64,000 bases of DNA, taken from NCBI RefSeq assembly GCF_014844035.1, contig NZ_CP062159.1:5394001-5458000 (forward strand), given 5' to 3'. The position numbers were made by a program, and so were the translations under genes. The stretch is from Flavobacterium sp. MDT1-60 (lineage in GTDB: Bacteria > Bacteroidota > Bacteroidia > Flavobacteriales > Flavobacteriaceae). Of the stretch, positions 1 to 64,000 are shown in pieces. Positions within the stretch are counted from its first letter, which is position 1. Each line of letters begins with the position of its first letter. The notes beneath the pieces were generated by a model. It searched no databases. It worked only from the letters and a program-made list of their open reading frames with translations, and was not told where the DNA came from.

Positions 1-804
1 TTGATACAGCTTTACAGCATAAAGCAACATCCACAATCCTAATAAAAAAACTATAACTGCAGCAATCGGACTAATAAACAACTGTCCTGTGTAACCTAAA
101 ACAGGCAACAACGAAGCTATTATCAACCAAACTGTATATAAAATAACCTGTAACGCAGTGCCTTTATCCTTTTTACCTGTTGGAAGCATGAAGATTCCCG
201 CTTTTTCATAGTCTTCATACAAAAACCATCCAATAGCCCAAAAATGAGGAAACTGCCAGAAAAACTGAATCAAAAACAAGGTTCCGGCTTCGATACCGAA
301 TTCTCCTGTAGCTGCTACCCAGCCCAACATAAATGGAATTGCACCCGGAAAAGCACCAACAAAAACCGATAACGAAGTTACCGTTTTTAATGGCGTATAA
401 ATACTTGTGTATAAAAATATTGAAATCGCAGCAAACATTGCCGACTTTGCATTTATTGAATATAATAAGCCAATACCTAAAATAGTCAATAAACCTGCAA
501 CAAACAAAGCCATATTTGGAGACATTCTTCCAGATGGAACAGGGCGATTTTTAGTACGATCCATTAATGAATCGATATCTTTTTCAATCACCTGATTAAA
601 AGCATTTGATGCTCCAACCATACAATATCCACCAATTGACAAAATCGCCAAAACACTCCATTTAAAAGGATGTTCATCATTTACACCCAACAAATATCCC
701 GCAATTGAAGAAAACAAAACACTAATAGCTAATCCTGCTTTAGTTATTTCTTTGAAATCCTGAAATATTGATTTTAATGAAAATGTATTTTTTGTAGTAT
801 TCAA
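1..804 (-). CDS. ctaB: Protoheme IX farnesyltransferase (heme O synthase), 3' end outside the window
   Basis: This enzyme adds a farnesyl group to protoheme to make heme O, the precursor of heme A for the A-type oxidase encoded at 21.8-24.9 kb. It is an integral membrane UbiA-family prenyltransferase. 268 codons are visible, and the C-terminus lies beyond position 1. The family signature is clear: NAFNQVIEKDID at about residues 67-78, then DRTKNRP at 82-88. The likely start is a TTG at 804. An in-frame stop lies upstream, and no in-frame ATG occurs before the well-conserved core. A TAnnTTTG box sits 35 bp upstream. Oxidase subunit III genes often follow ctaB in flavobacteria and may lie just outside the window. 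The identification is firm; the TTG start is inferred. Confidence 0.93.
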   Translation of the reverse strand, partial: MNTTKNTFSLKSIFQDFKEITKAGLAISVLFSSIAGYLLGVNDEHPFKWSVLAILSIGGYCMVGASNAFNQVIEKDIDSLMDRTKNRPVPSGRMSPNMALFVAGLLTILGIGLLYSINAKSAMFAAISIFLYTSIYTPLKTVTSLSVFVGAFPGAIPFMLGWVAATGEFGIEAGTLFLIQFFWQFPHFWAIGWFLYEDYEKAGIFMLPTGKKDKGTALQVILYTVWLIIASLLPVLGYTGQLFISPIAAVIVFLLGLWMLLYAVKLYQ

Positions 805-838
805 ACCGTTATTGTTTGTATGTTTTTTTTGAGTGGTG

Positions 839-846
839 CAAATGTA
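839..846 (-). promoter_or_regulatory. Promoter -7 element of ctaB
   Basis: On the minus strand this reads TACATTTG, matching the Bacteroidota -7 consensus TAnnTTTG, 35 bp upstream of the proposed ctaB start. No convincing -33 TTG at the usual spacing was seen. Confidence 0.5.
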
Positions 847-960
847 CAAATTAGATTGTACAATTCCTGACTATAAATTTAGATTTTTTTCAATAAAACC
901 TTTATAAAATAAGGACTTGCAAATCTTTAACACAATTATTTCGAAAAATCTTATTAAATA

Positions 961-3103
961 CTAGTAGTCAAAATACCAATTAAAGACATCAGTACGCAAT
1001 CCGATTGTAAACCAGGTTGTACTTTGTTTGAATGTGGTGGCTGTTTCTTGTGTCGGATCAAAATTTCTATAAATAAAACTACCAAATAATTTAAGGTTTG
1101 TCATTGGATTTATCAAATATCCTCCTTGAATGTCAGCAATAAAAACACTTGTTTTATTCCCCTGCCCCACTTCAACTCCCTTATCGTAAGGTCGTTTTTC
1201 ATCGTAGCTTTTATAAATATTACTCCCATAATTATAGCTGTCCTGAGCGGTATCAAAATCAAGACCTCTGGTGCCAATTGTAAATTTAGCATCACCGAAA
1301 TAACGCCCTTTATGATATCGGCCAATTACTAAAAGTTCATTAAAATTCCCTCCCCATTGGTGCCCAATACTTTGATTATTATGACCATAATTTGTTATAA
1401 CAGCACTATGCGAATATACGTAAGGACGTACATGATTGTATTCTAATTGCACTAATAAATCTTTTACTTTAAAAGCATTGAAGTATTTTGCTCCTAATTG
1501 GTAGCCAAACTTGTTTTTCCAACTTTGCTCTCCTGCCGCCATATCTCCAACCGAAAATTCATCCAGCAAAAACTGACCGTATAAATTAACATTATTATTC
1601 CATTTATATTTAGCAGTAAATCCTAAAAGCGCATTACCACTTTTAGAAGACGATGCAAACTCAACAGTACGATAAAAGATAATTGGGTTTACAAAATTAA
1701 CATCAAAACCTCTATTATTACTATCGGTCCAAACTACAGATTCAAAAAAACCTAAATTTAATTTATTTGAAACATTCCAGCTTAAATAATGATTTGCCAT
1801 GAATTTTGATGCGTATGTTTTCTCAACAGTAACGTCAGGACGAACGTCTTTTAACCACATATAGGTGTTCGTATATTTTATTTTCCAAAAAGTCGTGTTG
1901 ATTTTAAAATAAGGATATGGACTTGCTCCATCACTTTCTAATAATGAACGATAACCATCTCCAATAAAATTCCTCCCGTAACCTAATTGTAAATCAAAAA
2001 ATTTACTTGGTACATAGGTAATATTAGCTTCCGCTAAAGGAAAATCGTATGCATCTGTTTTAAATCTTTTTGCAATACCAACTCCGGGAATAATTGCCGG
2101 GTTTCCTCCTGAAGGTTTTAATGTTTCGGCATAATCATTAAAATAACCTGCAAACCTTCCCTGACTTTCAAAAACCGTGGTTGTAAAATTAATCTGTTTT
2201 CCTAAACCACCTCTGAAATTTAAGGCCCTTGTATTCACATAGGTATAGGAGGCATCTAGATCTGATGCTTTACCCATTTGCAAATCGACTACAGGATTTA
2301 AAGTCAACCAATAATCCTCACCCTGAATCTGAACCAAATTTTCGTTCCACCATTTTCTTCCTAACCAGGTTGAAACCTTTTTTTGAAGCGACTCGTTAAC
2401 TGTTTTCAAATTATAATATTTTGAAACCTCAGCATAAGTATACGGTTTTGATGCGGTGTGGTTATTGCTTCCAACCTGATTCATGGCACCATCGAATTGT
2501 GCATAATAACTATGAGAAAACGGAATATTTAAATGACTTTCGAACTCAGGATTATTGTATTTTTTATACACTATACTATCAAGTTCTGTCATTGGCTTTT
2601 CGACTGGTTTTAAAATTTCCGCAGCTTCCAGCGCTTCAGAAGCAATTTGTTCTGCGCTTTTTAGCGGAATACCAATTGAAATTGTATATTTTGAATAAGT
2701 TGGTTTTCCATTATAAGTTGATGGTTTAATCTGGGGAAATTGACCAAAAACCCTTTTTGCTTCTTCAGACAATGCATCATTTGCAGCATTTACATAAATC
2801 ACCTTAAAGACACCGGTAGCATCAACTTCAAAAAGTACTTTTACTTCACCTTTGTAATTGGTTTGTTTTAAATTTTCAGGAACCTGAAAATTCTGAAACA
2901 CGAAATCCTGAACTTCCTTGTAAAAACAATTTTCCAGTTTTTTAGATTCTAAATTTTCGCAATTTGGAAAAACAGGAAACTGTTCTGTTGTAAAACCGGG
3001 CTTTACAGAAGAATTATTAGTCTCTTGCGAAAAAAACAAATAAAGTAGCTAGTGTAAAAATAAAGGTTAAAAAAATCTTATTCACGTAAATTTTGGTTTT
3101 CAT
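961..3103 (-). CDS. remB: RemB-like gliding motility outer-membrane protein, frameshifted in the signal peptide
   Basis: The main reading frame gives 692 residues from a TTG at 3039, starting right at the end of what should be a signal peptide (FFSQETNN). The natural ATG is at 3103, directly after the deoC stop codon. It encodes a good signal peptide (MKTKIYVNKIFLTFIFTLAT, then LFVF), but in a different frame. Removing one T from the T7 run (A7 at 3030-3036 on the plus strand) fuses the two into a 713-residue protein with a normal VFSQ cleavage region. Residues about 30-110 resemble a TonB C-terminal-type domain. The rest looks like an outer-membrane beta-barrel ending in an aromatic residue (WYFDY). 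The name RemB rests on the family's appearance and on neighbouring sprA, as in F. johnsoniae; fairly sure. As sequenced, the product would lack an export signal. Confidence 0.75.
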
Positions 3104-3847
3104 TTAATATTCATTTGGGGCATTTTCACCATTTGCAATTTCTATTGCTGCTGAAGTTCCAATTCGTTTAACACCTAAACGAATCATTTCGATTGCATCT
3201 TTATAAGATCTTACTCCACCAGCTGCTTTTACAGGCAAAGGTGATGCATTTTCCAGCATCATTATAATAGAAGGGATTGTTGCTCCGTTTGGCAAATCAT
3301 TTTCAGTTTTATAAAACCCTGTTGATGACTTTACAAAAACAGAGGCATAATCATCTTCTTTAAAATTTGATATAACAACATTTTTTATCAACGCAGAGAG
3401 TTGGATAATTTCTTTATCGCTTAAAGCAGCAACTTCAATTATCCATTTTACTGTTTTATTGTGGGCCAATCCAATTTGTGTACCTATTATAATTTCTTCT
3501 TTTACTAAGGGAATTTCACCATTTTTAAAAGCTTCATAATTACAAACAAAATCTAAATCGTCCGCCCCATCTTCTATTGCCTGATTCGCTTCTTTAATTT
3601 TATCTTCAATTGACGATTTACCTTCGGGAAAATCTATAACGGTACCAACAAGTAAATTTGAATTGGCTTTTAAAATCATTTCTTTAGCTAAAACAACATG
3701 CTCAGGCCTTATCATAATTAGTTTAAAACCTTCAATAATTGCGTCATTAATCGCCTTTTTAATAACGTCGCTATTTTGCTCTTCCGAAAGTCCGGCCTGA
3801 GAAGCAGTTTTCAAATAGGTTGAATCTAAATATTGTTTAATATTCAT
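3104..3847 (-). CDS. deoC: Deoxyribose-phosphate aldolase
   Basis: Cleaves 2-deoxyribose 5-phosphate to glyceraldehyde 3-phosphate and acetaldehyde in deoxynucleoside catabolism; cytoplasmic. The 247-residue TIM barrel has the Schiff-base lysine in FVKSSTGF (about residue 173) and the second conserved lysine in KAAGGVRS (about 207), so it should be active. It has its own promoter (TATTTTTG on the minus strand at 3874-3881) and is separated from the upstream vanZ-like gene by a terminator. The remB start codon follows its stop with no gap, which suggests translational coupling. Confidence 0.95.
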   Translation of the reverse strand: MNIKQYLDSTYLKTASQAGLSEEQNSDVIKKAINDAIIEGFKLIMIRPEHVVLAKEMILKANSNLLVGTVIDFPEGKSSIEDKIKEANQAIEDGADDLDFVCNYEAFKNGEIPLVKEEIIIGTQIGLAHNKTVKWIIEVAALSDKEIIQLSALIKNVVISNFKEDDYASVFVKSSTGFYKTENDLPNGATIPSIIMMLENASPLPVKAAGGVRSYKDAIEMIRLGVKRIGTSAAIEIANGENAPNEY

Positions 3848-3873
3848 GATCTTGATGTTACATCGAATTTCGA

Positions 3874-3881
3874 CAAAAATA
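3874..3881 (-). promoter_or_regulatory. Promoter -7 element of deoC
   Basis: Reads TATTTTTG on the minus strand, an exact TAnnTTTG match 27 bp upstream of the deoC ATG. It lies between the vanZ-like terminator and deoC, which supports a separate deoC-remB transcript. Confidence 0.55.
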
Positions 3882-3938
3882 CATTTAAAATTCGTAAAAA
3901 AACATTACTTAGTAAGCTTGATTTTTTGACAACAAAAA

Positions 3939-3954
3939 ACCCACCGAAGTGGGT
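3939..3954 (-). terminator. Terminator after the gcvH / vanZ-like pair
   Basis: ACCCAC-cgaa-GTGGGT hairpin followed on the minus strand by a T6 run, directly after the stop codon of the vanZ-like gene. Confidence 0.8.
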
Positions 3955-3956
3955 AA

Positions 3957-4349
3957 TTATATTCCTATTATTTTATCTATTTGTTTCCTAAAAGCTATAG
4001 CACAAAAAACAGCGGTGGTTGCACCAATTGTATTTGCTAAAACATCAGTTACATCAGGCGTTCTGGTTGTCGTTAATACACCTTGCAAAACTTCGATTGT
4101 AATTCCAAAAAAAACTGAAAATATAAACGAAATAAGATAGGCTTTATAATCGTTAGCCTGTTTTCCTTTTAGTTCTTTTTTAAAAAACAAAATCCAGGAA
4201 ACCGTAAATCCGAAATGAAAACAAAAATGAACAATTTTATCAGCGCTTGGAAAATTTATTGCCGGAATATTACTTGAATTTGTCAAACAAAAATAAGTAA
4301 TGATACCTGAACAAATAATTGCCCAAATTAAAAGAAGTTGTTTAGGCAC
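3957..4349 (-). CDS. VanZ-family small membrane protein
   Basis: A 130-residue protein with about four membrane segments. It carries the VanZ pattern: an early [12 protein letters not shown] stretch, then [11 protein letters not shown] and [12 protein letters not shown] in the second half, giving the spaced E, Q, R, D and N residues typical of the family. The family is named after a teicoplanin-resistance gene, but its members in this phylum have no established role, and none is claimed. The start overlaps the end of gcvH by 8 bp, so the two are probably translationally coupled. This gcvH-vanZ order is common beside sprA in flavobacteria. Confidence 0.85.
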
Positions 4350-4722
4350 CTATAAGTTGTTTATAAGCTTCATCAGATAATAAAGAATCTATTTCTGATG
4401 CATCAGCAATCTTAATTTTAATCATCCATCCGGCTCCGTAAGGATCAGAATTTACTGTTTCCGGTGCACTTTCTAAACTTTCATTAAAAGCAATAATTTC
4501 TCCTGTTAAAGGTAAAAACAAATCAGAAACTGTTTTTACAGCTTCAACTGTACCGAAAACCTCATCTTTATCAAGTGTTTGATCTAAAGTTTCTACTTCA
4601 ACATATACGATATCTCCTAACTCTTTTTGAGCAAAATGAGTAATTCCTACAGTTGCAACATCTCCTTCGATGCTAACCCATTCGTGATCTTTTGTGTACT
4701 TTAAATTTGCTGGTATGCTCAT
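4342..4722 (-). CDS. gcvH: Glycine cleavage system H protein
   Basis: Carries the methylamine group between the P and T proteins on a lipoyl arm; cytoplasmic. The protein has 126 residues, the usual length. The lipoylated lysine is K63 in [12 protein letters not shown] longer frame runs upstream to 4773, but the ATG at 4722 gives the standard N-terminus ([15 protein letters not shown]) and lies 40 bp downstream of a TAnnTTTG box. The other glycine cleavage genes are not in the window. Confidence 0.96.
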
Positions 4723-4761
4723 AATAATATGTTTGAAATTGATAATTGAATTTTGAAGCCA

Positions 4762-4769
4762 CAAATGTA
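4762..4769 (-). promoter_or_regulatory. Promoter -7 element of gcvH
   Basis: TACATTTG on the minus strand, 40 bp before the gcvH ATG, in the short gap after sprA. It suggests gcvH is transcribed independently of sprA. Confidence 0.5.
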
Positions 4770-4808
4770 ACAATCTTCTAATTAAATCCCGTTTAGAAAA
4801 CGAAAAAA

Positions 4809-7800
4809 TTAATTTCCGAAGTTATATCGAAGTGTAAAACCTGATCGAATATTAGTTAACGGAAATGACGTTGATATTACAGCTTTTGAGAACGAATGAT
4901 CGTAATAAAATATTGCAGTCAGGTTTTTACTAAATGCGTAATCAGCCGTTAGTTTCAGTGACCAAATATTTTGTCCTGCTGCTAATTGGTTGTTATCATA
5001 ATCTAAATAACGAACCATAGTTTCATTATTTCTATAAGAGAAATCAGCTTTTATATTGATATCACTTTTTATAATTCCGGTTGGGTTGTCTGCCAGTCTT
5101 GAAGAGAAAATAACATCTTTAAAACGATATCCTAAACCTACTACATATTCCAAACCTTTAACTTCTGTCAATAAATTATTATCAAAACTCATTGACAACG
5201 CTCTGTCCTTTTTAATTTCAGTCAATACTCTTAAAGAGCTTTTCAATTCAAAATCCATACGGATAAGTGGACTAAACTGCTCTACCAAATTGACATTAGA
5301 CATAATGGTTTGGTTATAGAAATTGGTATTTACATCCTGTCCACCTGGTTTTTCATTATAATCAAAATTAGATCTAAACTGATTTATAGTATAGGATGCC
5401 CTGTAATTATGTTGTAATGAAAAACGTCTAAATTTATCTTTAAAAAATTTATATCGCATTAAACCATTATATTTTACACTCCAGTTTGGAATCGGAAAAC
5501 TTCTAAAAATATCTGTTGAAGTACTCGAAGCATTTCCTCCGGAATAGGCCGCTAAAAATGAAGGCAAAAGAACAGCCTGATTACTTTTTGTAAAACCTAT
5601 TGGATATCCTTGGTTAGCCACATAAATTGCATACTTCGGATCTGTTTCTGCCGGAATTGGATTATTTGAATCTCCATATCTCGGGATTGCAGCTCCTGAA
5701 CCATAATGTTCTTCGGCAAGACGATTCGCAATAATCAAACGGTTACTTCTAAATTCATCAAATGCAGCAGACTCAATTTCATTACTAGTCGAAAAAGATG
5801 TTTTTATCAATACAGTCGAAATAGAAAACATCCCATAAGTGTAAGGCGACAAAGGCAAATATTCTCCGTTTACAACGCTGTATTGTTCTGATGAATTTTC
5901 AGAATAAGCACGATCCATTGCTAAATCAATCTTTAAATCAGGGAACAAATCAATATTGGCTGTTATTTTTAAAAGCTTATTAGTTACTTGCGTAAAGTTC
6001 TGATTGAAATTATCATAATTGGTCAACCAGCCATTTTTAGCTGCTTCATAACGTACGTCATCCTGACTTCCAAATACGAATCCTAATGATGGTTTTGCTG
6101 TTCCGAAGAAACCAACACCAGGTGTATAACCCGGCAACACGGTACCGCTGTTTTTAGTATAATTTACCTGAATATTTTTTACACTCGTTAAAACGCCAAT
6201 CATACCGTCATAAAACGGACTACTCTTAGTTACTGGTTTCGCTGTATTAACAATTTTCTCTCCCGGTTTTGGCGGTGCTGTTGGTTTAGGTTTTGCAGCA
6301 GATTTTGCACCTGGTGTTAAACCTAAATACTTGTACAACAAATTCATATTAAGAGTAGTTGTCAGCGTGTTTGAATTCGCATTTTGAATTGTATTCCCTA
6401 AATCAAACATATTACCATCCGGATCAACATATTGAGACAATGCGGTTGAAGATCGTTGCCAGCTATAATCAGCTGTATAGGAATAACTCGCCTTTACAAA
6501 ACTTAAAAGCGGAATTTTATTAATAGGAATATCGTAGTTCAACACTAATTGCTGTAAGTGTTGATTTGGCGTTCCTACATCCCAATAACTATCCCAGATA
6601 TTAAAATCTTCTTTTGGAGAATTATCTTCATTCAAATAATTTTTCACAATATTATTTGAAGCAGCGTTATAATTTATTTTTAATGATTTTGTCAGGTTAT
6701 AACCAAAACCATACTGATAATTAAAGGCAAAATTTCGCCTGTAAAGCGGGTCAAGACCAATTCCTTGTGCCTCCACATCTCTATATTGCTGGCGATTACT
6801 TTGTCTTAAAACATTGGTATTAAAAGTTATATTGGACGGTAAATAATTAAAATTGAAATCACTTAACATCTTCCAGTATTCACTTTTCTTCATGAACTTC
6901 GTATTCTTAAAAGGAACTACTTCTTTTGGCTGAAAGGTGTAAGCATAATTCACAGCTGTATTTGACTGTTCGTCTTCGTAATCTTCAACCTCGTAATCAT
7001 GGCGTTCTACCTGATTGTAGGATTGCGAGAACGTCAGATTTTCTACATCATAAACATGTGGTTTCTGTTCTGGTGCACGATCTTTTCTTACTCCAATAAA
7101 ATTGATACTTTTTCTCTTTGTATAATCTACAGCACGAGTTCTGATATTGTCTTTTTCATCCGGATCAGTTGTTTCTTTTAGCAACTGGTCTAGCTTTATA
7201 TCCTGATTAAAAGGATCATACTCCGGTGTAATTACTTCTTCTCCAATCGCGTAATTAAAAGGTAAATTTATCCCCCATCGTTGAGGCAATAATTTTCCTA
7301 AATTTAGATTTGTTACAATATTATACTGCTGAATATCTTCACGATCTCTTTCATTGGCTCCCTGTTCCAAAGATCCAAAACCAATGGTACTTTTTCTTCC
7401 AACCGCAGAAACTGTTGCAAAATCAGCCATATTGGTATCAACATTTAATATAGCAGCCATACCGCCTTTGTTATCCAAATCTGACATGCGAAGTTCATTA
7501 AACCAAACCTCTCCTGTGATATCCTTATGATCTGCTCTACTTTTTACACCTACCATTAAATTCCTTACCAAACCAAAATTAGGATTTCCCTTAATTCCTA
7601 ATTTTAATCTGCCATCGCCATCACCTCCGTTTAAACTCAAATCGTCATCCGGGTAATAAACCCCATTTATATCTCTTAATGTAGAATTAATATCGATACT
7701 CATCGCCTTAATTTTCATTTTGGTAAGTAGTTCCATTGCCAAATCAATGTCATTATCTTCAAGCCACACCTGATCGGGGCTTATTGAACATGAGCCTCCT

Positions 7801-10800
7801 GTTCTGGTCACTTTTAAAGGAATTTCGACCTGATAATAGTTCTGCGTAAAATCATTTCCAAAACGAATGAATCCAACCATTTCATCATCTAGTAATGTGT
7901 TTCCGTTAGGTAATTGTTCAGTATGCAGGAACATTTTAAGTTTTTTGTATTGACGCATGTCAACACTAACATTCTTAAATACGGCTCTGGAATCCTGATA
8001 TTGCAAACCTGTCCCTCCAATTCTCAATGCCAATGATTGCTCATTTTGATTGATAATTGTATTATTATTATATAGTTGTTCTCTCTGAACTCCTGGCGGG
8101 ATAACATAATTCACAGGACATTTTGTACTGTTTTCCTGAATATTAACAGCTGCGACATCAAATTCAGTACCGTCATCATCAGGGTTTGTATCATTAGCAT
8201 CAAGTGTTCCTGTATATCTTCTCCACTCACCTCTTACTAAATCCAATGCTCCAAAACGCACGGTCATCTGATTATTAAAACCAGTCATAAACATACGCAT
8301 GAAACGAATAGATCTAAAATCTGTAATATTCCCAATTGTATTCTGAGGCTGAGAAACCGGAATTTTAAACTGAATCCATCTTGCATTAGTTGTTCCGCCA
8401 TTTGGTAATTCAACATTCGTAACCTCACGAATATCTGTAATGTAATTTTGTCCTACCTGCATTCCCGGTCTTACATCAATACTATATTCATAATAAGCAT
8501 TAATTGTACTCATTGTATTGTCACGATTGATATCCTCCACATCTGGTAATGTCGTTGCTCCACGATTAGGATCATCAATACTTACGGCTGAGTTTCCTTC
8601 AACTCCATTATATTTTTTATAACGATCTAAAACTCCTCCATCTGTATTTAAATAATAAGTGTAATTATCTGCTGCAGGATCTTCTTCTCCTGCATAATTA
8701 TTGTAAACACTTGCTTCTTTTGAATTTGGAAGACCGTCTAAACCAACATCCTGATTTTGGCGGTTGTTTGCATTAGTATCAAATGCATAAATTAAGGATT
8801 GAGATGCAGGAACATCTCCCCAAATTGGTTGTGGATTTACCACTACCTGATCAGGTCCCAATCCGTTTTCATATTGTTTTCTTCCGTCTTTTAAAACATC
8901 TTCAGAGATTTCTCCTAAATTGAAATAAATTTTTCCGGTGTTATTTGGTTGTGCTTCTCCATTTCCAACATAAGGATCAAGAACCCAAAACTGGATGTAC
9001 TCTACATTTCCCTGCTCAAAATTAGTAGAATTTAAAGAACGCATAATTCCTCCAAAATTTGAAGCTGCAGGACCTGCGGCGAAAGTTGGATTATTATTAT
9101 AAGGTCCACGCTCAGTAGGGAAATAGGTTAAATCTAATGTATTAATAACCTGTATCTGTCCCTGAGCAATATCCGTGTTTGGATATAACTCTCTGCTATA
9201 AATTCTTCTTGTCGTATTTAAAGACAAATCGTCATTTGAAATTCCGGATGGTTTTGAAGAATAAAAAATAGGATCAATAGTGTACCATGCTAATTTTGAA
9301 CGTTTATATCCGTATTCTAATGTATTCGAATTAGCATTAAAAGTATTATCGTTTATAGAATTTAAATAAGGTGTTGATGCCAGACTCCAGGCATATGCAG
9401 ATCGCATATCAATTGTCGATTGCGAACCTTCAAAATCATCCACATAAATAGTCGCTTCTCCTTCAAAATCACTTGCTTTTGGAGCATCAGGTTTTAAGAA
9501 TGCAACTTCACCTCTAATTGAAAGATTCGAAGGAACATCTGTATCTATATTGGGTAGTTTATTAACTAATCTGGTAAAGAAGGGAACTTCTGTCGCATAA
9601 TTTCCATTAAAACCAAAAATTGTATTGTTTACAGATTCCTGACCATAACTTGATTTTTGTGTAAAAGGTCGTTCGGTCATTTTAAGATAAGTTCCTCCAA
9701 CAACAAAGTTATCTGAAATCTTATGCTCAACATTGAACCCCATAAATCTTCGGGTTTGTTGCCCGAAAATAGAATTATTTTCTAACGAAACCTCGATTGG
9801 GGTATTGGATGCCTGAAGAGAAGGATCAAGAATCTGAACTCTTCCTAACTGATAATCGACACTATAATCGATTCCTTCTACCAGTCTTCTTCCGGCCGCC
9901 ATAACCACAACAGAACCTTGCGGCACATTAAATGCCCCAATCGGAATACCATTGCTTCCTGATGATTTATATTTTCCTCTTAATAAGAATTTGTTTTTGT
10001 CACTATCCTGTAAAGCCCCTGATTGTGTGTTGCGATACATATTTCTAAACACATATTTTTGCTGATTCGCATTGTATGTATTTGGATCATTATAGTTTTC
10101 GCCAGAACCTGAATTTTGTAATTTTTGGAATAACAATTCCCCAAAAGGCTCTTTGGTAGTAAAAATAATTCGACCATTTTGAACATCAACCGTTATACCC
10201 GGAAGATAATCAAAGAAACCATCTCCACCGGTTTGCGGATCATTGTTATAATTTAATCGATCCAGATTAAACACATTTAATAATGGTGTTTGATCTACTT
10301 TGTTATCTGGTGTTGGATTTGCCGGAAAACTTGATCCCTGAACAGGCGTAATATAATTTATTGGAGAAGGATCCGTATAGAGAATATTTAATCTGAAATC
10401 ATCTTGTTTTATCTGATACGCTTGTGGAATTTGATACACGTTTTTCATCATCAAATTCCAAACCGGATTTTGAACGTTGGTCAAATTGCTTTTCAGCATT
10501 TTTAAAACCAAGCTTTGAGAAATAATAGCCTGATTCGAATTGTTATTTCCTGTAACAACAGTTGCATCAACACCATCACTACCAAATTCTCCTACCTGAT
10601 AAATTTTACCTCCAACGGTATATTCAAAAGCAACTGCTAAAATTTCATCATTTGCCAAACGTTGTTGCAAAGAAATATATCCTAATTGTGGATTAAAAGT
10701 AAATTCATTCGTAGTTAATTTTCTGGCATTCTCTAATATAGAATAATCAGTTCCTTCGCTAACATTGGTATTATTAAATCCTGATTTTGCCGTTACAATT

Positions 10801-12011
10801 TCTCTAATATTGGAGTTCAAATAAGAACCAGCCTGACCAATGGTCTCCGGATCGTATTTATTATTATTGTTATCTGTTGGAGAATCGATTTGATTATTAA
10901 AAAATCCTGCTGACGAACTAATAACAACCACTTCATTATCTGGAATTCCAGTAATTTGTCCTTCACCTAAATCCTGAAGTGCAATAATGTTTCTTAAATT
11001 ATTACTGGTTGTACTGACACGGTTTTGTTTATTGGTAACCCAAACTTCTATTCGGGTGATCTGCACACGGCTATCAATAAATGGATATCCTTTTAAGGAA
11101 GCATCATATTTGTTTCTAAAATATTGAGATAAGAAAAAGTGTCTGTCATTATCATAATCCAAAGCATACAAATCAAAGTTTTGAACGGTACCACCTCCTT
11201 CGGCTACAATACTCTTTGTTTGCGATTTTTGTTCTGAAAAAACACCGGTAACAGTAGTTTTTCCAAATTGCAATTGTGTCTTAACACCAAACAAACTTTG
11301 TGCGCCACGAATTAAAGTACTATTCAGCGGCATACTAACATTTCCGACTTCTACTTTTTGAATAATATCATCTTCTGATGGAGTATAGGCTAATTTAAAT
11401 AGGTTTTGAAATGCAAATGTTGACTGAGTATCATAATTCGCATTTACTTCAAGACGCGTTCCCACCTTCCCCATCAAACTCATACTAATTCGCTGATCAA
11501 AGTCGAATGTTAGACTTGATCTGTTTCTTGGTGAAAATGAAGGATTGTCTTGTTTCGTATAACGAATTCCTAAATCCATTTCGACAGAACCTGTGGGTTT
11601 TACGTCGATAGTATTACTACCAAAAACACTTTCAAAAAGACTTGAATTGATATAGTAGCGGGGCAACAAATCTTTTTTGGCTGCTTCGCTTCCTGTTTTT
11701 TTACCGTCGATAGCGTCCATTTTTTTTCTGAAATAATCTCTTCTGGATTCTTTCAAAACTAAATCTTCGTATTCTTTAGGTGTTAAAATAATTGGATAGT
11801 CAATTGAAAAACCGTCGACAGAATTGGTATAAATATATCGGTCCGTAACCGGATCGTATTTATAAGCGGATAAAATACTTGGTGGGTTTTTAAGCTCTAC
11901 TTTACCTACAGAAAACTGCGTTTTAGTTGTATCCTGAACTGACTGATTTACCTGCGCACGCAAAAAGTTACCGCAAAATAAAAACAGTACTAAAATACAA
12001 ATTTTACGCAT
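4809..12011 (-). CDS. sprA: SprA, type IX secretion outer-membrane translocon
   Basis: SprA is the very large outer-membrane beta-barrel through which type IX secretion substrates cross. It is required for gliding and for secretion of surface adhesins and enzymes. The 2400-residue length is right for the family (about 2400 in F. johnsoniae). A signal peptide is present ([20 protein letters not shown]), followed by long stretches of alternating beta-strand sequence rich in Asn, Tyr and Ser, and a C-terminal strand ending LRYNFGN. The frame is uninterrupted over 7.2 kb. It sits 24 bp downstream of ruvA. Other secretion components (SprE, SprT, GldKLMN, PorV) are not in the window. remB downstream is the other motility gene here. 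Confidence 0.97.
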
Positions 12012-12035
12012 ATAATTAATTGGTCTTAATTGGAT

Positions 12036-12617
12036 TTATAGACTTTTTAAGGCTTTTTTGATGATGGTTTCAACGGTTGCTTCAGGGTCTTCTTTTACGA
12101 TCTTTTCGACAACTTTTTCTGAAGTTTTTCGAATAAACCCTAAAACTTCCAAAGCAGATAACGCTTCATCTCGATTTGTATTGTTTTGAACTACCGAAAC
12201 TTCATCTAAATCGTATAACTTTAACACTTTTTCTTTTAAATCAAGTATAACCCGCTGAGCGGTTTTATTTCCAATCCCTTTAATTGACTGAATAATACCA
12301 ACATCTCCGGAAGCAATTGCATTTATTATTTGTCTGGGCTCAATCGAAGATAACATTGTTCTCGCAATATTAGCACCTATACCTGAAACAGATAATAGCA
12401 TTCTAAATATTTCGCGTTCTGATTTTTCAACAAAACCAAATAATGTATGCGCATCTTCTTTGATTTGAAGATGCGTATACAATTTTATAAAATCAGCATT
12501 GGGAATTAATGAAAAGGTGTGTAAAGAAATATTTACATGATATCCCACTCCACCACAATCAATTACAACCTCTGTGGGATTTTTTTCAACTAACTTCCCC
12601 TGCAAATGTGCTATCAT
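12036..12617 (-). CDS. ruvA: Holliday junction branch migration protein RuvA
   Basis: Binds the four-way junction and loads the RuvB motor encoded at 18.2 kb. It has 193 residues from the ATG at 12617, giving the standard N-terminus MIAHLQGKLVEK; the longer frame to 12668 is not supported by family length. The OB-fold domain covers about 1-63, the helix-hairpin-helix region about 70-140 (SGIGANIARTMLS, IKGIGNKTAQRVI), and the C-terminal RuvB-contact domain about 150-193. It lies between maeB and sprA, all on the same strand, with short gaps. Confidence 0.96.
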   Translation of the reverse strand: MIAHLQGKLVEKNPTEVVIDCGGVGYHVNISLHTFSLIPNADFIKLYTHLQIKEDAHTLFGFVEKSEREIFRMLLSVSGIGANIARTMLSSIEPRQIINAIASGDVGIIQSIKGIGNKTAQRVILDLKEKVLKLYDLDEVSVVQNNTNRDEALSALEVLGFIRKTSEKVVEKIVKEDPEATVETIIKKALKSL

Positions 12618-12693
12618 AATATAATTTATAGTATCAAATATAATAAAAATGCAATAAAAATAAGACAATATTATTTGATCCTTATTAAATCGA

Positions 12694-14985
12694 CTATTTA
12701 GCTAATTTATTTTTTTTATTCTCTTTTTCCTGAGCATCAATAACTGCAATTGCAGCCATATTAACCATTTCTTCAACACTTGCTCCTAATTGAAAAATGT
12801 GAACCGGTTTACCCATTCCCATCATAATTGGACCAATTGAATTTACTTTATATAATTCTTTCAATAATTTATAAGTAATATTAGCCGATTCTAAGTTAGG
12901 GAAAATTAATGTATTTACTTTTTTACCTGCTAATTTAGAAAACGGAAATTTTTCGGCAAGCATTTCCTGATTCAAAGCAAAATCTGCCTGGATTTCTCCG
13001 TCAACAATCAAGTCCGGATGATTTTTATGCAGATAAGCCACCGCTTCTCTAACTTTTGAAGCACTCTGACTTGTTGAAGATCCAAAATTAGAATACGAAA
13101 CCATTGCTATAACTGGTTCAACTCCAAACATTTTTGCAGTTTTTGCAGTCATAATTGCAATATTAACTAAATCTTCAGAAGATGGATTTATATTAATTGC
13201 GGTATCTGACAGGAACATTGGTCCACGAGAAGTCAACATCATATTTGCGGTTGCAACTAATGAAGCTCCGTGTGCTTTTTCAATTAACTGTAACATTGGT
13301 TTTACAACACTTGGATAACTTCTTGTATGCCCCGTTACCAATGCATCTGCTTCACCTTCATTAACCATCATGGCAGCAAAATAATTTCTTTCGCGCATGA
13401 ATTTTTGGGAATCCAGTAAAGAAACACCTCTTCGTTCTCTTGTCTCCCAATATGATTTTGCAAACCTATTTCTTCTTGCTTCTTCGTCGTTCGTTTTAGG
13501 ATCTATGATTTCAAGTTCAGCATCAAAACCTAATTCTGCCTTAAGTTCTAAGATAACTTCTTTATTTCCTAATAAAATAGGGAAACCAATTCCGTCTTCG
13601 TGAACAATTTGTGCCGCTTTTAAAACGTTTAATTGATCTGCTTCTGCAAAAACAATTCGTTTTGGATCCATTTTAGCACGGTTTGTCATTAAACGAACCA
13701 TCTTATTATCGTTCCCCATACGTTCGCGAAGCACATCTTCATATGCCGCCCAATCCGTAATAGGATTTTTTGCAACTCCGGATTCCATTGCTGCTTTTGC
13801 GACAGCTGGAGCTACAATTGTAATTAATCTTGGATCAAATGGTTTAGGAATAATATAATCCTGACCAAAACCTAATTTCGTCGCACCATATGCCACATTA
13901 ACCTGCTCCGGAACTGGTTCTTTGGCCAAAATTGCCAATGCTTTTACAGCAGCCATTTTCATCGCTTCGTTAATTTTTGTCGCTCTGACATCTAGTGCTC
14001 CTCTAAAAATATATGGGAAACCTAAAACGTTATTTACCTGATTAGGAAAATCTGAACGGCCTGTAGCCATAATAACATCTTTTCGTGTTTCTACCGCTAA
14101 ATTATAATCGATTTCCGGATTTGGATTTGCCATTGCAAAAACAATCGGATTATCTTTCATTGTCAATAACATTTCAGGCGACAAAATACCTCCTGAAGAC
14201 AATCCTATGAAAACATCAGCGCCTTTTACAGCTTCTGCCAGCTCAATTTTAGGACCATCGACGGCATACTTTAATTGCAATTCTGATAGTGCAGGATTAT
14301 CTTTTGTTAAAAGTCCTTTACTATTAAACATTTGTATATTTTCGACTTTTACGCCTAACAAAACATATAAATCAGTACAGGCTATTGCAGCCGAACCTGC
14401 ACCTGAAACTACTACTTTTACATCTTCTGCTTTTTTTCCTGCTAATTCAAGTGCATTGATTAATGCTGCCGAAGAGATAATTGCTGTACCGTGCTGATCG
14501 TCATGCATTACCGGAATATCTAATTCTTCAACCAGTCTTCTTTCGATTTCAAAAGATTCCGGTGCTTTAATATCTTCCAGGTTTATACCTCCAAAAGTTG
14601 GAGCAATATTTTTTACTGTCTGAATAAATTCTTCAACATTTTCTGTATTAACTTCAATATCAAAAACGTCAATATCAGAGAATATCTTAAAGAGTAATCC
14701 TTTTCCCTCCATTACTGGCTTGGAGGCTTCCGGACCAATATTTCCTAAACCTAAAACGGCTGTACCGTTTGAGATAACAGCAACTAAATTTCCTTTTGCT
14801 GTATATTTATAAACGTCTTCTACGTTTGCTGCAATTTCTAAACATGGCTCCGCAACACCTGGGGAATAGGCCAAAGATAAATCTCTTTGGGTCGCGTATT
14901 TTTTTGTTGGAACTACCTGAATTTTTCCTGGAGTTGGTTCTGAATGGTACAGTAACGCTTCTCTTCTTTTACTCTCTTTGTTCAT
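12694..14985 (-). CDS. maeB: NADP-dependent malic enzyme fused to a phosphotransacetylase-like domain
   Basis: Converts malate to pyruvate and CO2 with reduction of NADP; cytoplasmic, linking the TCA cycle to pyruvate and NADPH supply. The 763-residue length is that of MaeB. The N-terminal catalytic part (about 1-420) shows [42 protein letters not shown] and the nucleotide-binding GAGSAAIAC. The C-terminal part (about 430-755) resembles phosphotransacetylase ([21 protein letters not shown]). In known MaeB proteins that domain senses acetyl-CoA rather than acting as an enzyme. A TATCTTTG promoter box lies 26 bp upstream. Confidence 0.96.
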
Positions 14986-15010
14986 TATTTTTAGCTTTTA
15001 TTCTAGCTTA

Positions 15011-15018
15011 CAAAGATA
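15011..15018 (-). promoter_or_regulatory. Promoter -7 element of maeB
   Basis: TATCTTTG on the minus strand (TAnnTTTG), 26 bp upstream of the maeB ATG. Confidence 0.55.
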
Positions 15019-15090
15019 TAAGTCTTGTTTTAAAATGGCGTCTTTTTACAGCTTTCTTTTCTTAAAATAACATTTTTGAAAGATCAAAAA

Positions 15091-15118
15091 AAATAGTCCA
15101 ATACAATTTGGACTATTT
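15091..15118 (-). terminator. Terminator after the CBS-domain gene
   Basis: Stem AAATAGTCCAA paired with TTGGACTATTT around a short loop, followed on the minus strand by a run of T. It separates the CBS-domain gene from maeB. Confidence 0.8.
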
Positions 15119-15143
15119 AATAAATTTTATTTTTAAACTTTAA

Positions 15144-15569
15144 TTACTGTGAAATATAAGAGTTTAAATGATTAATTGTGTCCTTTTGAATTTCTATAAT
15201 TGCTTTTACAACATCGCTAATTGAGATAATCCCCACCACAATTCCCTCTTCTAAAACTGGTAAATGTCTGATTCTTTTTGTGCTCATCAGTTCCATACAA
15301 TCTTCAATATTATTTGAAAGATTTACGGAAAAAACGTTACTTTCCATAATTTCATGAACATAAGTCTCTTTTGAAGATTTATCTTTTAAAACAATTTTTC
15401 GGGCATAATCTCTTTCAGACAGTATCCCTTTTAAGTCGGTTCCATCAATTACAAGAATGGCCCCTATGTTTTTTTCTCCCATTACTTTCAGTGCTTCATA
15501 CACGGTTGTTGTTGAACGTACGGAATAAACATTTTTCCCTTTTGCGTTTAGTATTTGATTTACAGTCAT
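15144..15569 (-). CDS. CBS-domain protein (two CBS motifs)
   Basis: A 141-residue cytoplasmic protein made almost entirely of a CBS pair: the first motif at about 8-62 (VYEALKVMGEKNIGAILVID, then GILSERDYARKIVL), the second at about 75-130 (DCMELMSTKRIRHLPVLE, then GIISISDVVKAIIE). Such stand-alone pairs bind adenine nucleotides and are thought to sense energy charge, but no partner domain is attached and its target cannot be read from the sequence. It is monocistronic, with a terminator after it. Confidence 0.88.
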   Translation of the reverse strand: MTVNQILNAKGKNVYSVRSTTTVYEALKVMGEKNIGAILVIDGTDLKGILSERDYARKIVLKDKSSKETYVHEIMESNVFSVNLSNNIEDCMELMSTKRIRHLPVLEEGIVVGIISISDVVKAIIEIQKDTINHLNSYISQ

Positions 15570-15767
15570 ATCTGAAAAATTTTAGGACTATAAAGTTAAA
15601 AAAAAATGCAGATAAAAAACAATTTTTAAAAGTTAACACATTCATTTTAAACATAATAAATGAAATTATATATTTTCAGATTTTTATCACAAATAAAAGG
15701 ATGATTTTGAATGTTTTTTTGTGAAAAATACATCATATTTGATTTTCAACACTTTATCAAATTAAAA

Positions 15768-15794
15768 AACCTTCTCTAAATCGTAAAGAAGGTT
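15768..15794 (-). terminator. Terminator of the ruvB-P450-queG operon
   Basis: AACCTTCT paired with AGAAGGTT around an 11-nt loop, followed on the minus strand by T6. It lies about 140 bp past the queG stop. Confidence 0.75.
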
Positions 15795-15824
15795 CCTATA
15801 ATCTATGACGTTTTGAAATTGAGG

Positions 15825-15877
15825 TTCAGATGTCTTTTTAATTGTAGCTTTTCGTAAATCAAAAAAGCTCATCTGAA
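15825..15877. repeat. Nested inverted repeat in the queG 3' region
   Basis: Outer arms TTCAGATG (15825-15832) and CATCTGAA (15870-15877) enclose a second hairpin, AGCTTTT (15846-15852) with AAAAGCT (15863-15869). The inner arm directly abuts the outer right arm. It lies between the queG stop and the terminator, so it would be transcribed in the 3' untranslated region. Confidence 0.5.
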
Positions 15878-15936
15878 TGTGAAGTAATTTTGTTTCTAAA
15901 TATTGCGAATCAGAAGAAATATAAACATCCTATTAT

Positions 15937-16863
15937 TTATTCTAAAAAGCTAACATTGCGTTTTAAGCCATCGAACTTGGTTCGTTTAATTGGAGAATTT
16001 TTAAAAACTGTTTTAAAAGTTTCTTCCGTTATTTCAATCCAATCTTTTTTTGAAAAAGCGAGCAATTCGGGATTTGGATTAAATAAAGGTTCTGAATGTG
16101 GTTTTGAGAAACGATTCCATGGACATACATCCTGACAAGTGTCACAACCAAACATCCATTCATCGAACTTCCCTTTCATTTCATAAGGAATATTCTCTTT
16201 TAGCTCAATGGTGTAATAGGAAATACATTTACTTCCATCAACAACATAGGGAGCAACAATCGCCTGTGTAGGACAAGCATCAATACAGGCAGTACAGGAA
16301 CCACAATGATCTGTGGTAGCGTGATCATATTCTAGATCTAAATCAAGAATAAGCTCTGCGATAAAATAAAAAGAACCTACTTTTTGAGTTAGCAGGTTGC
16401 TGTTTTTACCAATCCAGCCTAATCCGCTTTTAGCAGCCCACGCTTTATCTAACACGGGTGCAGAGTCAACAAAAGCCCGGCCCGAAACCTCACCGATGTT
16501 CTCTTGAATAGAATGAAGAAATTCTTTTAATTTTTCTTTGATTACAAAATGATAATCCTGACCATAAGCATATTTAGAAATCTTAAAACTTTCCTTATTT
16601 TGTACTTCCGCAGGATAGTAATTTAGTAAAAGTGAAACTACACTTTTAGCATCATCAACTAATATGGTCGGATCTAATCGCTTATCAAAATGGTTTTCCA
16701 TATAAGCCATTTGGCCATTTTGATTATTATTTAGCCATTTTTCAAGTCGGGGCGCTTCTTGTTCAAGAAATCCAGCTTTAGATATCCCACATGAAAGAAA
16801 CCCAAGTCGTTTTGCTTCAGATTTTATAAATTTCGAATATATTTCTTTAGAATTGATTGTCAT
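15937..16863 (-). CDS. queG: Epoxyqueuosine reductase
   Basis: Carries out the last step of queuosine biosynthesis in tRNA, reducing epoxyqueuosine with cobalamin and two [4Fe-4S] clusters; cytoplasmic. It has 308 residues. The cluster motifs are intact: [12 protein letters not shown] at about 187-198, with the second set [14 protein letters not shown] at about 240-253. A start at 16863 overlaps the P450 stop by 4 bp, so the two are co-translated. It is the last gene of the ruvB-P450-queG unit. Confidence 0.95.
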
Positions 16864-18206
16864 CTTTTAGAGAATATAACTTCCACTCCGACAGGTTTCA
16901 ATGTAATTAATGGATTGAGCTTAATATCCAAATTAACAGATCTAATTGTATATTTTTTTACAATATAAGAAATGGTCAGACACATCTCATAAATAGCAAA
17001 TCCAGCACCAATACACATTCTTGGTCCGGCACCAAAAGGATAAAAATACTGCATTGAACGTTTCTTTTGTTCTCCCAAAAATCTTTCAGGTATAAATTCA
17101 TTTGGATTTTCCCAATATTTAGAATTTCTATGCAATTCATAAAAAGAAACTCCAATTAAAGTGCCTTTTTTCAAATGATATGATCCAATGTAATCATCTT
17201 CGACATTTTGTCTGTCTGTAATCCATGCCGGAGGATACAAACGCATAGCTTCATTTAAAACCGCATTTGTATAAGTCATTTTTTGAAGTTGTTCAACTAC
17301 ATTTTCAGTTGCTGATTCAATTTCAATAATTTCATTAAAAACCTTCTGTTGTATTTCAGGGTTTTTTCCCAGAAGATGAAGCGTGAAAGTTAATGCATTT
17401 GCAGTTGTCTCATGTCCGGCAATAAAGAGCACTTTAATTTCATCTATTAATTGCTTTACAGACATTCCTTCACCTGTATCTTCATAACGGGTCTCTAAAA
17501 GCATATCGAGTAGATCGTTAGTCTCTGCATTTGAAGAAATTCTCTCTTCAATAATTTCTCTAATAATGCCATTATTTTCTTCTGCCAATTTAAGATGTTT
17601 TTGAACCTGGCCAGTTGCAGAAAACCACCATGCTTTATGAGGAAGTCTTATTTCTTTGATTAAGAAATTCTGAACTTCTTCTATAATAACTTTTATACGA
17701 TTTAATTTTTCTTCCGAAATTGAAAGCTCAAATAAAGATTTAGCCACAACATTAAATGCCAATTGGCTCATTACAGGAAAAAGATCAATTGATTTATCTT
17801 CGACTAAAACATCTAATTCAGAAATAATAGTCTTATTCATGTTCTCAACCAACTGATTCATCTTTTGTTTATGAAAAGCAGGTTGAATAAGTCTTCTTTG
17901 CTTCAGCCATAAATCACCGTCAAGAGTCAAAAGTCCTTTTCCTAAATATTTAGAAAGATAAACCGACTGAAACTTTGATTTATAATAATTCTTCTGATTT
18001 TTTTGTAAAATATATTGTGCAATTTCATTATCTCTTGACAAAATTAAATGCTTTGATAATCCAATTTTAAGAGAAAAAGAATCTCCAAATGTATCAAAGT
18101 ACTTTTTATGAAATGGAATAGGATTTCTGCGCACTCCTTCAGCATCCAAAAAAAATCTGAAAATTGGAAGCTTATTGGGGTAACTATATTTTTTATTTTC
18201 AGACAT
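16860..18206 (-). CDS. Cytochrome P450
   Basis: A 448-residue soluble-type P450 monooxygenase. The family landmarks are all present: the I-helix AGHETTANA at about 264-272, the ExxR motif (NEAMRLYPP) at about 314, and the heme-binding loop [14 protein letters not shown] with the axial cysteine near 396. The substrate cannot be deduced; related bacterial enzymes hydroxylate fatty acids or terpenoids. No ferredoxin or reductase gene is adjacent, so electrons must come from elsewhere. It is placed between ruvB (10-bp gap) and queG (4-bp overlap), which implies joint transcription but no obvious shared function. Confidence 0.93.
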
Positions 18207-18216
18207 TGAAAAAATA

Positions 18217-19239
18217 TTAAAATAAGCCGCCCTGAATATTGGTGTTTATTTTTCCTAAATGTTTATAAGCTTTGTCCGTAACTTCTCGTCCACGCGGAGT
18301 TCGCATAATAAATCCTTCCTGAATTAAAAAGGGCTCGTAAACTTCCTCAATCGTCTCACTGCTCTCAGAGACAGCGGTTGCCAAAGTTGAAAGTCCTACC
18401 GGTCCTCCTTTAAATTTATTAATGATTGTCAACAGAATTTTATTATCCATTTCATCCAATCCGTGTGCATCGACATTTAGTGCTTTTAAGGCATAACGTG
18501 CAATTTCAAGGTCAATCGTTCCATTTCCTTTTATTTGTGCAAAATCGCGCACTCTGCGCAGCAATGCATTCGCAATACGAGGTGTACCACGGCTTCTGCC
18601 GGCTATTTCGATAGCGGCATCTAATGAAATTGGCATTTTCAAAATTGAAGAACTTCTTTCGACAATAGTGGTCAAAAGTTCAGTAGTATAATATTGTAAA
18701 CGTGATGAAATTCCGAAACGGGCCCGCATTGGAGCGGTTAACAATCCCGAACGCGTTGTAGCACCTATAAGAGTAAAAGGATTCAGATTGATTTGCACCG
18801 TTCTGGCATTTGGCCCCGATTCAATCATAATATCTATTTTAAAATCTTCCATCGCCGAATACAAATATTCTTCAACAATAGGACTCAAACGATGAATCTC
18901 ATCAATAAACAGAACGTCTCTTTCGTCAAGATTAGTAAGTAAACCTGCCAAATCACCCGGTTTATCCAATACTGGCCCCGATGTGATTTTAATTCCCACC
19001 TCCAGCTCATTGGCCAGAATATTTGCCAAAGTAGTTTTTCCTAATCCCGGAGGTCCATGAAAAAGAGTATGATCTAGCGCCTCACCACGTTGATTAGCGG
19101 CGGCAACAAAAACCTTTAAGTTTTCTAAAACCTGATCCTGTCCGGCAAAGTCATCAAATGACAGCGGACGTAATCTTTTTTCAAGATCAAGTTCTTCCGG
19201 ATTGTATCCTTTTGTGGTGGGATCTAAGTTTTCATTCAT
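18217..19239 (-). CDS. ruvB: Holliday junction DNA helicase RuvB
   Basis: AAA+ motor that drives branch migration with RuvA; cytoplasmic. It has 340 residues, the normal length. Walker [10 protein letters not shown] is at about 61-69, Walker [12 protein letters not shown] at about 110, sensor 1 GATTR at about 160, and the C-terminal winged-helix domain ([20 protein letters not shown]) at about 307-326. The TAnnTTTG promoter box ends only 4 bp before the ATG, so the transcript is probably leaderless. First gene of the ruvB-P450-queG unit. Confidence 0.97.
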
Positions 19240-19243
19240 TTTA

Positions 19244-19251
19244 CAAAGATA
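19244..19251 (-). promoter_or_regulatory. Promoter -7 element of ruvB, next to the start codon
   Basis: TATCTTTG on the minus strand, followed by TAAA and the ruvB ATG. With the usual Bacteroidota spacing, transcription would begin at or within a base or two of the start codon. Confidence 0.55.
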
Positions 19252-19294
19252 GACAAAGAAATCAGTTTGTAAAACAGTAAAATTTTAAATAAAA

Positions 19295-19339
19295 AATCCA
19301 AACCCCAACAATAATCATCATCTTATTGGAATTTGGATT
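19295..19339 (-). terminator. Terminator of the hydrolase-sigma factor operon
   Basis: AATCCAAA pairs with TTTGGATT, with an inner CCAA/AATAA to TTATTGG extension, followed on the minus strand by T6. It lies 100 bp downstream of the membrane protein gene and upstream of ruvB. Confidence 0.75.
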
Positions 19340-19438
19340 CTCTTACTTCATCGATCCTTAAAGATTGGTTTTTCGATTTTTCAAGTTTCTTTAGAAAAAT
19401 ATATTTGCAACAAAAAATAAAAGCGTGAGGTAATTTTC

Positions 19439-20008
19439 CTAAGAAATGTTTTTTAAGAAATCTAAAAGCTGGATTTCTTTTTTAATTATTCTGATCATCA
19501 ATAATCCGAAAAACAGTAAAAAGCCAAATCCGCTCAATACTATGTAAAGGAAAAAACCTTTAGAGAAGCTTTCCTTAAAAACGGGTAAAACAATCACAAA
19601 ACCGACAATATAGGTCAGGTAAACTACAGGTGTAATGCTATAGTGGATTTTTTTTCTCCATTGGTAAAATTGATGTGTCAGTTTACTGTATTCCATTAAT
19701 GAAATATCTGTTCTTAACTCCTTAAATCTTTTGATACTAAGCCATTCCAAGATCACACGGAATAACAGCATTGCAATCATAATACCTAAACCCAAACTAA
19801 AGAGTGTTTGTCTATAAGCTCCAACCCAGATATAATAAGCGATTAATATAATTGAGGTCAGACCTAAAATTATCCCGGTCCAAAAATGATTGCGTTTAAT
19901 TTTTCTGGTATACGCCTCTGCTTTTTTAATAATATCTGCGCCAGCTGGTTTTGTGTTGGATTCTGTTTGCTGATCCCAGATATTTTGTAATTCTTCAAAT
20001 GTTTTCAT
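19439..20008 (-). CDS. Predicted membrane protein in an ECF sigma operon
   Basis: A 189-residue protein of unknown function. About 40 hydrophilic residues (MKTFEELQNIWDQQTESN, then an Ala/Lys-rich helix to about 42) precede four hydrophobic segments arranged in two pairs (about 45-90 and 125-180). The ATG at 20008 was preferred over the GTG at 20017. The gene overlaps the end of the sigma factor gene by 14 bp, the position usually held by an anti-sigma factor. A cytoplasmic N-terminal helix before membrane helices would suit that role, but there is no recognisable zinc-binding or FecR-type domain. Anti-sigma function is inferred from position only. Confidence 0.75.
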   Translation of the reverse strand: MKTFEELQNIWDQQTESNTKPAGADIIKKAEAYTRKIKRNHFWTGIILGLTSIILIAYYIWVGAYRQTLFSLGLGIMIAMLLFRVILEWLSIKRFKELRTDISLMEYSKLTHQFYQWRKKIHYSITPVVYLTYIVGFVIVLPVFKESFSKGFFLYIVLSGFGFLLFFGLLMIRIIKKEIQLLDFLKNIS

Positions 20009-20489
20009 TTTGTACACATTGAGTTAAACTTTTTTTAATTCGATGGATTCTGACGCGAAGTGTTTCTTCGGTTAACCCGATTACTTGAGCTATTTCCGGA
20101 TATTCTATGCCGTCTAAAGTCATCAGAATGATCATTTTGTTTGTTTCTTCGAGTTTTTGTATGCATTGGTACATCTGCTGAAGCTGCTCTTCTTTTTCTA
20201 CTGAATAAGTTTCTGAAATAACCTGAGGAAGAATATCCGTTCTAATTTCTTTTTTGGAAGATGATTTTCGCAAATAAAGAAGACAAGTGTTTACCGCTAT
20301 TCTATAAATCCATGTACTAATACTCGATTCGTTTCGGAATGTATCTAAATTCTCCCATACTTTAATAAAAATTTCCTGAGTGGCATCAGAAGCTAATGCT
20401 ATATCTCCACAAAAGTAACCTTTGCATAAACGAAAAACCTTGCTGTAATGTTTGTCGTATATATTGTTAAATTGTTCTTTTTTGATCAC
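19995..20489 (-). CDS. RNA polymerase sigma factor, ECF (sigma-70) family
   Basis: A 164-residue two-domain ECF sigma factor. Region 2 covers about 10-80 (YDKHYSKVFRLCKGYF; DATQEIFIKVWENLDTFRNE; STWIYRIAVNTCLLYLRK) and region 4 about 105-160 (MYQCIQKLEETNKMIILMTL; YPEIAQVIGLTEETLRVRIH). There is one base between the hydrolase stop and its start codon, and it overlaps the membrane protein gene downstream. Its regulon cannot be known from sequence. A possible self-controlled promoter lies before the hydrolase gene. Confidence 0.92.
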   Translation of the reverse strand: MIKKEQFNNIYDKHYSKVFRLCKGYFCGDIALASDATQEIFIKVWENLDTFRNESSISTWIYRIAVNTCLLYLRKSSSKKEIRTDILPQVISETYSVEKEEQLQQMYQCIQKLEETNKMIILMTLDGIEYPEIAQVIGLTEETLRVRIHRIKKSLTQCVQNENI

Positions 20490-20490
20490 T

Positions 20491-21327
20491 TTATTGCATT
20501 TCTGACTTTACTTTTTCCATGAACCACTCCGGCTGATCGTACATTACAAAATGAGCCGAGTTTGCCGCATAATAAATTTTAACAGACGGCAGATTTTCAT
20601 ATTGCGTTTTATATGTTTTTTGCACGGTATTAAGATCCGGATTTGTTGCTGCTAAAATTACGACCGGAATTTTAATTTTGGCAATTTCTTTACGCAAATC
20701 TAAATTTAGCATATCAATATAACCATAAACATAGGTCTTTCTATCAGCAATTTTCATCCATTCGCTAATTGTCTTTTGCTTTTCTTTGTTTAAACACATA
20801 TAAGAGATAGACTGGGAATTCATTGTGTCAAATGCATTTTGATTCATGTCCAGCATCATTTTACTTTGTGGATTATCATAAGGAATTACATCTCCTTTGT
20901 AATTTGGGATCATCAGAGCTGCGGTCGCAGGCAATGCATCAACTAAAATTACTTTTTTGAATAGATCCGTTTCTGTTGAAGCCAGCCACAAACTTAAAGT
21001 TCCTCCTAAACTATGACCAATTAATGTTGCATTTTTTATTTTATTCGTTTTAACATAAGAGATAACTTGGTTCTTAATTGTAGAAAGCCAGGGATTTTCA
21101 ATTGGCGGAACGTTGCCAAATCCCGCGAAAGTAAAAATGTGGCATTCATAATTTTTAGAGAGCTCAGCTACAGTTTCATTCCATACTTCACCGGTACAAC
21201 CAAAACCCGGGAATAATAAAACCGGAGCCCCTTTTCCTTTAACATTTACCTTAAATGCAGTTTGAGAAAAAACAGATTTTGAAATAAGAAGCATGAATAC
21301 GATAATTAGAATTGATTTAGTTTTCAT
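20491..21327 (-). CDS. Exported alpha/beta hydrolase
   Basis: A 278-residue alpha/beta-hydrolase with an N-terminal signal peptide (MKTKSILIIVFMLLISKSVF, then SQ), so probably periplasmic. The nucleophile elbow is GHSLGG (Ser about residue 105). The oxyanion region LLFPGFGCTG is at about 36-45, and a C-terminal histidine in NSAHFVMYDQPEWF completes a plausible triad. The start at 21327 gives the signal peptide; the open frame extends to 21477 without a better start. The substrate is unknown. It is the first gene of a three-gene operon with the ECF sigma factor, so it may be part of a stress or envelope response. Confidence 0.88.
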   Translation of the reverse strand: MKTKSILIIVFMLLISKSVFSQTAFKVNVKGKGAPVLLFPGFGCTGEVWNETVAELSKNYECHIFTFAGFGNVPPIENPWLSTIKNQVISYVKTNKIKNATLIGHSLGGTLSLWLASTETDLFKKVILVDALPATAALMIPNYKGDVIPYDNPQSKMMLDMNQNAFDTMNSQSISYMCLNKEKQKTISEWMKIADRKTYVYGYIDMLNLDLRKEIAKIKIPVVILAATNPDLNTVQKTYKTQYENLPSVKIYYAANSAHFVMYDQPEWFMEKVKSEMQ

Positions 21328-21353
21328 AATGTTTATATGATTAAAGTTTATCT

Positions 21354-21382
21354 TTTGATACAGCACTACAGTATTTGTTACC
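21354..21382 (-). promoter_or_regulatory. Candidate ECF-type promoter of the hydrolase-sigma operon
   Basis: On the minus strand GGTAAC is followed after 16 bp by TATCAAA, 27 bp before the hydrolase ATG. No TAnnTTTG box is present. The -35 resembles the AAC motif of many ECF promoters. Speculative. Confidence 0.25.
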
Positions 21383-21702
21383 TTAGAAAAGCACTTTTTT
21401 TTTAAATATTTTTTAATCTCCTGAAAACACAACACGTTACAGCACTTAAATCTCAATTTCTTTAAGCTCAATTCCATTAAATATCAAGTTATCTGCAGAT
21501 TTCTTTCCTGTTAAATTTCACTCCTATCCTGCTTTATCAGAAAGGATAATCAATGTCTAACTTATAAGTAGTAATAAATTATATGAAAAGATAAATTCAC
21601 CAGGTTTGTTTTTCCGACAAAAGAGAAATCCTTACAATGAGAGTAAAGTAAGACGAAGCCTCTATATCCTTTTTCACTCCGATTTAATTCTAAACAAAAA
21701 AG

Positions 21703-21740
21703 CCAAATTCCAATAGGTAAAAAAAATACCTGGAATTCGG
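21703..21740 (-). terminator. Second terminator after the act-cox operon
   Basis: CCAAATTCCA pairs with TGGAATTCGG (one mismatch), with an inner GGTA/TACC, and T6 follows on the minus strand. It is the second of two hairpins in series behind the long respiratory operon. Confidence 0.6.
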
Positions 21741-21787
21741 ATTTTAAAACATTGAGATATCTTTCTCACTGAAACTTATTAAAACAA

Positions 21788-21815
21788 AAAAGACTATCAT
21801 TTCTGATAGTCTTTT
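21788..21815. terminator. First terminator after the act-cox operon
   Basis: Perfect 12-bp stem AAAAGACTATCA / TGATAGTCTTTT with a TTTC loop, 10 bp after the coxA stop. It has A and T runs on both sides. Confidence 0.85.
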
Positions 21816-21824
21816 CAAATATTT

Positions 21825-23639
21825 TTAGTGGTGTAAAACTTCTTCACCTTCTTTCATTGGTACATTTTGCGGTACAAAATCTACATCATGATTTGGGTTA
21901 CTGTAGTCATATGGCCAACGGTATACATGAGGAATTTCACCTGGCCAGTTACCGTGAATATGTTCTACTGGAGTTGTCCACTCTAATGTTGTCGATTTCC
22001 ATGGATTCTGAACAGCTTTCTTACCGTAGAATATACTGCTAAAGAAGTTGTATAAGAATACTAATTGGAACGCACCACCCACAAGAGCAAATGTTGTAAT
22101 TAAAACATTCACATTTTGCAAATCATCAAATAATGGGAAGTTTGTATTTGTATAATAACGTCTTGGTAAACCAGCTAATCCAATAAAGTGCATTGGGAAA
22201 AATACTCCGTAAGCACAAACTGCTGTTACCCAAAAGTGAATATAACCTAAATTTTTATTCAACATTCTTCCGTACATTTTAGGGAACCAGTGGTAGATAC
22301 CAGCAAACATTCCGTAAAGTGCAGAGATACCCATTACTAAGTGAAAGTGAGCAATTACAAAGTAAGTATCGTGAACATTAATATCTAAAGTACTATCTCC
22401 TAAAATGATTCCAGTTAAACCTCCAGTGATGAAAGTAGAAACCATTCCGATAGAGAATAACATTGCAGGGTTGAATTGTAAGTTACCTTTCCATAAAGTT
22501 GTAATCCAGTTAAACGCTTTTACAGCAGATGGAATTGCAATCAATAATGTAGTAAAAGTAAATACCGATCCTAAGAAAGGATTCATACCTGAAATAAACA
22601 TATGGTGACCCCAAACAATTGTCGATAAGAATGCAATTGCAAGAACTGACATAATCATCGCTCTGTATCCAAAGATTGGTTTACGAGAGTTCGTAGCCAT
22701 AATTTCAGAAACAAGACCCATTGCTGGTAAAATTACAATATATACCTCAGGGTGTCCTAAGAACCAGAATAAATGTTCGAACAATACCGGAGAACCACCT
22801 TGATAGTGTAAAACCTCTCCTGCAATATAAATATCAGACAAGAAGAATGAAGTACCAAAACTTCTATCAAAAATCAATAATAATGCAGCAGATAATAATA
22901 CTGGAAAAGAAATAACACCAATAATAGCTGTTACAAAAAATGTCCAGATAGTAAGTGGAAGTCTAGTCATAGACATCCCTTTAGTTCTTAAGTTGATTAC
23001 AGTAACGATGTAATTTAAAGATCCCATTAAAGAAGATGCAATAAAGATCGCCATCGAAACTAACCATAAAGTCATACCTGTTCCAGATCCTGGAATTGCT
23101 TGTGGTAAAGCACTTAATGGTGGATAAATTGTCCAACCTGCAGAAGCTGGTCCGGCTTCAACAAATAATGAACTTAACATTATTACAGCAGATAAGAAAA
23201 ACAACCAATATGAAATCATATTCATAAATCCGGAAGCCATATCTCTAGCTCCAATTTGAAGAGGAATAAGTAAATTACTAAAGGTTCCACTTAAACCTGC
23301 TGTCAGCACAAAGAATACCATGATAGTACCGTGAATTGTAACCAAAGCCAAGTAGATATCATTCGCCATTACACCATCAGGTGCAAATTTATCTCCTAAT
23401 AAAACATTAAATATTTTGAAAGACTCCTCTGGCCATGCTAATTGCATTCTGAAAAGCAAAGACATTGCAATACCAATTATACCCATAATAATACCGGTAA
23501 TTAAATATTGCTTAGCAATCATTTTGTGATCAATACTAAAGATATACTTAGTAATGAACGTGTCTTTATGATGATGTTCGTGCTCGTGATCGTGTCCGTG
23601 ATCGTGACCGTGATCGTGACCGTGCGCTTCTGCTGACAT
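21825..23639 (-). CDS. coxA: Cytochrome c oxidase subunit I
   Basis: Catalytic subunit of the heme-copper oxidase in the inner membrane: reduces O2 to water and pumps protons. It has 604 residues and twelve or more membrane helices. Visible ligands are HGTIMVFFV (heme a) and GHPEVY at about 294 (CuB His, with Glu and cross-linked Tyr of A1-type enzymes), the paired histidines in WGHHMF, and HDTYFVIAHFHLV for heme a3/a. Unusually, residues 4-25 are almost all His, Asp, Gly and Glu (HGHDHGHDHGHDHEHEHHH), a likely metal-binding tail. Last gene of the act-cox operon. Subunit III and assembly genes are not here; ctaB is at position 1. Confidence 0.97.
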   Translation of the reverse strand: MSAEAHGHDHGHDHGHDHEHEHHHKDTFITKYIFSIDHKMIAKQYLITGIIMGIIGIAMSLLFRMQLAWPEESFKIFNVLLGDKFAPDGVMANDIYLALVTIHGTIMVFFVLTAGLSGTFSNLLIPLQIGARDMASGFMNMISYWLFFLSAVIMLSSLFVEAGPASAGWTIYPPLSALPQAIPGSGTGMTLWLVSMAIFIASSLMGSLNYIVTVINLRTKGMSMTRLPLTIWTFFVTAIIGVISFPVLLSAALLLIFDRSFGTSFFLSDIYIAGEVLHYQGGSPVLFEHLFWFLGHPEVYIVILPAMGLVSEIMATNSRKPIFGYRAMIMSVLAIAFLSTIVWGHHMFISGMNPFLGSVFTFTTLLIAIPSAVKAFNWITTLWKGNLQFNPAMLFSIGMVSTFITGGLTGIILGDSTLDINVHDTYFVIAHFHLVMGISALYGMFAGIYHWFPKMYGRMLNKNLGYIHFWVTAVCAYGVFFPMHFIGLAGLPRRYYTNTNFPLFDDLQNVNVLITTFALVGGAFQLVFLYNFFSSIFYGKKAVQNPWKSTTLEWTTPVEHIHGNWPGEIPHVYRWPYDYSNPNHDVDFVPQNVPMKEGEEVLHH

Positions 23640-23670
23640 ATATGTGTACTTTAAATTTTCTTAATAAATA

Positions 23671-24855
23671 TTATCTCATAGCAACTTTAGCTACAACCGC
23701 TTTTACAGTATCAATAACTGCTTTAACAGTATCTTTAGCAGTACTATCTGTAGTAGGCTCAACTCCTTCGGCTGGTTTTTCAGCAGCGGCTGCCGCTTTA
23801 ATATCCTGAGCTAAAGTTGTTTTTTCGCTTAACCATTTTTTATAATCTTCAGGAGTATCAACAACTACTTTCATTTGCATGTTATAGTGAGAAGCTCCAC
23901 AAATTTTATTACATAGTAATAAATAATCAAATGTATAAGGATCTAAAGCCGTACCTCCTTTAGCAACTAACTCAGCGCTTTTTTCAGCTCTAAGTTTATT
24001 GATATTTGACACTTTTTCAACCATAAATGGCAATTCTCTGTATTCAGAAGTAGTGTAAGTTGGAATAAAGGCAAATTCAGTAACCATTCCAGGAACACAG
24101 TTCATTTGCGCTCTAAAGTGAGGCATGTAAGCTGAGTGTAATACGTCCTGAGAACGCATTTTGAAATGTATTTTTTTACCTTTAGGAATATGCAATTCAC
24201 TAACAATAATATCATCCTGAGCATTAGGGTCTGACATATCAACTCCTAATGTATTTATACCTTCAATTAAACGTACATTAGCTTTACCTAAAACATTATC
24301 TTGTCCAGCATATCTGGCAGTCCATTTAAATTGTTGAGCATATAATTCGATTTCAATTACATCTTCATCTTTATCAACAAACATAATGTTGTTCCAAGCA
24401 TACAATCCATAAAGAATTAAACAAGCCAAAACTACAGATGGAATAATACTCCAAATTGCTTCTAACTTATTACTATCAGCAAAAAACAAAGCTTTTTGAT
24501 TTTTATTTCCTTTATATTTAAAAGAAAACCAGTATAATAAACCTTGTGTAATAAATTGAACTACAAAAATTAAAACCCAAGTAATATCCATTAAATTATC
24601 TACTAAAAGTCCATGCTCTGAAGCAGGAGTATGAAGCGCTAAACCACCCCATTTAAGTAAACCGTAAATTGTAAATATATAGATGAATGCCAAAAAGCCA
24701 AACATAATATATCCCTGAATATTATTATCATTATCTGATGCAACCTGAGAATCGTCCGAAGAAGATCCTACCTGAGTAAGATCAAATATCTTGGTCAATT
24801 GCCATAATGCAACTGCTAATAAAACTAAAACTATAATTACCAACAAACTTGTCAT
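23671..24855 (-). CDS. coxB: Cytochrome c oxidase subunit II
   Basis: Accepts electrons from the Act complex or a cytochrome through its CuA centre and passes them to subunit I. It has 394 residues, longer than classical subunit II because of an extra N-terminal helix (about 1-22), an acidic linker and a Lys/Ala/Glu-rich tail (about 340-394). Two further helices lie at about 50-130. The CuA motif CNKICGASHYNM is complete at about 314-325, with the upstream histidine in LHSAYMPHF. No CXXCH is present, so this is not a caa3-type fused subunit. It lies 31 bp before coxA and 19 bp after actF. Confidence 0.95.
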   Translation of the reverse strand: MTSLLVIIVLVLLAVALWQLTKIFDLTQVGSSSDDSQVASDNDNNIQGYIMFGFLAFIYIFTIYGLLKWGGLALHTPASEHGLLVDNLMDITWVLIFVVQFITQGLLYWFSFKYKGNKNQKALFFADSNKLEAIWSIIPSVVLACLILYGLYAWNNIMFVDKDEDVIEIELYAQQFKWTARYAGQDNVLGKANVRLIEGINTLGVDMSDPNAQDDIIVSELHIPKGKKIHFKMRSQDVLHSAYMPHFRAQMNCVPGMVTEFAFIPTYTTSEYRELPFMVEKVSNINKLRAEKSAELVAKGGTALDPYTFDYLLLCNKICGASHYNMQMKVVVDTPEDYKKWLSEKTTLAQDIKAAAAAEKPAEGVEPTTDSTAKDTVKAVIDTVKAVVAKVAMR

Positions 24856-24874
24856 CTGTTTACTTCTTTAAATA

Positions 24875-26401
24875 TTAATAATGAAAATGTTTACTTTCTT
24901 CAATGAAAGGATTTCTTTTTGCTAACAGAGGAGCTTTTGTTAATGCAGTAAATACAACAAAAATAAACAAACCTAAGAAGAAAAGTATAGACGCAATTTC
25001 AGGAATTCCAATAAACCATCTATCTCCAACTGTACCCGGCATAATCATATTAAAGAAATCAACATAGTGACCCAATAAAATAACAGTACCAGCCATTACT
25101 ATAACCCAGCTAAGACGTTTAAAGTCAGTATTGATTAATATTAATAATGGGAACACAAAGTTCATCACCACAGCACCAAAGAATGGTAAATTGTATAGTT
25201 GAATTCTTGTTACAAAGTAAGTAACCTCTTCCGGAATGTTAGCATACCAGATTAACATGAATTGAGAGAACCATAAATAAGTCCAAAAAACACTAATACC
25301 AAACATAAATTTAGCTAAATCGTGAATGTGACTTGTATTTACATATTCTAAATATCCTTTAGATTTTAAATATATCGTAACTAATGCAATAGCAGTAATA
25401 CCACTTACAAAGAAAGAAGCAAAAACATACCATCCGAATAAAGTACTAAACCAGTGTGGATCAAATGACATAATCCAATCCCAAGACATAATAGATTCAG
25501 ATACGATAAAGAAAACTAAGAATCCAGCAGATAACTTGAAGTTCTTTTTATAATTTAAATCATCATTTGCTTCGTCCTGAGCCAAACAATTCTTTCTTGA
25601 ATAGTGACGGTATAAGTTCCATCCTAATAAAAAGATTCCCGCTCTAACAATCCAAAAAGGAAAGTTTAAATAACCCGCTTTACCAGCAATAATCTCATCA
25701 TAATTTGCACTTTTAGGATCTGTAACACCTTCACCTAACCATACAAATATGTGATTAAAATGCAATCCACATAAAATTAAAATGATAAAGAAAATCACAG
25801 AAGCTACAGGCAAATAAGCTGTAATTCCCTGCATAACTCTAAACAATACCGGAGACCAACCTGCCTGAGCAACTTGTTGAATAGCATAAAATGCTAAAAC
25901 TCCCATAGAAAGTAGTAAAAAGAAAATACAAGCTACATATAAAGCAGACCAAGGTTTGTTTTGCAATTGATGCAAAACGTGTTCTGCATGTGCTTTAGGA
26001 TCATGTTCATGAGATGCATCAGCATGTTTATCCGCTTTTATATCATGTGCAACTGCAGTTTCAGTTTCGTGTGCTACCTCAGATTTTACTTCATGAGTAA
26101 TTTCTTCATTAGCAACAATTGAGTCTTTGCTTACAGCCTCTACACTATTTGCGTCTTTAGCTTCCTCATGATGAACTGCTTCAACTGTTTCTGCGTGTTG
26201 AGTTGCTTCAGCTTTTTCTTCATGATGTGCTGCACCGGCCTCACCATGTCCTCCACCGTGTTCTGATGCTTCTTTTGCCAGAAGAGTTTCTACCTCTTCA
26301 ATATTTTTAGGAGCAGTTAAAAAACCATATCCAATTCCTAATATACCAAGAGCCATTAGGATGATAGAAAAAGTTTTTAATTTACTTGAAAATGTATACA
26401 T
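24875..26401 (-). CDS. actF: Alternative complex III subunit ActF (quinol-binding membrane subunit)
   Basis: Homologue of ActC without the same partner contacts; a polytopic membrane subunit of the quinol:acceptor oxidoreductase. It has 508 residues from the ATG at 26401 (MYTFSSKLKTFS); the TTG at 26428 was rejected. After a first helix (about 7-25) comes an unusual stretch at about 35-145, very rich in His, Glu and Ala (EHGGGHGEAGAAHHEEKAEA and similar). About ten membrane helices follow. That segment is specific to this lineage and may bind metal or simply act as a linker. It is embedded in act-cox, 27 bp after actE. Confidence 0.88.
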   Translation of the reverse strand: MYTFSSKLKTFSIILMALGILGIGYGFLTAPKNIEEVETLLAKEASEHGGGHGEAGAAHHEEKAEATQHAETVEAVHHEEAKDANSVEAVSKDSIVANEEITHEVKSEVAHETETAVAHDIKADKHADASHEHDPKAHAEHVLHQLQNKPWSALYVACIFFLLLSMGVLAFYAIQQVAQAGWSPVLFRVMQGITAYLPVASVIFFIILILCGLHFNHIFVWLGEGVTDPKSANYDEIIAGKAGYLNFPFWIVRAGIFLLGWNLYRHYSRKNCLAQDEANDDLNYKKNFKLSAGFLVFFIVSESIMSWDWIMSFDPHWFSTLFGWYVFASFFVSGITAIALVTIYLKSKGYLEYVNTSHIHDLAKFMFGISVFWTYLWFSQFMLIWYANIPEEVTYFVTRIQLYNLPFFGAVVMNFVFPLLILINTDFKRLSWVIVMAGTVILLGHYVDFFNMIMPGTVGDRWFIGIPEIASILFFLGLFIFVVFTALTKAPLLAKRNPFIEESKHFHY

Positions 26402-26428
26402 ATCTATTACGATCAGTTTGTTCAACAA

Positions 26429-26974
26429 TTATAATTGGCTTTTTAGTTTTAGAACATAGTCAGCAACTAACCAACGTTCGTGGGCACTTAATTGATTTGC
26501 ATGTGAACCCATTGCATTTAAACCATAAGTTTCAACGTGAAAGATACTTCCTTCAGTAATTACTCTGTCTTTATAGCTAGGTACTCCAAGAAATTTTTCT
26601 CTTTCAACCAATTTACCTTTACCGTTTCCAGTTGCTCCATGACAACTGATACAGTAAATTTCGAAAAGTTCTTTTCCTTTTCCAGAATTTCTATCTTCCT
26701 CACTTAAAGGTGATTTCAAATTAGCTTTTGCTAATTCATAACCAGCAGTTGAATTTTCATATTCATAAGGTTCAAAACCTCTATTAATCGTTCCTTCTAC
26801 AGGAAGCTGTCCCTCTTTTCCACCTTTAAATATCTTTGCTTCTGAGTAAGTTTCATAACCTACAGACTCATACATATTTGGGAAATACTGATAGTTTGGT
26901 GCCGAATTATTGTGGCAAGATGAAACTAAAATAGTTATACCAACTAAAAGTGTTATTTTATATATCCTTTTCAT
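26429..26974 (-). CDS. actE: Alternative complex III subunit ActE (monoheme cytochrome c lipoprotein)
   Basis: A 181-residue cytochrome with a lipoprotein signal (MKRIYKITLLVGITILVSSC; lipidated Cys20) and one heme site, FEIYCISCHGATGNGKG, at about 106-122, with a distal methionine available in NAMGSH. It carries electrons from the Act complex towards the oxidase on the periplasmic face. It lies 8 bp after actD and is followed closely by actF. Confidence 0.92.
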   Translation of the reverse strand: MKRIYKITLLVGITILVSSCHNNSAPNYQYFPNMYESVGYETYSEAKIFKGGKEGQLPVEGTINRGFEPYEYENSTAGYELAKANLKSPLSEEDRNSGKGKELFEIYCISCHGATGNGKGKLVEREKFLGVPSYKDRVITEGSIFHVETYGLNAMGSHANQLSAHERWLVADYVLKLKSQL

Positions 26975-26982
26975 AGCTACAA

Positions 26983-27507
26983 TTAATTCTTTTCAATTAC
27001 TTTAACTTCAACAGCTCCTGTACCTTCGAAAAAAGAAACTAGTTCTGCTTCGTTATCGTTTACAGCAACTTCCATTAAGAAATGGTCATCTGTTGTTCTT
27101 ACATCAGGATTTTCAGCCTGCTTAAATGGCCATAATCTACTTCTCATGTAAAAAGTGATTACCATTAAGTGGGCAGCGAAAAACACAGTCATTTCAAACA
27201 TAATTGGCACAAAAGCTGGCATATTCTGAATGAAACTGAAACTTGGTTTTCCACCAATATCCTGTGGCCAGTCATGAATCATAATATAACTCATCATTGT
27301 TGTTGCAACAGAAATACCAACACATCCATATAAAAAAGCACAAATTGCTAATCTTGTTGGTGCTAAACCCATAGCTTTATCCAATCCGTGAACTGGGAAT
27401 GGAGTAAAAACCTCTTCAATATGATGATGAGCAGCTCTGGTTTTCTTTACTGCATCCATCAAAATATCATCGTCATTATAAATGGCGTATATTACTTTAT
27501 TACTCAT
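26983..27507 (-). CDS. actD: Alternative complex III subunit ActD (DUF3341)
   Basis: A 174-residue membrane subunit of the DUF3341 family with two helices (about 50-75 and 95-120), joined by a short loop, and a soluble N-terminal part beginning MSNKVIYAIYNDDDILMDAV. It has no cofactor motifs and in known complexes anchors and stabilises the membrane domain. Its start overlaps the actC stop by 8 bp, as expected for co-translated subunits. Confidence 0.92.
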   Translation of the reverse strand: MSNKVIYAIYNDDDILMDAVKKTRAAHHHIEEVFTPFPVHGLDKAMGLAPTRLAICAFLYGCVGISVATTMMSYIMIHDWPQDIGGKPSFSFIQNMPAFVPIMFEMTVFFAAHLMVITFYMRSRLWPFKQAENPDVRTTDDHFLMEVAVNDNEAELVSFFEGTGAVEVKVIEKN

Positions 27508-28900
27508 GATGTGAATCTTTATTTGCTCTTTCTCTAATGTAATTATCTCCTGTTCCTTTCAAAATTGTTTTAACCTCTGCCTGAGCAATTACAGGGAATG
27601 TTCTAGAGTATAATAAAAACAATACAAAGAAGAAACCAATTGTTCCAATGAAAATTCCAATATCAACAAATGTTGGTGAGAACATTGTCCAAGAAGATGG
27701 AAGGTAATCTCTATGTAAAGAAGTAACAATAATTACGAATCTTTCAAACCACATTCCGATGTTAACCACAATCGAAATAATAAAAGAGAACATGATACTA
27801 GTTCTTAATTTTTTGAACCACATAAATTGTGGAGAAAAAACGTTACAAGTCATCATTGACCAATATGCCCACCAGTAAGGTCCGGTAGCTCTGTTTAAGA
27901 ACGCATATTGCTCATACTCTACTCCTGAATACCAAGCCACAAATAACTCAGTAATATAAGCTACCCCAACAATAGAACCAGTAATCATAATAATGATATT
28001 CATTAGTTCGATATGTTGTAAAGTAATATATGCTTCAAGATTAGAAACTTTTCTCATAACGATCAACAATGTGTTTACCATTGCAAATCCAGAGAAAACC
28101 GCTCCAGCAACAAAGTATGGAGGGAAAATTGTTGTATGCCATCCTGGAATTACAGAAGTAGCAAAGTCCATCGATACAATCGTGTGTACAGAAAGTACAA
28201 GAGGAGTAGCCAAACCAGCTAATACCAAAGATACTTCTTCAAAACGTTGCCAATCTTTTGCTCTTCCACTCCATCCAAAACTTAGGATAGAATATACTCT
28301 TTTTGTAAAAGGAGTTACCGCTCTATCACGTAGCATTGCAAAATCAGGTAATAAACCAGTCCACCAGAAAACTAATGATACCGAAAGATAAGTTGAAATT
28401 GCAAATACGTCCCAAAGCAATGGTGAGTTAAAGTTTACCCATAAAGATCCAAATTGATTTGGAATAGGTAAAACCCAGTATGCTAACCATGGACGTCCCA
28501 TGTGAATAATTGGAAATAAACCTGCCTGAACTACTGAGAAGATGGTCATAGCCTCTGCAGAACGGTTAATAGCCATTCTCCAACGTTGACGGAAAAGTAA
28601 TAATACCGCAGAAATTAATGTTCCAGCGTGACCAATACCAACCCACCAAACGAAGTTCGTGATATCCCAGGCCCAACCAACTGTTTTATTTAATCCCCAT
28701 GTTCCGATACCGGTAGATACGGTGTAAATTATACAACCTAATCCCCAAAGGAAGGCTATTAATGCGATTGAAAATACAATCCACCATTGTTTGTTTGCAG
28801 GCCCCTCAACAGGTGCAGCTACATCTACTGTTACGTCGTGATAAGATTTATCACCTATAACTAAAGGTTTTCTAATGGGTGCTTCGTAGTGAGACGACAT
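27500..28900 (-). CDS. actC: Alternative complex III subunit ActC (NrfD/PsrC-like)
   Basis: The quinol-oxidising membrane subunit, related to NrfD and PsrC, with about ten helices in 466 residues. Conserved stretches include WDITNFVWWVGIGHAGTLIS (about 79-98), which lies near the quinol site in family members, and GRPWLAYWVLPIPNQFGSLW (about 136-155). With ActB it transfers electrons from menaquinol to the iron-sulfur clusters. 33 bp separate it from actB. Confidence 0.95.
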   Translation of the reverse strand: MSSHYEAPIRKPLVIGDKSYHDVTVDVAAPVEGPANKQWWIVFSIALIAFLWGLGCIIYTVSTGIGTWGLNKTVGWAWDITNFVWWVGIGHAGTLISAVLLLFRQRWRMAINRSAEAMTIFSVVQAGLFPIIHMGRPWLAYWVLPIPNQFGSLWVNFNSPLLWDVFAISTYLSVSLVFWWTGLLPDFAMLRDRAVTPFTKRVYSILSFGWSGRAKDWQRFEEVSLVLAGLATPLVLSVHTIVSMDFATSVIPGWHTTIFPPYFVAGAVFSGFAMVNTLLIVMRKVSNLEAYITLQHIELMNIIIMITGSIVGVAYITELFVAWYSGVEYEQYAFLNRATGPYWWAYWSMMTCNVFSPQFMWFKKLRTSIMFSFIISIVVNIGMWFERFVIIVTSLHRDYLPSSWTMFSPTFVDIGIFIGTIGFFFVLFLLYSRTFPVIAQAEVKTILKGTGDNYIRERANKDSHHE

Positions 28901-28933
28901 AATCCTTTATATTGTTTCTAATTAATAATTTTA

Positions 28934-31900
28934 CTAAGTATTTCTAACTTTAACATGGTAAACCACGTTTGGTTTTGTTCCTACATGCTCTAACAAGTGA
29001 TATGATCTTTCATCAGCTGCTAATTTAGCAACTTTACTATCAGCATCATTAACATCACCAAATATCATTGCTCCAGAAGAACAAGCATTAGAACAAGCTG
29101 TTTGGAATTCACCATCAGCAACTGGGCGACCTTCATTTTTAGCTTTTAACTTAGTTGCTTGTGTCATTTGAATACACATAGAACATTTTTCCATAACTCC
29201 ACGAGAACGAACATTTACGTCTGGGTTTAACACCATACGTCCTAAATCATCATTCATATGGTAATCGAATTCTGTGTTTTTGTTGTACAAAAACCAGTTA
29301 AAACGACGTACTTTATATGGACAGTTATTTGCACAATAACGAGTTCCAACACATCTGTTATATGCCATATGGTTTTGACCTTCACGACCGTGAGATGTAG
29401 CAGCTACAGGACAAACTGTCTCACATGGTGCGTGATTACAATGCTGACACATAACTGGCTGGAATGAAACTTGTGGATTATCCCCAGCTTTTTCCATTTC
29501 ATTAAATGTAGATAATGAACTAGATAAACCAGCAATATTTTCTTTTCTTTCATTATCACCTTCAAAGGTACTTTCAGAAGAATAATATCTGTCAATACGC
29601 AACCAGTGCATATCACGACTTCTTCTTACCTCTGCTTTACCAACAACCGGAACGTTGTTCTCAGCATGACAAGCAATAACACATGCGCCACAACCAGTAC
29701 AAGCGTTTAAGTCAATTGAAAGATTAAAGTGATGCCCGGTACTACGATCAAATGATTCCCATAAATCGACAGTTGTAGCTTCAACTTCCTGGTGATCTAA
29801 AGATACCATTGGTTTTTCATTCCAATGTTCAGCATCTTTAGTATTAAAGATTTCAAGAGTAGTTTCTTTAATAATATCTCCTCTACCCATTAATGTTTTC
29901 TGTCCCTGAACACAAGCAAACTCATGAACTCCATTTGCTTTCGCAATAGAAACAGATTGAACACTATTGAAGTTTTTATATAAAGCATAGGCATTTAAAC
30001 CTACTTGCATTTCATCTTTTAAAGCCGCTTTACGACCATATCCTACAGCTAAACCAACTGTACCAATAGCTTGTCCAGGTTGAACAATTACAGGAACATT
30101 TTCTAATTTAGCTCCATCAGCAGTTGTAATTGTAGCATAACTACCATTCAAACCACCATTAGCAACAATTTCATTTGTTAAACCAAGCTTTTTAGCATCA
30201 GCATTAGAAATAGTTACATAATTATCCCAGGAAACTCTTGTGATTGGATCTGGAAACTCTTGCAACCAAGGATTGTTTGCTTGTTGTCCATCACCCATAC
30301 CGGTTTTAGTATACAATACTAACTCGAAATCTCCAGCAGATCTTGATTTAGAAACTGCACTTGCAGCAGCAGTATAATCAAAAGAACCAGCAGCTAAAGC
30401 AGTAGAACCAATAACAAAAACACCATCATGTAGAACTTTATTCCAGGAAGAACCTGCAATAATCCCAGCTGAACTAGCTTTTAGATAATCGTAGAAATTT
30501 CCAGGAACTCCGTTTAATGATAATAAAACGTCTTGAAATTGTTTTGTATTGAATATAGGACGAATAGTTGGCTGAGTCAAACTATAAGTTCCTTTAGTAA
30601 GTATAACATCACCCCATGATTCTAAGTAATGAGGAGCAGGAGCAGCAATTGTAGTAATCGATGCAGTTTCATCTTCTTTTAAAGAGAAAGCAACTGAAGT
30701 TTTTACTTTTTTCAATCCAGAAACAAAAGAAGCTGAATCAGCTAATGTATAAACTGGATTTATACCACTCATGATTAAGGTATGAACACTTCCAGCATTC
30801 ATATCTTTTATTAATTGAAATACAAGCGCATTAGAACCTTTTCTAATTTGTCTTGTACCCGCAGTATTAAAAGCTTCACTAGCCAATACCTGATTGATAG
30901 CCAAAACTAGTAATTGTGCATTTTTATCTTCAATTCCAGATACTAAAACTCCTTTAGAACCAGCAGCTTTTAACTGCTGAGCAGCTTTAACAACTTCTGC
31001 TTTAAAATTACCATCTAAAGAAACGGCAACAGAAGCACCTGCAACTATATTATATATTTGAACTAATGCTTGTTTTTGATCAGCAATAGTCATTGGAACA
31101 CGCTTATCAGCAGCAGCTCCGGATAATGTCATATTTGATTCAAACTGAAAGTGACGAGACATTTTTCCATTTTGAGGAATACGTCCTTTTGCATATCCAG
31201 AATCATATCCACCACCTTGCCAGTCTCCTAAGAAATCAGCTCCAACAGAAACAATTAAAGAAGCTTTTGAGAAATCATAATCAACTAAAGCTCTTTCACC
31301 ATAAACTGTTTCAAATGCATCTAATGCGTCTGATGAAGAAACTGCATCATAAACAACATGTTTTGCATTTGGGTTTTTAGTGATAAATTCACCTATTAGC
31401 TTTTCAGTAGATGGACTTGCTAAAGTATTTGTCAACAAAACTACTTGTCCACCTTTTGCTTTTGCATCAGCAAGACTTGATTTAATTTTTAAATCAACAG
31501 CAGACCAGCTGCTATTTTTTCCTTCCAATTTAGGCTCTTTCAAACGCATACTATCATACAATGATAAGATAGACGCATGAATTCTAGCATTGGCCGAAAA
31601 TTTAGCTCCAGAAATAGTGTTGTTATCAATTTTAATTGGACGACCCTCACGAGTTTTTACTAATAAGTTAGCAAAATCAAAACCATCAAAAACAGTAGTT
31701 GCATAATAATCTGCAACACCAGGAATGATTTGTTCTGGTTGTAACACATAAGGTATAGACTTGTGAACAGGACCTTCGCAAGCAGCAAGTGTAACCGCTG
31801 CAGTACTAAACCCTACGTACTTTAAAAAGTCACGACGTGAAGTTCCAGATTGAGCTAAAGCATCTGCATTCCCTAAGAATTCTTCTGTAGGAATTTCTTC

Positions 31901-31987
31901 AACAAATTCGTTATTTCTAAGCGCCTCAACAATAGAACTATTCTCTAGTTCTTCAACACTTTTCCAGTATTTTTTGTTTGATGACAT
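28934..31987 (-). CDS. actB: Alternative complex III subunit ActB (iron-sulfur subunit with molybdopterin-like domain)
   Basis: A 1017-residue fusion: an N-terminal molybdopterin-oxidoreductase-like domain (about 50-720), which in this family lacks the cofactor, and a C-terminal ferredoxin-like part (about 750-1000). Cluster cysteines are CTGCGACVIACHAENN, CQHCNHAPCETVCPV, CVGTRYCANNCPYKVRRF and CSMCIQMTQ with CSNACSSGAM. Near residue 52 there is a twin-arginine-type signal (SRRDFLKYVGFSTAAVTLAA) ending in a cysteine (AACEG) that may be lipidated, so it is probably exported folded and tethered. It lies 32 bp after actA. Confidence 0.95.
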   Translation of the reverse strand: MSSNKKYWKSVEELENSSIVEALRNNEFVEEIPTEEFLGNADALAQSGTSRRDFLKYVGFSTAAVTLAACEGPVHKSIPYVLQPEQIIPGVADYYATTVFDGFDFANLLVKTREGRPIKIDNNTISGAKFSANARIHASILSLYDSMRLKEPKLEGKNSSWSAVDLKIKSSLADAKAKGGQVVLLTNTLASPSTEKLIGEFITKNPNAKHVVYDAVSSSDALDAFETVYGERALVDYDFSKASLIVSVGADFLGDWQGGGYDSGYAKGRIPQNGKMSRHFQFESNMTLSGAAADKRVPMTIADQKQALVQIYNIVAGASVAVSLDGNFKAEVVKAAQQLKAAGSKGVLVSGIEDKNAQLLVLAINQVLASEAFNTAGTRQIRKGSNALVFQLIKDMNAGSVHTLIMSGINPVYTLADSASFVSGLKKVKTSVAFSLKEDETASITTIAAPAPHYLESWGDVILTKGTYSLTQPTIRPIFNTKQFQDVLLSLNGVPGNFYDYLKASSAGIIAGSSWNKVLHDGVFVIGSTALAAGSFDYTAAASAVSKSRSAGDFELVLYTKTGMGDGQQANNPWLQEFPDPITRVSWDNYVTISNADAKKLGLTNEIVANGGLNGSYATITTADGAKLENVPVIVQPGQAIGTVGLAVGYGRKAALKDEMQVGLNAYALYKNFNSVQSVSIAKANGVHEFACVQGQKTLMGRGDIIKETTLEIFNTKDAEHWNEKPMVSLDHQEVEATTVDLWESFDRSTGHHFNLSIDLNACTGCGACVIACHAENNVPVVGKAEVRRSRDMHWLRIDRYYSSESTFEGDNERKENIAGLSSSLSTFNEMEKAGDNPQVSFQPVMCQHCNHAPCETVCPVAATSHGREGQNHMAYNRCVGTRYCANNCPYKVRRFNWFLYNKNTEFDYHMNDDLGRMVLNPDVNVRSRGVMEKCSMCIQMTQATKLKAKNEGRPVADGEFQTACSNACSSGAMIFGDVNDADSKVAKLAADERSYHLLEHVGTKPNVVYHVKVRNT

Positions 31988-32019
31988 TGTATATAAATAT
32001 TAAAATCTTAATAATTCGA

Positions 32020-33351
32020 TTAATAGTGGCATTTACCGCATTCTAAACCTCCCATTTGCGCTGCAGTTAATTTCTCTACACCGTATTTTTTAGAAAGTTC
32101 AGCATGAATTTTATCATAGTATGCATTTCCTTCCATTTTAACATCAGTTTTTCTATGGCAATCAACACACCATCCCATTGTTAATTTAGAATATTGCTTC
32201 ATGATTTCAAATTCCTGTACCGGACCGTGACATGTCTGACATTCAACTCCAGCAACATTTACGTGCTGAGAGTGATTGAAATACACGAAATCAGGTAAAT
32301 TATGAATACGAACCCATTTAACTGGCTGCGTTTTTCCAGTGTAAGCCTGTTTAGCCTTATCCCATCCAACAGCATCATATAATTTTTGAATTTGAGCATC
32401 ATAAAATGCTTTGCTGTACTCTGGAGTAGCAGTAGATTCAGCAACTTCAGAAATATTTTTATGACAGTTCATACAAACATTCAAAGAAGGAATACCAGCA
32501 TTTTTACTTACACGAGCTGCAGAGTGACAATATTTACAATTGATCTCGTTATCTCCAGCGTGAATTTTATGAGAATAGTGAATTGGCTGAATCGGCTCAT
32601 AATTTTGATCAACACCAACTTGCATCAAGAAAGCATAAACAAAATAACCGCTTGCCAAAAGAAGAAATATAGACGTAACTAATACTAAAAACTGGTTTTT
32701 AGCAAAAGCTTTCCAAATTGGAGTTCTAGCCTCTCTAGCAGGAATCTCAATACCATTTTTGCTGGCAACTTTTGTCAACACCTTATTTACCATCACTAAC
32801 ATGACAACCAAAATAGCCATCACAAGAGCAAGAGCACCTAAAATGATATTATTAGAAATACCACCTTCTTCAACTTTTGTTCCTGGAGGGGCAGCAGAAC
32901 CAGGCGCACCAGCTACAGGCTCAGCTTTTACTTCAGAAGTATAAGCAATAATATTATCAATATCAGCTTCAGCTAATTGAGGAAAAGAAGTCATCACAGA
33001 CTTATTGTTTTCTTCAAAAAGTTTAACAGCGACAGGATCGCCTGACTTAATCATGTCAGAACTGTTGTGCACCCACTTGTAAATCCAAGCCATATCATGC
33101 TTTGAAGCAACACCTCTTAAAGCAGGACCTGTTGATTTAGCATCTAATTTGTGACATGCAGCGCAATTTGCATTAAAAAGTTCCTTCCCTTTTACTGAAT
33201 CACCACCTGCAGTTGCAGCCGGAGCAGCAGCTTCAGGCGCCGCCGGAGCAGCAGCATCTTGAGCAAATGAAGTTAGGGAGAAAATAAGCGTTAGCGATAA
33301 GCTAAGCAGCAATTTTCTTGAGATCGAATTATGGTTACCCACCTTTTTCAT
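32020..33351 (-). CDS. actA: Alternative complex III subunit ActA (multiheme cytochrome c with extra monoheme domain)
   Basis: First gene of the respiratory operon. It has 443 residues and six CXXCH sites: CAACH near residue 63 in an N-terminal class I cytochrome domain (about 48-140), then CKYCH, CMNCH, CQTCH, CVDCH and CGKCH in the pentaheme domain (about 260-443). A cleavable signal peptide (about 1-31) and two hydrophobic segments (about 170-190 and 215-240) are present. The classical ActA is pentaheme, so the N-terminal monoheme domain is an addition. A strong TTG-N18-TAnnTTTG promoter lies about 90 bp upstream. Confidence 0.93.
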   Translation of the reverse strand: MKKVGNHNSISRKLLLSLSLTLIFSLTSFAQDAAAPAAPEAAAPAATAGGDSVKGKELFNANCAACHKLDAKSTGPALRGVASKHDMAWIYKWVHNSSDMIKSGDPVAVKLFEENNKSVMTSFPQLAEADIDNIIAYTSEVKAEPVAGAPGSAAPPGTKVEEGGISNNIILGALALVMAILVVMLVMVNKVLTKVASKNGIEIPAREARTPIWKAFAKNQFLVLVTSIFLLLASGYFVYAFLMQVGVDQNYEPIQPIHYSHKIHAGDNEINCKYCHSAARVSKNAGIPSLNVCMNCHKNISEVAESTATPEYSKAFYDAQIQKLYDAVGWDKAKQAYTGKTQPVKWVRIHNLPDFVYFNHSQHVNVAGVECQTCHGPVQEFEIMKQYSKLTMGWCVDCHRKTDVKMEGNAYYDKIHAELSKKYGVEKLTAAQMGGLECGKCHY

Positions 33352-33438
33352 ATAGTATAATAATTATCTACTAATTTTTGGTATGATTTTTACTGTAGTA
33401 AAACAATAAAAAACGAATACCCTCTTTTAAAACTTGCA

Positions 33439-33467
33439 CAAAAATACGACTTATGAACTATTCTCAA
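33439..33467 (-). promoter_or_regulatory. Main promoter of the act-cox operon
   Basis: On the minus strand TTG, 18 bp, then TATTTTTG: both elements of the Bacteroidota consensus at correct spacing. It lies 88 bp before the actA ATG and leaves an 80-nt leader. No comparable promoter was seen inside the operon, so actABCDEF-coxBA is probably one transcript of about 12 kb. Confidence 0.75.
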
Positions 33468-33544
33468 AACCTTAAAATAGTCTTAAATATCAATTTATAT
33501 CAATTCTAAATAATATTAAAATTTTCCATACAAACTTTAAATAC

Positions 33545-33552
33545 TATTTTTG
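33545..33552 (+). promoter_or_regulatory. Promoter -7 element of the SPOR gene
   Basis: TATTTTTG, 18 bp before the ATG at 33571. It is divergent from the act-cox promoter, in a shared 219-bp intergenic region. Confidence 0.5.
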
Positions 33553-33570
33553 CATAAAAACCATCACATT

Positions 33571-33960
33571 ATGAGAATTTTAACCCCTTCAAAACGAGTT
33601 TTCTTAACACTAACAATGTTAACATTAGCCTATAACATTAATGCTCAAGACCAAAATTTAACACTAAATCAGGATCCTAAATTTGACCAGTTATTGAATG
33701 ACAAGCGCAAAATTAACACGTCAATAAGCACAAACGATACTTATAAAATTCAAATTTTTAGCGGAAAAAGTGATGAGGCTAAAAAAACCTTATCCGATTT
33801 CAAACGAGAAAATAGCAACATCGATGGTACTATTATTTTCAACACACCAAACTATAAAGTAATTGTTGGAAATTTTAAAACCAGAATCGAAGCAGAACGA
33901 AATTTAGCTGAAATTAAAAAGAGATACAAGCTTGTATTTTTAATCAAACCAAGCAAATAA
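33571..33960 (+). CDS. Small exported SPOR-domain protein
   Basis: A 129-residue protein with a signal peptide (MRILTPSKRVFLTLTMLTLA, cleavage probably after NINA) and a C-terminal SPOR-like domain at about 54-126 (YKIQIFSGKSDEAKKTLSDF ... YKVIVGNFKTRIEAERNLAE). SPOR domains bind denuded peptidoglycan glycans, often at division sites. With no other domain this is a small periplasmic cell-wall binder. The ATG at 33571 is used because it gives the signal peptide and follows a promoter box; the frame begins at 33550. A perfect bidirectional terminator follows. Confidence 0.85.
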   Translation: MRILTPSKRVFLTLTMLTLAYNINAQDQNLTLNQDPKFDQLLNDKRKINTSISTNDTYKIQIFSGKSDEAKKTLSDFKRENSNIDGTIIFNTPNYKVIVGNFKTRIEAERNLAEIKKRYKLVFLIKPSK

Positions 33961-33973
33961 TTTCTCAAAATCA

Positions 33974-34017
33974 TTTAAACAAAAAAGCAACTCAATTGAG
34001 TTGCTTTTTTGTTTAAA
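33974..34017. terminator. Perfect 44-bp palindromic bidirectional terminator
   Basis: Arms of 20 bp (TTTAAACAAAAAAGCAACTC) and their exact reverse complement flank AATT. It serves the SPOR gene and, on the other strand, the gene ending at 34035. Confidence 0.9.
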
Positions 34018-34034
34018 TTAGATTAAAAATTGTA

Positions 34035-34544
34035 TTATTTTAAATCATTAAGCTCATCTTGTATTCGTTTATGCCTATCACTCCCTATTCCCGAACAATC
34101 AAACAGAGGTCTTTCATCCATCATTAAATAAAAATCTACTATTACTTCCTTTTTATTGTATATATCAATATAATCTGTCTCAACTGCTAAAAATGGATAG
34201 ACAACTGCTCGCATATAAAATGAATTTCCCTCTAGATTTCGGGTTCTAAAAGAATACTCTCCTTCATCTGTTGTAAAAAATTTAAAACAACCATCAGTCA
34301 ATTGTACATTACTTAGGGGCTTGCCGGTTTTAACATCAAAAACGTGTCCACGAATAGTCACACTTTTCCCATCCCTTATCAGAACCTCAACAGTTTCTTG
34401 TTTATTATTCAATTGCCCTTTACCTATGGTCACAGTATACCCACCTTTATTATTAGTTGGAATTAATTTTGTTTGCGCAAAAGAATACCCAATCATAAAA
34501 AACAAGCAAACAAATACTAAAACAATAAATTTATATTTTTTCAT
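34035..34544 (-). CDS. Exported protein with carboxypeptidase-regulatory-like fold
   Basis: 169 residues. A signal peptide (MKKYKFIVLVFVCLFFMIGY, then SFAQ) is followed by a beta-sandwich of the CarboxypepD_reg type at about 62-142 (VTIRGHVFDVKTGKPLSNVQ ... TDEGEYSFRTRNLEGNSFYM), the fold common at the N-termini of SusC-like proteins but here on its own. The C-terminal tail (RPLFDCSGIGSDRHKRIQDE) is of unknown use. Function unknown; it should be periplasmic or attached to the cell surface. Confidence 0.75.
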   Translation of the reverse strand: MKKYKFIVLVFVCLFFMIGYSFAQTKLIPTNNKGGYTVTIGKGQLNNKQETVEVLIRDGKSVTIRGHVFDVKTGKPLSNVQLTDGCFKFFTTDEGEYSFRTRNLEGNSFYMRAVVYPFLAVETDYIDIYNKKEVIVDFYLMMDERPLFDCSGIGSDRHKRIQDELNDLK

Positions 34545-34637
34545 AATAATAAATCATCTAAATTAACTTTAGCATCCATGACTTCTAAATCAACTTATTG
34601 GCATGATTCTAAGTCAATTTTCAAACCAAAATCATCA

Positions 34638-34818
34638 CTATATCTTCGGTAGCAGATCACTGTTTAATTTTGTAAAAAAGTCAACCAAATTCTTAATGAT
34701 ACTGTTTTAAATACTCCTAATTCGGAACCCTGTCCCTGAACTGAAACATTCTTTTCGTCATTTTCATAACTAAAATTACAGGAAGAAACTAGTACTAAAA
34801 AAAAAGTCCCAACTTCAT
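34638..34818 (-). pseudogene. Decayed or mis-called small lipoprotein gene
   Basis: On the minus strand an ATG at 34818 begins MKLGLFF but meets a stop within a T9 run. One base further in frame the same region reads FFLVLVSSCNFSYENDEKN, a clear lipobox (LVSSC), and continues for about 20 residues. A second shift at an A4 run (34705-34708) opens the tail NSIIKNLVDFFTKLNSDLLP before a TAG. Adding one base to each run would give an uninterrupted 60-residue lipoprotein. The start overlaps the terminator of the upstream DUF4920 gene. Modest confidence. Confidence 0.4.
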
Positions 34819-34827
34819 TGAGACTTT
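34803..34827 (-). terminator. Terminator of the DUF4920 gene
   Basis: On the minus strand AAAGTCTCAA pairs with TTGGGACTTT (one wobble pair) and runs into T9; 37 bp after the stop. It overlaps the start of the putative lipoprotein remnant. Confidence 0.7.
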
Positions 34828-34863
34828 CAATATAATTATGAGTGTTGAAACTGAAAGCTTAAT

Positions 34864-35373
34864 TTAATTCACCACCTTAATTCCATCTGCTAAAAACCGA
34901 ATCTCTTCTTTAGGCCCCTTAATTGCATCTATCTCTGATTGCGATTTTTTGGCATCTTTTGCATAATGTTTCAACTCTGCAACAGAGGTGATTTTTTTCT
35001 CAGCAACACCCTCTAAAACAACATTTTTACCTTTTAAAGCTGTGGGCACAAAAAATGCATAATCCTTCATTTTCACAAAAAAAGAAGCTCCATCTTTTGT
35101 TTTAACAGTTAACCAACACCCTCTTTTTTCACAGACGTCCGTTACTTCGCCTTTAACTGCAACCCTTTCTACCTTCTTTTCTTTCTGCAATATATTCTCC
35201 AATTTCTCAACTGAGATTGCTGAACCTTCTGAAACTTCAGAAATATCTACACCATAATAATCCCCAATTATAGCATCACCCATAGGAGGTGACACTTTTT
35301 CTACAGCTTCCTGCGCAAAAGAAATAGTTGAAAAACTTACAAAAACGATAATTGAATATACTAATACTTTCAT
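34864..35373 (-). CDS. DUF4920-family exported protein
   Basis: 169 residues. A signal peptide (MKVLVYSIIVFVSFSTISFA, then Q) and one DUF4920/OB-like beta domain at about 70-165 (VAVKGEVTDVCEKRGCWLTV, ALKGKNVVLEGVAEKKITSV). Two cysteines in VCEKRGCW are conserved in the family and could bind a metal or form a disulfide. Function is not established. It has its own terminator. Confidence 0.85.
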   Translation of the reverse strand: MKVLVYSIIVFVSFSTISFAQEAVEKVSPPMGDAIIGDYYGVDISEVSEGSAISVEKLENILQKEKKVERVAVKGEVTDVCEKRGCWLTVKTKDGASFFVKMKDYAFFVPTALKGKNVVLEGVAEKKITSVAELKHYAKDAKKSQSEIDAIKGPKEEIRFLADGIKVVN

Positions 35374-35484
35374 ATTTAAATAATTTCATCAAAAATAATA
35401 TTAAAATTTGAGAAAAGTAAAATATAATTTTTAAGCTCAATCAATTCTCCAAAAAACAAACATTCTTAAAACAGTGCTATAAAA

Positions 35485-35510
35485 AAAGCCCCAATTTTCA
35501 TTGGGGCTTT
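35485..35510. terminator. Terminator of rimP-nusA-infB
   Basis: AAAGCCCCAA / TTGGGGCTTT with a 6-nt loop, 20 bp after the infB stop; T7 follows on the minus strand. Confidence 0.9.
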
Positions 35511-35529
35511 AAAATATAATTATTGAATA

Positions 35530-38421
35530 TTATTTCAATTTCTTTTTAATTGCAACTTCATGGTATGCTTCAATAACATCTCTTTCTTCGATGTCGTTGT
35601 AACCTTTAATCTGAATACCACAATCGTAACCTTTAGAAACTTCTTTCACATCATCTTTGAAACGTTTCAATGCAACAAGCTCACCTGTATGCACCACTAC
35701 TCCTTCTCTGATAACTCTAATTTTAGAAGTTCTCATGATTTTACCATCCATCACCATACATCCTGCAATTGAACCTACTTTAGAAATTTTGAAAATCTCA
35801 CGAATTTCAGCAGTTCCTAAAATTTCTTCTTTCATCTCAGGAGCTAACATTCCTTCCATTGCATCTTTCAAGTCGTCGATAGCTGCGTAGATAATAGAGT
35901 AGTAACGGATATCGATTTCTTCCTTATCAGCCAATTGTCTCGCATTTCCTGCAGGACGAACGTTAAATCCGATAATGATTGCATCAGATGCAGAAGCCAA
36001 CATAACGTCAGTCTCTGTAATTGCTCCAACACCTTTATGGATAATATTAATTTGGATTTCTTCAGTAGAAAGTTTAGAGAACGAATCTGATAATGCTTCA
36101 ACAGATCCATCAACGTCTCCTTTAAGAATAACATTAAGTTCTTTAAACTGACCAAGAGCGATACGACGACCAATTTCGTCAAGCGTAATATGTCTTTGTG
36201 TACGTACAGATTGTTCACGCATTAATTGAGAACGTTTAGATGCAATTTGTTTTGCTTCTTTTTCGTCTTCAAAAACGTTGAATTTATCACCTGCAGTTGC
36301 AGCACCATCAAGACCTAAAACAGATACCGGAGTAGAAGGACCAGCTTCTAAAACAATATGCCCTCTTTCATCATGCATAGCTTTAATTTTACCATGATGT
36401 TTTCCAGCTAACATATAATCTCCAATTTTTAAAGTTCCATGTTGAACTAAAATTGTAGAAACATATCCTTTTCCTTTATCTAAGAAAGCCTCAACTACAG
36501 TTCCCTGAGCTGCTTTGTTTGGATTCGATTTTAAATCTAAAATCTCAGCTTCCAATAAAACTTTTTCTAACAATTCTTTTACTCCTGTTCCAACTTTTGC
36601 AGAAATATCATGTGACTGAATTTTTCCACCCCAATCTTCAACAAGTAAATTCATACCAGCCAAACGCTCTTTGATTTTCTCAACATTCGCATTTGGTTTA
36701 TCAATTTTATTGATTGCAAATATAATTGGCACTCCCGCAGCTTGTGCGTGAGAAATTGCTTCTTTTGTTTGTGGCATGATATCATCATCCGCAGCAACAA
36801 CAATAATAGCGATATCGGTAACCTGAGCTCCACGTGCACGCATCGCAGTAAACGCCTCGTGACCTGGTGTATCTAAGAATGCGATTTTTTGACCGTTGTC
36901 TAAAGTCACTCCATAAGCTCCAATATGCTGTGTAATACCTCCAGACTCCCCAGCAATAACATTTTCTTTACGAATATAATCCAGTAAAGATGTTTTACCG
37001 TGATCGACGTGACCCATTACAGTAACAATAGGCGCTCTAACAACTAAATCTTCTTCTCTATCAGCAACTACCTCAATAGCTTCTTCGATATCAACAGTGA
37101 TAAACTCAACTTCGTAACCAAATTCATCAGCCACAATAGTTAATGTTTCAGCATCTAAACGTTGATTCATGGTAACCATGATACCAAGTGACATACAAGT
37201 TCCAATTACTTTAGTAATCGGCACATCCATCATTATTGCAATTTCACCTACAGTAACAAATTCGGTAACTTTTATAGTTTTACTTCCTTCGTCTATAGCT
37301 CTTTGCTCCTCATCAGATTTCTGACGGTGCGTATCTCTTTTATCTCTTCTATATTTAGCAGCTTTAGATTTTCCACCTTTCCCTTGAAGTTTTTCAAGAG
37401 TTTCTCTAATTTGGTTTTTTACTTCCTCTTCAGTAGGCTCAACCTTAGCTACAATTGCAGGACGGTTTCCTTTTACAAAACCAGGCCTTGCACTTCTGTT
37501 AGCATTAAAGCCTCCTCCACCAGTATTTGGTGTAATTTTATTAGGATTTGGAGTTCCCGGTGCATTTCCCGTAGCAGGTTTTGGTGCACCTGGCGCTCCT
37601 GGTTTAGGAGCAATTCTTTTACGCTTATTTTTATTAGCGTTATTATTTGCACCCGGAGCTCCTGGTTTATTAGGAGTTATTTTTGGATCTTCTTTCTTTT
37701 TCTTAGGCTTATTAAATTGAGATAAATCAATTGTCTGCCCAGTCAAAGTAGTTCCTGATAATTTTTGATATTGAGTAGTGATAGTCTCTTCAGCAGTTGC
37801 AGGATCTGTTGAAACAACAGGCTCTTGCGCTACTTTTGGCACTGAAACTTCCGGACTAGCTTTTGCTTCTTTTTTCTCTGTAATAATAGGCTTTTCTACC
37901 TTTTTTTCTTCAGAAACGACAGGAGCAATAACTGCCTCAGACTGTACAATTTCTTTTTGAACAGGTTTTTCTGGTTGAGCTGGAGTAACAACTGCTTTTG
38001 GCTCTTCTGCTTTAGCAGGTTCCTCAACAGGAGTAGAAACAATTGCAGGTTTCTTTGGATTTAAATCAATTTTACCAACTTGAACAGGTCCGGTTACAAC
38101 AGCTCTCGCTTTTATAACCTCTTGTTGCTTTTGACGTTCTTCGTCTTGTCTGCGTTTGTCTTCAATTTCTTTCTCACGTTCAACACGCAAAGCCTCTTTT
38201 TCTTTTCTTTTCTCTTCTCCTACCTCTTTAGAAGCTTCCTTATTCCCCTTATCGCCCGCAAATTGGCTTTGTAGGATATTAAATTCGCTATCAGAAATTT
38301 TCGCATTTGGATTTGCATCAATAGCAATTCCCTTATCTTTTAGATAATCAACAGCTCTTTCTAACGAAATATTTAATTCCCTTAAAACCTTGTTTATTCT
38401 TATTACTCTCTCTTCAGACAT
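35530..38421 (-). CDS. infB: Translation initiation factor IF-2
   Basis: GTPase that brings initiator tRNA to the 30S subunit. It has 963 residues. Residues 1-60 form the IF-2 N-terminal helix bundle ([20 protein letters not shown]), about 65-340 are low-complexity Lys/Glu/Pro then Gly/Pro/Asn-rich linker, and the G domain begins with GHVDHGKTS at about 468, DTPGHEAF about 514 and NKID about 568. The C-terminal beta-barrels follow. Last gene of rimP-nusA-infB, 48 bp after nusA. Confidence 0.98.
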
Positions 38422-38469
38422 ATAACCTTTTTATTATTACCTTTTTCGTTGTGTTGTTAGAGCAGATAA

Positions 38470-39723
38470 TTAGTTATCAAACTCTTCTTTTAGTATTTTC
38501 ATAACGTCAAGAATAGTTTCCTCTTCTAAATCCGTTCTTCTTACTAAATCTTCTACTTCTTGTTTTAGAATACTTTTTGCAGTATCTAAACCTATTTTAG
38601 CAAATTCTTCAATTACCCAGTCTTCGATTTCATCTGAAAACTCTGTCAATTCAACATCGTCTTCATCAGCCGTTGCTCCTGCAACATCTCCCTCACGAAT
38701 AACATCTAATTCGTAACCTGTTAGCTGACCTGCTAATTTAATATTGTGACCTCCTCTACCAATTGCCTTAGAAACTTCTTCTAATTTCAAGAAAACTTCA
38801 GCTCTTTTGTTTTCTTCGTCAATTTTGATAGAAGAAACCTTCGCAGGGCTTAATGCTCTTGTAATAAACAATTGAATATTACTTGTGTAATTGATTACGT
38901 CAATATTTTCGTTTCCTAGTTCACGAACAATTCCGTGAATACGAGATCCTTTCATACCTACACAAGCTCCAACAGGATCGATTCTGTCATCATAAGAATC
39001 TACCGCTACTTTTGCTTTTTCACCAGGAATACGAACTACATTTTTAACTGTAATTAATCCGTCGAATACTTCAGGAATTTCTTGCTCAAATAATTTCTCT
39101 AAAAACTTCTCAGAAGTTCTGGACATAATAATTTGAGGCTTATTTCCCTTTAATTCAACGCTTTCAATAATTCCACGAACATTATCTCCTTTACGGAAAA
39201 AGTCAGATGGAATTTGTTTTTCTTTCGGAAGTACAATTTCGTTTCCTTCATCATCAACTAAGATGACTACTCTAGGGCGTACGTGGTGCACTTCGGCAGT
39301 ATAGATATCACCGATAATATCTTTAAATTGCTTGTAAAGATTGGTATTATCGTGTTCGTGAATTTTAGATATTAAGTTTTGACGTAATGCCAAAATAGCT
39401 CTTCTTCCTAAATCAATCAATTTAACTTCTTCAGAAACTTCTTCACCAATTTCAAAATCCGCTTCGATCATTCTAGCTTCAGTCAGGGTAATTTCTTCAT
39501 TTTCAAAATCAAGATCTTCGTCAGCAACGATTACTCTCCTTCTCCAGATCTCCATATCTCCTTTATCAGGATTTATAATAATGTCGAAGTTATCATCAGA
39601 ACCGTATTTTTTCTTCAATGCATTTCTAAACACGTCCTCTAAAATTGCCATAAGCGTTACACGATCAATAAGTTTATTATCTTTAAACTCTGAGAATGAA
39701 TCGATTAATGCTAAATTTTCCAT
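38470..39723 (-). CDS. nusA: Transcription termination/antitermination factor NusA
   Basis: Binds RNA polymerase and modulates pausing, termination and antitermination. It has 417 residues: N-terminal polymerase-binding domain (about 1-130), S1 (about 135-200) and two KH domains (about 230-345, including DPVGACVGMKGSRIHGIVRE and AIGRGGHNIKLA). The acidic C-terminal segment (VAGATADEDDVELTEFSDEI onwards) is short, without the two acidic repeats of E. coli. It sits 13 bp after rimP. Confidence 0.97.
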   Translation of the reverse strand: MENLALIDSFSEFKDNKLIDRVTLMAILEDVFRNALKKKYGSDDNFDIIINPDKGDMEIWRRRVIVADEDLDFENEEITLTEARMIEADFEIGEEVSEEVKLIDLGRRAILALRQNLISKIHEHDNTNLYKQFKDIIGDIYTAEVHHVRPRVVILVDDEGNEIVLPKEKQIPSDFFRKGDNVRGIIESVELKGNKPQIIMSRTSEKFLEKLFEQEIPEVFDGLITVKNVVRIPGEKAKVAVDSYDDRIDPVGACVGMKGSRIHGIVRELGNENIDVINYTSNIQLFITRALSPAKVSSIKIDEENKRAEVFLKLEEVSKAIGRGGHNIKLAGQLTGYELDVIREGDVAGATADEDDVELTEFSDEIEDWVIEEFAKIGLDTAKSILKQEVEDLVRRTDLEEETILDVMKILKEEFDN

Positions 39724-39736
39724 GCGAATTCTTTAA

Positions 39737-40201
39737 TTAAAATGTTACTGTAACAATTGCCTCTTTAATTTCTGTATAAGGTATTTGTTGCTCTTTTTGA
39801 ACTGTTTCTTTTCCTTTTCCTACTTTTTTCGGTTCTCTTGCTTTCCAAGACAAAATTATAAAAACATCGTTAGCTTCCACTAATTCTGCTTCAATTTTTT
39901 CAGTATTTGTAGTAACAATCAATGTTCTACCAATATTTTTGATGTATTGCCTTGTCAATTTTAAAGGAGAACCTACTCCAACCGATGCCACTTCAAGCGA
40001 AAAATCCTGCTCTTCACGATCCAGATTATTCTCGATTGCACGACTAACATCAATGCAATCCTGTAGCGCCACTCCATTATCTCCGTCTAAACCAACACTA
40101 ATTTTAAAGGAGTCCGAAATAGACAGATCAATCAAAAAGATTGAAGGCTTTTCTAAAAGAGCCTCAGCGATTAATGTGTTTACTTTTTCTTTAAATGTCA
40201 T
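39737..40201 (-). CDS. rimP: Ribosome maturation factor RimP
   Basis: Needed for 30S subunit assembly. It has 154 residues, normal length. The ATG at 40201 ([19 protein letters not shown]) is preferred over the upstream frame to 40237 because a strong leader hairpin lies in between. The core [21 protein letters not shown] at about 77-97 is typical. First gene of rimP-nusA-infB. Confidence 0.95.
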
Positions 40202-40214
40202 AATTTTATAAAAA

Positions 40215-40235
40215 GAGGGGACACTTAGTCCCCTC
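40215..40235 (-). promoter_or_regulatory. Hairpin with U tract in the rimP leader
   Basis: GAGGGGAC-taagt-GTCCCCTC, an 8-bp stem followed on the minus strand by T5, ending 13 nt before the rimP ATG. Its form is that of an intrinsic terminator or attenuator inside a leader of about 56 nt. Confidence 0.6.
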
Positions 40236-40263
40236 ATTATTTAGATTTTAATAAATAACGGTG

Positions 40264-40271
40264 CAAATATA
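40264..40271 (-). promoter_or_regulatory. Promoter -7 element of rimP-nusA-infB
   Basis: TATATTTG on the minus strand, 63 bp before the rimP ATG, upstream of the leader hairpin. Confidence 0.6.
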
Positions 40272-40297
40272 GTGTTTTTTTTATAAATCAAAATAAA

Positions 40298-40328
40298 TTG
40301 ATTGCTCTAAAAATATTTCTTATCTTTA
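40298..40328 (+). promoter_or_regulatory. Promoter of the universal stress protein gene
   Basis: TTG, 20 bp, then TATCTTTA, one base off the TAnnTTTG consensus, 51 bp upstream of the ATG at 40379. Confidence 0.45.
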
Positions 40329-40378
40329 TAGAAGCATTAAAATCACGGATTATTCAAATAATTTAACCTCAAAAAATT

Positions 40379-41203
40379 ATGAAACGAATTTTAGTCCCTA
40401 CTGACTTTTCAGAACACGCAGAAGACGCCCTAAAAGTTGCCGCTCAAATCGCTAGAAAAAACGATTCAGAAATCATCATTTTACACATGCTTGAACTACC
40501 ACACCAAATGAACGACGCCATACTTGGCGGCTCAAGCATTCCGGAAACTATGCTTTTCATGAAAAAAGCAAACGAAATGCTTGATAAGATCTCGTCAAAG
40601 CCTTACTTAGATGAAATTCCTGTGACTGAAATTGTAAAAATGGACAAACCCATTCACGGAATCACACAAGTTAGCAAGGATTATGATGTTGACTTAATCA
40701 TCATGGGATCACATGGTTCTTCCGGTGTTGAAGAATTATTAATTGGTTCCAACACTGAAAAAGTTGTTCGGAATTCAGAAATCCCTGTTCTGGTTATCAA
40801 AAAAGACATTTCTAATTTTAATGTATCCAATATTGTTTTTGCTTCTGATTTTTCTGCAGAAACAAAAAAACCATTCGAAAAACTCCTAAACTTCACCAAA
40901 TTCTTTGAATCAAAAATACACCTGGTTACAATCTGCACACCAAACAGCTTCAAACCGACACATGTTATCGAAAAAGCGATGAAAAATTTCATAACCGAAT
41001 TCAATATTACCAATTATACCACTCAAATTTACAACGACACTAATATTGAAAAAGGAATTATCAATTTCGCAAATAGTATAAATGCAGACATCATAGGAAT
41101 GTGTACTCACGGAAGAACCGGTTTTGCACACTTTTTTAACGGAAGTATCAGCGAAGGCTTGGTCAATCATGCTGTTCGGCCTGTTATTACTTTAAAAATT
41201 TAA
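40379..41203 (+). CDS. Universal stress protein, tandem UspA domains
   Basis: 274 residues in two UspA-like domains, about 1-142 and 148-274. The first has the ATP-binding signature GSHGSSGVEELLIGSNTEKV at about 112-131. The second ends MCTHGRTGFAHFFNGSISEG, with the G-2x-G-9x-G spacing partly kept. Such tandem proteins bind nucleotides and respond to starvation or oxidative stress, but the exact role is unknown. It is monocistronic and convergent with the tRNA-Gln genes, sharing their terminator. Confidence 0.92.
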   Translation: MKRILVPTDFSEHAEDALKVAAQIARKNDSEIIILHMLELPHQMNDAILGGSSIPETMLFMKKANEMLDKISSKPYLDEIPVTEIVKMDKPIHGITQVSKDYDVDLIIMGSHGSSGVEELLIGSNTEKVVRNSEIPVLVIKKDISNFNVSNIVFASDFSAETKKPFEKLLNFTKFFESKIHLVTICTPNSFKPTHVIEKAMKNFITEFNITNYTTQIYNDTNIEKGIINFANSINADIIGMCTHGRTGFAHFFNGSISEGLVNHAVRPVITLKI

Positions 41204-41241
41204 ATCAAATTTATCAGGATTCTTTAAATTTATTCCATAAA

Positions 41242-41267
41242 AAAAGCCTCTCAAATGAGAGGCTTTT
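41242..41267. terminator. Bidirectional terminator between the Usp gene and tRNA-Gln copy 1
   Basis: AAAAGCCTCTC / GAGAGGCTTTT, loop AAAT, with T tracts on both strands. It ends 4 bp before the tRNA and is also the terminator half of the tandem 176-bp repeat. Confidence 0.9.
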
Positions 41268-41270
41268 ATG

Positions 41271-41341
41271 TTGGTCTACAAGGACTCGAACCTTGAAAGA
41301 CTGCACCAAAAACAGTTGTGTTACCATTACACCATAGACCA
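41271..41341 (-). tRNA. tRNA-Gln (anticodon TTG), copy 1
   Basis: 71 nt without encoded CCA. Acceptor arm TGGTCTA / TAGACCA plus discriminator A, D stem GTGT/ACAC, anticodon stem ACTGT/GCAGT with loop TTTTGGT giving anticodon TTG, and T arm AAGG-TTCGAGT-CCTT. Identical to copy 2. It has its own promoter (41362-41391) and terminator. Confidence 0.95.
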
Positions 41342-41361
41342 GCAGTGCGGTTAAGCGAGTG

Positions 41362-41391
41362 CAAAATTAAAACTTTATTTAGTTTATACAA
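41362..41391 (-). promoter_or_regulatory. Promoter of tRNA-Gln copy 1
   Basis: On the minus strand TTG, 19 bp, then TAATTTTG: full -33/-7 consensus, 21 bp before the tRNA. Confidence 0.75.
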
Positions 41392-41417
41392 ATTTAAAGA
41401 AAACTTTTTTGCATAAA

Positions 41418-41443
41418 AAAAGCCTCTCGAATGAGAGGCTTTT
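41418..41443 (-). terminator. Terminator of tRNA-Gln copy 2
   Basis: AAAAGCCTCTC / GAGAGGCTTTT, loop GAAT: the same stem as after copy 1 with a changed loop. It lies just upstream of the copy 1 promoter. Confidence 0.9.
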
Positions 41444-41446
41444 ATG

Positions 41447-41517
41447 TTGGTCTACAAGGACTCGAACCTTGAAAGACTGCACCAAAAACAGTTGTGTTAC
41501 CATTACACCATAGACCA
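41447..41517 (-). tRNA. tRNA-Gln (anticodon TTG), copy 2
   Basis: 71 nt, identical to copy 1 at a distance of exactly 176 bp. Same anticodon loop TTTTGGT; no encoded CCA. Flanking sequence differs at several sites, so this is a real duplication and not a repeated read. Confidence 0.95.
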
Positions 41518-41537
41518 GCAATGCTGTTAAGCGAGTG

Positions 41538-41567
41538 CAAATTTAAAGCTTTTTTTAGTTTACACAA
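41538..41567 (-). promoter_or_regulatory. Promoter of tRNA-Gln copy 2
   Basis: On the minus strand TTG, 19 bp, then TAAATTTG, 21 bp before the tRNA; same geometry as copy 1. Confidence 0.75.
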
Positions 41568-41761
41568 ACTTTTTTGCGAAAAAAAATCTTTTTTCCTCTT
41601 TTTTTTTCTTCAAAAACTCGTAATAATCACACAAGTACTTCACAAACAATATGTTACTTTAATCAAATAGTTTTGCAGAATTTTTTGTTAATGCTCGTTT
41701 CTTTACACAAAAAAACATTTTCTTTGTAGAATAGAAACATACAAAATTTTAACACCTAAAT

Positions 41762-44700
41762 ATGGCACAATTCAATTTCAATAAATGGAATACAATTATT
41801 GGTTGGTTTGCATTTGCAATCGCTTTAACTACTTATACACTGACTGTCGAACCTACTATGAGCTTCTGGGATTGTGGCGAATATATTGCTACAGCCGCTA
41901 AACTAGAAGTTGGCCACCCTCCGGGAGCCCCTTTATTCCAGATGATGGGAGCTTTTTTTGCCATGTTTGCTATAGACAATCAACATGTAGCGGTGATGGT
42001 AAATATGATGTCTGTTTTTTCTAGTGCTTTCACTATTTTATTTATGTTTTGGTCATCTTCTATGATTTTGAAAAAAATTGTAGCTCGTTTTGCAGAAATT
42101 GATCAAAACAATTCAATTGTTATTTTAGGAAGTTCATTTGTTGGCGCACTGGCCTATACTTTCTCTGATAGTTTTTGGTTTAATGCTGTTGAAGCCGAAG
42201 TTTACGCAATGGCTTCTTTATTAATAGCATTGCTTTTCTGGCTTGGTCTTCGTTGGGAACAGGATATGGACCAGCCAAAAGGAAACAAATGGTTATTAAT
42301 TATTTCTCTTGTTATTGGACTTTCTTTTGGAGTTCACTTTATGGCTTTATTGACAATTCCTGCAATTGGTTTTCTATATTATTTTAAACATTACGAAAAA
42401 ATCACTGTTAAAAATTTCATTATTGCGAATGCTGTTGTAATTGCTATTTTGTTATTCATTTTCAAATTACTTTTGCCTTTAACGATGGCTTTCTTTGGAA
42501 AAACAGAAGTTTTCATGGTAAACAGTATGGGACTTCCTTTTAATTCAGGAACCATTTTTGTTGCTTTACTTTTTATTGCTTTCTTTTATTTTGGATTAAA
42601 ATATACAAAGCAAAAAGGCTTGGTTTTCTACAATACTATTATTCTTTGTGTTTTATTTATCCTGATTGGTTTCTCAACCTGGATAATGCTACCTGTTCGT
42701 GCAAATGCCAATACCGTTATCAATGAAAACAAACCATCAGATGCTACCGAGGTTTTAGCCTATTACAACCGTGAACAATATGGAGTAAATCCATTATTTT
42801 ATGGTCCTCAATACACTGAAGTTTTTTCCGGACTTGACGAAAAAACTCCTTATTTAGATAAAAAGCCTAACTACGAAAGAGATTATAAAACTGGCAAGTA
42901 TATCATTACCAACAATTATAAAAACGCAGATCAAAATTCTGATGACAATCAAAAAACGATTTTACCAAGAATGTGGAGCACCGAAACCGGACACATTCAA
43001 AATTACATCAGCTTTACTAATCCTCCTGCCTTTAAAATAAACCCAAATTATCCTTATGAAGATGATTTAGCTAAATACGGTATTGACGCAAGTCAATTAA
43101 GCGAAGAAGAATACAATAAAGCTACAGCTCAATTGAGAAACGAAGTTGAAAAAACCGTTTCTGAATTCAGAAAAGCTTACGCGCAAAAACAAATTGACAA
43201 TGAAGGTTATGTTAAGTTCTTAAATAGTTATAAAGATTATTTAATCATAGAAAAACCATCAACTGCAGATAACTTCAGCTTTATGTTCGAATATCAGTTT
43301 GGATATATGTACTGGAGATATTTGATGTGGAATTTTGTTGGACGTCAAAGTGACGAACAAGGAAAATACGATAATTTAGACGGAAACTGGATTAGCGGAA
43401 TCAAAGCTCTTGATTCATTGCATCTTGGTTCTCAGGACAATTTACCTTCTGATGTTTTAAACAACAAAGGAAGAAATGTTTACTTTTTCCTTCCATTTAT
43501 CTTAGGGCTTATTGGAATAATGTATCATGCTAATAAAGATCTTAAAAGCTTTTATGTGCTTTTAGCATTGTTCTTATTTACTGGTATTGCTTTGAAAATT
43601 TATTTAAATGAAAGACCTTTTGAACCTCGCGAAAGAGATTATGCCCTGGTAGGTTCTTTTTATGTATTTGCGATTTGGATAGGTTTTGGAGTTTATTCCC
43701 TATACGAAACCATTCAAAATTATATTACTCCTAAAATTGCCGGGCCAATTATTATTGCCGGAAGTTTATTAGCGGCGCCTATTTTAATGGCGTCTCAAAA
43801 TTGGGACGATCACGACAGATCAAATAAATATACTGCAGTTGCAATGGCTAAAGCATATTTAACTTCATGCGATAAAGATGCAATTCTGTTTACCATTGGC
43901 GATAATGATACTTTCCCATTATGGTATGCCCAGGAAATCGAAGGTATTCGAACAGACGTGAAAATTGTAAATACAAGTCTATTTATGACGGATTGGTATA
44001 TTGATCAAATGAAGGCAAAATCATATGAATCTGATCCATTACCAATATCATTCACTCATGATGAGTATGTAGGTGATAAACTGGATTATGTAGCTTACAT
44101 TCAGAAAATTGATACACGTTGGAACATAAATGACTTCATTAGTTTTATTAAAAACCCAAAATCGACTGTAGGTTTACAAAACGGACAAACGATTCATTTT
44201 TATCCAACTAATAAAATTAGAGTTCCTGTTGATAAAAATCTAATTATCAAGAACAAAGTTGTTAATGCTAAATACAACGACTCTATCGTTCCGTATATGG
44301 ATATCGACATTAAAGGAAGTGCGATCTACAAAAATCGTTTAATGATGCTTGATATTTTAGCAAATAACAACTGGAAAAGACCAATTTATTTTAGTGGTGG
44401 TGCTTTTGACGATGAAGATTATTTATGGTTAAAAGATTATCTACAATTAGATGGAATGGTATACAAATTAGTTCCTATTAGAAATGTCCCTTCAAAAGAA
44501 GGCGGACCAATGGATATGGGACAAATTGATGCAGATAAAATGTATAATATTGTAATGAAATGGGACTGGGGTAACAGCGATAGTGGTAAAATCTACCATG
44601 ACCCTGAAACCAGAAGAAACAGCATTACATACCGCACTAATTTATCTCGTTTAAGTGATCAATTAATTGCAGAAGGTAAAATAGACAAAGCTAAAAATGT

Positions 44701-45043
44701 AATTAATTTGGCTATGACAAAATTACCTGTGGATAAATTTGGATATTATTCATTAGTAGAACCTTTTGCAAATGGATATTACAAAGTTGGTGAAACTGCG
44801 AAAGCACATGACTTGTTAAATAAATTAGTTCAGAAATACAAAGAGAACTTAAATTATTATGCAACCTTGACTCCAGGCGATCAAACCGATTTGGCTATGG
44901 ATATTATTACTGATATTGAGCGTTACAGAAGTCTGCTACAGGTTATGGAGCACAACAAAGACAAGGCATTCTACGAAAAGAATAAAGTTACTTTTAATAC
45001 GTATGTAAATGTTTTCGAACGTTTTGGACGCGAAAAAGAATAA
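41762..45043 (+). CDS. DUF2723 polytopic membrane protein (GT117-type, possible glycosyltransferase)
   Basis: A 1093-residue protein with about a dozen membrane helices in the first 330 and 580-690 residues and a large soluble C-terminal part. The N-terminus has the family signature TVEPTMSFWDCGEYIATAAK at about 29-48, then LEVGHPPGAPLFQMMGAFFA. DUF2723 proteins resemble protein O-mannosyltransferases; the acidic loop with the Asp/Glu pair (WDCGEY) fits a catalytic role on the outer face of the inner membrane. The sugar donor and target are unknown. The C-terminal part has TPR-like helices (about 970-1090). Monocistronic with a strong terminator. Confidence 0.85.
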   Translation: MAQFNFNKWNTIIGWFAFAIALTTYTLTVEPTMSFWDCGEYIATAAKLEVGHPPGAPLFQMMGAFFAMFAIDNQHVAVMVNMMSVFSSAFTILFMFWSSSMILKKIVARFAEIDQNNSIVILGSSFVGALAYTFSDSFWFNAVEAEVYAMASLLIALLFWLGLRWEQDMDQPKGNKWLLIISLVIGLSFGVHFMALLTIPAIGFLYYFKHYEKITVKNFIIANAVVIAILLFIFKLLLPLTMAFFGKTEVFMVNSMGLPFNSGTIFVALLFIAFFYFGLKYTKQKGLVFYNTIILCVLFILIGFSTWIMLPVRANANTVINENKPSDATEVLAYYNREQYGVNPLFYGPQYTEVFSGLDEKTPYLDKKPNYERDYKTGKYIITNNYKNADQNSDDNQKTILPRMWSTETGHIQNYISFTNPPAFKINPNYPYEDDLAKYGIDASQLSEEEYNKATAQLRNEVEKTVSEFRKAYAQKQIDNEGYVKFLNSYKDYLIIEKPSTADNFSFMFEYQFGYMYWRYLMWNFVGRQSDEQGKYDNLDGNWISGIKALDSLHLGSQDNLPSDVLNNKGRNVYFFLPFILGLIGIMYHANKDLKSFYVLLALFLFTGIALKIYLNERPFEPRERDYALVGSFYVFAIWIGFGVYSLYETIQNYITPKIAGPIIIAGSLLAAPILMASQNWDDHDRSNKYTAVAMAKAYLTSCDKDAILFTIGDNDTFPLWYAQEIEGIRTDVKIVNTSLFMTDWYIDQMKAKSYESDPLPISFTHDEYVGDKLDYVAYIQKIDTRWNINDFISFIKNPKSTVGLQNGQTIHFYPTNKIRVPVDKNLIIKNKVVNAKYNDSIVPYMDIDIKGSAIYKNRLMMLDILANNNWKRPIYFSGGAFDDEDYLWLKDYLQLDGMVYKLVPIRNVPSKEGGPMDMGQIDADKMYNIVMKWDWGNSDSGKIYHDPETRRNSITYRTNLSRLSDQLIAEGKIDKAKNVINLAMTKLPVDKFGYYSLVEPFANGYYKVGETAKAHDLLNKLVQKYKENLNYYATLTPGDQTDLAMDIITDIERYRSLLQVMEHNKDKAFYEKNKVTFNTYVNVFERFGREKE

Positions 45044-45068
45044 TAAGATACGGAAAATATACTGATTA

Positions 45069-45109
45069 AAAAAATGCAGCGCTTCTAGTTAAATAGCGCT
45101 GCATTTTTT
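45069..45109. terminator. Terminator after the DUF2723 gene
   Basis: 15-bp perfect stem AAAAAATGCAGCGCT / AGCGCTGCATTTTTT with an 11-nt loop, 25 bp after the stop. Confidence 0.9.
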
Positions 45110-45138
45110 ATTTTTACATATCTCTAAATCATTTCACA

Positions 45139-45777
45139 ATGAGCTTTTATTGGGTAAAAACAAATTCATTTATAAAAAGGGTGTTTTCTAAGTATTGTTG
45201 GGATATTCCAAATCAAGAAAAGAAAATATACCTCACTTTTGATGATGGCCCAACTCCTGAAGTTACAGATTGGGTTTTATCTGAATTAAAGAAATTTGAT
45301 GCAAAAGCCACTTTCTTTTGTATTGGAAAAAACATTAACGCAAATTCATCTTTGTTTGAAAGATTAATCGCAGAAGGACATTCTATTGGAAATCACACCA
45401 TGAACCATATCAATGGATGGAAAAGCCAAACAAACGATTATATTGAGAATGTAAAAACTTGTGCTTCTATTTTATCAAATGAGAAAAGGCTGAATGGCTT
45501 ACTATTTCGCCCCCCTTATGGAAAAATAAAAAAAGCGCAATCTAAAATTTTACGAAGCTTAGGCTACAAAATAGTAATGTGGGATGTTTTAAGTGCTGAT
45601 TTTGATCAGAGTATTACACCTGAAAAATGTCTTGAAAACGTAACTAAAAATGTAACATCTGGAAGTGTAATCGTTTTTCATGACAGTATAAAAGCATCGC
45701 AGAATTTAAAATTTGCGTTACCTAAAACTTTACACTTTTTAAAAGAAAATGGATATACGTTTGATATTATTCATTAA
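45139..45777 (+). CDS. Polysaccharide deacetylase (NodB / CE4 family)
   Basis: 212 residues. All CE4 motifs are visible: TFDDGPTPEVT (catalytic Asp and metal Asp) at about 35-45, HSIGNHTMNH (metal His pair) at about 86-95, RPPYGK at about 126, WDVLSADF at about 149, and VIVFHDS near 178. It therefore should be an active metal-dependent N- or O-deacetylase, likely acting on peptidoglycan or another amino-sugar polymer. No clear signal peptide, so its site of action is uncertain. It lies 95 bp after the DUF2723 gene, beyond the terminator. Confidence 0.92.
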   Translation: MSFYWVKTNSFIKRVFSKYCWDIPNQEKKIYLTFDDGPTPEVTDWVLSELKKFDAKATFFCIGKNINANSSLFERLIAEGHSIGNHTMNHINGWKSQTNDYIENVKTCASILSNEKRLNGLLFRPPYGKIKKAQSKILRSLGYKIVMWDVLSADFDQSITPEKCLENVTKNVTSGSVIVFHDSIKASQNLKFALPKTLHFLKENGYTFDIIH

Positions 45778-45798
45778 CAATACCAACTGAGAGGAGTT

Positions 45799-46101
45799 TT
45801 AAATACTAAATTGATCCTGGACAATTCCTATAATCGTATTTGCATCAAGTTCTCCTGATTGCCTCCAGATCATTTGTCCTTCTTTATAAATCATTAAAGT
45901 AGGAAGTCCTTTTATACGCAAGGCTTCAGCAAGTTCCTGATTTTTATCTACATCAATTTTAATTACTTTGGCTTTATCGCCTAGTGCAGCAGCTACATCC
46001 TTAATAACAGGATGCATTGATACAGATGATTCGTTCCAATCTGTGTAAAAGTCTATTAACACTGGAACCTGAGCATTTATAAGTTCTCCAAATTTTGACA
46101 T
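45799..46101 (-). CDS. Thioredoxin-fold protein lacking both active-site cysteines
   Basis: A complete 100-residue thioredoxin fold without a signal peptide. The usual WCGPC is replaced by WNESS at 22-26 (Asn for the attacking cysteine, Ser for the resolving one), while the cis-proline loop GLPTLMIYKEG (about 64-74) and overall length are kept. There are no cysteines at all, so it cannot be a disulfide reductase; a chaperone or scaffolding role is conceivable. It is transcribed alone, from a TACATTTG box 49 bp upstream. Confidence 0.88.
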   Translation of the reverse strand: MSKFGELINAQVPVLIDFYTDWNESSVSMHPVIKDVAAALGDKAKVIKIDVDKNQELAEALRIKGLPTLMIYKEGQMIWRQSGELDANTIIGIVQDQFSI

Positions 46102-46149
46102 AAACCAAAAATTTAATTCTTTTAATCTATTAAAAAGAGATAATTAATA

Positions 46150-46157
46150 CAAATGTA
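46150..46157 (-). promoter_or_regulatory. Promoter -7 element of the thioredoxin-like gene
   Basis: TACATTTG on the minus strand, matching TAnnTTTG, 49 bp before the ATG. Confidence 0.5.
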
Positions 46158-46171
46158 GCATTTTTAACGAA

Positions 46172-47407
46172 TTAAGCCACATTGTTGCCTTTTTTTAGTT
46201 CAATGACTGTTATTTCCGGCATGATACCAACTCGTCCCGGATATGCATGAAAACCAAATCCGCGATTCACGTAAACATATCGGCCAACATTTTCATACAG
46301 ACCAGCCCATTGTTTGTAAATATACTGCGCCAGACTCCATTTAAAATATCCCGGAATTTCTATTCCAAATTGCATACCATGTGTATGGCCTGACAATGTT
46401 AAATGGAAGTTTTTAGGATGCTCTTTAATTTCAGCTTCCCAATGACTAGGATCATGACTCATTAGAACTTTAAAATCATCCTGATGAACATTTTCTGATG
46501 CTTTATTTAAATCGCCTGCCTTTTTAAAATTAACTCCCCAATTCTCCACTCCAATTAAGGCAATTTTATCGTCCCCCTTTTGAATATAAGTATGTTCATT
46601 TAGCAAAAGTTGAAACCCTATTTTTCCATAAAGACTCTTAATCTCCTGAAAATTTTCGTTTTTTTGTTTTTCAGATGGCCACGTAACATATTCTCCATAA
46701 TCATGATTCCCTAAAACAGAAAACTTACCGTATTTATACTCTTTAATTCGATTAAAGGTTTCCAGCCAGGGATGCATTTCCTTTGCATGGGTATTTACAA
46801 TGTCTCCCGTAAACAAAATCATATCAGCTTCTTGTTCATTTATCAGATCAATGGCGTAATTTATCTTTTCGGGGTCATCAAAACTTCCACTATGAACATC
46901 TGAAATATGAGTGATTCTAAAACCATCAAAAGCATCTGGTAAATCAGGAAAAAAAACGGTTTGCTTAAATACTTTGAAATTATATTTTCCTTCGAAGATT
47001 CCGTAAATCAGAGATAAAAATGGAACTGCCGCCAAACCTAATGCTATCTGACTGATAAACTTTCGTCTGTCTGGCATCATTTCTTTTCTTGGAGCATTGT
47101 ACATAAAATAATTTAAGAGACTTGCGCCTATTCTAAAAATATCTTCTCCAAACATTACAAGTGTCAGTACAATTTTTGGCACATACACTAACAACATCAA
47201 ACCCATTGTAAACATGGTTTGCTTAGTTTGTCCAACAGAACGATCAAACTGTGTAAATGAGTAAACAATAAAAAGCAGAAGAAGTAAACTTATAACCTGA
47301 TAACTAATCAAAACCCATCTTAACTTGATTAAAGTTCGGAAAGCCTGATAAGCATAAAACTCAATAAATAGAAATAGAGCACATAGAATTACAAAACGAA
47401 GGATCAT
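46172..47407 (-). CDS. Membrane-anchored metallophosphoesterase (YkuE-like)
   Basis: 411 residues. Four or so membrane helices in the first 145 residues, then a calcineurin-type domain at about 150-405 with the complete motif set: HISDVHSG, TGDIVNTHA, LGNHDYGEY, SHDPSHWE and LSGHTHGMQFG. These bind two metals, so it should be an active phosphoesterase with its domain probably outside the cytoplasm. Relatives hydrolyse nucleotides or lipid-linked pyrophosphates; the substrate here is unknown. No operon partner. Confidence 0.9.
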   Translation of the reverse strand: MILRFVILCALFLFIEFYAYQAFRTLIKLRWVLISYQVISLLLLLFIVYSFTQFDRSVGQTKQTMFTMGLMLLVYVPKIVLTLVMFGEDIFRIGASLLNYFMYNAPRKEMMPDRRKFISQIALGLAAVPFLSLIYGIFEGKYNFKVFKQTVFFPDLPDAFDGFRITHISDVHSGSFDDPEKINYAIDLINEQEADMILFTGDIVNTHAKEMHPWLETFNRIKEYKYGKFSVLGNHDYGEYVTWPSEKQKNENFQEIKSLYGKIGFQLLLNEHTYIQKGDDKIALIGVENWGVNFKKAGDLNKASENVHQDDFKVLMSHDPSHWEAEIKEHPKNFHLTLSGHTHGMQFGIEIPGYFKWSLAQYIYKQWAGLYENVGRYVYVNRGFGFHAYPGRVGIMPEITVIELKKGNNVA

Positions 47408-47490
47408 GTAGGTGTAGTTTTAAGCAAAGTAACAAAGAATGAAAATCTTATCACTTTTTATTATCAAAAATTTAACTCAAATAACAACAA

Positions 47491-47522
47491 AAAAAGCTGA
47501 TGAATTTCTCCACCAGCTTTTT
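47491..47522 (-). terminator. Terminator of lysine-rich peptide gene A
   Basis: AAAAAGCTG / CAGCTTTTT around a 14-nt loop, 64 bp after the stop. Related in sequence to the terminator of gene B (AGCTGA...AAATTTCT...CAGCTTT). Confidence 0.75.
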
Positions 47523-47585
47523 CTCTACCAAATTTTTTAAAACCTTTTAATCCACAATAAAGTCTATAAATAAACTTATGCTTTC

Positions 47586-47768
47586 TTATTTTTGAGCTTT
47601 TGCCGCTTCTGGCTTAGCTTCTGCTTTTTTAGCTTTTTTATCTGCTTTTTTATCTTTTTTAGAAACTTTAGCTTCTTTTGCCGGAGCTGTTTGAGCTGGA
47701 GTTGTTTGAGCGCTTACCATTGCAGTTGTTCCTAGAACAGCGATTGCTAACATTACTAATTTTTTCAT
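47586..47768 (-). CDS. Lysine-rich exported peptide A (Asr-like)
   Basis: A 60-residue protein: signal peptide at 1-20 (MKKLVMLAIAVLGTTAMVSA, cleavage before QTTPAQ) and a mature part of about 40 residues that is very rich in Lys and Ala with few acidic residues (KEAKVSKKDKKADKKAKKAE). It has no fold or catalytic residues; it looks like the acid-shock peptide Asr of enterobacteria in design, although similarity is compositional only. Paralogue of the peptide at 50080-50298 (same signal-peptide pattern LAIAVLGTTAMVSA / LLVAVLGTSAMVHA). The upstream region has an identical promoter layout, and its terminator is related. It lies just downstream of the kinase gene but with its own promoter. Confidence 0.85.
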   Translation of the reverse strand: MKKLVMLAIAVLGTTAMVSAQTTPAQTAPAKEAKVSKKDKKADKKAKKAEAKPEAAKAQK

Positions 47769-47808
47769 GATTTTAAGTTTTATGATTATTATCTTATTAT
47801 TTATAGCC

Positions 47809-47842
47809 CAAAGATATAATCGGAAAATGAAGACAAAATGAA
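47809..47842 (-). promoter_or_regulatory. Promoter and direct-repeat operator of lysine-rich peptide gene A
   Basis: On the minus strand: TTCATTTT (47835-47842), 3 bp, TTCATTTT (47824-47831), 7 bp, TATCTTTG (47809-47816). The repeats have an 11-bp period, the usual footprint of an OmpR-family dimer, and lie where the -33 element should be. Same arrangement, with identical distances to the ATG, as at gene B. Confidence 0.75.
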
Positions 47843-47870
47843 GATTGAAGCAGTTCTCAAAATTTAACTT

Positions 47871-49208
47871 TTAATTGTGTAAATGCGCTTCAGGAAACAA
47901 AAGTGTGAAGCTTGTTCCTTCATTTATTTCGGAAGTAACTTTAATCTCAATATGATGAAAAAGAGCAATACTCTCAGCAATAGCAAGTCCCAGCCCCTGC
48001 CCGTCCTGATCAGAACTTATTCGGGCAAATCTGTTGAATATCTTTTCGATTTGTGCGGCATTCATTCCAATACCGGAATCTTTTATGACTATACAATATT
48101 GATTATTATAAAACCTATCTTCTACTATAATACTCCCTTTTGGTTTATTATATTTGATAGCATTCGTCACTAAATTATAAATCAATATATGAATCAGGGT
48201 TTTATTTCCAGTGAAGATAAAATCATGGTTTATATTGTTTAAAAACTGAATTTCCCGGTCTTCAATTCTATCTTGTAAATCATCCTCTAAATTTTTTAAA
48301 ATATCTTTGAAATTGATTTTTTCATTAGCTTCGTACTGATTATTTTCGATTCTGGAAATCAGCAATAAGTTATTGATGATTTTTTTCAGCATGTCTAACG
48401 TTCTCAACGCACCTGCGATTTTATCAAAAGCATTGTCGTCTAAAGATTCATTCTGCAATAAATTTTCAAACTTATTTTTCAGCAAAGCAATTGGGGTTAA
48501 CAATTCATGAGAAACATTCGAAATAAATTGTTTTTCTTTTTTGAAAAGTTCCGCAATTCTATCCATCATTTGATTTAAAACCAAATCCAGTTCGCGAAAA
48601 TCTCTTGATCTTGCATTAATTGGAGTATGATCAAAAGCTTCCGGTTCGTTAACACGCCTGATCTTCGTATCAATAATTTTATAGAAAGGTTTGAGCAGGT
48701 ATTCGATATAAACTGTATCGGCTAAAAAAGTCACTAAAAGAATAACGACCAAAACGATAATAATGAAGAACCGAATTATGAAAGTAAGATCTTTTACTTC
48801 ACTTAAACTACTTCCTATTTCCAGCTGATAACCTTGATTTTCATAGGTAAAATGATATTGCAAAATTCGATATTCATTTTCTTCACCTTCAATCACCCGA
48901 TAATCATTGCTGAAAGTTGTTTTCTTCTGATTTGGTTTTAAAAGAATTTTAGAAAGCACTAAAAATTCGCTGTGTAAAGTAGAAAACTGCGAATACGTTT
49001 CGGTAGAATCATCTGAATTTTCGATAAAATCATTGATCTCATTTTGATTCAAATGATCAATAAATTTTTTCTTTTTCTCCACCAATCCATTATTAATATG
49101 TCTGTACACCACATTTTCGACTAAAATGGGCAACATCAGCCATAAAATCAAAATCACCAACAATCTTGTCAGTGCATTAAAAATAGCCAATTGGTGTTTT
49201 ATTTTCAC
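47871..49208 (-). CDS. Sensor histidine kinase
   Basis: 445 residues. First helix about 10-32, an extracytoplasmic domain of about 105 residues (33-140), second helix about 143-167, then HisKA with SNVSHELLTPIALL (phospho-His about 232), N box NLVTNAIKYN, G1 DSGIGM, F box IFNRFAR and G2 GQGLGLAIA. All catalytic boxes are complete. The sensor domain has no recognised fold. It follows its response regulator by 10 bp, and the pair is flanked by the two lysine-rich peptide genes. Confidence 0.94.
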   Translation of the reverse strand: MKIKHQLAIFNALTRLLVILILWLMLPILVENVVYRHINNGLVEKKKKFIDHLNQNEINDFIENSDDSTETYSQFSTLHSEFLVLSKILLKPNQKKTTFSNDYRVIEGEENEYRILQYHFTYENQGYQLEIGSSLSEVKDLTFIIRFFIIIVLVVILLVTFLADTVYIEYLLKPFYKIIDTKIRRVNEPEAFDHTPINARSRDFRELDLVLNQMMDRIAELFKKEKQFISNVSHELLTPIALLKNKFENLLQNESLDDNAFDKIAGALRTLDMLKKIINNLLLISRIENNQYEANEKINFKDILKNLEDDLQDRIEDREIQFLNNINHDFIFTGNKTLIHILIYNLVTNAIKYNKPKGSIIVEDRFYNNQYCIVIKDSGIGMNAAQIEKIFNRFARISSDQDGQGLGLAIAESIALFHHIEIKVTSEINEGTSFTLLFPEAHLHN

Positions 49209-49218
49209 AGAAATTTAT

Positions 49219-49893
49219 TTACTCATTTATACGATAACCTACATTTCGTACGGTTTCAAACCAATTTATTGGAGTGTGCTTATCAAGTTTTTTTCGGAGA
49301 TTTCGAACATGAACATCAATAAAATTTGAATCGGAATTAACTTCCAAAATATCTCCCCAAATATGCTCTGTAAGTTGTAGCCGGGTGATGACACGATTTT
49401 TATTCAATACAAGATATTGAAAAATGTCAAACTCTTTTTTAGTCAAATTAATTGGAATTTCATCATAACTCACTTTATAATCCTGCAACTGTAGTAAGAA
49501 ACCATGCACTTCTAAATTGTTCAAAGTAAAACCATGAATTCTGCGAATAACCGCAAATAATCTTGCGCTTAATTCGGTCAAAGCAAATGGTTTTGTCAAA
49601 TAATCATCAGCACCTAAATGCAATCCATTTATTCTGTCATCTAATTCTCCGCGAGCTGTCAGGACAATTACAGCTATTTTAGATTTTGTTTTACGAATGG
49701 TTTTCAGAACTTCAAAACCATCTCCGTCAGGCAAACCAAGATCAAGCAGCATCGCATCATAATCATTACTTCCCACTTCTTCAAGAGCATCACTGCAACT
49801 ATTTGCTATTTTACATATATAACCCACGTTACACAAAAAATCGTAAACTTCTACGGCAAGCTCCTTATTATCTTCAACAATTAAAATATTCAT
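49219..49893 (-). CDS. OmpR-family response regulator
   Basis: 224 residues: receiver domain (about 1-115; phospho-acceptor Asp51 in MLLDLGLPDGDG, conserved Lys in LTKPFAL) and a winged-helix DNA-binding domain (about 128-222, ending FIDVHVRNLRKKLDKH ... FETVRNVGYRI). The ATG at 49893 (MNILIVEDNKELA) is preferred over the frame to 49914. Forms an operon with the kinase. Likely target: the TTCATTTT direct repeats before the two peptide genes (inference). Confidence 0.95.
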   Translation of the reverse strand: MNILIVEDNKELAVEVYDFLCNVGYICKIANSCSDALEEVGSNDYDAMLLDLGLPDGDGFEVLKTIRKTKSKIAVIVLTARGELDDRINGLHLGADDYLTKPFALTELSARLFAVIRRIHGFTLNNLEVHGFLLQLQDYKVSYDEIPINLTKKEFDIFQYLVLNKNRVITRLQLTEHIWGDILEVNSDSNFIDVHVRNLRKKLDKHTPINWFETVRNVGYRINE

Positions 49894-49975
49894 AAAAACA
49901 GCGTTTAAGCGCAACTAAATTTAAGCAATTAAAAAAAGTGTTGATGCGTATTATTAAAAAATTAACGAATCAAAA

Positions 49976-50003
49976 AAAGCTGACAAATTTCTTCGTCAGC
50001 TTT
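49976..50003. terminator. Terminator of lysine-rich peptide gene B
   Basis: AAAGCTGAC / GTCAGCTTT around a 10-nt loop, about 77 bp after the stop. It shares sequence with the terminator of gene A. It lies between gene B and the response regulator. Confidence 0.75.
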
Positions 50004-50079
50004 CTCATCCACATTCCATAACCATTATTCCTGTTTTGTTTCCTTCTACCATGATTTGAAAACAAAACAAAAGCAATAC

Positions 50080-50298
50080 TTATTTTTTCACTTTTGCTGT
50101 TTCTGATTTTGAAGTTTCACTTTTCACAGTTTTCGCTTTTTTTTCAGATTTGTGTTTAGGATGTTTCGTAGATTTAACTTCTTTTGCAGGAAGCGCTTTT
50201 ACTTCTTTTGCAGGACCTACTTTTACAGCAGGAGGAAATGCATGTACCATTGCACTTGTTCCTAAAACGGCTACTAGTAACATCAATAAATTTCTCAT
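50080..50298 (-). CDS. Lysine-rich exported peptide B (Asr-like)
   Basis: 72 residues. Signal peptide 1-20 (MRNLLMLLVAVLGTSAMVHA), then a mature part of about 52 residues with repeated PAKEVK (twice) and Lys/Ser/Thr-rich tail (KHPKHKSEKKAKTVKSETSK), strongly basic and without a predicted fold. Paralogue of peptide A across the two-component genes, with the same promoter layout. It probably acts in the periplasm; the function is not known. Confidence 0.85.
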   Translation of the reverse strand: MRNLLMLLVAVLGTSAMVHAFPPAVKVGPAKEVKALPAKEVKSTKHPKHKSEKKAKTVKSETSKSETAKVKK

Positions 50299-50338
50299 GA
50301 TTTCTAAATTTTAAATTAATACCTTTTATTTTACAGAT

Positions 50339-50372
50339 CAAAAGTACCTCTGCAAAATGAAGGTAAAATGAA
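50339..50372 (-). promoter_or_regulatory. Promoter and direct-repeat operator of lysine-rich peptide gene B
   Basis: On the minus strand: TTCATTTT (50365-50372), 3 bp, TTCATTTT (50354-50361), 7 bp, TACTTTTG (50339-50346). Layout and distance to the ATG (41 bp) match gene A exactly, although the intervening bases differ. Confidence 0.75.
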
Positions 50373-50420
50373 GAATCTTATCATAATAAATACTTTAACT
50401 TGATATTAACTATTCAAAAC

Positions 50421-50574
50421 TTTTCCACCATATAAGTTCATTTAATCAATTTTACAGAATCTGGCCCGAATGTATTTTTGATCATCGTAAAAGATCTGCT
50501 TCATGACATTTTTTCTAAGCCGAGAAGACGCACTGCTGTGCGTCTCTACTAAAATGAATTTATATGGTGGAAAA
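50421..50574. mobile_element. 154-bp MITE-like element with 23-bp inverted termini
   Basis: The ends TTTTCCACCATATAAGTTC... (50421-50443) and ...TATATGGTGGAAAA (50552-50574) are reverse complements at 22 of 23 positions. The interior has a hairpin, AGACGCAC / GTGCGTCT at 50526-50545, and no reading frame. No clear target duplication was seen because the flanks are A/T-rich. It lies between gene B's promoter and the polA promoter, within the 339-bp gap 50299-50637. Confidence 0.65.
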
Positions 50575-50589
50575 AAAATCTTTTTAGTT

Positions 50590-50597
50590 TATTTTTG
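50590..50597 (+). promoter_or_regulatory. Promoter -7 element of polA
   Basis: TATTTTTG, 40 bp before the polA ATG and 15 bp beyond the inverted-repeat element, whose right end would overlap the -33 region. Confidence 0.5.
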
Positions 50598-50637
50598 AGA
50601 ACCCAATTGTTTATTTTTACAGACTAATATTTTTTTT

Positions 50638-53491
50638 ATGTCAACTCAAAAACGTCTTTTTCTTCTCGATGCTTATGCTCTAATTTTTCGTGGTTATTAC
50701 GCCTTTATAAAAAACCCGAGAATTAACTCTAAAGGAATGGATACATCAGCAATCATGGGATTCATGAATTCGCTTTTGGATGTTATTAAACGTGAAAAAC
50801 CAGATCATTTGGCCGTTGCTTTTGATAAAGGCGGAAGCCACGTGAGAACCGAAATGTTTGTCGAATACAAAGCCAATCGTGATGCTACTCCGGAAGCGAT
50901 TAAAATTGCTGTACCTTATATTCAGGAACTGTTAAGAGCAATGCATATTCCGATTATTGAAATAGAAGGTTGTGAAGCTGATGATTTGATTGGAACCATA
51001 GCCAAACAAGCCGAAAAAGAAAACTACAAAGTTTTTATGGTTACGCCTGATAAGGATTTCGCACAATTGGTTTCTGAAAACATATTTATGTACAAACCAG
51101 CCCGAATGGGAAATGGAATAGAAATTTGGGGTGTTCCTGAAGTTTTGGCCAAATTTGAAATCGAAAGACCAGATCAGGTTATCGATTTTCTTGGAATGAT
51201 GGGAGACGCTGTTGATAATATTCCGGGATTACCTGGTGTTGGTGAAGTGACAGCCAAAAAGTTCCTGAAAGAATTTGGTACAATGGAAAACCTTTTGGAA
51301 AATACACATTTACTGAAAGGCAAAATGAAAGAAAACATTGAAGCCAATAAAGAAAAAGGAGTTTTATCTAAAAAACTAGCCACTATTATCTGCGATTGCG
51401 ATGTTGTCTTTAATGAAAACGACTATGAACTTTCACGTCCGGATATCGAAAAAACAGACGCTATTTTTCAGGAACTGGAATTCAGAAGAATGGCAGAACA
51501 ATTTGATAATTTATTTAAAGTAGGTGGCGGGAATGAATTAGCTGCTTCAGCAACTCCTGCTTCTGATGCCAAATTATACAAAAAACCACAACCTAAAAAT
51601 GAAGATCAATTTGATCTTTTTGGAGGCGGAGGAACTTCTGATGAAGATATTGAAGCTTCCAGAAATTCATTTTATAATACTTTAGAAAACACACCTCACT
51701 CCTATCAGGCTATTGAAGGTGATTTAGGAATTAAATTACTTTTGCAAAATTTACAAAAACAAACTTCTGTTTGCTTTGATACTGAAACTACCGGTCTGGA
51801 TGCTTTAAATGCAGAGTTAGTCGGAATGTCTTTTTCATATGAAAAAGGAAAGGGATATTATGTTCCTTTTCCGGAAAGTCAGGAAGAAGCTCAGGTTTTA
51901 ATTGAAAAATTCAGACCATTTTTTGAGAATGAAAGCATCGAAAAAATTGGCCAGAATTTAAAATACGATTTAAAAATCCTTTCTAATTACGGTATTACTG
52001 TGAAAGGAAAACTTTTTGATACGATGATTGCACATTATCTGATTAATCCGGATATGCGTCACAATATGGATATTTTATCTGAAACCTATTTGAAATATTC
52101 TCCAAAATCAATTGAAACTTTAATTGGTAAAAAAGGAAAAAATCAAATTACAATGCGCGATGTTGCCCTTGAAGATATTAAGGAATATGCCGCTGAAGAT
52201 GCTGATGTGACTTTTCAATTAAAAGAGCTCTTCACAACCGAATTAGATAAAACCGAAACCAAAAAATTATTTGACGAAATCGAGATTCCGTTAGTAAGCG
52301 TTTTAGCCGCTATGGAAACGGAAGGAATTCGTTTGGATGTTGATTTTCTGAAGCAAATGTCGACTGAAATGGAGGTTGAGATTAAATCTTTGGAACAAAA
52401 AATATACGAAACAGCCGGGGAGAAATTCAATTTGGCTTCACCGAAACAATTGGGAGATATTTTATTTGATAAAATGAAAATTGGCGGTGCCAAACAAAAG
52501 AAAACCAAAACCGGTCAATACGCAACTGGCGAAGATGTTTTAACCTATTTAGCCAATGACAATCCGATTATAAAAGAAATTTTGGATTGGCGTCAAATGG
52601 TAAAATTACAAAGCACTTATATTTTGGCTTTGCCGGAACAAGTAGACAAAAAAAACGTTACGTGTTCATACCGATTATATGCAAACCGTTGCCGCAACAG
52701 GTCGTTTGAGTTCTAATAATCCGAATTTGCAAAATATTCCGATTCGTACGGAAAGAGGTCGTCAGATTCGTAAAGCTTTTGTTGCACGCGATGAAAATCA
52801 TACTTTAATTTCTGCGGATTACTCTCAGATAGAATTAAGAATTATTGCCGCTTTAAGTGGTGAGGAAAATATGATTGCCGCTTTTCAAAATGGAGAAGAC
52901 ATTCATAAAGCAACAGCTTCAAAAGTTTTTGACGTGCCTTTGGAGGAAGTAACACGTGAACAAAGAAGCAATGCTAAAACTGTAAACTTCGGAATTATCT
53001 ACGGAGTTTCTGCTTTTGGATTAAGTAATCAAACTTCATTATCACGAAGCGAAAGCGCTGCTTTGATTGAAGCCTATTATAAAACGTATCCGAGATTAAG
53101 ATCCTATATTAATGAACAAATAGAATTTGCCCGCGAAAAAGGATACGTACAAACGATTTTAGGTCGTCGTCGTTATTTAAAAGACATCAACTCGGCAAAT
53201 GCTGTAGTTAGAAGTGCCGCGGAACGAAATGCCGTAAACGCGCCAATTCAGGGAAGTGCCGCCGATGTGATTAAAATCGCGATGATCAATATCCATAAAA
53301 AATTAACAGAAGAAAACTGGAAATCTAAAATGTTACTTCAGGTTCATGATGAGCTTGTATTTGATGTGCACAACGACGAGTTAGAAAAAATCCAGTCGAT
53401 GATTAAACACGAAATGGAAAATGCTTTTATGATGAGCGTTCCTTTAGATGTTGAATTAGGTTTGGGTGCAGATTGGTTGGCAGCTCATTAA
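50638..53491 (+). pseudogene. polA: DNA polymerase I, interrupted by a single-base frameshift
   Basis: Encodes repair and Okazaki-fragment polymerase. The first frame (50638-52716, 692 residues) holds the 5'-3' exonuclease (about 1-290, GVGEVTAKKFL near 194) and the 3'-5' proofreading domain (about 360-540, CFDTETTGLD, with YAAEDADVTFQL). It ends in out-of-frame sequence VTCSYRLYANRC. The second frame begins just upstream with the correct sequence (MQTVAATGRLSSNNPNLQNI, SADYSQIELRIIAALSG, LLQVHDELVFDV) and runs to 53491. The shift lies at the A8 run 52648-52655; with seven A's the joint reads VDKKTLRVHTDYMQTVAATG and gives a 950-residue protein. Everything else is intact, so a base-call error is likely. 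Confidence 0.9.
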
Positions 53492-53534
53492 GAAATTTTA
53501 GATTTTCTTATAACCACTACATGATAAACGAATA

Positions 53535-54647
53535 ATGAAGAAAGCTTTTTTCCTGATTTTTGTATTTTATTCAACAATTACTTTTTGTCAGGAAACCTTT
53601 TATTTGGAAGGAACTTTGGCAAAAAGTAAAATCTATATGAAAATTGAGGTTTATAAAGATGGGAAAGAAACAAACTTAAGTGCTACTTATTTTTATCAGA
53701 ATTCGCTAAAAGACATCAAGTTAGAAGCTGCTTTAAAAAACGACATTTATACTTTCTTCTTTAAGCCGGACAATGTAATAACTGAAAAATTTTATTTGAA
53801 AAAAGTGGCTAATAACCACTTTGAAGGATCTTGGTATAATACTGACGGAAAGCAACTTCCAGTTCAATTACAACCTATCAACTTTTCAAATTACAAATCA
53901 AATCTGGACCCATATTATGCAGATGACAAATTAAATCTCGTAAAATGTAAATTTTTGGAATTCAAAAAGCAAAAAACTACCCTCTACAATCACAAAGAAT
54001 TTATCTGGTATTCTGAGAAACATTGTAATTCGGATTTCTTTAGATTAGGAAATAATTTCTCAGAGAAAAACAAAGCTCTCATTAATCCTATTTTAGAAAA
54101 TATACATATTGAAAACACATTAGCACAACTTAATTGCGCGTCTAGTTTTGAATATAGCGAAGGGAAAGGAATTGAAGGAAATTCGACCATAAACTTTTTA
54201 AATGAAAATTTATTAGGTTTTGAAATTTCAAGATTTTGGGACTGTGGAGGTGCTCATCCCGATTTTGGAAGCAATGGTTTTCTAATTGATCTGAACAACG
54301 GAAGAAACTATGAAATCGATGATATCATTGCTTTTGACAAAAGTGCAACAACAGAGAAACAAAGTGATTTTTCAAACTTTTCAAAATATCGATCGACTTA
54401 TTTTGCACCAAATTTACTTGCCGTTATTACTTCAATTGAGCATTTTGTAAAACCAAAAGACGGAGATGATTCCTGCGATTATACCAACACCGAATATTGG
54501 GATTTTATTTCCTGGAACTATACTGAAAAAGGCATCGAATTCACGCCTTACTTTCCCAGAGTAGACAGATCTTGTGAAGAATCTTTTTTAGTACCTTTTG
54601 AAAAATTAAAAAAGTATAAAAATTCTAAATTTCCATATTCATTATAA
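53535..54647 (+). CDS. Exported protein with C-terminal DUF3298-like region
   Basis: 370 residues, signal peptide MKKAFFLIFVFYSTITFC (about 1-18), so periplasmic or surface-associated. About 19-120 is a beta-rich domain (AKSKIYMKIEVYKDGKE ... NHFEGSWYNTDGKQLPV). The later part, about 230-365, includes the GGAHP motif (FWDCGGAHPDFGSNGFLIDL), then IDDIIAFDKS and FTPYFPRVDRSCEESFLVPF, which recalls DUF3298/RsiV-type domains. The function is unknown. It is 44 bp after polA. Confidence 0.7.
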   Translation: MKKAFFLIFVFYSTITFCQETFYLEGTLAKSKIYMKIEVYKDGKETNLSATYFYQNSLKDIKLEAALKNDIYTFFFKPDNVITEKFYLKKVANNHFEGSWYNTDGKQLPVQLQPINFSNYKSNLDPYYADDKLNLVKCKFLEFKKQKTTLYNHKEFIWYSEKHCNSDFFRLGNNFSEKNKALINPILENIHIENTLAQLNCASSFEYSEGKGIEGNSTINFLNENLLGFEISRFWDCGGAHPDFGSNGFLIDLNNGRNYEIDDIIAFDKSATTEKQSDFSNFSKYRSTYFAPNLLAVITSIEHFVKPKDGDDSCDYTNTEYWDFISWNYTEKGIEFTPYFPRVDRSCEESFLVPFEKLKKYKNSKFPYSL

Positions 54648-54650
54648 CAG

Positions 54651-54678
54651 AAAACCATTCGCCGCGGCGAATGGTTTT
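54651..54678. terminator. Bidirectional terminator, perfect 28-bp palindrome
   Basis: AAAACCATTCGCCG and its exact reverse complement, between the convergent secreted-protein and LacI genes; T6 follows on the plus strand. Confidence 0.9.
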
Positions 54679-54688
54679 TTGTTATAAT

Positions 54689-55714
54689 TTAAGCCTTTCT
54701 TGTAGACTCTCGTTCTTTCAATTTTGTTTTAATAACGATCGTTTCGTAATCCGAAGTTTCATCTTCAGACTCTTCCAGTCTTTCGATTAGTTTTTTGGCA
54801 GCAACTTCTCCAATTTCAATTCCGTGTTGGCTTACGGTTGTCAAACTTGGCGATAAACGTCTTGAAGCTAAAATTCCGTCCGCAAAACCAATTATAGAAA
54901 TATCTTCCGGAACTTTATACCCTTTTTTCAAACTCACTCTTAAAGCGGCAACTGAATCATTTTCATCCAAAGCAAAAATCGCGTCAATCTTGTTGTCAAA
55001 AATGGCATCAATTTTACTTTTCATATCATCTTCCGAATCGGTACGAAGGATAATTTTTTCGTTTACCGGAATATTATTATCTGCTAAAGCTTTCAAATAT
55101 CCATCAGCTCTTAATTTCCCAACACTTAAATTATCTACTGAAGAAATTAAGGCAATATTTTTACATCCTAAATTGATTAAATGCTGTGTCGAATTCAAAG
55201 CCGAATCAAAATCATCAACTACAACTTTATCACATTCTACTTCATCTGCAATTCGGTCAAACATTACAATTGGAGTTCCGTCATTGATAATAGCAGAAAA
55301 ATGGCTATAATCTTGTAATTTTTGAGCTTCTTCTGAAACTGACAGAATAAATCCGTCAATAGTTCCGTTGCTCAACATTTCAAGTGTATGAATTTCTTTC
55401 TCTAAAGATTCGTTCGAAATACAGGTAATTACATTGTATCCTTTTTTATCAGCTACTTTTTCGATACCACTAAAAACCTTAGCAAAAAAGGAGTTTAATA
55501 TATTAGGTATAATTACGCCAATCGTTTTGGTTTTACGATTCTTCAGATTCAGACCAATAACATTTGGCTTATAATTTTTGAGTTTGGCATACTCCTTAAT
55601 CTTCACCTTCGTTTGCTCACTAATTTCCGGACTATCATTTAATGCCTTAGACACCGTAGATACAGAAACACCAAGTTCTTTCGCAATTTGTTTTAGAGTT
55701 GCTTTAGCTTTCAT
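54689..55714 (-). CDS. LacI-family transcriptional regulator
   Basis: 341 residues. N-terminal helix-turn-helix (ATLKQIAKELGVSVSTVSKA, about 4-23) with hinge helix (LKNYKPNVIGLNLKNRKT), then a periplasmic-binding-protein-like domain (about 60-335). Such regulators usually respond to a sugar. No sugar-utilisation operon lies next to it; the nearest genes are ferritin-like proteins (divergent). A TATATTTG promoter box lies upstream at 55740-55747. Confidence 0.93.
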   Translation of the reverse strand: MKAKATLKQIAKELGVSVSTVSKALNDSPEISEQTKVKIKEYAKLKNYKPNVIGLNLKNRKTKTIGVIIPNILNSFFAKVFSGIEKVADKKGYNVITCISNESLEKEIHTLEMLSNGTIDGFILSVSEEAQKLQDYSHFSAIINDGTPIVMFDRIADEVECDKVVVDDFDSALNSTQHLINLGCKNIALISSVDNLSVGKLRADGYLKALADNNIPVNEKIILRTDSEDDMKSKIDAIFDNKIDAIFALDENDSVAALRVSLKKGYKVPEDISIIGFADGILASRRLSPSLTTVSQHGIEIGEVAAKKLIERLEESEDETSDYETIVIKTKLKERESTRKA

Positions 55715-55739
55715 CTATTAAAATTTTATGTAATTAATA

Positions 55740-55747
55740 CAAATATA
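55740..55747 (-). promoter_or_regulatory. Promoter -7 element of the LacI-family gene
   Basis: TATATTTG on the minus strand, 26 bp before the ATG. Confidence 0.55.
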
Positions 55748-55906
55748 GTAGAATTACCTAAAATAAAACAAAAAACACCTACCAGTATTTAAAATTATAA
55801 GGCTTTTTAGAATAAATTAAAAATACATCCGTTTTTCAAAACCGTGGGTCGTTAAATCTCGTTAATACCTTAATATATGTTATTAACCTTTTAAAAGACC
55901 TTGATT

Positions 55907-56653
55907 ATGAAAAACGAAGTTAAAATTCATGAAGTTGACCCTTCACTGAATAACAGAAGAAGCTTTCTAAAGCTCAGTGGCTTAACACTAGTTGGTGCAG
56001 GTTTGGTTTTAGCTGGCTGCAGCGATAATGATAATGAAGATAATATGCAGGACAATACCCTGCCCGGAATAAAAAATGGTGTATTTGATTTAGGCTCCGG
56101 CGATTTTGGAGTATTGACTTATGCTTATGCCCTGGAACAACTAGAAGCTGATTTTTATACCAAAGTTGTAAATGCCTCAAATTTTAACTCGACTTTTAAT
56201 ACTATCGAAAAACAAGTTCTGACTGATTTATATCATCATGAAGTAATTCATCGAGATTTCTTCAAAGCTGCTTTAACCGGTGCGCTTCCTGACCCAAGTT
56301 CACAATTACTTCCTTCTCTCGCATTTAATTATGGCTCTTTAAATTTCAACAGCCGTACCGAAGTTCTTGCTACAGCAAAAGCTTTGGAAGATACCGGAGT
56401 TGCCGCGTACAACGGAGCCGGAAAGCTGATTAAAAGTGCCGACTATTTATTATTGGCCGGAAAAATTGTTTCGGTAGAAGCCAGACATGCTTCAGCAATA
56501 AGAAGTTTGATTAACCCAAATTCTAGTGACTTTGCCGGAGATGATATTGTAAATACATCTACAGGTTTAGACGTTGCCAGTGATCCTTCTAAAATTTTAC
56601 CAATTGCCGGAGGTTTCATTACTACAAAATTTACTGCCAAATATTTACCTTAA
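55907..56653 (+). CDS. Ferritin-like domain protein with Tat/lipoprotein signal
   Basis: 248 residues. Signal: twin arginine in NNRRSFLKLSGLTLVGAG, then LVLAGC (lipobox), so it is probably folded before export and lipidated. The four-helix domain (about 60-215) carries the ferritin-like pattern in order: YALEQLEADFYTK, YHHEVIHRDFF, KALEDTGVAAYNG and VEARHASAIRSL, i.e. Glu, ExxH, Glu and ExxH metal ligands. The iron or other metal function is inferred. The ATG at 55907 is used; a TTG at 55901 is in frame. Its paralogue follows after 26 bp. Confidence 0.88.
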   Translation: MKNEVKIHEVDPSLNNRRSFLKLSGLTLVGAGLVLAGCSDNDNEDNMQDNTLPGIKNGVFDLGSGDFGVLTYAYALEQLEADFYTKVVNASNFNSTFNTIEKQVLTDLYHHEVIHRDFFKAALTGALPDPSSQLLPSLAFNYGSLNFNSRTEVLATAKALEDTGVAAYNGAGKLIKSADYLLLAGKIVSVEARHASAIRSLINPNSSDFAGDDIVNTSTGLDVASDPSKILPIAGGFITTKFTAKYLP

Positions 56654-56679
56654 TCTTAACTAGCTAAAACTTAGAAATT

Positions 56680-57492
56680 ATGAATATTTTAAAATTTATA
56701 GAAACCTTCACTGATGATAGTTTAATGAATAGTACTGGTTCAAGAAGAGACAGTTTTAATCAGTTTGGAAATATGGGAAAAAATCTGGTAATGGCTTCTA
56801 TCCCATTCGGATTATCGGCTTTAGCCAATAAGGCATTAGCAAAAGACATCACGGCAACACCAGCCACTCCAATAGGAGCTTTGCAATTTGCGCTGACCTT
56901 AGAATATCTTGAAAATGAATTTTATGCGATGGCTTTAGATTCGGGAGTAATACCGGCTTCTGAAAACGGCGGACGAGACAGAAAGGTTTTCCAACAAATT
57001 GCGGCACACGAATCAGATCATGTGAAATTTTTAATTGCAGGATTGGGCGGAACAATGAGTGCTAATTTTGTTCCGAAACCTACTTTTGATTTCACTGTGG
57101 GAGGTGCATTTAATCCTTTTGGAGATTATCCAACCTTTCTGGCATTGGCACAAGCTTTTGAAGATACAGGAGTGAGAGCTTATAAAGGCCAGGCTGCTAA
57201 TTTAATTTCAACTCCGGATTTATTAACTGCAGCATTGCAGATTCATTCTGTTGAAGCGCGACACGCTTCAGAAGTACGAAGATTACGAGGATTAAAAGGC
57301 TGGATCTCAAATGCTGAAAGAGGCGCCGGAATGCCCGCAGCCACACAAGCAGTATATGACGGCGAAGGTGTTACCATGCAGGCGGGTTATAATACTGCCA
57401 GTTTATTTGGGGCAGCCGCAGGATCAGAAGCTTATGATGAGCCACTTACAACACAACAAGTTGTAGATATCGCCAATATATTTATTGTATAG
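56680..57492 (+). CDS. Ferritin-like domain protein, paralogue of the preceding gene
   Basis: 270 residues with the same four-helix metal pattern (LEYLENEFYAMAL, AAHESDHVKFLIAG, AFEDTGVRAYKG, VEARHASEVRRLRG). The N-terminus has twin arginines and a hydrophobic stretch (SRRDSFNQFGNMGKNLVMA, then IPFGLSALA) but no lipobox, so it is probably a soluble periplasmic protein. The two genes are a tandem duplication that has diverged; a shared operon and possibly a mixed complex are likely (inference). Confidence 0.87.
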   Translation: MNILKFIETFTDDSLMNSTGSRRDSFNQFGNMGKNLVMASIPFGLSALANKALAKDITATPATPIGALQFALTLEYLENEFYAMALDSGVIPASENGGRDRKVFQQIAAHESDHVKFLIAGLGGTMSANFVPKPTFDFTVGGAFNPFGDYPTFLALAQAFEDTGVRAYKGQAANLISTPDLLTAALQIHSVEARHASEVRRLRGLKGWISNAERGAGMPAATQAVYDGEGVTMQAGYNTASLFGAAAGSEAYDEPLTTQQVVDIANIFIV

Positions 57493-57514
57493 CAAAAAAT
57501 ATTTTCAAAAACGG

Positions 57515-57550
57515 AACCACCCTCGCGTAATTGTGAAGGTGGTTTTTTTT
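57515..57550 (+). terminator. Terminator of the ferritin-like pair
   Basis: AACCACC / GGTGGTT with a 16-nt loop, then T8, 22 bp after the stop. Confidence 0.85.
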
Positions 57551-57612
57551 ATTCTTTTAAATAAAAAACTGAAGGCCTGATTTTCAACAGATAAAATATT
57601 CTTTTCAGGTAT

Positions 57613-57642
57613 TTGGTTTTAAAATAATTAATTGTACTTTTG
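57613..57642 (+). promoter_or_regulatory. Promoter of rplM-rpsI
   Basis: TTG (57613-57615), 19 bp, then TACTTTTG (57635-57642): a complete -33/-7 promoter, 44 bp before the rplM ATG. Confidence 0.75.
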
Positions 57643-57643
57643 C

Positions 57644-57661
57644 ATCCCCTTTATTGGGGAT
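57644..57661 (+). promoter_or_regulatory. Leader hairpin of rplM
   Basis: ATCCCC-tttatt-GGGGAT, starting within a couple of bases of the predicted transcription start. In the right place for ribosomal-protein autoregulation or for stabilising the 5' end; unproven. Confidence 0.45.
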
Positions 57662-57685
57662 GGAATGTTTAATTAAAATAATATT

Positions 57686-58141
57686 ATGGACGCATTAAGC
57701 TACAAGACAATTTCAGCTAGCAAAGCCACTGTAACGAAAGAGTGGATCGTTGTAGACGCTGAGGGTCATAACTTAGGTCGTCTTGCTTCAAAGGTTGCGA
57801 TGATCTTAAGAGGTAAGTACAAACCAAGTTACACACCACACGTTGACTGTGGAGATAACGTAATTGTTATCAACTCAGAAAAAATTAACCTTACAGGTAC
57901 AAAAATGAATGACAAAATTTACATGCGTCATACAGGTTACCCAGGAGGACAAAGAACTTTAACTGCTAAAGTATTGCAATCTAAAAACCCTGCATTATTA
58001 GTAGAAAAAGCTGTAAAAGGAATGTTACCTAAAAACAAATTAGGAGCTGAACTTTTTAGAAATCTAAATGTTGTTGTAGGTGCTGAGCATACTCACGGAG
58101 CTCAAAAACCTAGAACTGTTAACCTAAACGATCTTAAGTAA
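57686..58141 (+). CDS. rplM: 50S ribosomal protein L13
   Basis: 151 residues, normal length, assembles early onto 23S rRNA. Landmarks: EWIVVDAEGHNLGRLASKVA at about 20-40 and HTGYPGGQ at about 90. First gene of rplM-rpsI; its stop codon overlaps the rpsI start by one base (TAATG), so translation is coupled. Confidence 0.98.
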   Translation: MDALSYKTISASKATVTKEWIVVDAEGHNLGRLASKVAMILRGKYKPSYTPHVDCGDNVIVINSEKINLTGTKMNDKIYMRHTGYPGGQRTLTAKVLQSKNPALLVEKAVKGMLPKNKLGAELFRNLNVVVGAEHTHGAQKPRTVNLNDLK

Positions 58142-58527
58142 TGGGAGTTATTCACAAAATCGGTAGAAGAAAAACCGCTGTTGCACGTGTTTATGTTTCT
58201 GAAGGAACAGGAAAAATCACTGTAAACAAAAAAGAATTCGCAACTTACTTTCCAACTGCAACTTTACAATACAAAGTTTTACAACCAATGTCTATGACAG
58301 AAAATGTAAACAACTTTGACGTTAAAGTAAACGTTTACGGAGGTGGTTCAACTGGTCAGGCAGAAGCTGTAAGAATGGCATTGGCACGCGTTATGTGTGA
58401 AGTAAATGCTGAAAACAGAGCTATCTTAAAACCAGAAGGTTTATTAACAAGAGATCCAAGAATGGTTGAACGTAAGAAATTCGGTCAGAAGAAAGCTCGT
58501 AAGAGATTCCAATTCTCTAAACGTTAA
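58141..58527 (+). CDS. rpsI: 30S ribosomal protein S9
   Basis: 128 residues. IGRRKTAVARVYVSEGTGKI at the N-terminus and the conserved basic tail KKFGQKKARKRFQFSKR, whose last residue contacts P-site tRNA. Overlaps rplM by one base. Confidence 0.98.
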   Translation: MGVIHKIGRRKTAVARVYVSEGTGKITVNKKEFATYFPTATLQYKVLQPMSMTENVNNFDVKVNVYGGGSTGQAEAVRMALARVMCEVNAENRAILKPEGLLTRDPRMVERKKFGQKKARKRFQFSKR

Positions 58528-58536
58528 TATTACCTG

Positions 58537-58557
58537 TCTTGTACACATGGTACAAGA
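58537..58557 (+). terminator. Hairpin after rpsI
   Basis: TCTTGTAC-acatg-GTACAAGA, 10 bp after the rpsI stop, without a T tract. It may be a weak terminator, a processing site or part of the rpsB leader. Confidence 0.45.
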
Positions 58558-58601
58558 CATCAATTATTTATTGAAATTAAAAAACACAGTTGTTGTTGCT
58601 C

Positions 58602-58669
58602 TCCTATCGAGGTAGGAAATAGTTTAGCATCTAAATGTATAAAGCCTGGGAAACCGCCATTTATACATT
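58602..58669 (+). ncRNA. Structured rpsB leader, candidate autoregulatory RNA
   Basis: A small hairpin TCCTA-tcgagg-TAGGA (58602-58617) and a 10-bp stem AATGTATAAA / TTTATACATT (58634-58669) enclosing GCCTGGGAAACCGCCA. Both lie in the 173-bp gap between rpsI and rpsB, and no TAnnTTTG box is evident. GC-rich loop sequence in AT-rich surroundings suggests a conserved binding element. Confidence 0.45.
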
Positions 58670-58700
58670 GCTAATCAACAGAACGTAAACTAGTACAAAA

Positions 58701-59504
58701 ATGGCAAACAAAATAGAAGTAAAAGACTTACTAGAAGCAGGTGTTCACTTTGGACACATGACTAGAAAATGGGATCCGAACATGGCCCCTTACATTTATA
58801 TGGAGCGTAATGGTATTCACATTATCAATCTATATAAAACTGCAGCAAAAATTGAAGAAGCTAACGAAGCTTTGAAAAAAATCGCTGCATCAGGTAGAAA
58901 AATCTTATTCGTAGCTACCAAAAAACAAGCTAAAGACATCGTTGCTGAAAAAGCAAAGGCTGCAAACATGCCTTACATCACTGAAAGATGGCCTGGTGGA
59001 ATGCTAACTAACTTCGTAACTATCAGAAAGGCAGTGAAAAAAATGTCTTCTATTGATAAAATGAAGAAAGATGGTACTTTCATGACGTTATCTAAAAAAG
59101 AGCGTTTGCAAGTTGATCGTCTACGTGCTAAATTAGAGAAAAACTTAGGTTCAATCGCTGACATGTCCAGACTACCAGCTGCATTGTTCGTAGTAGATAT
59201 CAAAGCTGAACACATCGCAATAAAAGAAGCACAAAAATTAAACATTCCAGTTTTCGCAATGGTTGATACGAATTCTGACCCAAGAGAGGTTGATTACGTT
59301 ATTCCTGCAAATGATGATGCTTCTAAATCAATTGACAAAATTTTATCTTTAGTTACTGCTGCTGTAATCGACGGTCTTTCTGACAGAGGTTCTGACAAAG
59401 AAACTGAAGTTTTCACAGAAGAAGCTCCAGCTACTGAAGCTGCTGCTCCGGCTGTTGAAGCTGCTCCAGCTGTTGAGGCTGCTGCACCTGCAACTGAAGA
59501 ATAA
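58701..59504 (+). CDS. rpsB: 30S ribosomal protein S2
   Basis: 267 residues; the core (about 1-230) is standard (LLEAGVHFGHMTRKWDPNMA, WPGGMLTNF, DTNSDPREVDYVIPANDDA). The last 35 residues are an Ala/Glu/Pro-rich tail (repeated APAVEAA) absent from the E. coli protein. It is followed by tsf, the usual pairing. Confidence 0.97.
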   Translation: MANKIEVKDLLEAGVHFGHMTRKWDPNMAPYIYMERNGIHIINLYKTAAKIEEANEALKKIAASGRKILFVATKKQAKDIVAEKAKAANMPYITERWPGGMLTNFVTIRKAVKKMSSIDKMKKDGTFMTLSKKERLQVDRLRAKLEKNLGSIADMSRLPAALFVVDIKAEHIAIKEAQKLNIPVFAMVDTNSDPREVDYVIPANDDASKSIDKILSLVTAAVIDGLSDRGSDKETEVFTEEAPATEAAAPAVEAAPAVEAAAPATEE

Positions 59505-59514
59505 ATAAACATTT

Positions 59515-59611
59515 AAATTCCAAATTTTAAATTCCAAAATCCAAGAATAATTAAAAACGTTATGTTGATAATTTATTAAAATTGGAGTTTGGGATTTAAA
59601 AGATGGAATTT
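59515..59611. repeat. 97-bp imperfect inverted repeat between rpsB and tsf
   Basis: 30-bp arms, 59515-59544 and 59582-59611, match as reverse complements at 26 of 30 positions; the left arm itself contains two AAATTCCAAA-type units. The element is in the rpsB-tsf gap, with no terminator-like T run on the coding strand. Confidence 0.55.
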
Positions 59612-59640
59612 TTACTTTTAACATTAAAATTCAAAATATT

Positions 59641-60603
59641 ATGGCAACAATTACTGCTGCAGACGTAAATAAATTAAGACAAACTACAGGTGCCGGAATG
59701 ATGGACTGTAAAAAAGCTTTAGTTGAGGCTGACGGAGATTTCGATAAAGCTATACAAGTCCTTAGAGAAAAAGGACAAAAAGTTGCTGCTAACCGTTCTG
59801 ACCGTGAGTCTTCTGAAGGAGCTGCTGTTTCTTTTATCAATGCTGACAATACTAGAGGAGCTATCATCACTTTAAACTGCGAAACTGATTTCGTAGGTAA
59901 AAATGAGGCTTTCGTAACTTTGGCTAAAGAATTAGTAGAAAGAGCTATCAACTTCTCTTCTAAAGAAGAATTCTTAGCTTCAGATTTCAATGGAATTACT
60001 GTTGCTGAAAAATTAATCGAGCAAACTGGTGTTATCGGTGAAAAAATCGAAATCGGTGGTTTCGAAATTTTAGAAGGTGCTTTTGTTGGATCTTATGTTC
60101 ACGTTAACAAAATTGCTGCATTAACTGCAATTTCTGCTGCAATTCCTAACGCTGACGTTTTAACTAAGGATGTTTCTATGCAAGTTGCTTCTATGGGAGC
60201 TGATACATTATCTTACAAAGATTTTGATCCTGCTTTCGTTGAATCTGAACTTGCTGCTCGTATTGCTGTAATCGAAAAGGATAATGAAGAAGCAAAACGT
60301 TTAGGAAAAACTTTAAAAAATGTTCCTAAATATATCTCTTTCTCTCAATTGACTGAAGAAGTTTTAAAACAAGCTGAAGAAGATGCTAAAGCTGAATTAA
60401 AAGCTGAAGGTAAACCAGAACAAATTTGGGATAAAATTATTCCAGGAAAAGTACAACGTTTCATTTCTGACAACACTACTTTAGATCAGGAAAAAGCTTT
60501 ATTAGATCAAAACTTCATCAAAGATGATAGTAAAAAAGTTGGTGACTATGTTAAAGGATACAACGTTGAAATTACAGGTTTCAAAAGAGTTACTTTAGGT
60601 TAA
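59641..60603 (+). CDS. tsf: Elongation factor Ts
   Basis: Nucleotide-exchange factor for EF-Tu. 320 residues, longer than the E. coli protein in the coiled region. N-terminal UBA domain with VNKLRQTTGAGMMDCKKALV (about 9-28), then ETDFVGKNEAF near 81. Last gene of rplM-rpsI-rpsB-tsf, with a strong terminator 20 bp on. Confidence 0.98.
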   Translation: MATITAADVNKLRQTTGAGMMDCKKALVEADGDFDKAIQVLREKGQKVAANRSDRESSEGAAVSFINADNTRGAIITLNCETDFVGKNEAFVTLAKELVERAINFSSKEEFLASDFNGITVAEKLIEQTGVIGEKIEIGGFEILEGAFVGSYVHVNKIAALTAISAAIPNADVLTKDVSMQVASMGADTLSYKDFDPAFVESELAARIAVIEKDNEEAKRLGKTLKNVPKYISFSQLTEEVLKQAEEDAKAELKAEGKPEQIWDKIIPGKVQRFISDNTTLDQEKALLDQNFIKDDSKKVGDYVKGYNVEITGFKRVTLG

Positions 60604-60622
60604 TATATTATTATTTCAATAT

Positions 60623-60658
60623 AAAAGAGCCCGAATATTAATTTATTCGGGCTCTTTT
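60623..60658. terminator. Bidirectional terminator between tsf and the M3 peptidase gene
   Basis: 14-bp perfect stem AAAAGAGCCCGAAT / ATTCGGGCTCTTTT, loop of 8 nt, with T runs on both strands between convergent genes. Confidence 0.92.
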
Positions 60659-60678
60659 TTTATTTGAATATATTTGCC

Positions 60679-62805
60679 TTATTTCTTTTTCGCCACAATT
60701 GGAAAATCTCTTGCACGCATTAAAGCATCAGATTTAGGCGCTCTTCCTCTAAAGTTCTCATATGCTTTTTCCTGATCAATCGTATTTCCAACGCTGAAAA
60801 CATTGTCATACAATCTTTTTGCTACTGCTTTATCATAAGCTCCTTTTCCTTCTGTAAAAGCTTCCCAGGCATCTGCGTTGATTACATCGGCCCATAAATA
60901 ACTATAATATCCGGCAGCATATCCATCACTTGAAAAAATATGCCCAAATTGTGGAATACGGTGACGCATTACAATTTCTGACGGCATATGAAGCGCGTCT
61001 AAGGTTTCTTTTTCAAATTTATGAGGATCAATAGGCGTTGTTGTCAAATGCAGCTTCATATCAACTAAAGAACTTGAAATGGTTTCTACAGTAGAAAACC
61101 CTTCATTAAAATTAGCTGCTTTCTTGATTCTGTCAACTAAAGACTGTGGCAACGGTTGATTTGTTTTATAATGCAAAGCAAATTTGTTCAATACTTCAGG
61201 AGTAGACAACCAGTGCTCTAACAATTGCGAAGGAAACTCAACATAATCTCTTGCTACAGCTGTTCCGGCTAAACTTGGATAAGTAACATTTGAACACAAC
61301 CCGTGAAGCGCATGACCAAATTCATGAAACAAAGTTGTTGCATCTGTCCATGAGATTAAAACCGGCTCGTTTGCAGTTCCTTTAATAAAATTACAGTTGT
61401 TAGATACGATAGTAAGTACATCTCCACCTAACTTTTGTTGATCGCGATACGCATTCATCCAGGCTCCGGAACGTTTTCCAGTACGAGCATAAGGATCAAA
61501 ATACCATAATCCAACTACTTTTCCGGTAACTTTATTACTTACTTCCCAAACGCGAACATCAGGATGATATACTGGTACATTTGTAATTTGTTTGAAATTT
61601 AAATTAAACAATTCTCCTGCAACCCAAAACATCCCTTCACGTAAATTTTCTAATTGTAAATATGGTTTAACCTCATTTTGATCTAAATCATATTTTGCTT
61701 TTCTAACTTTTTCAGCATAATAACGATAATCCCAAGGCTGAATTTTAAAGTTCCCTCCTTCTGCATCAACGATTTTTTGCATTTCAGCGACATCCTGATG
61801 TACTTTTTCTACAGCTGGCTCCCAAACTGACATCATTAAATCTAATGTCTTTTGAGGATCTTTTGCCATTTTATTAGACAAGCTCCAATTCGCAAAAGTT
61901 GGATATCCAAGTAATTTAGCCTTTTGAGTACGTAATTCTAAAATAGAAACTAGTGTCGAGTTGTTATCGTTTGCATTTCCGTTGTCTCCACGTTTCACAA
62001 AAATATCAAATGCTTTTTCTCTTAAATCTCTACGGGTTGAGAAAGTCACAAATGGTTCAATAGACGAGCGTGTATTAGCAATACATCCCATAACATCCAA
62101 TTTTCTATCTTTTGCTTCTGCAATGGCAGCATTTTTTACTTCTAATGGCAAACCATCAAAGTCACTTTCTGTTTTTAGAGCCAGATATTGATTGTGTTCT
62201 TCAGCTAATAGATTCTGACTGAAACGAGTAAAAAGCGTAGCCAGTTCCTGATTAATCTTAGTTACTTTTTCTTTATCCGCATCATTTAGCTTAGCGCCCT
62301 GGCGAACAAAATTAGTGTAATACAACCATATTAGACGTTGCTGCTCACTCGTCAGTTTTTTACTTTCTTTCGAATTGTAAAGCGCTTCTATTCTGGTAAA
62401 TAATTTCTTGTTTTGATTGATTTTATCAGAAAACGCAGAAAATTTTGGAGACATCTCTCTGTCAATAGCATTAAATTCCGGGGTACTTAAAGTAGATCTG
62501 TAAATTCCGTAAGATGTAGAAATTCTCGTAATTGTTTTACCAGAATTTTCCAAAGCTACAATCGTATTATCAAAAGTTGGTGCTTTTGGATTATTGGCAA
62601 TAGCATCGACTTCATTTAATTTCTCCTGAATAGCAAATTCAATTGCCGGTTTAAAATCTGACACCTTGTACTCATTAAAAGCAGGAACTCCTCCATAAGG
62701 GCCAGTCCATGGTTTAAGCAACGGGTTGTCAGAATTGTTTTGTGCGGTAGCCGCAAAAAAGGTTGTACCCATGATAAAAATTGACATTATTTTTTTCATT
62801 CTCAT
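60679..62805 (-). CDS. dcp: M3-family peptidyl-dipeptidase (Dcp-like)
   Basis: 708-residue zinc metallopeptidase releasing dipeptides or short peptides. The zinc motif is FHEFGHALHGL at about 489-499, with the third ligand Glu in FVEFPSQL (about 520). Signal peptide (KKIMSIFIMGTTFFAATAQ) at the N-terminus, so periplasmic. Two ATG codons (62805 and 62799) are possible; both leave the signal intact. A TACTTTTG promoter box lies 36 bp upstream. The gene is monocistronic. Confidence 0.93.
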   Translation of the reverse strand: MRMKKIMSIFIMGTTFFAATAQNNSDNPLLKPWTGPYGGVPAFNEYKVSDFKPAIEFAIQEKLNEVDAIANNPKAPTFDNTIVALENSGKTITRISTSYGIYRSTLSTPEFNAIDREMSPKFSAFSDKINQNKKLFTRIEALYNSKESKKLTSEQQRLIWLYYTNFVRQGAKLNDADKEKVTKINQELATLFTRFSQNLLAEEHNQYLALKTESDFDGLPLEVKNAAIAEAKDRKLDVMGCIANTRSSIEPFVTFSTRRDLREKAFDIFVKRGDNGNANDNNSTLVSILELRTQKAKLLGYPTFANWSLSNKMAKDPQKTLDLMMSVWEPAVEKVHQDVAEMQKIVDAEGGNFKIQPWDYRYYAEKVRKAKYDLDQNEVKPYLQLENLREGMFWVAGELFNLNFKQITNVPVYHPDVRVWEVSNKVTGKVVGLWYFDPYARTGKRSGAWMNAYRDQQKLGGDVLTIVSNNCNFIKGTANEPVLISWTDATTLFHEFGHALHGLCSNVTYPSLAGTAVARDYVEFPSQLLEHWLSTPEVLNKFALHYKTNQPLPQSLVDRIKKAANFNEGFSTVETISSSLVDMKLHLTTTPIDPHKFEKETLDALHMPSEIVMRHRIPQFGHIFSSDGYAAGYYSYLWADVINADAWEAFTEGKGAYDKAVAKRLYDNVFSVGNTIDQEKAYENFRGRAPKSDALMRARDFPIVAKKK

Positions 62806-62841
62806 TAATTTGATTTTAAATAATAGAACTTGTTCTTATTC

Positions 62842-62849
62842 CAAAAGTA
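62842..62849 (-). promoter_or_regulatory. Promoter -7 element of the M3 peptidase gene
   Basis: TACTTTTG on the minus strand, 36 bp before the ATG, with a TTG about 16 bp upstream of it. Confidence 0.55.
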
Positions 62850-63007
62850 CCTAAAAATTACCAATCAAAGCAAATTCAATTACCTTAAAAAAGATTGATT
62901 GCATAAACCATCACAGTTCACAAAAGTCATTTTTGGTTTTTAAGAAAATACCTGATAAAAAACAAAGAAAAAGTAAAATTCATAAACGAAAAGACCGCAA
63001 TGTATTT

Positions 63008-63015
63008 TATATTTG
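63008..63015 (+). promoter_or_regulatory. Promoter -7 element of the TraB/GumN gene
   Basis: TATATTTG, 27 bp before the TTG start at 63043. Confidence 0.5.
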
Positions 63016-63042
63016 TTTAGCAAAACCACTAAACCAATCCTC

Positions 63043-64000
63043 TTGAAAAAACTACTTTATATCTCATTACTAATAACTTCGGTCCTTCAGGCACAAAACA
63101 AAAGTTTATTTTGGGAAATTTCCGGAAACGGTTTAACTAAAAACTCTTACTTGTACGGCACAATGCATGTCAATGATAAAATCTCTTTTCATCTGTCAGA
63201 TTCGTTCTTTAAAAATCTTTTGAACTCAGATATTGTGGCTAACGAAAGTAATCCTGAAACATGGGGAGATTTGAATGATTTGATGAAGAACAATGATTTT
63301 AATTCTTATAAAAAATTTTATACTGAATTCTATCTCTTCCCAACAACAAAAGAGAATATTCAGACCATTTTTATTAATGACAATGCCAAATATTTCAGAA
63401 ATATGTTATCCGGAGCTGAAGGAGATCAGGCAGATTTTCAGGAAGATACCGTATTGGACATGTTTATTTTTCAAACCGGAAAAAAATACAAAAAGAAAAT
63501 TGTTGGCCTTGAAGATGCCAAAGAATCCATGCTATCGATACTACAAATTATTGATGAGGACGCAAAACCAAAGGAAGAAAATAAGCTCGCTTTAGTAAAA
63601 ATCTTAAAAAACAGAAATCCTCAGGAGGTTCTAAAAGAATATTACAGAGAGAAGGATATTATTATGCTTGACTCGGTTTATAAACTACTATTTTCAAAAA
63701 AAGCACACGATGCCCTTATTGTTAATCGCAACAAAATCATGACTAAAAGCATTGATTCGATTGCTAAAACAGGAAGTTTGTTTTCAGCCGTTGGAGCAGC
63801 ACATCTAGCAGGAAATGACGGTATAATCGAACTTTTAAGACAGAAAGGATATACAGTAAAACCTATAATTGACACTTTTACTGAAAACGGAAAAAATCAG
63901 AAGAAAACTATTGAAGATTATTTTCCTAACCCTAATTTTTCTGTTTCGAACACCAGAGATAAAATGGTACAATTGCCATTATACAAAACCACTATCGAAG
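63043..64000 (+). CDS. TraB/GumN-family protein, 3' end outside the window
   Basis: About 319 codons are visible and the frame is still open at the window edge. Starts at TTG 63043 (read as Met, then KKLLYISLLITSVLQAQ), a signal peptide that supports this start; no in-frame ATG fits. The first family motif is SYLYGTMHVNDKISF at about 35-50, and the second is SLFSAVGAAHLAGNDGIIEL near 245. The family is thought to include metalloproteases or erythromycin-esterase-like enzymes, but biochemical evidence is thin. The protein is probably periplasmic. Confidence 0.85.
   Translation, partial: MKKLLYISLLITSVLQAQNKSLFWEISGNGLTKNSYLYGTMHVNDKISFHLSDSFFKNLLNSDIVANESNPETWGDLNDLMKNNDFNSYKKFYTEFYLFPTTKENIQTIFINDNAKYFRNMLSGAEGDQADFQEDTVLDMFIFQTGKKYKKKIVGLEDAKESMLSILQIIDEDAKPKEENKLALVKILKNRNPQEVLKEYYREKDIIMLDSVYKLLFSKKAHDALIVNRNKIMTKSIDSIAKTGSLFSAVGAAHLAGNDGIIELLRQKGYTVKPIIDTFTENGKNQKKTIEDYFPNPNFSVSNTRDKMVQLPLYKTTIE

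Follow-up and report, generated by a model that had tools for sequence, protein, structure and literature searches.

A candidate regulon of lysine-rich exported peptides and an OmpR-type two-component system in Flavobacterium

Within the window, by which we mean the whole 64,000-nucleotide stretch of Flavobacterium sp. MDT1-60 DNA that was analysed, two small genes for exported peptides flank a response regulator gene and a histidine kinase gene. All four lie on the minus strand, in the order pepB (72 amino acids), regulator, kinase and pepA (60 amino acids), and the coordinates and sequences bear out this arrangement as it was originally predicted (Table 1). The GTG start codon of the kinase lies 10 nucleotides behind the regulator stop codon. 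Each peptide gene ends in a strongly folding terminator hairpin, and the two hairpins have a common stem sequence. Because the terminators share sequence, it had been suggested that the whole cassette is duplicated, and indeed the pepA and pepB cassettes can be aligned over their full length, from promoter to terminator. The host genome consists of one contig of 5.56 Mb (G000), and a search of it with pepB at E ≤ 1 recovered just pepA and pepB, with no third peptide copy.

Table 1. Features of the peptide and two-component locus, in window coordinates
Feature	Position	Strand	Evidence
pepB promoter: TTCATTTT-ACC-TTCATTTT-N7-TACTTTTG; two half-sites 11 bp apart, then -7 box	50339..50372	-	sequence
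pepB, 72 aa: signal peptide and Lys-rich mature part	50080..50298	-	no family match (Pfam, NCBIfam)
pepB terminator hairpin	49972..50008	-	folding: -18.5 kcal/mol, z -7.1
OmpR/PhoB-type response regulator, 224 aa, ATG start at 49893	49219..49893	-	Response_reg and Trans_reg_C
Sensor histidine kinase, 445 aa, GTG start at 49208	47871..49208	-	HisKA and HATPase domains
pepA promoter: TTCATTTT-GTC-TTCATTTT-N7-TATCTTTG	47809..47842	-	sequence
pepA, 60 aa: signal peptide and Lys-rich mature part	47586..47768	-	no match above curated cut-off (Pfam, NCBIfam)
pepA terminator hairpin	47488..47524	-	folding: -18.8 kcal/mol, z -6.2

The regulator and kinase form an OmpR/PhoB-type two-component system, with all four domains (Response_reg, Trans_reg_C, HisKA and HATPase) scoring above their curated cut-offs. 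Among solved structures, the nearest relatives of the regulator are DrrD (1kgs) and then BasR (8jo2, 126 bits). PmrA/BasR-type regulators also provide its best NCBIfam match (NF007928), which at 183 bits falls below the equivalog cut-off of 330, and so we rejected PmrA orthology. PmrA binds direct repeats near -35, and we take its half-site to be unlike the TTCATTTT half-site described here. Likewise, PorY orthology of the kinase was rejected, since its best NCBIfam match (NF052314) scores 258.9 bits against a subfamily cut-off of 350. PorX is a regulator of another type than OmpR, and the kinase considered here differs from the PorY family in having an OmpR-type partner regulator in the same operon. 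Two hydrophobic segments of the kinase surround an acidic periplasmic domain, for which a sequence search against solved structures gave matches at chance level only.

The promoters of both peptide genes read TTCATTTT-N3-TTCATTTT-N7-TAnnTTTG, and thus carry a -7 element of the flavobacterial housekeeping-sigma type, for which TAnnTTTG is given as the consensus (PMC6847099, PMC9723704). The identity in architecture that had been claimed for the two promoters is exact, with one adjustment to the distance to the start codon: in both pepA and pepB the start codon follows 48 nucleotides after the T of the -7 box, leaving 40 nucleotides in between, and the 41 bp given previously counts the step to the A. 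The element is also rare. Perfect matches to its full length occur exactly twice in the 5.56-Mb genome, at pepA and pepB, such that the repeat pair is not common near promoters genome-wide. Only one further match is found with one mismatch and seven with two, as compared to 10 matches in the reversed control of this mismatch-tolerant search. When up to three mismatches are allowed in the repeat pair, the window contains 19 copies versus 12.9 expected, and those at the pepA and pepB promoters are the only exact ones. The exact pair TTCATTTTNNNTTCATTTT occurs four times in the genome and not at all in the reversed control. We set aside the two copies found elsewhere (L001, L002), each of which overlaps the start codon of an open reading frame (ORF) in opposite orientation and is without a -7 box at this spacing; the ORF at L001 resembles an SMR transporter.

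To follow the element in relatives, we scored the kinase as present at E ≤ 1e-100, which is the case in 115 of 398 Flavobacterium genomes, and compared the 115 loci. By title, 80 named kinase loci comprise 76 from Flavobacterium, three from a 'Flavobacteriaceae bacterium' and one from '[Flexibacter]', the closest being that of Flavobacterium sp. Root420, whose kinase is 96% identical. A strict regular expression matches 104 times, with hits in 81 of the 115 loci; one of these sites has no ORF behind it, and about four precede a gene other than that of a peptide, namely the regulator gene (L135, L136) or a PepSY-like gene (L147, L131). A relaxed expression applied to the same 115 loci (723 kb) finds 213 sites on the sense strand, none on the antisense strand and none in reversed sequence. 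A lysine-rich exported peptide is encoded behind a site in 114 of the kinase loci, with G257 as the exception.

The position of the repeat pair relative to the peptide genes is equally consistent. For peptide ORFs located downstream of the kinase, a pair is present between -130 and -40 in 109 of 111 cases, while the same stretch read backwards yields none, and where kinase identity falls below 72% a pair precedes 33 of 35 downstream peptide ORFs. Upstream of the regulator gene, 91 of 129 peptide ORFs have a pair in this interval, and many of those that have no pair of their own belong to a tandem run preceded by one site, of which they are not the first gene. In a control stretch from -350 to -260, pairs are found for one of the 111 downstream peptides and for 31 of the 129 upstream peptides; we take these 31 to be the sites belonging to the first gene of a tandem pair. 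Thus, relatives that retain the two-component genes and the peptides were found to have kept the repeats as well.

Comparison of divergent loci reveals which nucleotides are most strongly preserved. We examined 33 downstream sites, all different from one another and restricted to those 34 nucleotides long. Pairwise identity among these is 0.52 in the 40 nucleotides before the site and 0.47 in the 36 nucleotides after it. At letters left free by the regular expression, identity reaches 0.94, 0.88 and 1.00 at positions 10, 17 and 18, respectively, but is only 0.40-0.77 at positions 6-9 and 0.29-0.50 at positions 19-26. Because of this pattern, we consider TTCAT-N4-TCTTCATTT to be the deeply kept core, and it is this core, not the full TTCATTTT repeated twice, that is well kept in divergent loci. 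The stretch around NFIDVHVRNLRKKL in the DNA-binding domain of the regulator is identical in at least 97% of the 115 loci, and such near-invariance would be in keeping with a conserved binding site.

The relaxed site is present in 113 of the 115 Flavobacterium genomes that carry the kinase, the two others being G392 and G419, and in none of the 283 genomes that do not; the reversed control of the pattern matches 2 of all 398 genomes. A stricter pattern is found in 82 of the 398 genomes, and, in a set of 296 genomes from the order, in 11 of 26 from the same genus and in none of 270 from other genera. Since the site and the kinase are usually neighbors and the genomes are not independent, this co-occurrence largely reflects the joint retention or loss of one locus, and a Fisher value calculated from it should not be read as a probability. 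Consequently, it is the cases in which linkage is broken that carry the argument, from sequence comparison, for a pairing of regulator and site. First, in G257 the kinase pair lies in another neighborhood (L215), and the usual place (L214), between polA and a phosphoesterase gene (both named from sequence), retains two lysine-rich peptide genes, each with a site. Second, a site precedes the regulator gene itself in four loci (L130, L135, L136, L142), although none is found before the regulator gene of the window. Third, in five loci (L131, L133, L137, L147, L148) a site precedes the gene for an exported protein of 155-164 amino acids, with a variant -7 box in L148. The two of these proteins that were compared with Pfam resemble PepSY_like (PF11396), with E values of 6.8e-6 (L147) and 0.0055 (L131) and scores of 26.7 and 17.4 bits that both fall below the Pfam cut-off of 28.3. 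The gene for a protein of this kind follows the site in divergent loci, where polA and the regulator gene flank it; none was seen in the cassette of the window.

The peptides themselves are small, basic, rich in lysine and alanine, and of low complexity, with signal peptides recognized on visual inspection and with the help of a simple hydrophobicity rule. The original description of their mature parts as strongly basic extends to the 240 peptide ORFs of the 115 loci, which have a median net charge after residue 20 of +8 and a lysine content of 31%. These mature parts are nearly devoid of leucine, isoleucine and phenylalanine and have no tryptophan. As many as four tandem copies are found in one locus (L065). 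A peptide profile (A3) matches 135 of the 398 Flavobacterium genomes at E ≤ 1e-4. These include every kinase-bearing genome except G331 and G404 (113 of 115), together with 22 of the 283 that do not have the kinase. We inspected seven of these 22 genomes, the remaining 15 all having E values worse than 1e-6. In four, the best match lies inside a frame of about 700 amino acids; in G300 and G033 the matches look unrelated; and in G161 a lookalike peptide is encoded elsewhere with no TTCAT pair before it.

The location of the repeats suggests how the regulator might act. In F. johnsoniae, the -7 element is reported to extend from T-12 to G-5 and the -33 motif to be weak (PMC6847099); counted in this way, the repeats span about -38 to -20. 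A PhoB box from -39 to -22, overlapping the -35 region, is described for the asr promoter of E. coli, and the same source has RstBA inducing asr in mild acid (PMC9026648). Because the position of the repeats matches that of the asr PhoB box (PMC9026648), we favor class II activation as the best reading. The arrangement is that of an OmpR-family class II site, with direct repeats of 11-bp period and a fixed distance to the -7 box: among the 213 TTCAT-N6-TTCAT pairs, 203 are followed by TAnnTTTG exactly 10 nucleotides on, and the other 10 have no such box within 60 nucleotides.

The site and the peptides persist in relatives that have kept the gene pair, which makes it very probable that this regulator turns the peptide genes on. 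Control of both peptide genes by the neighboring regulator, as first proposed, is now strongly supported by comparative sequence data, including the retention of the site with the genes, its absence from the 283 genomes of the genus without the kinase and its persistence with unlinked peptides. We strongly infer that the regulator binds the repeats, and it appears to act there as an activator rather than a repressor. The four genes would then constitute one narrow regulon, in which the membrane kinase, through its acidic periplasmic sensor domain, would phosphorylate the OmpR/PhoB-type regulator. A regulator dimer would occupy the two half-sites beside the housekeeping-sigma -7 box and serve as a class II activator of both peptide genes in place of the weak -33 element. 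The exported polycations would in turn work within the periplasm or at the envelope. There, under whatever stress the kinase detects, they would most likely serve as protectants or chaperones that operate through charge, in the manner of Asr. We regard this account as a whole, in which a narrow four-gene regulon is under class II activation and yields Asr-like protectant peptides, as reasonably probable. Its parts differ in strength. Gene content, the site with its spacing, and their conservation and co-occurrence are established from sequence. A polycationic envelope protectant is the likeliest reading of peptide function, yet we assign this role tentatively and at an even chance or somewhat less, and the proposal that the stress is one of the envelope is just a suggestion.

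The resemblance to Asr requires qualification. Enterobacterial Asr is under the control of RstBA and PhoRB. It is reported to be an intrinsically disordered chaperone that aids outer-membrane integrity (PMC10746267). The likeness lies in a small, exported, basic product of low complexity and in a strong promoter whose -35 region is covered by an OmpR-family box (PMC9026648). The two systems differ in that the two-component genes described here lie between their own targets, which exist as two or more peptide copies, and in that an RstA box stands apart, at -77 to -55, in the asr promoter. The Asr profile PF06392 gave no match in the MDT1-60 genome, with a positive E. coli control, and the family did not appear among the Pfam matches either, so we rejected membership of the peptides in the Asr family. 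The earlier label 'Asr-like' therefore stands as a statement of resemblance, in product and in OmpR-type repeats over the -33/-35 region, and fails as one of family.

The same circuit might instead use the peptides as feedback ligands, their basic chains attaching to the acidic sensor domain and thereby silencing the kinase; the small membrane peptide MgrB and PhoQ provide a case for comparison. The charges are opposite, with a sensor domain median of -8 over 112 kinases (those of the 115 loci that were aligned) versus +8 for the peptides; peptides and kinase are strictly retained together; and in some loci a second exported protein, the PepSY-like one, shares the site. However, tandem amplification of the peptide genes and their variable, low-complexity mature parts suggest bulk action, and we view a ligand role as unlikely. 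Of similarly low probability is a broader conjecture, in which an acidic, putatively CACHE-type kinase would read the cation or proton load of the envelope, or free anionic charge, and exported polycations would buffer or screen charge and feed back on the sensor. In most genomes the peptides would be all or most of what such a Flavobacterium circuit for charge homeostasis produces, and its origin would be separate from that of enterobacterial Asr despite the shared promoter geometry.

The regulator might instead act as a repressor of the peptide genes, blocking polymerase when bound to the repeats that cover the -33 region. The overlap of the site with the promoter core would permit this, but activation fits better with the strict spacing to the -7 box and with a geometry like that of the PhoB box that activates asr (PMC9026648), and so repression seems quite improbable. 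It is also rather implausible that the kinase senses competitors or surfaces and that the cell exports the peptides as antimicrobial, polycationic weapons or as surface factors that bind anionic polysaccharides. Their cationic, lysine- and alanine-rich nature and their export would suit such a role, but no maturation, immunity or dedicated export gene adjoins them in the window or in 14 loci inspected. Moreover, antimicrobial peptides of the amphipathic type differ in composition from mature parts that are so poor in bulky hydrophobic residues. Least probable is that another factor binds the repeats, or that they are a local core-promoter variant with the two-component genes as mere neighbors, for although the site and the kinase are mostly carried together in a single locus, the site is found nowhere in the 283 kinase-less genomes, stays with the unlinked peptide genes of G257, precedes the regulator gene in four loci and is missing from the lookalike peptide gene of G161.

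In favoring activation by the neighboring regulator, we note that a flavobacterial OmpR-type two-component system now has an obvious candidate for its DNA site and a putative regulon of only a few genes, and therefore offers a clean test bed for activators at the unusual -7 promoters of Bacteroidota. The regulon could serve equally well for examining the role of exported polycationic proteins of low complexity. No earlier description of it was found in the full text of open-licence PMC papers.

Two relaxed matches among those listed deserve mention in their own right. One (G117:C57) is an orphan site that faces away from a deacetylase-like gene and has no intact peptide ORF behind it, and the other (G378:C24) lies inside a 356-amino-acid ORF and is taken as a chance match. 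Finally, a protein search with pepB returned 116 relatives. Those named among the matches listed come from Flavobacterium or Flavobacteriaceae and are mostly annotated as 'hypothetical protein', and a few carry the UniRef name 'Acid-shock protein'.

In divergent loci such as L131 and L147, the predicted regulator-binding site, composed of paired half-sites and a -7 box, is followed by a gene for a PepSY-like exported protein, and both lie between polA and the regulator gene. This protein is probably an additional member of the regulon.

In some of the Lys-rich exported peptides, the signal peptide has a conserved N-terminal extension, MKSxIHE..NKL..LSK, ahead of its hydrophobic segment. In L065 and other loci among L056-L086, peptide genes are duplicated in tandem upstream of the regulator gene, in up to four copies that apparently share one upstream site. 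Several relatives (P0146, P0150, P0151, P0156, P0164 and P0235) bear the UniRef label 'Acid-shock protein'; in contrast, a family profile search gave no match of pepA or pepB from the window to PF06392, the Asr family.

Features of the peptide and kinase loci (L, fetched loci; G, genome; C, contig)
Feature	Location	Remark
PepSY-like exported protein gene	L131:1270-1740	coordinates with kinase on + strand
PepSY-like exported protein gene	L147:1305-1772	coordinates with kinase on + strand
Split kinase reading frame	G307:C1:4653125-4654428	
Peptides with N-terminal extension	L093, L107, L118, L122, L126, L135, L165	

In genome G307 the kinase reading frame is split, and peptides and site are retained. 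In G257 (L213, L214, L215), the peptide genes are unlinked from the kinase pair: two of them retain sites at the usual place, between polA and the phosphoesterase gene, and on another contig a third site lies upstream of an ORF that encodes 113 aa and includes a Lys-rich segment.

Within the set L145, L146/L215 and L311, L145 and L146 each have a polysaccharide-deacetylase-like gene immediately upstream of the regulator gene, and an orphan site in G117 points away from a gene resembling this deacetylase-like one.
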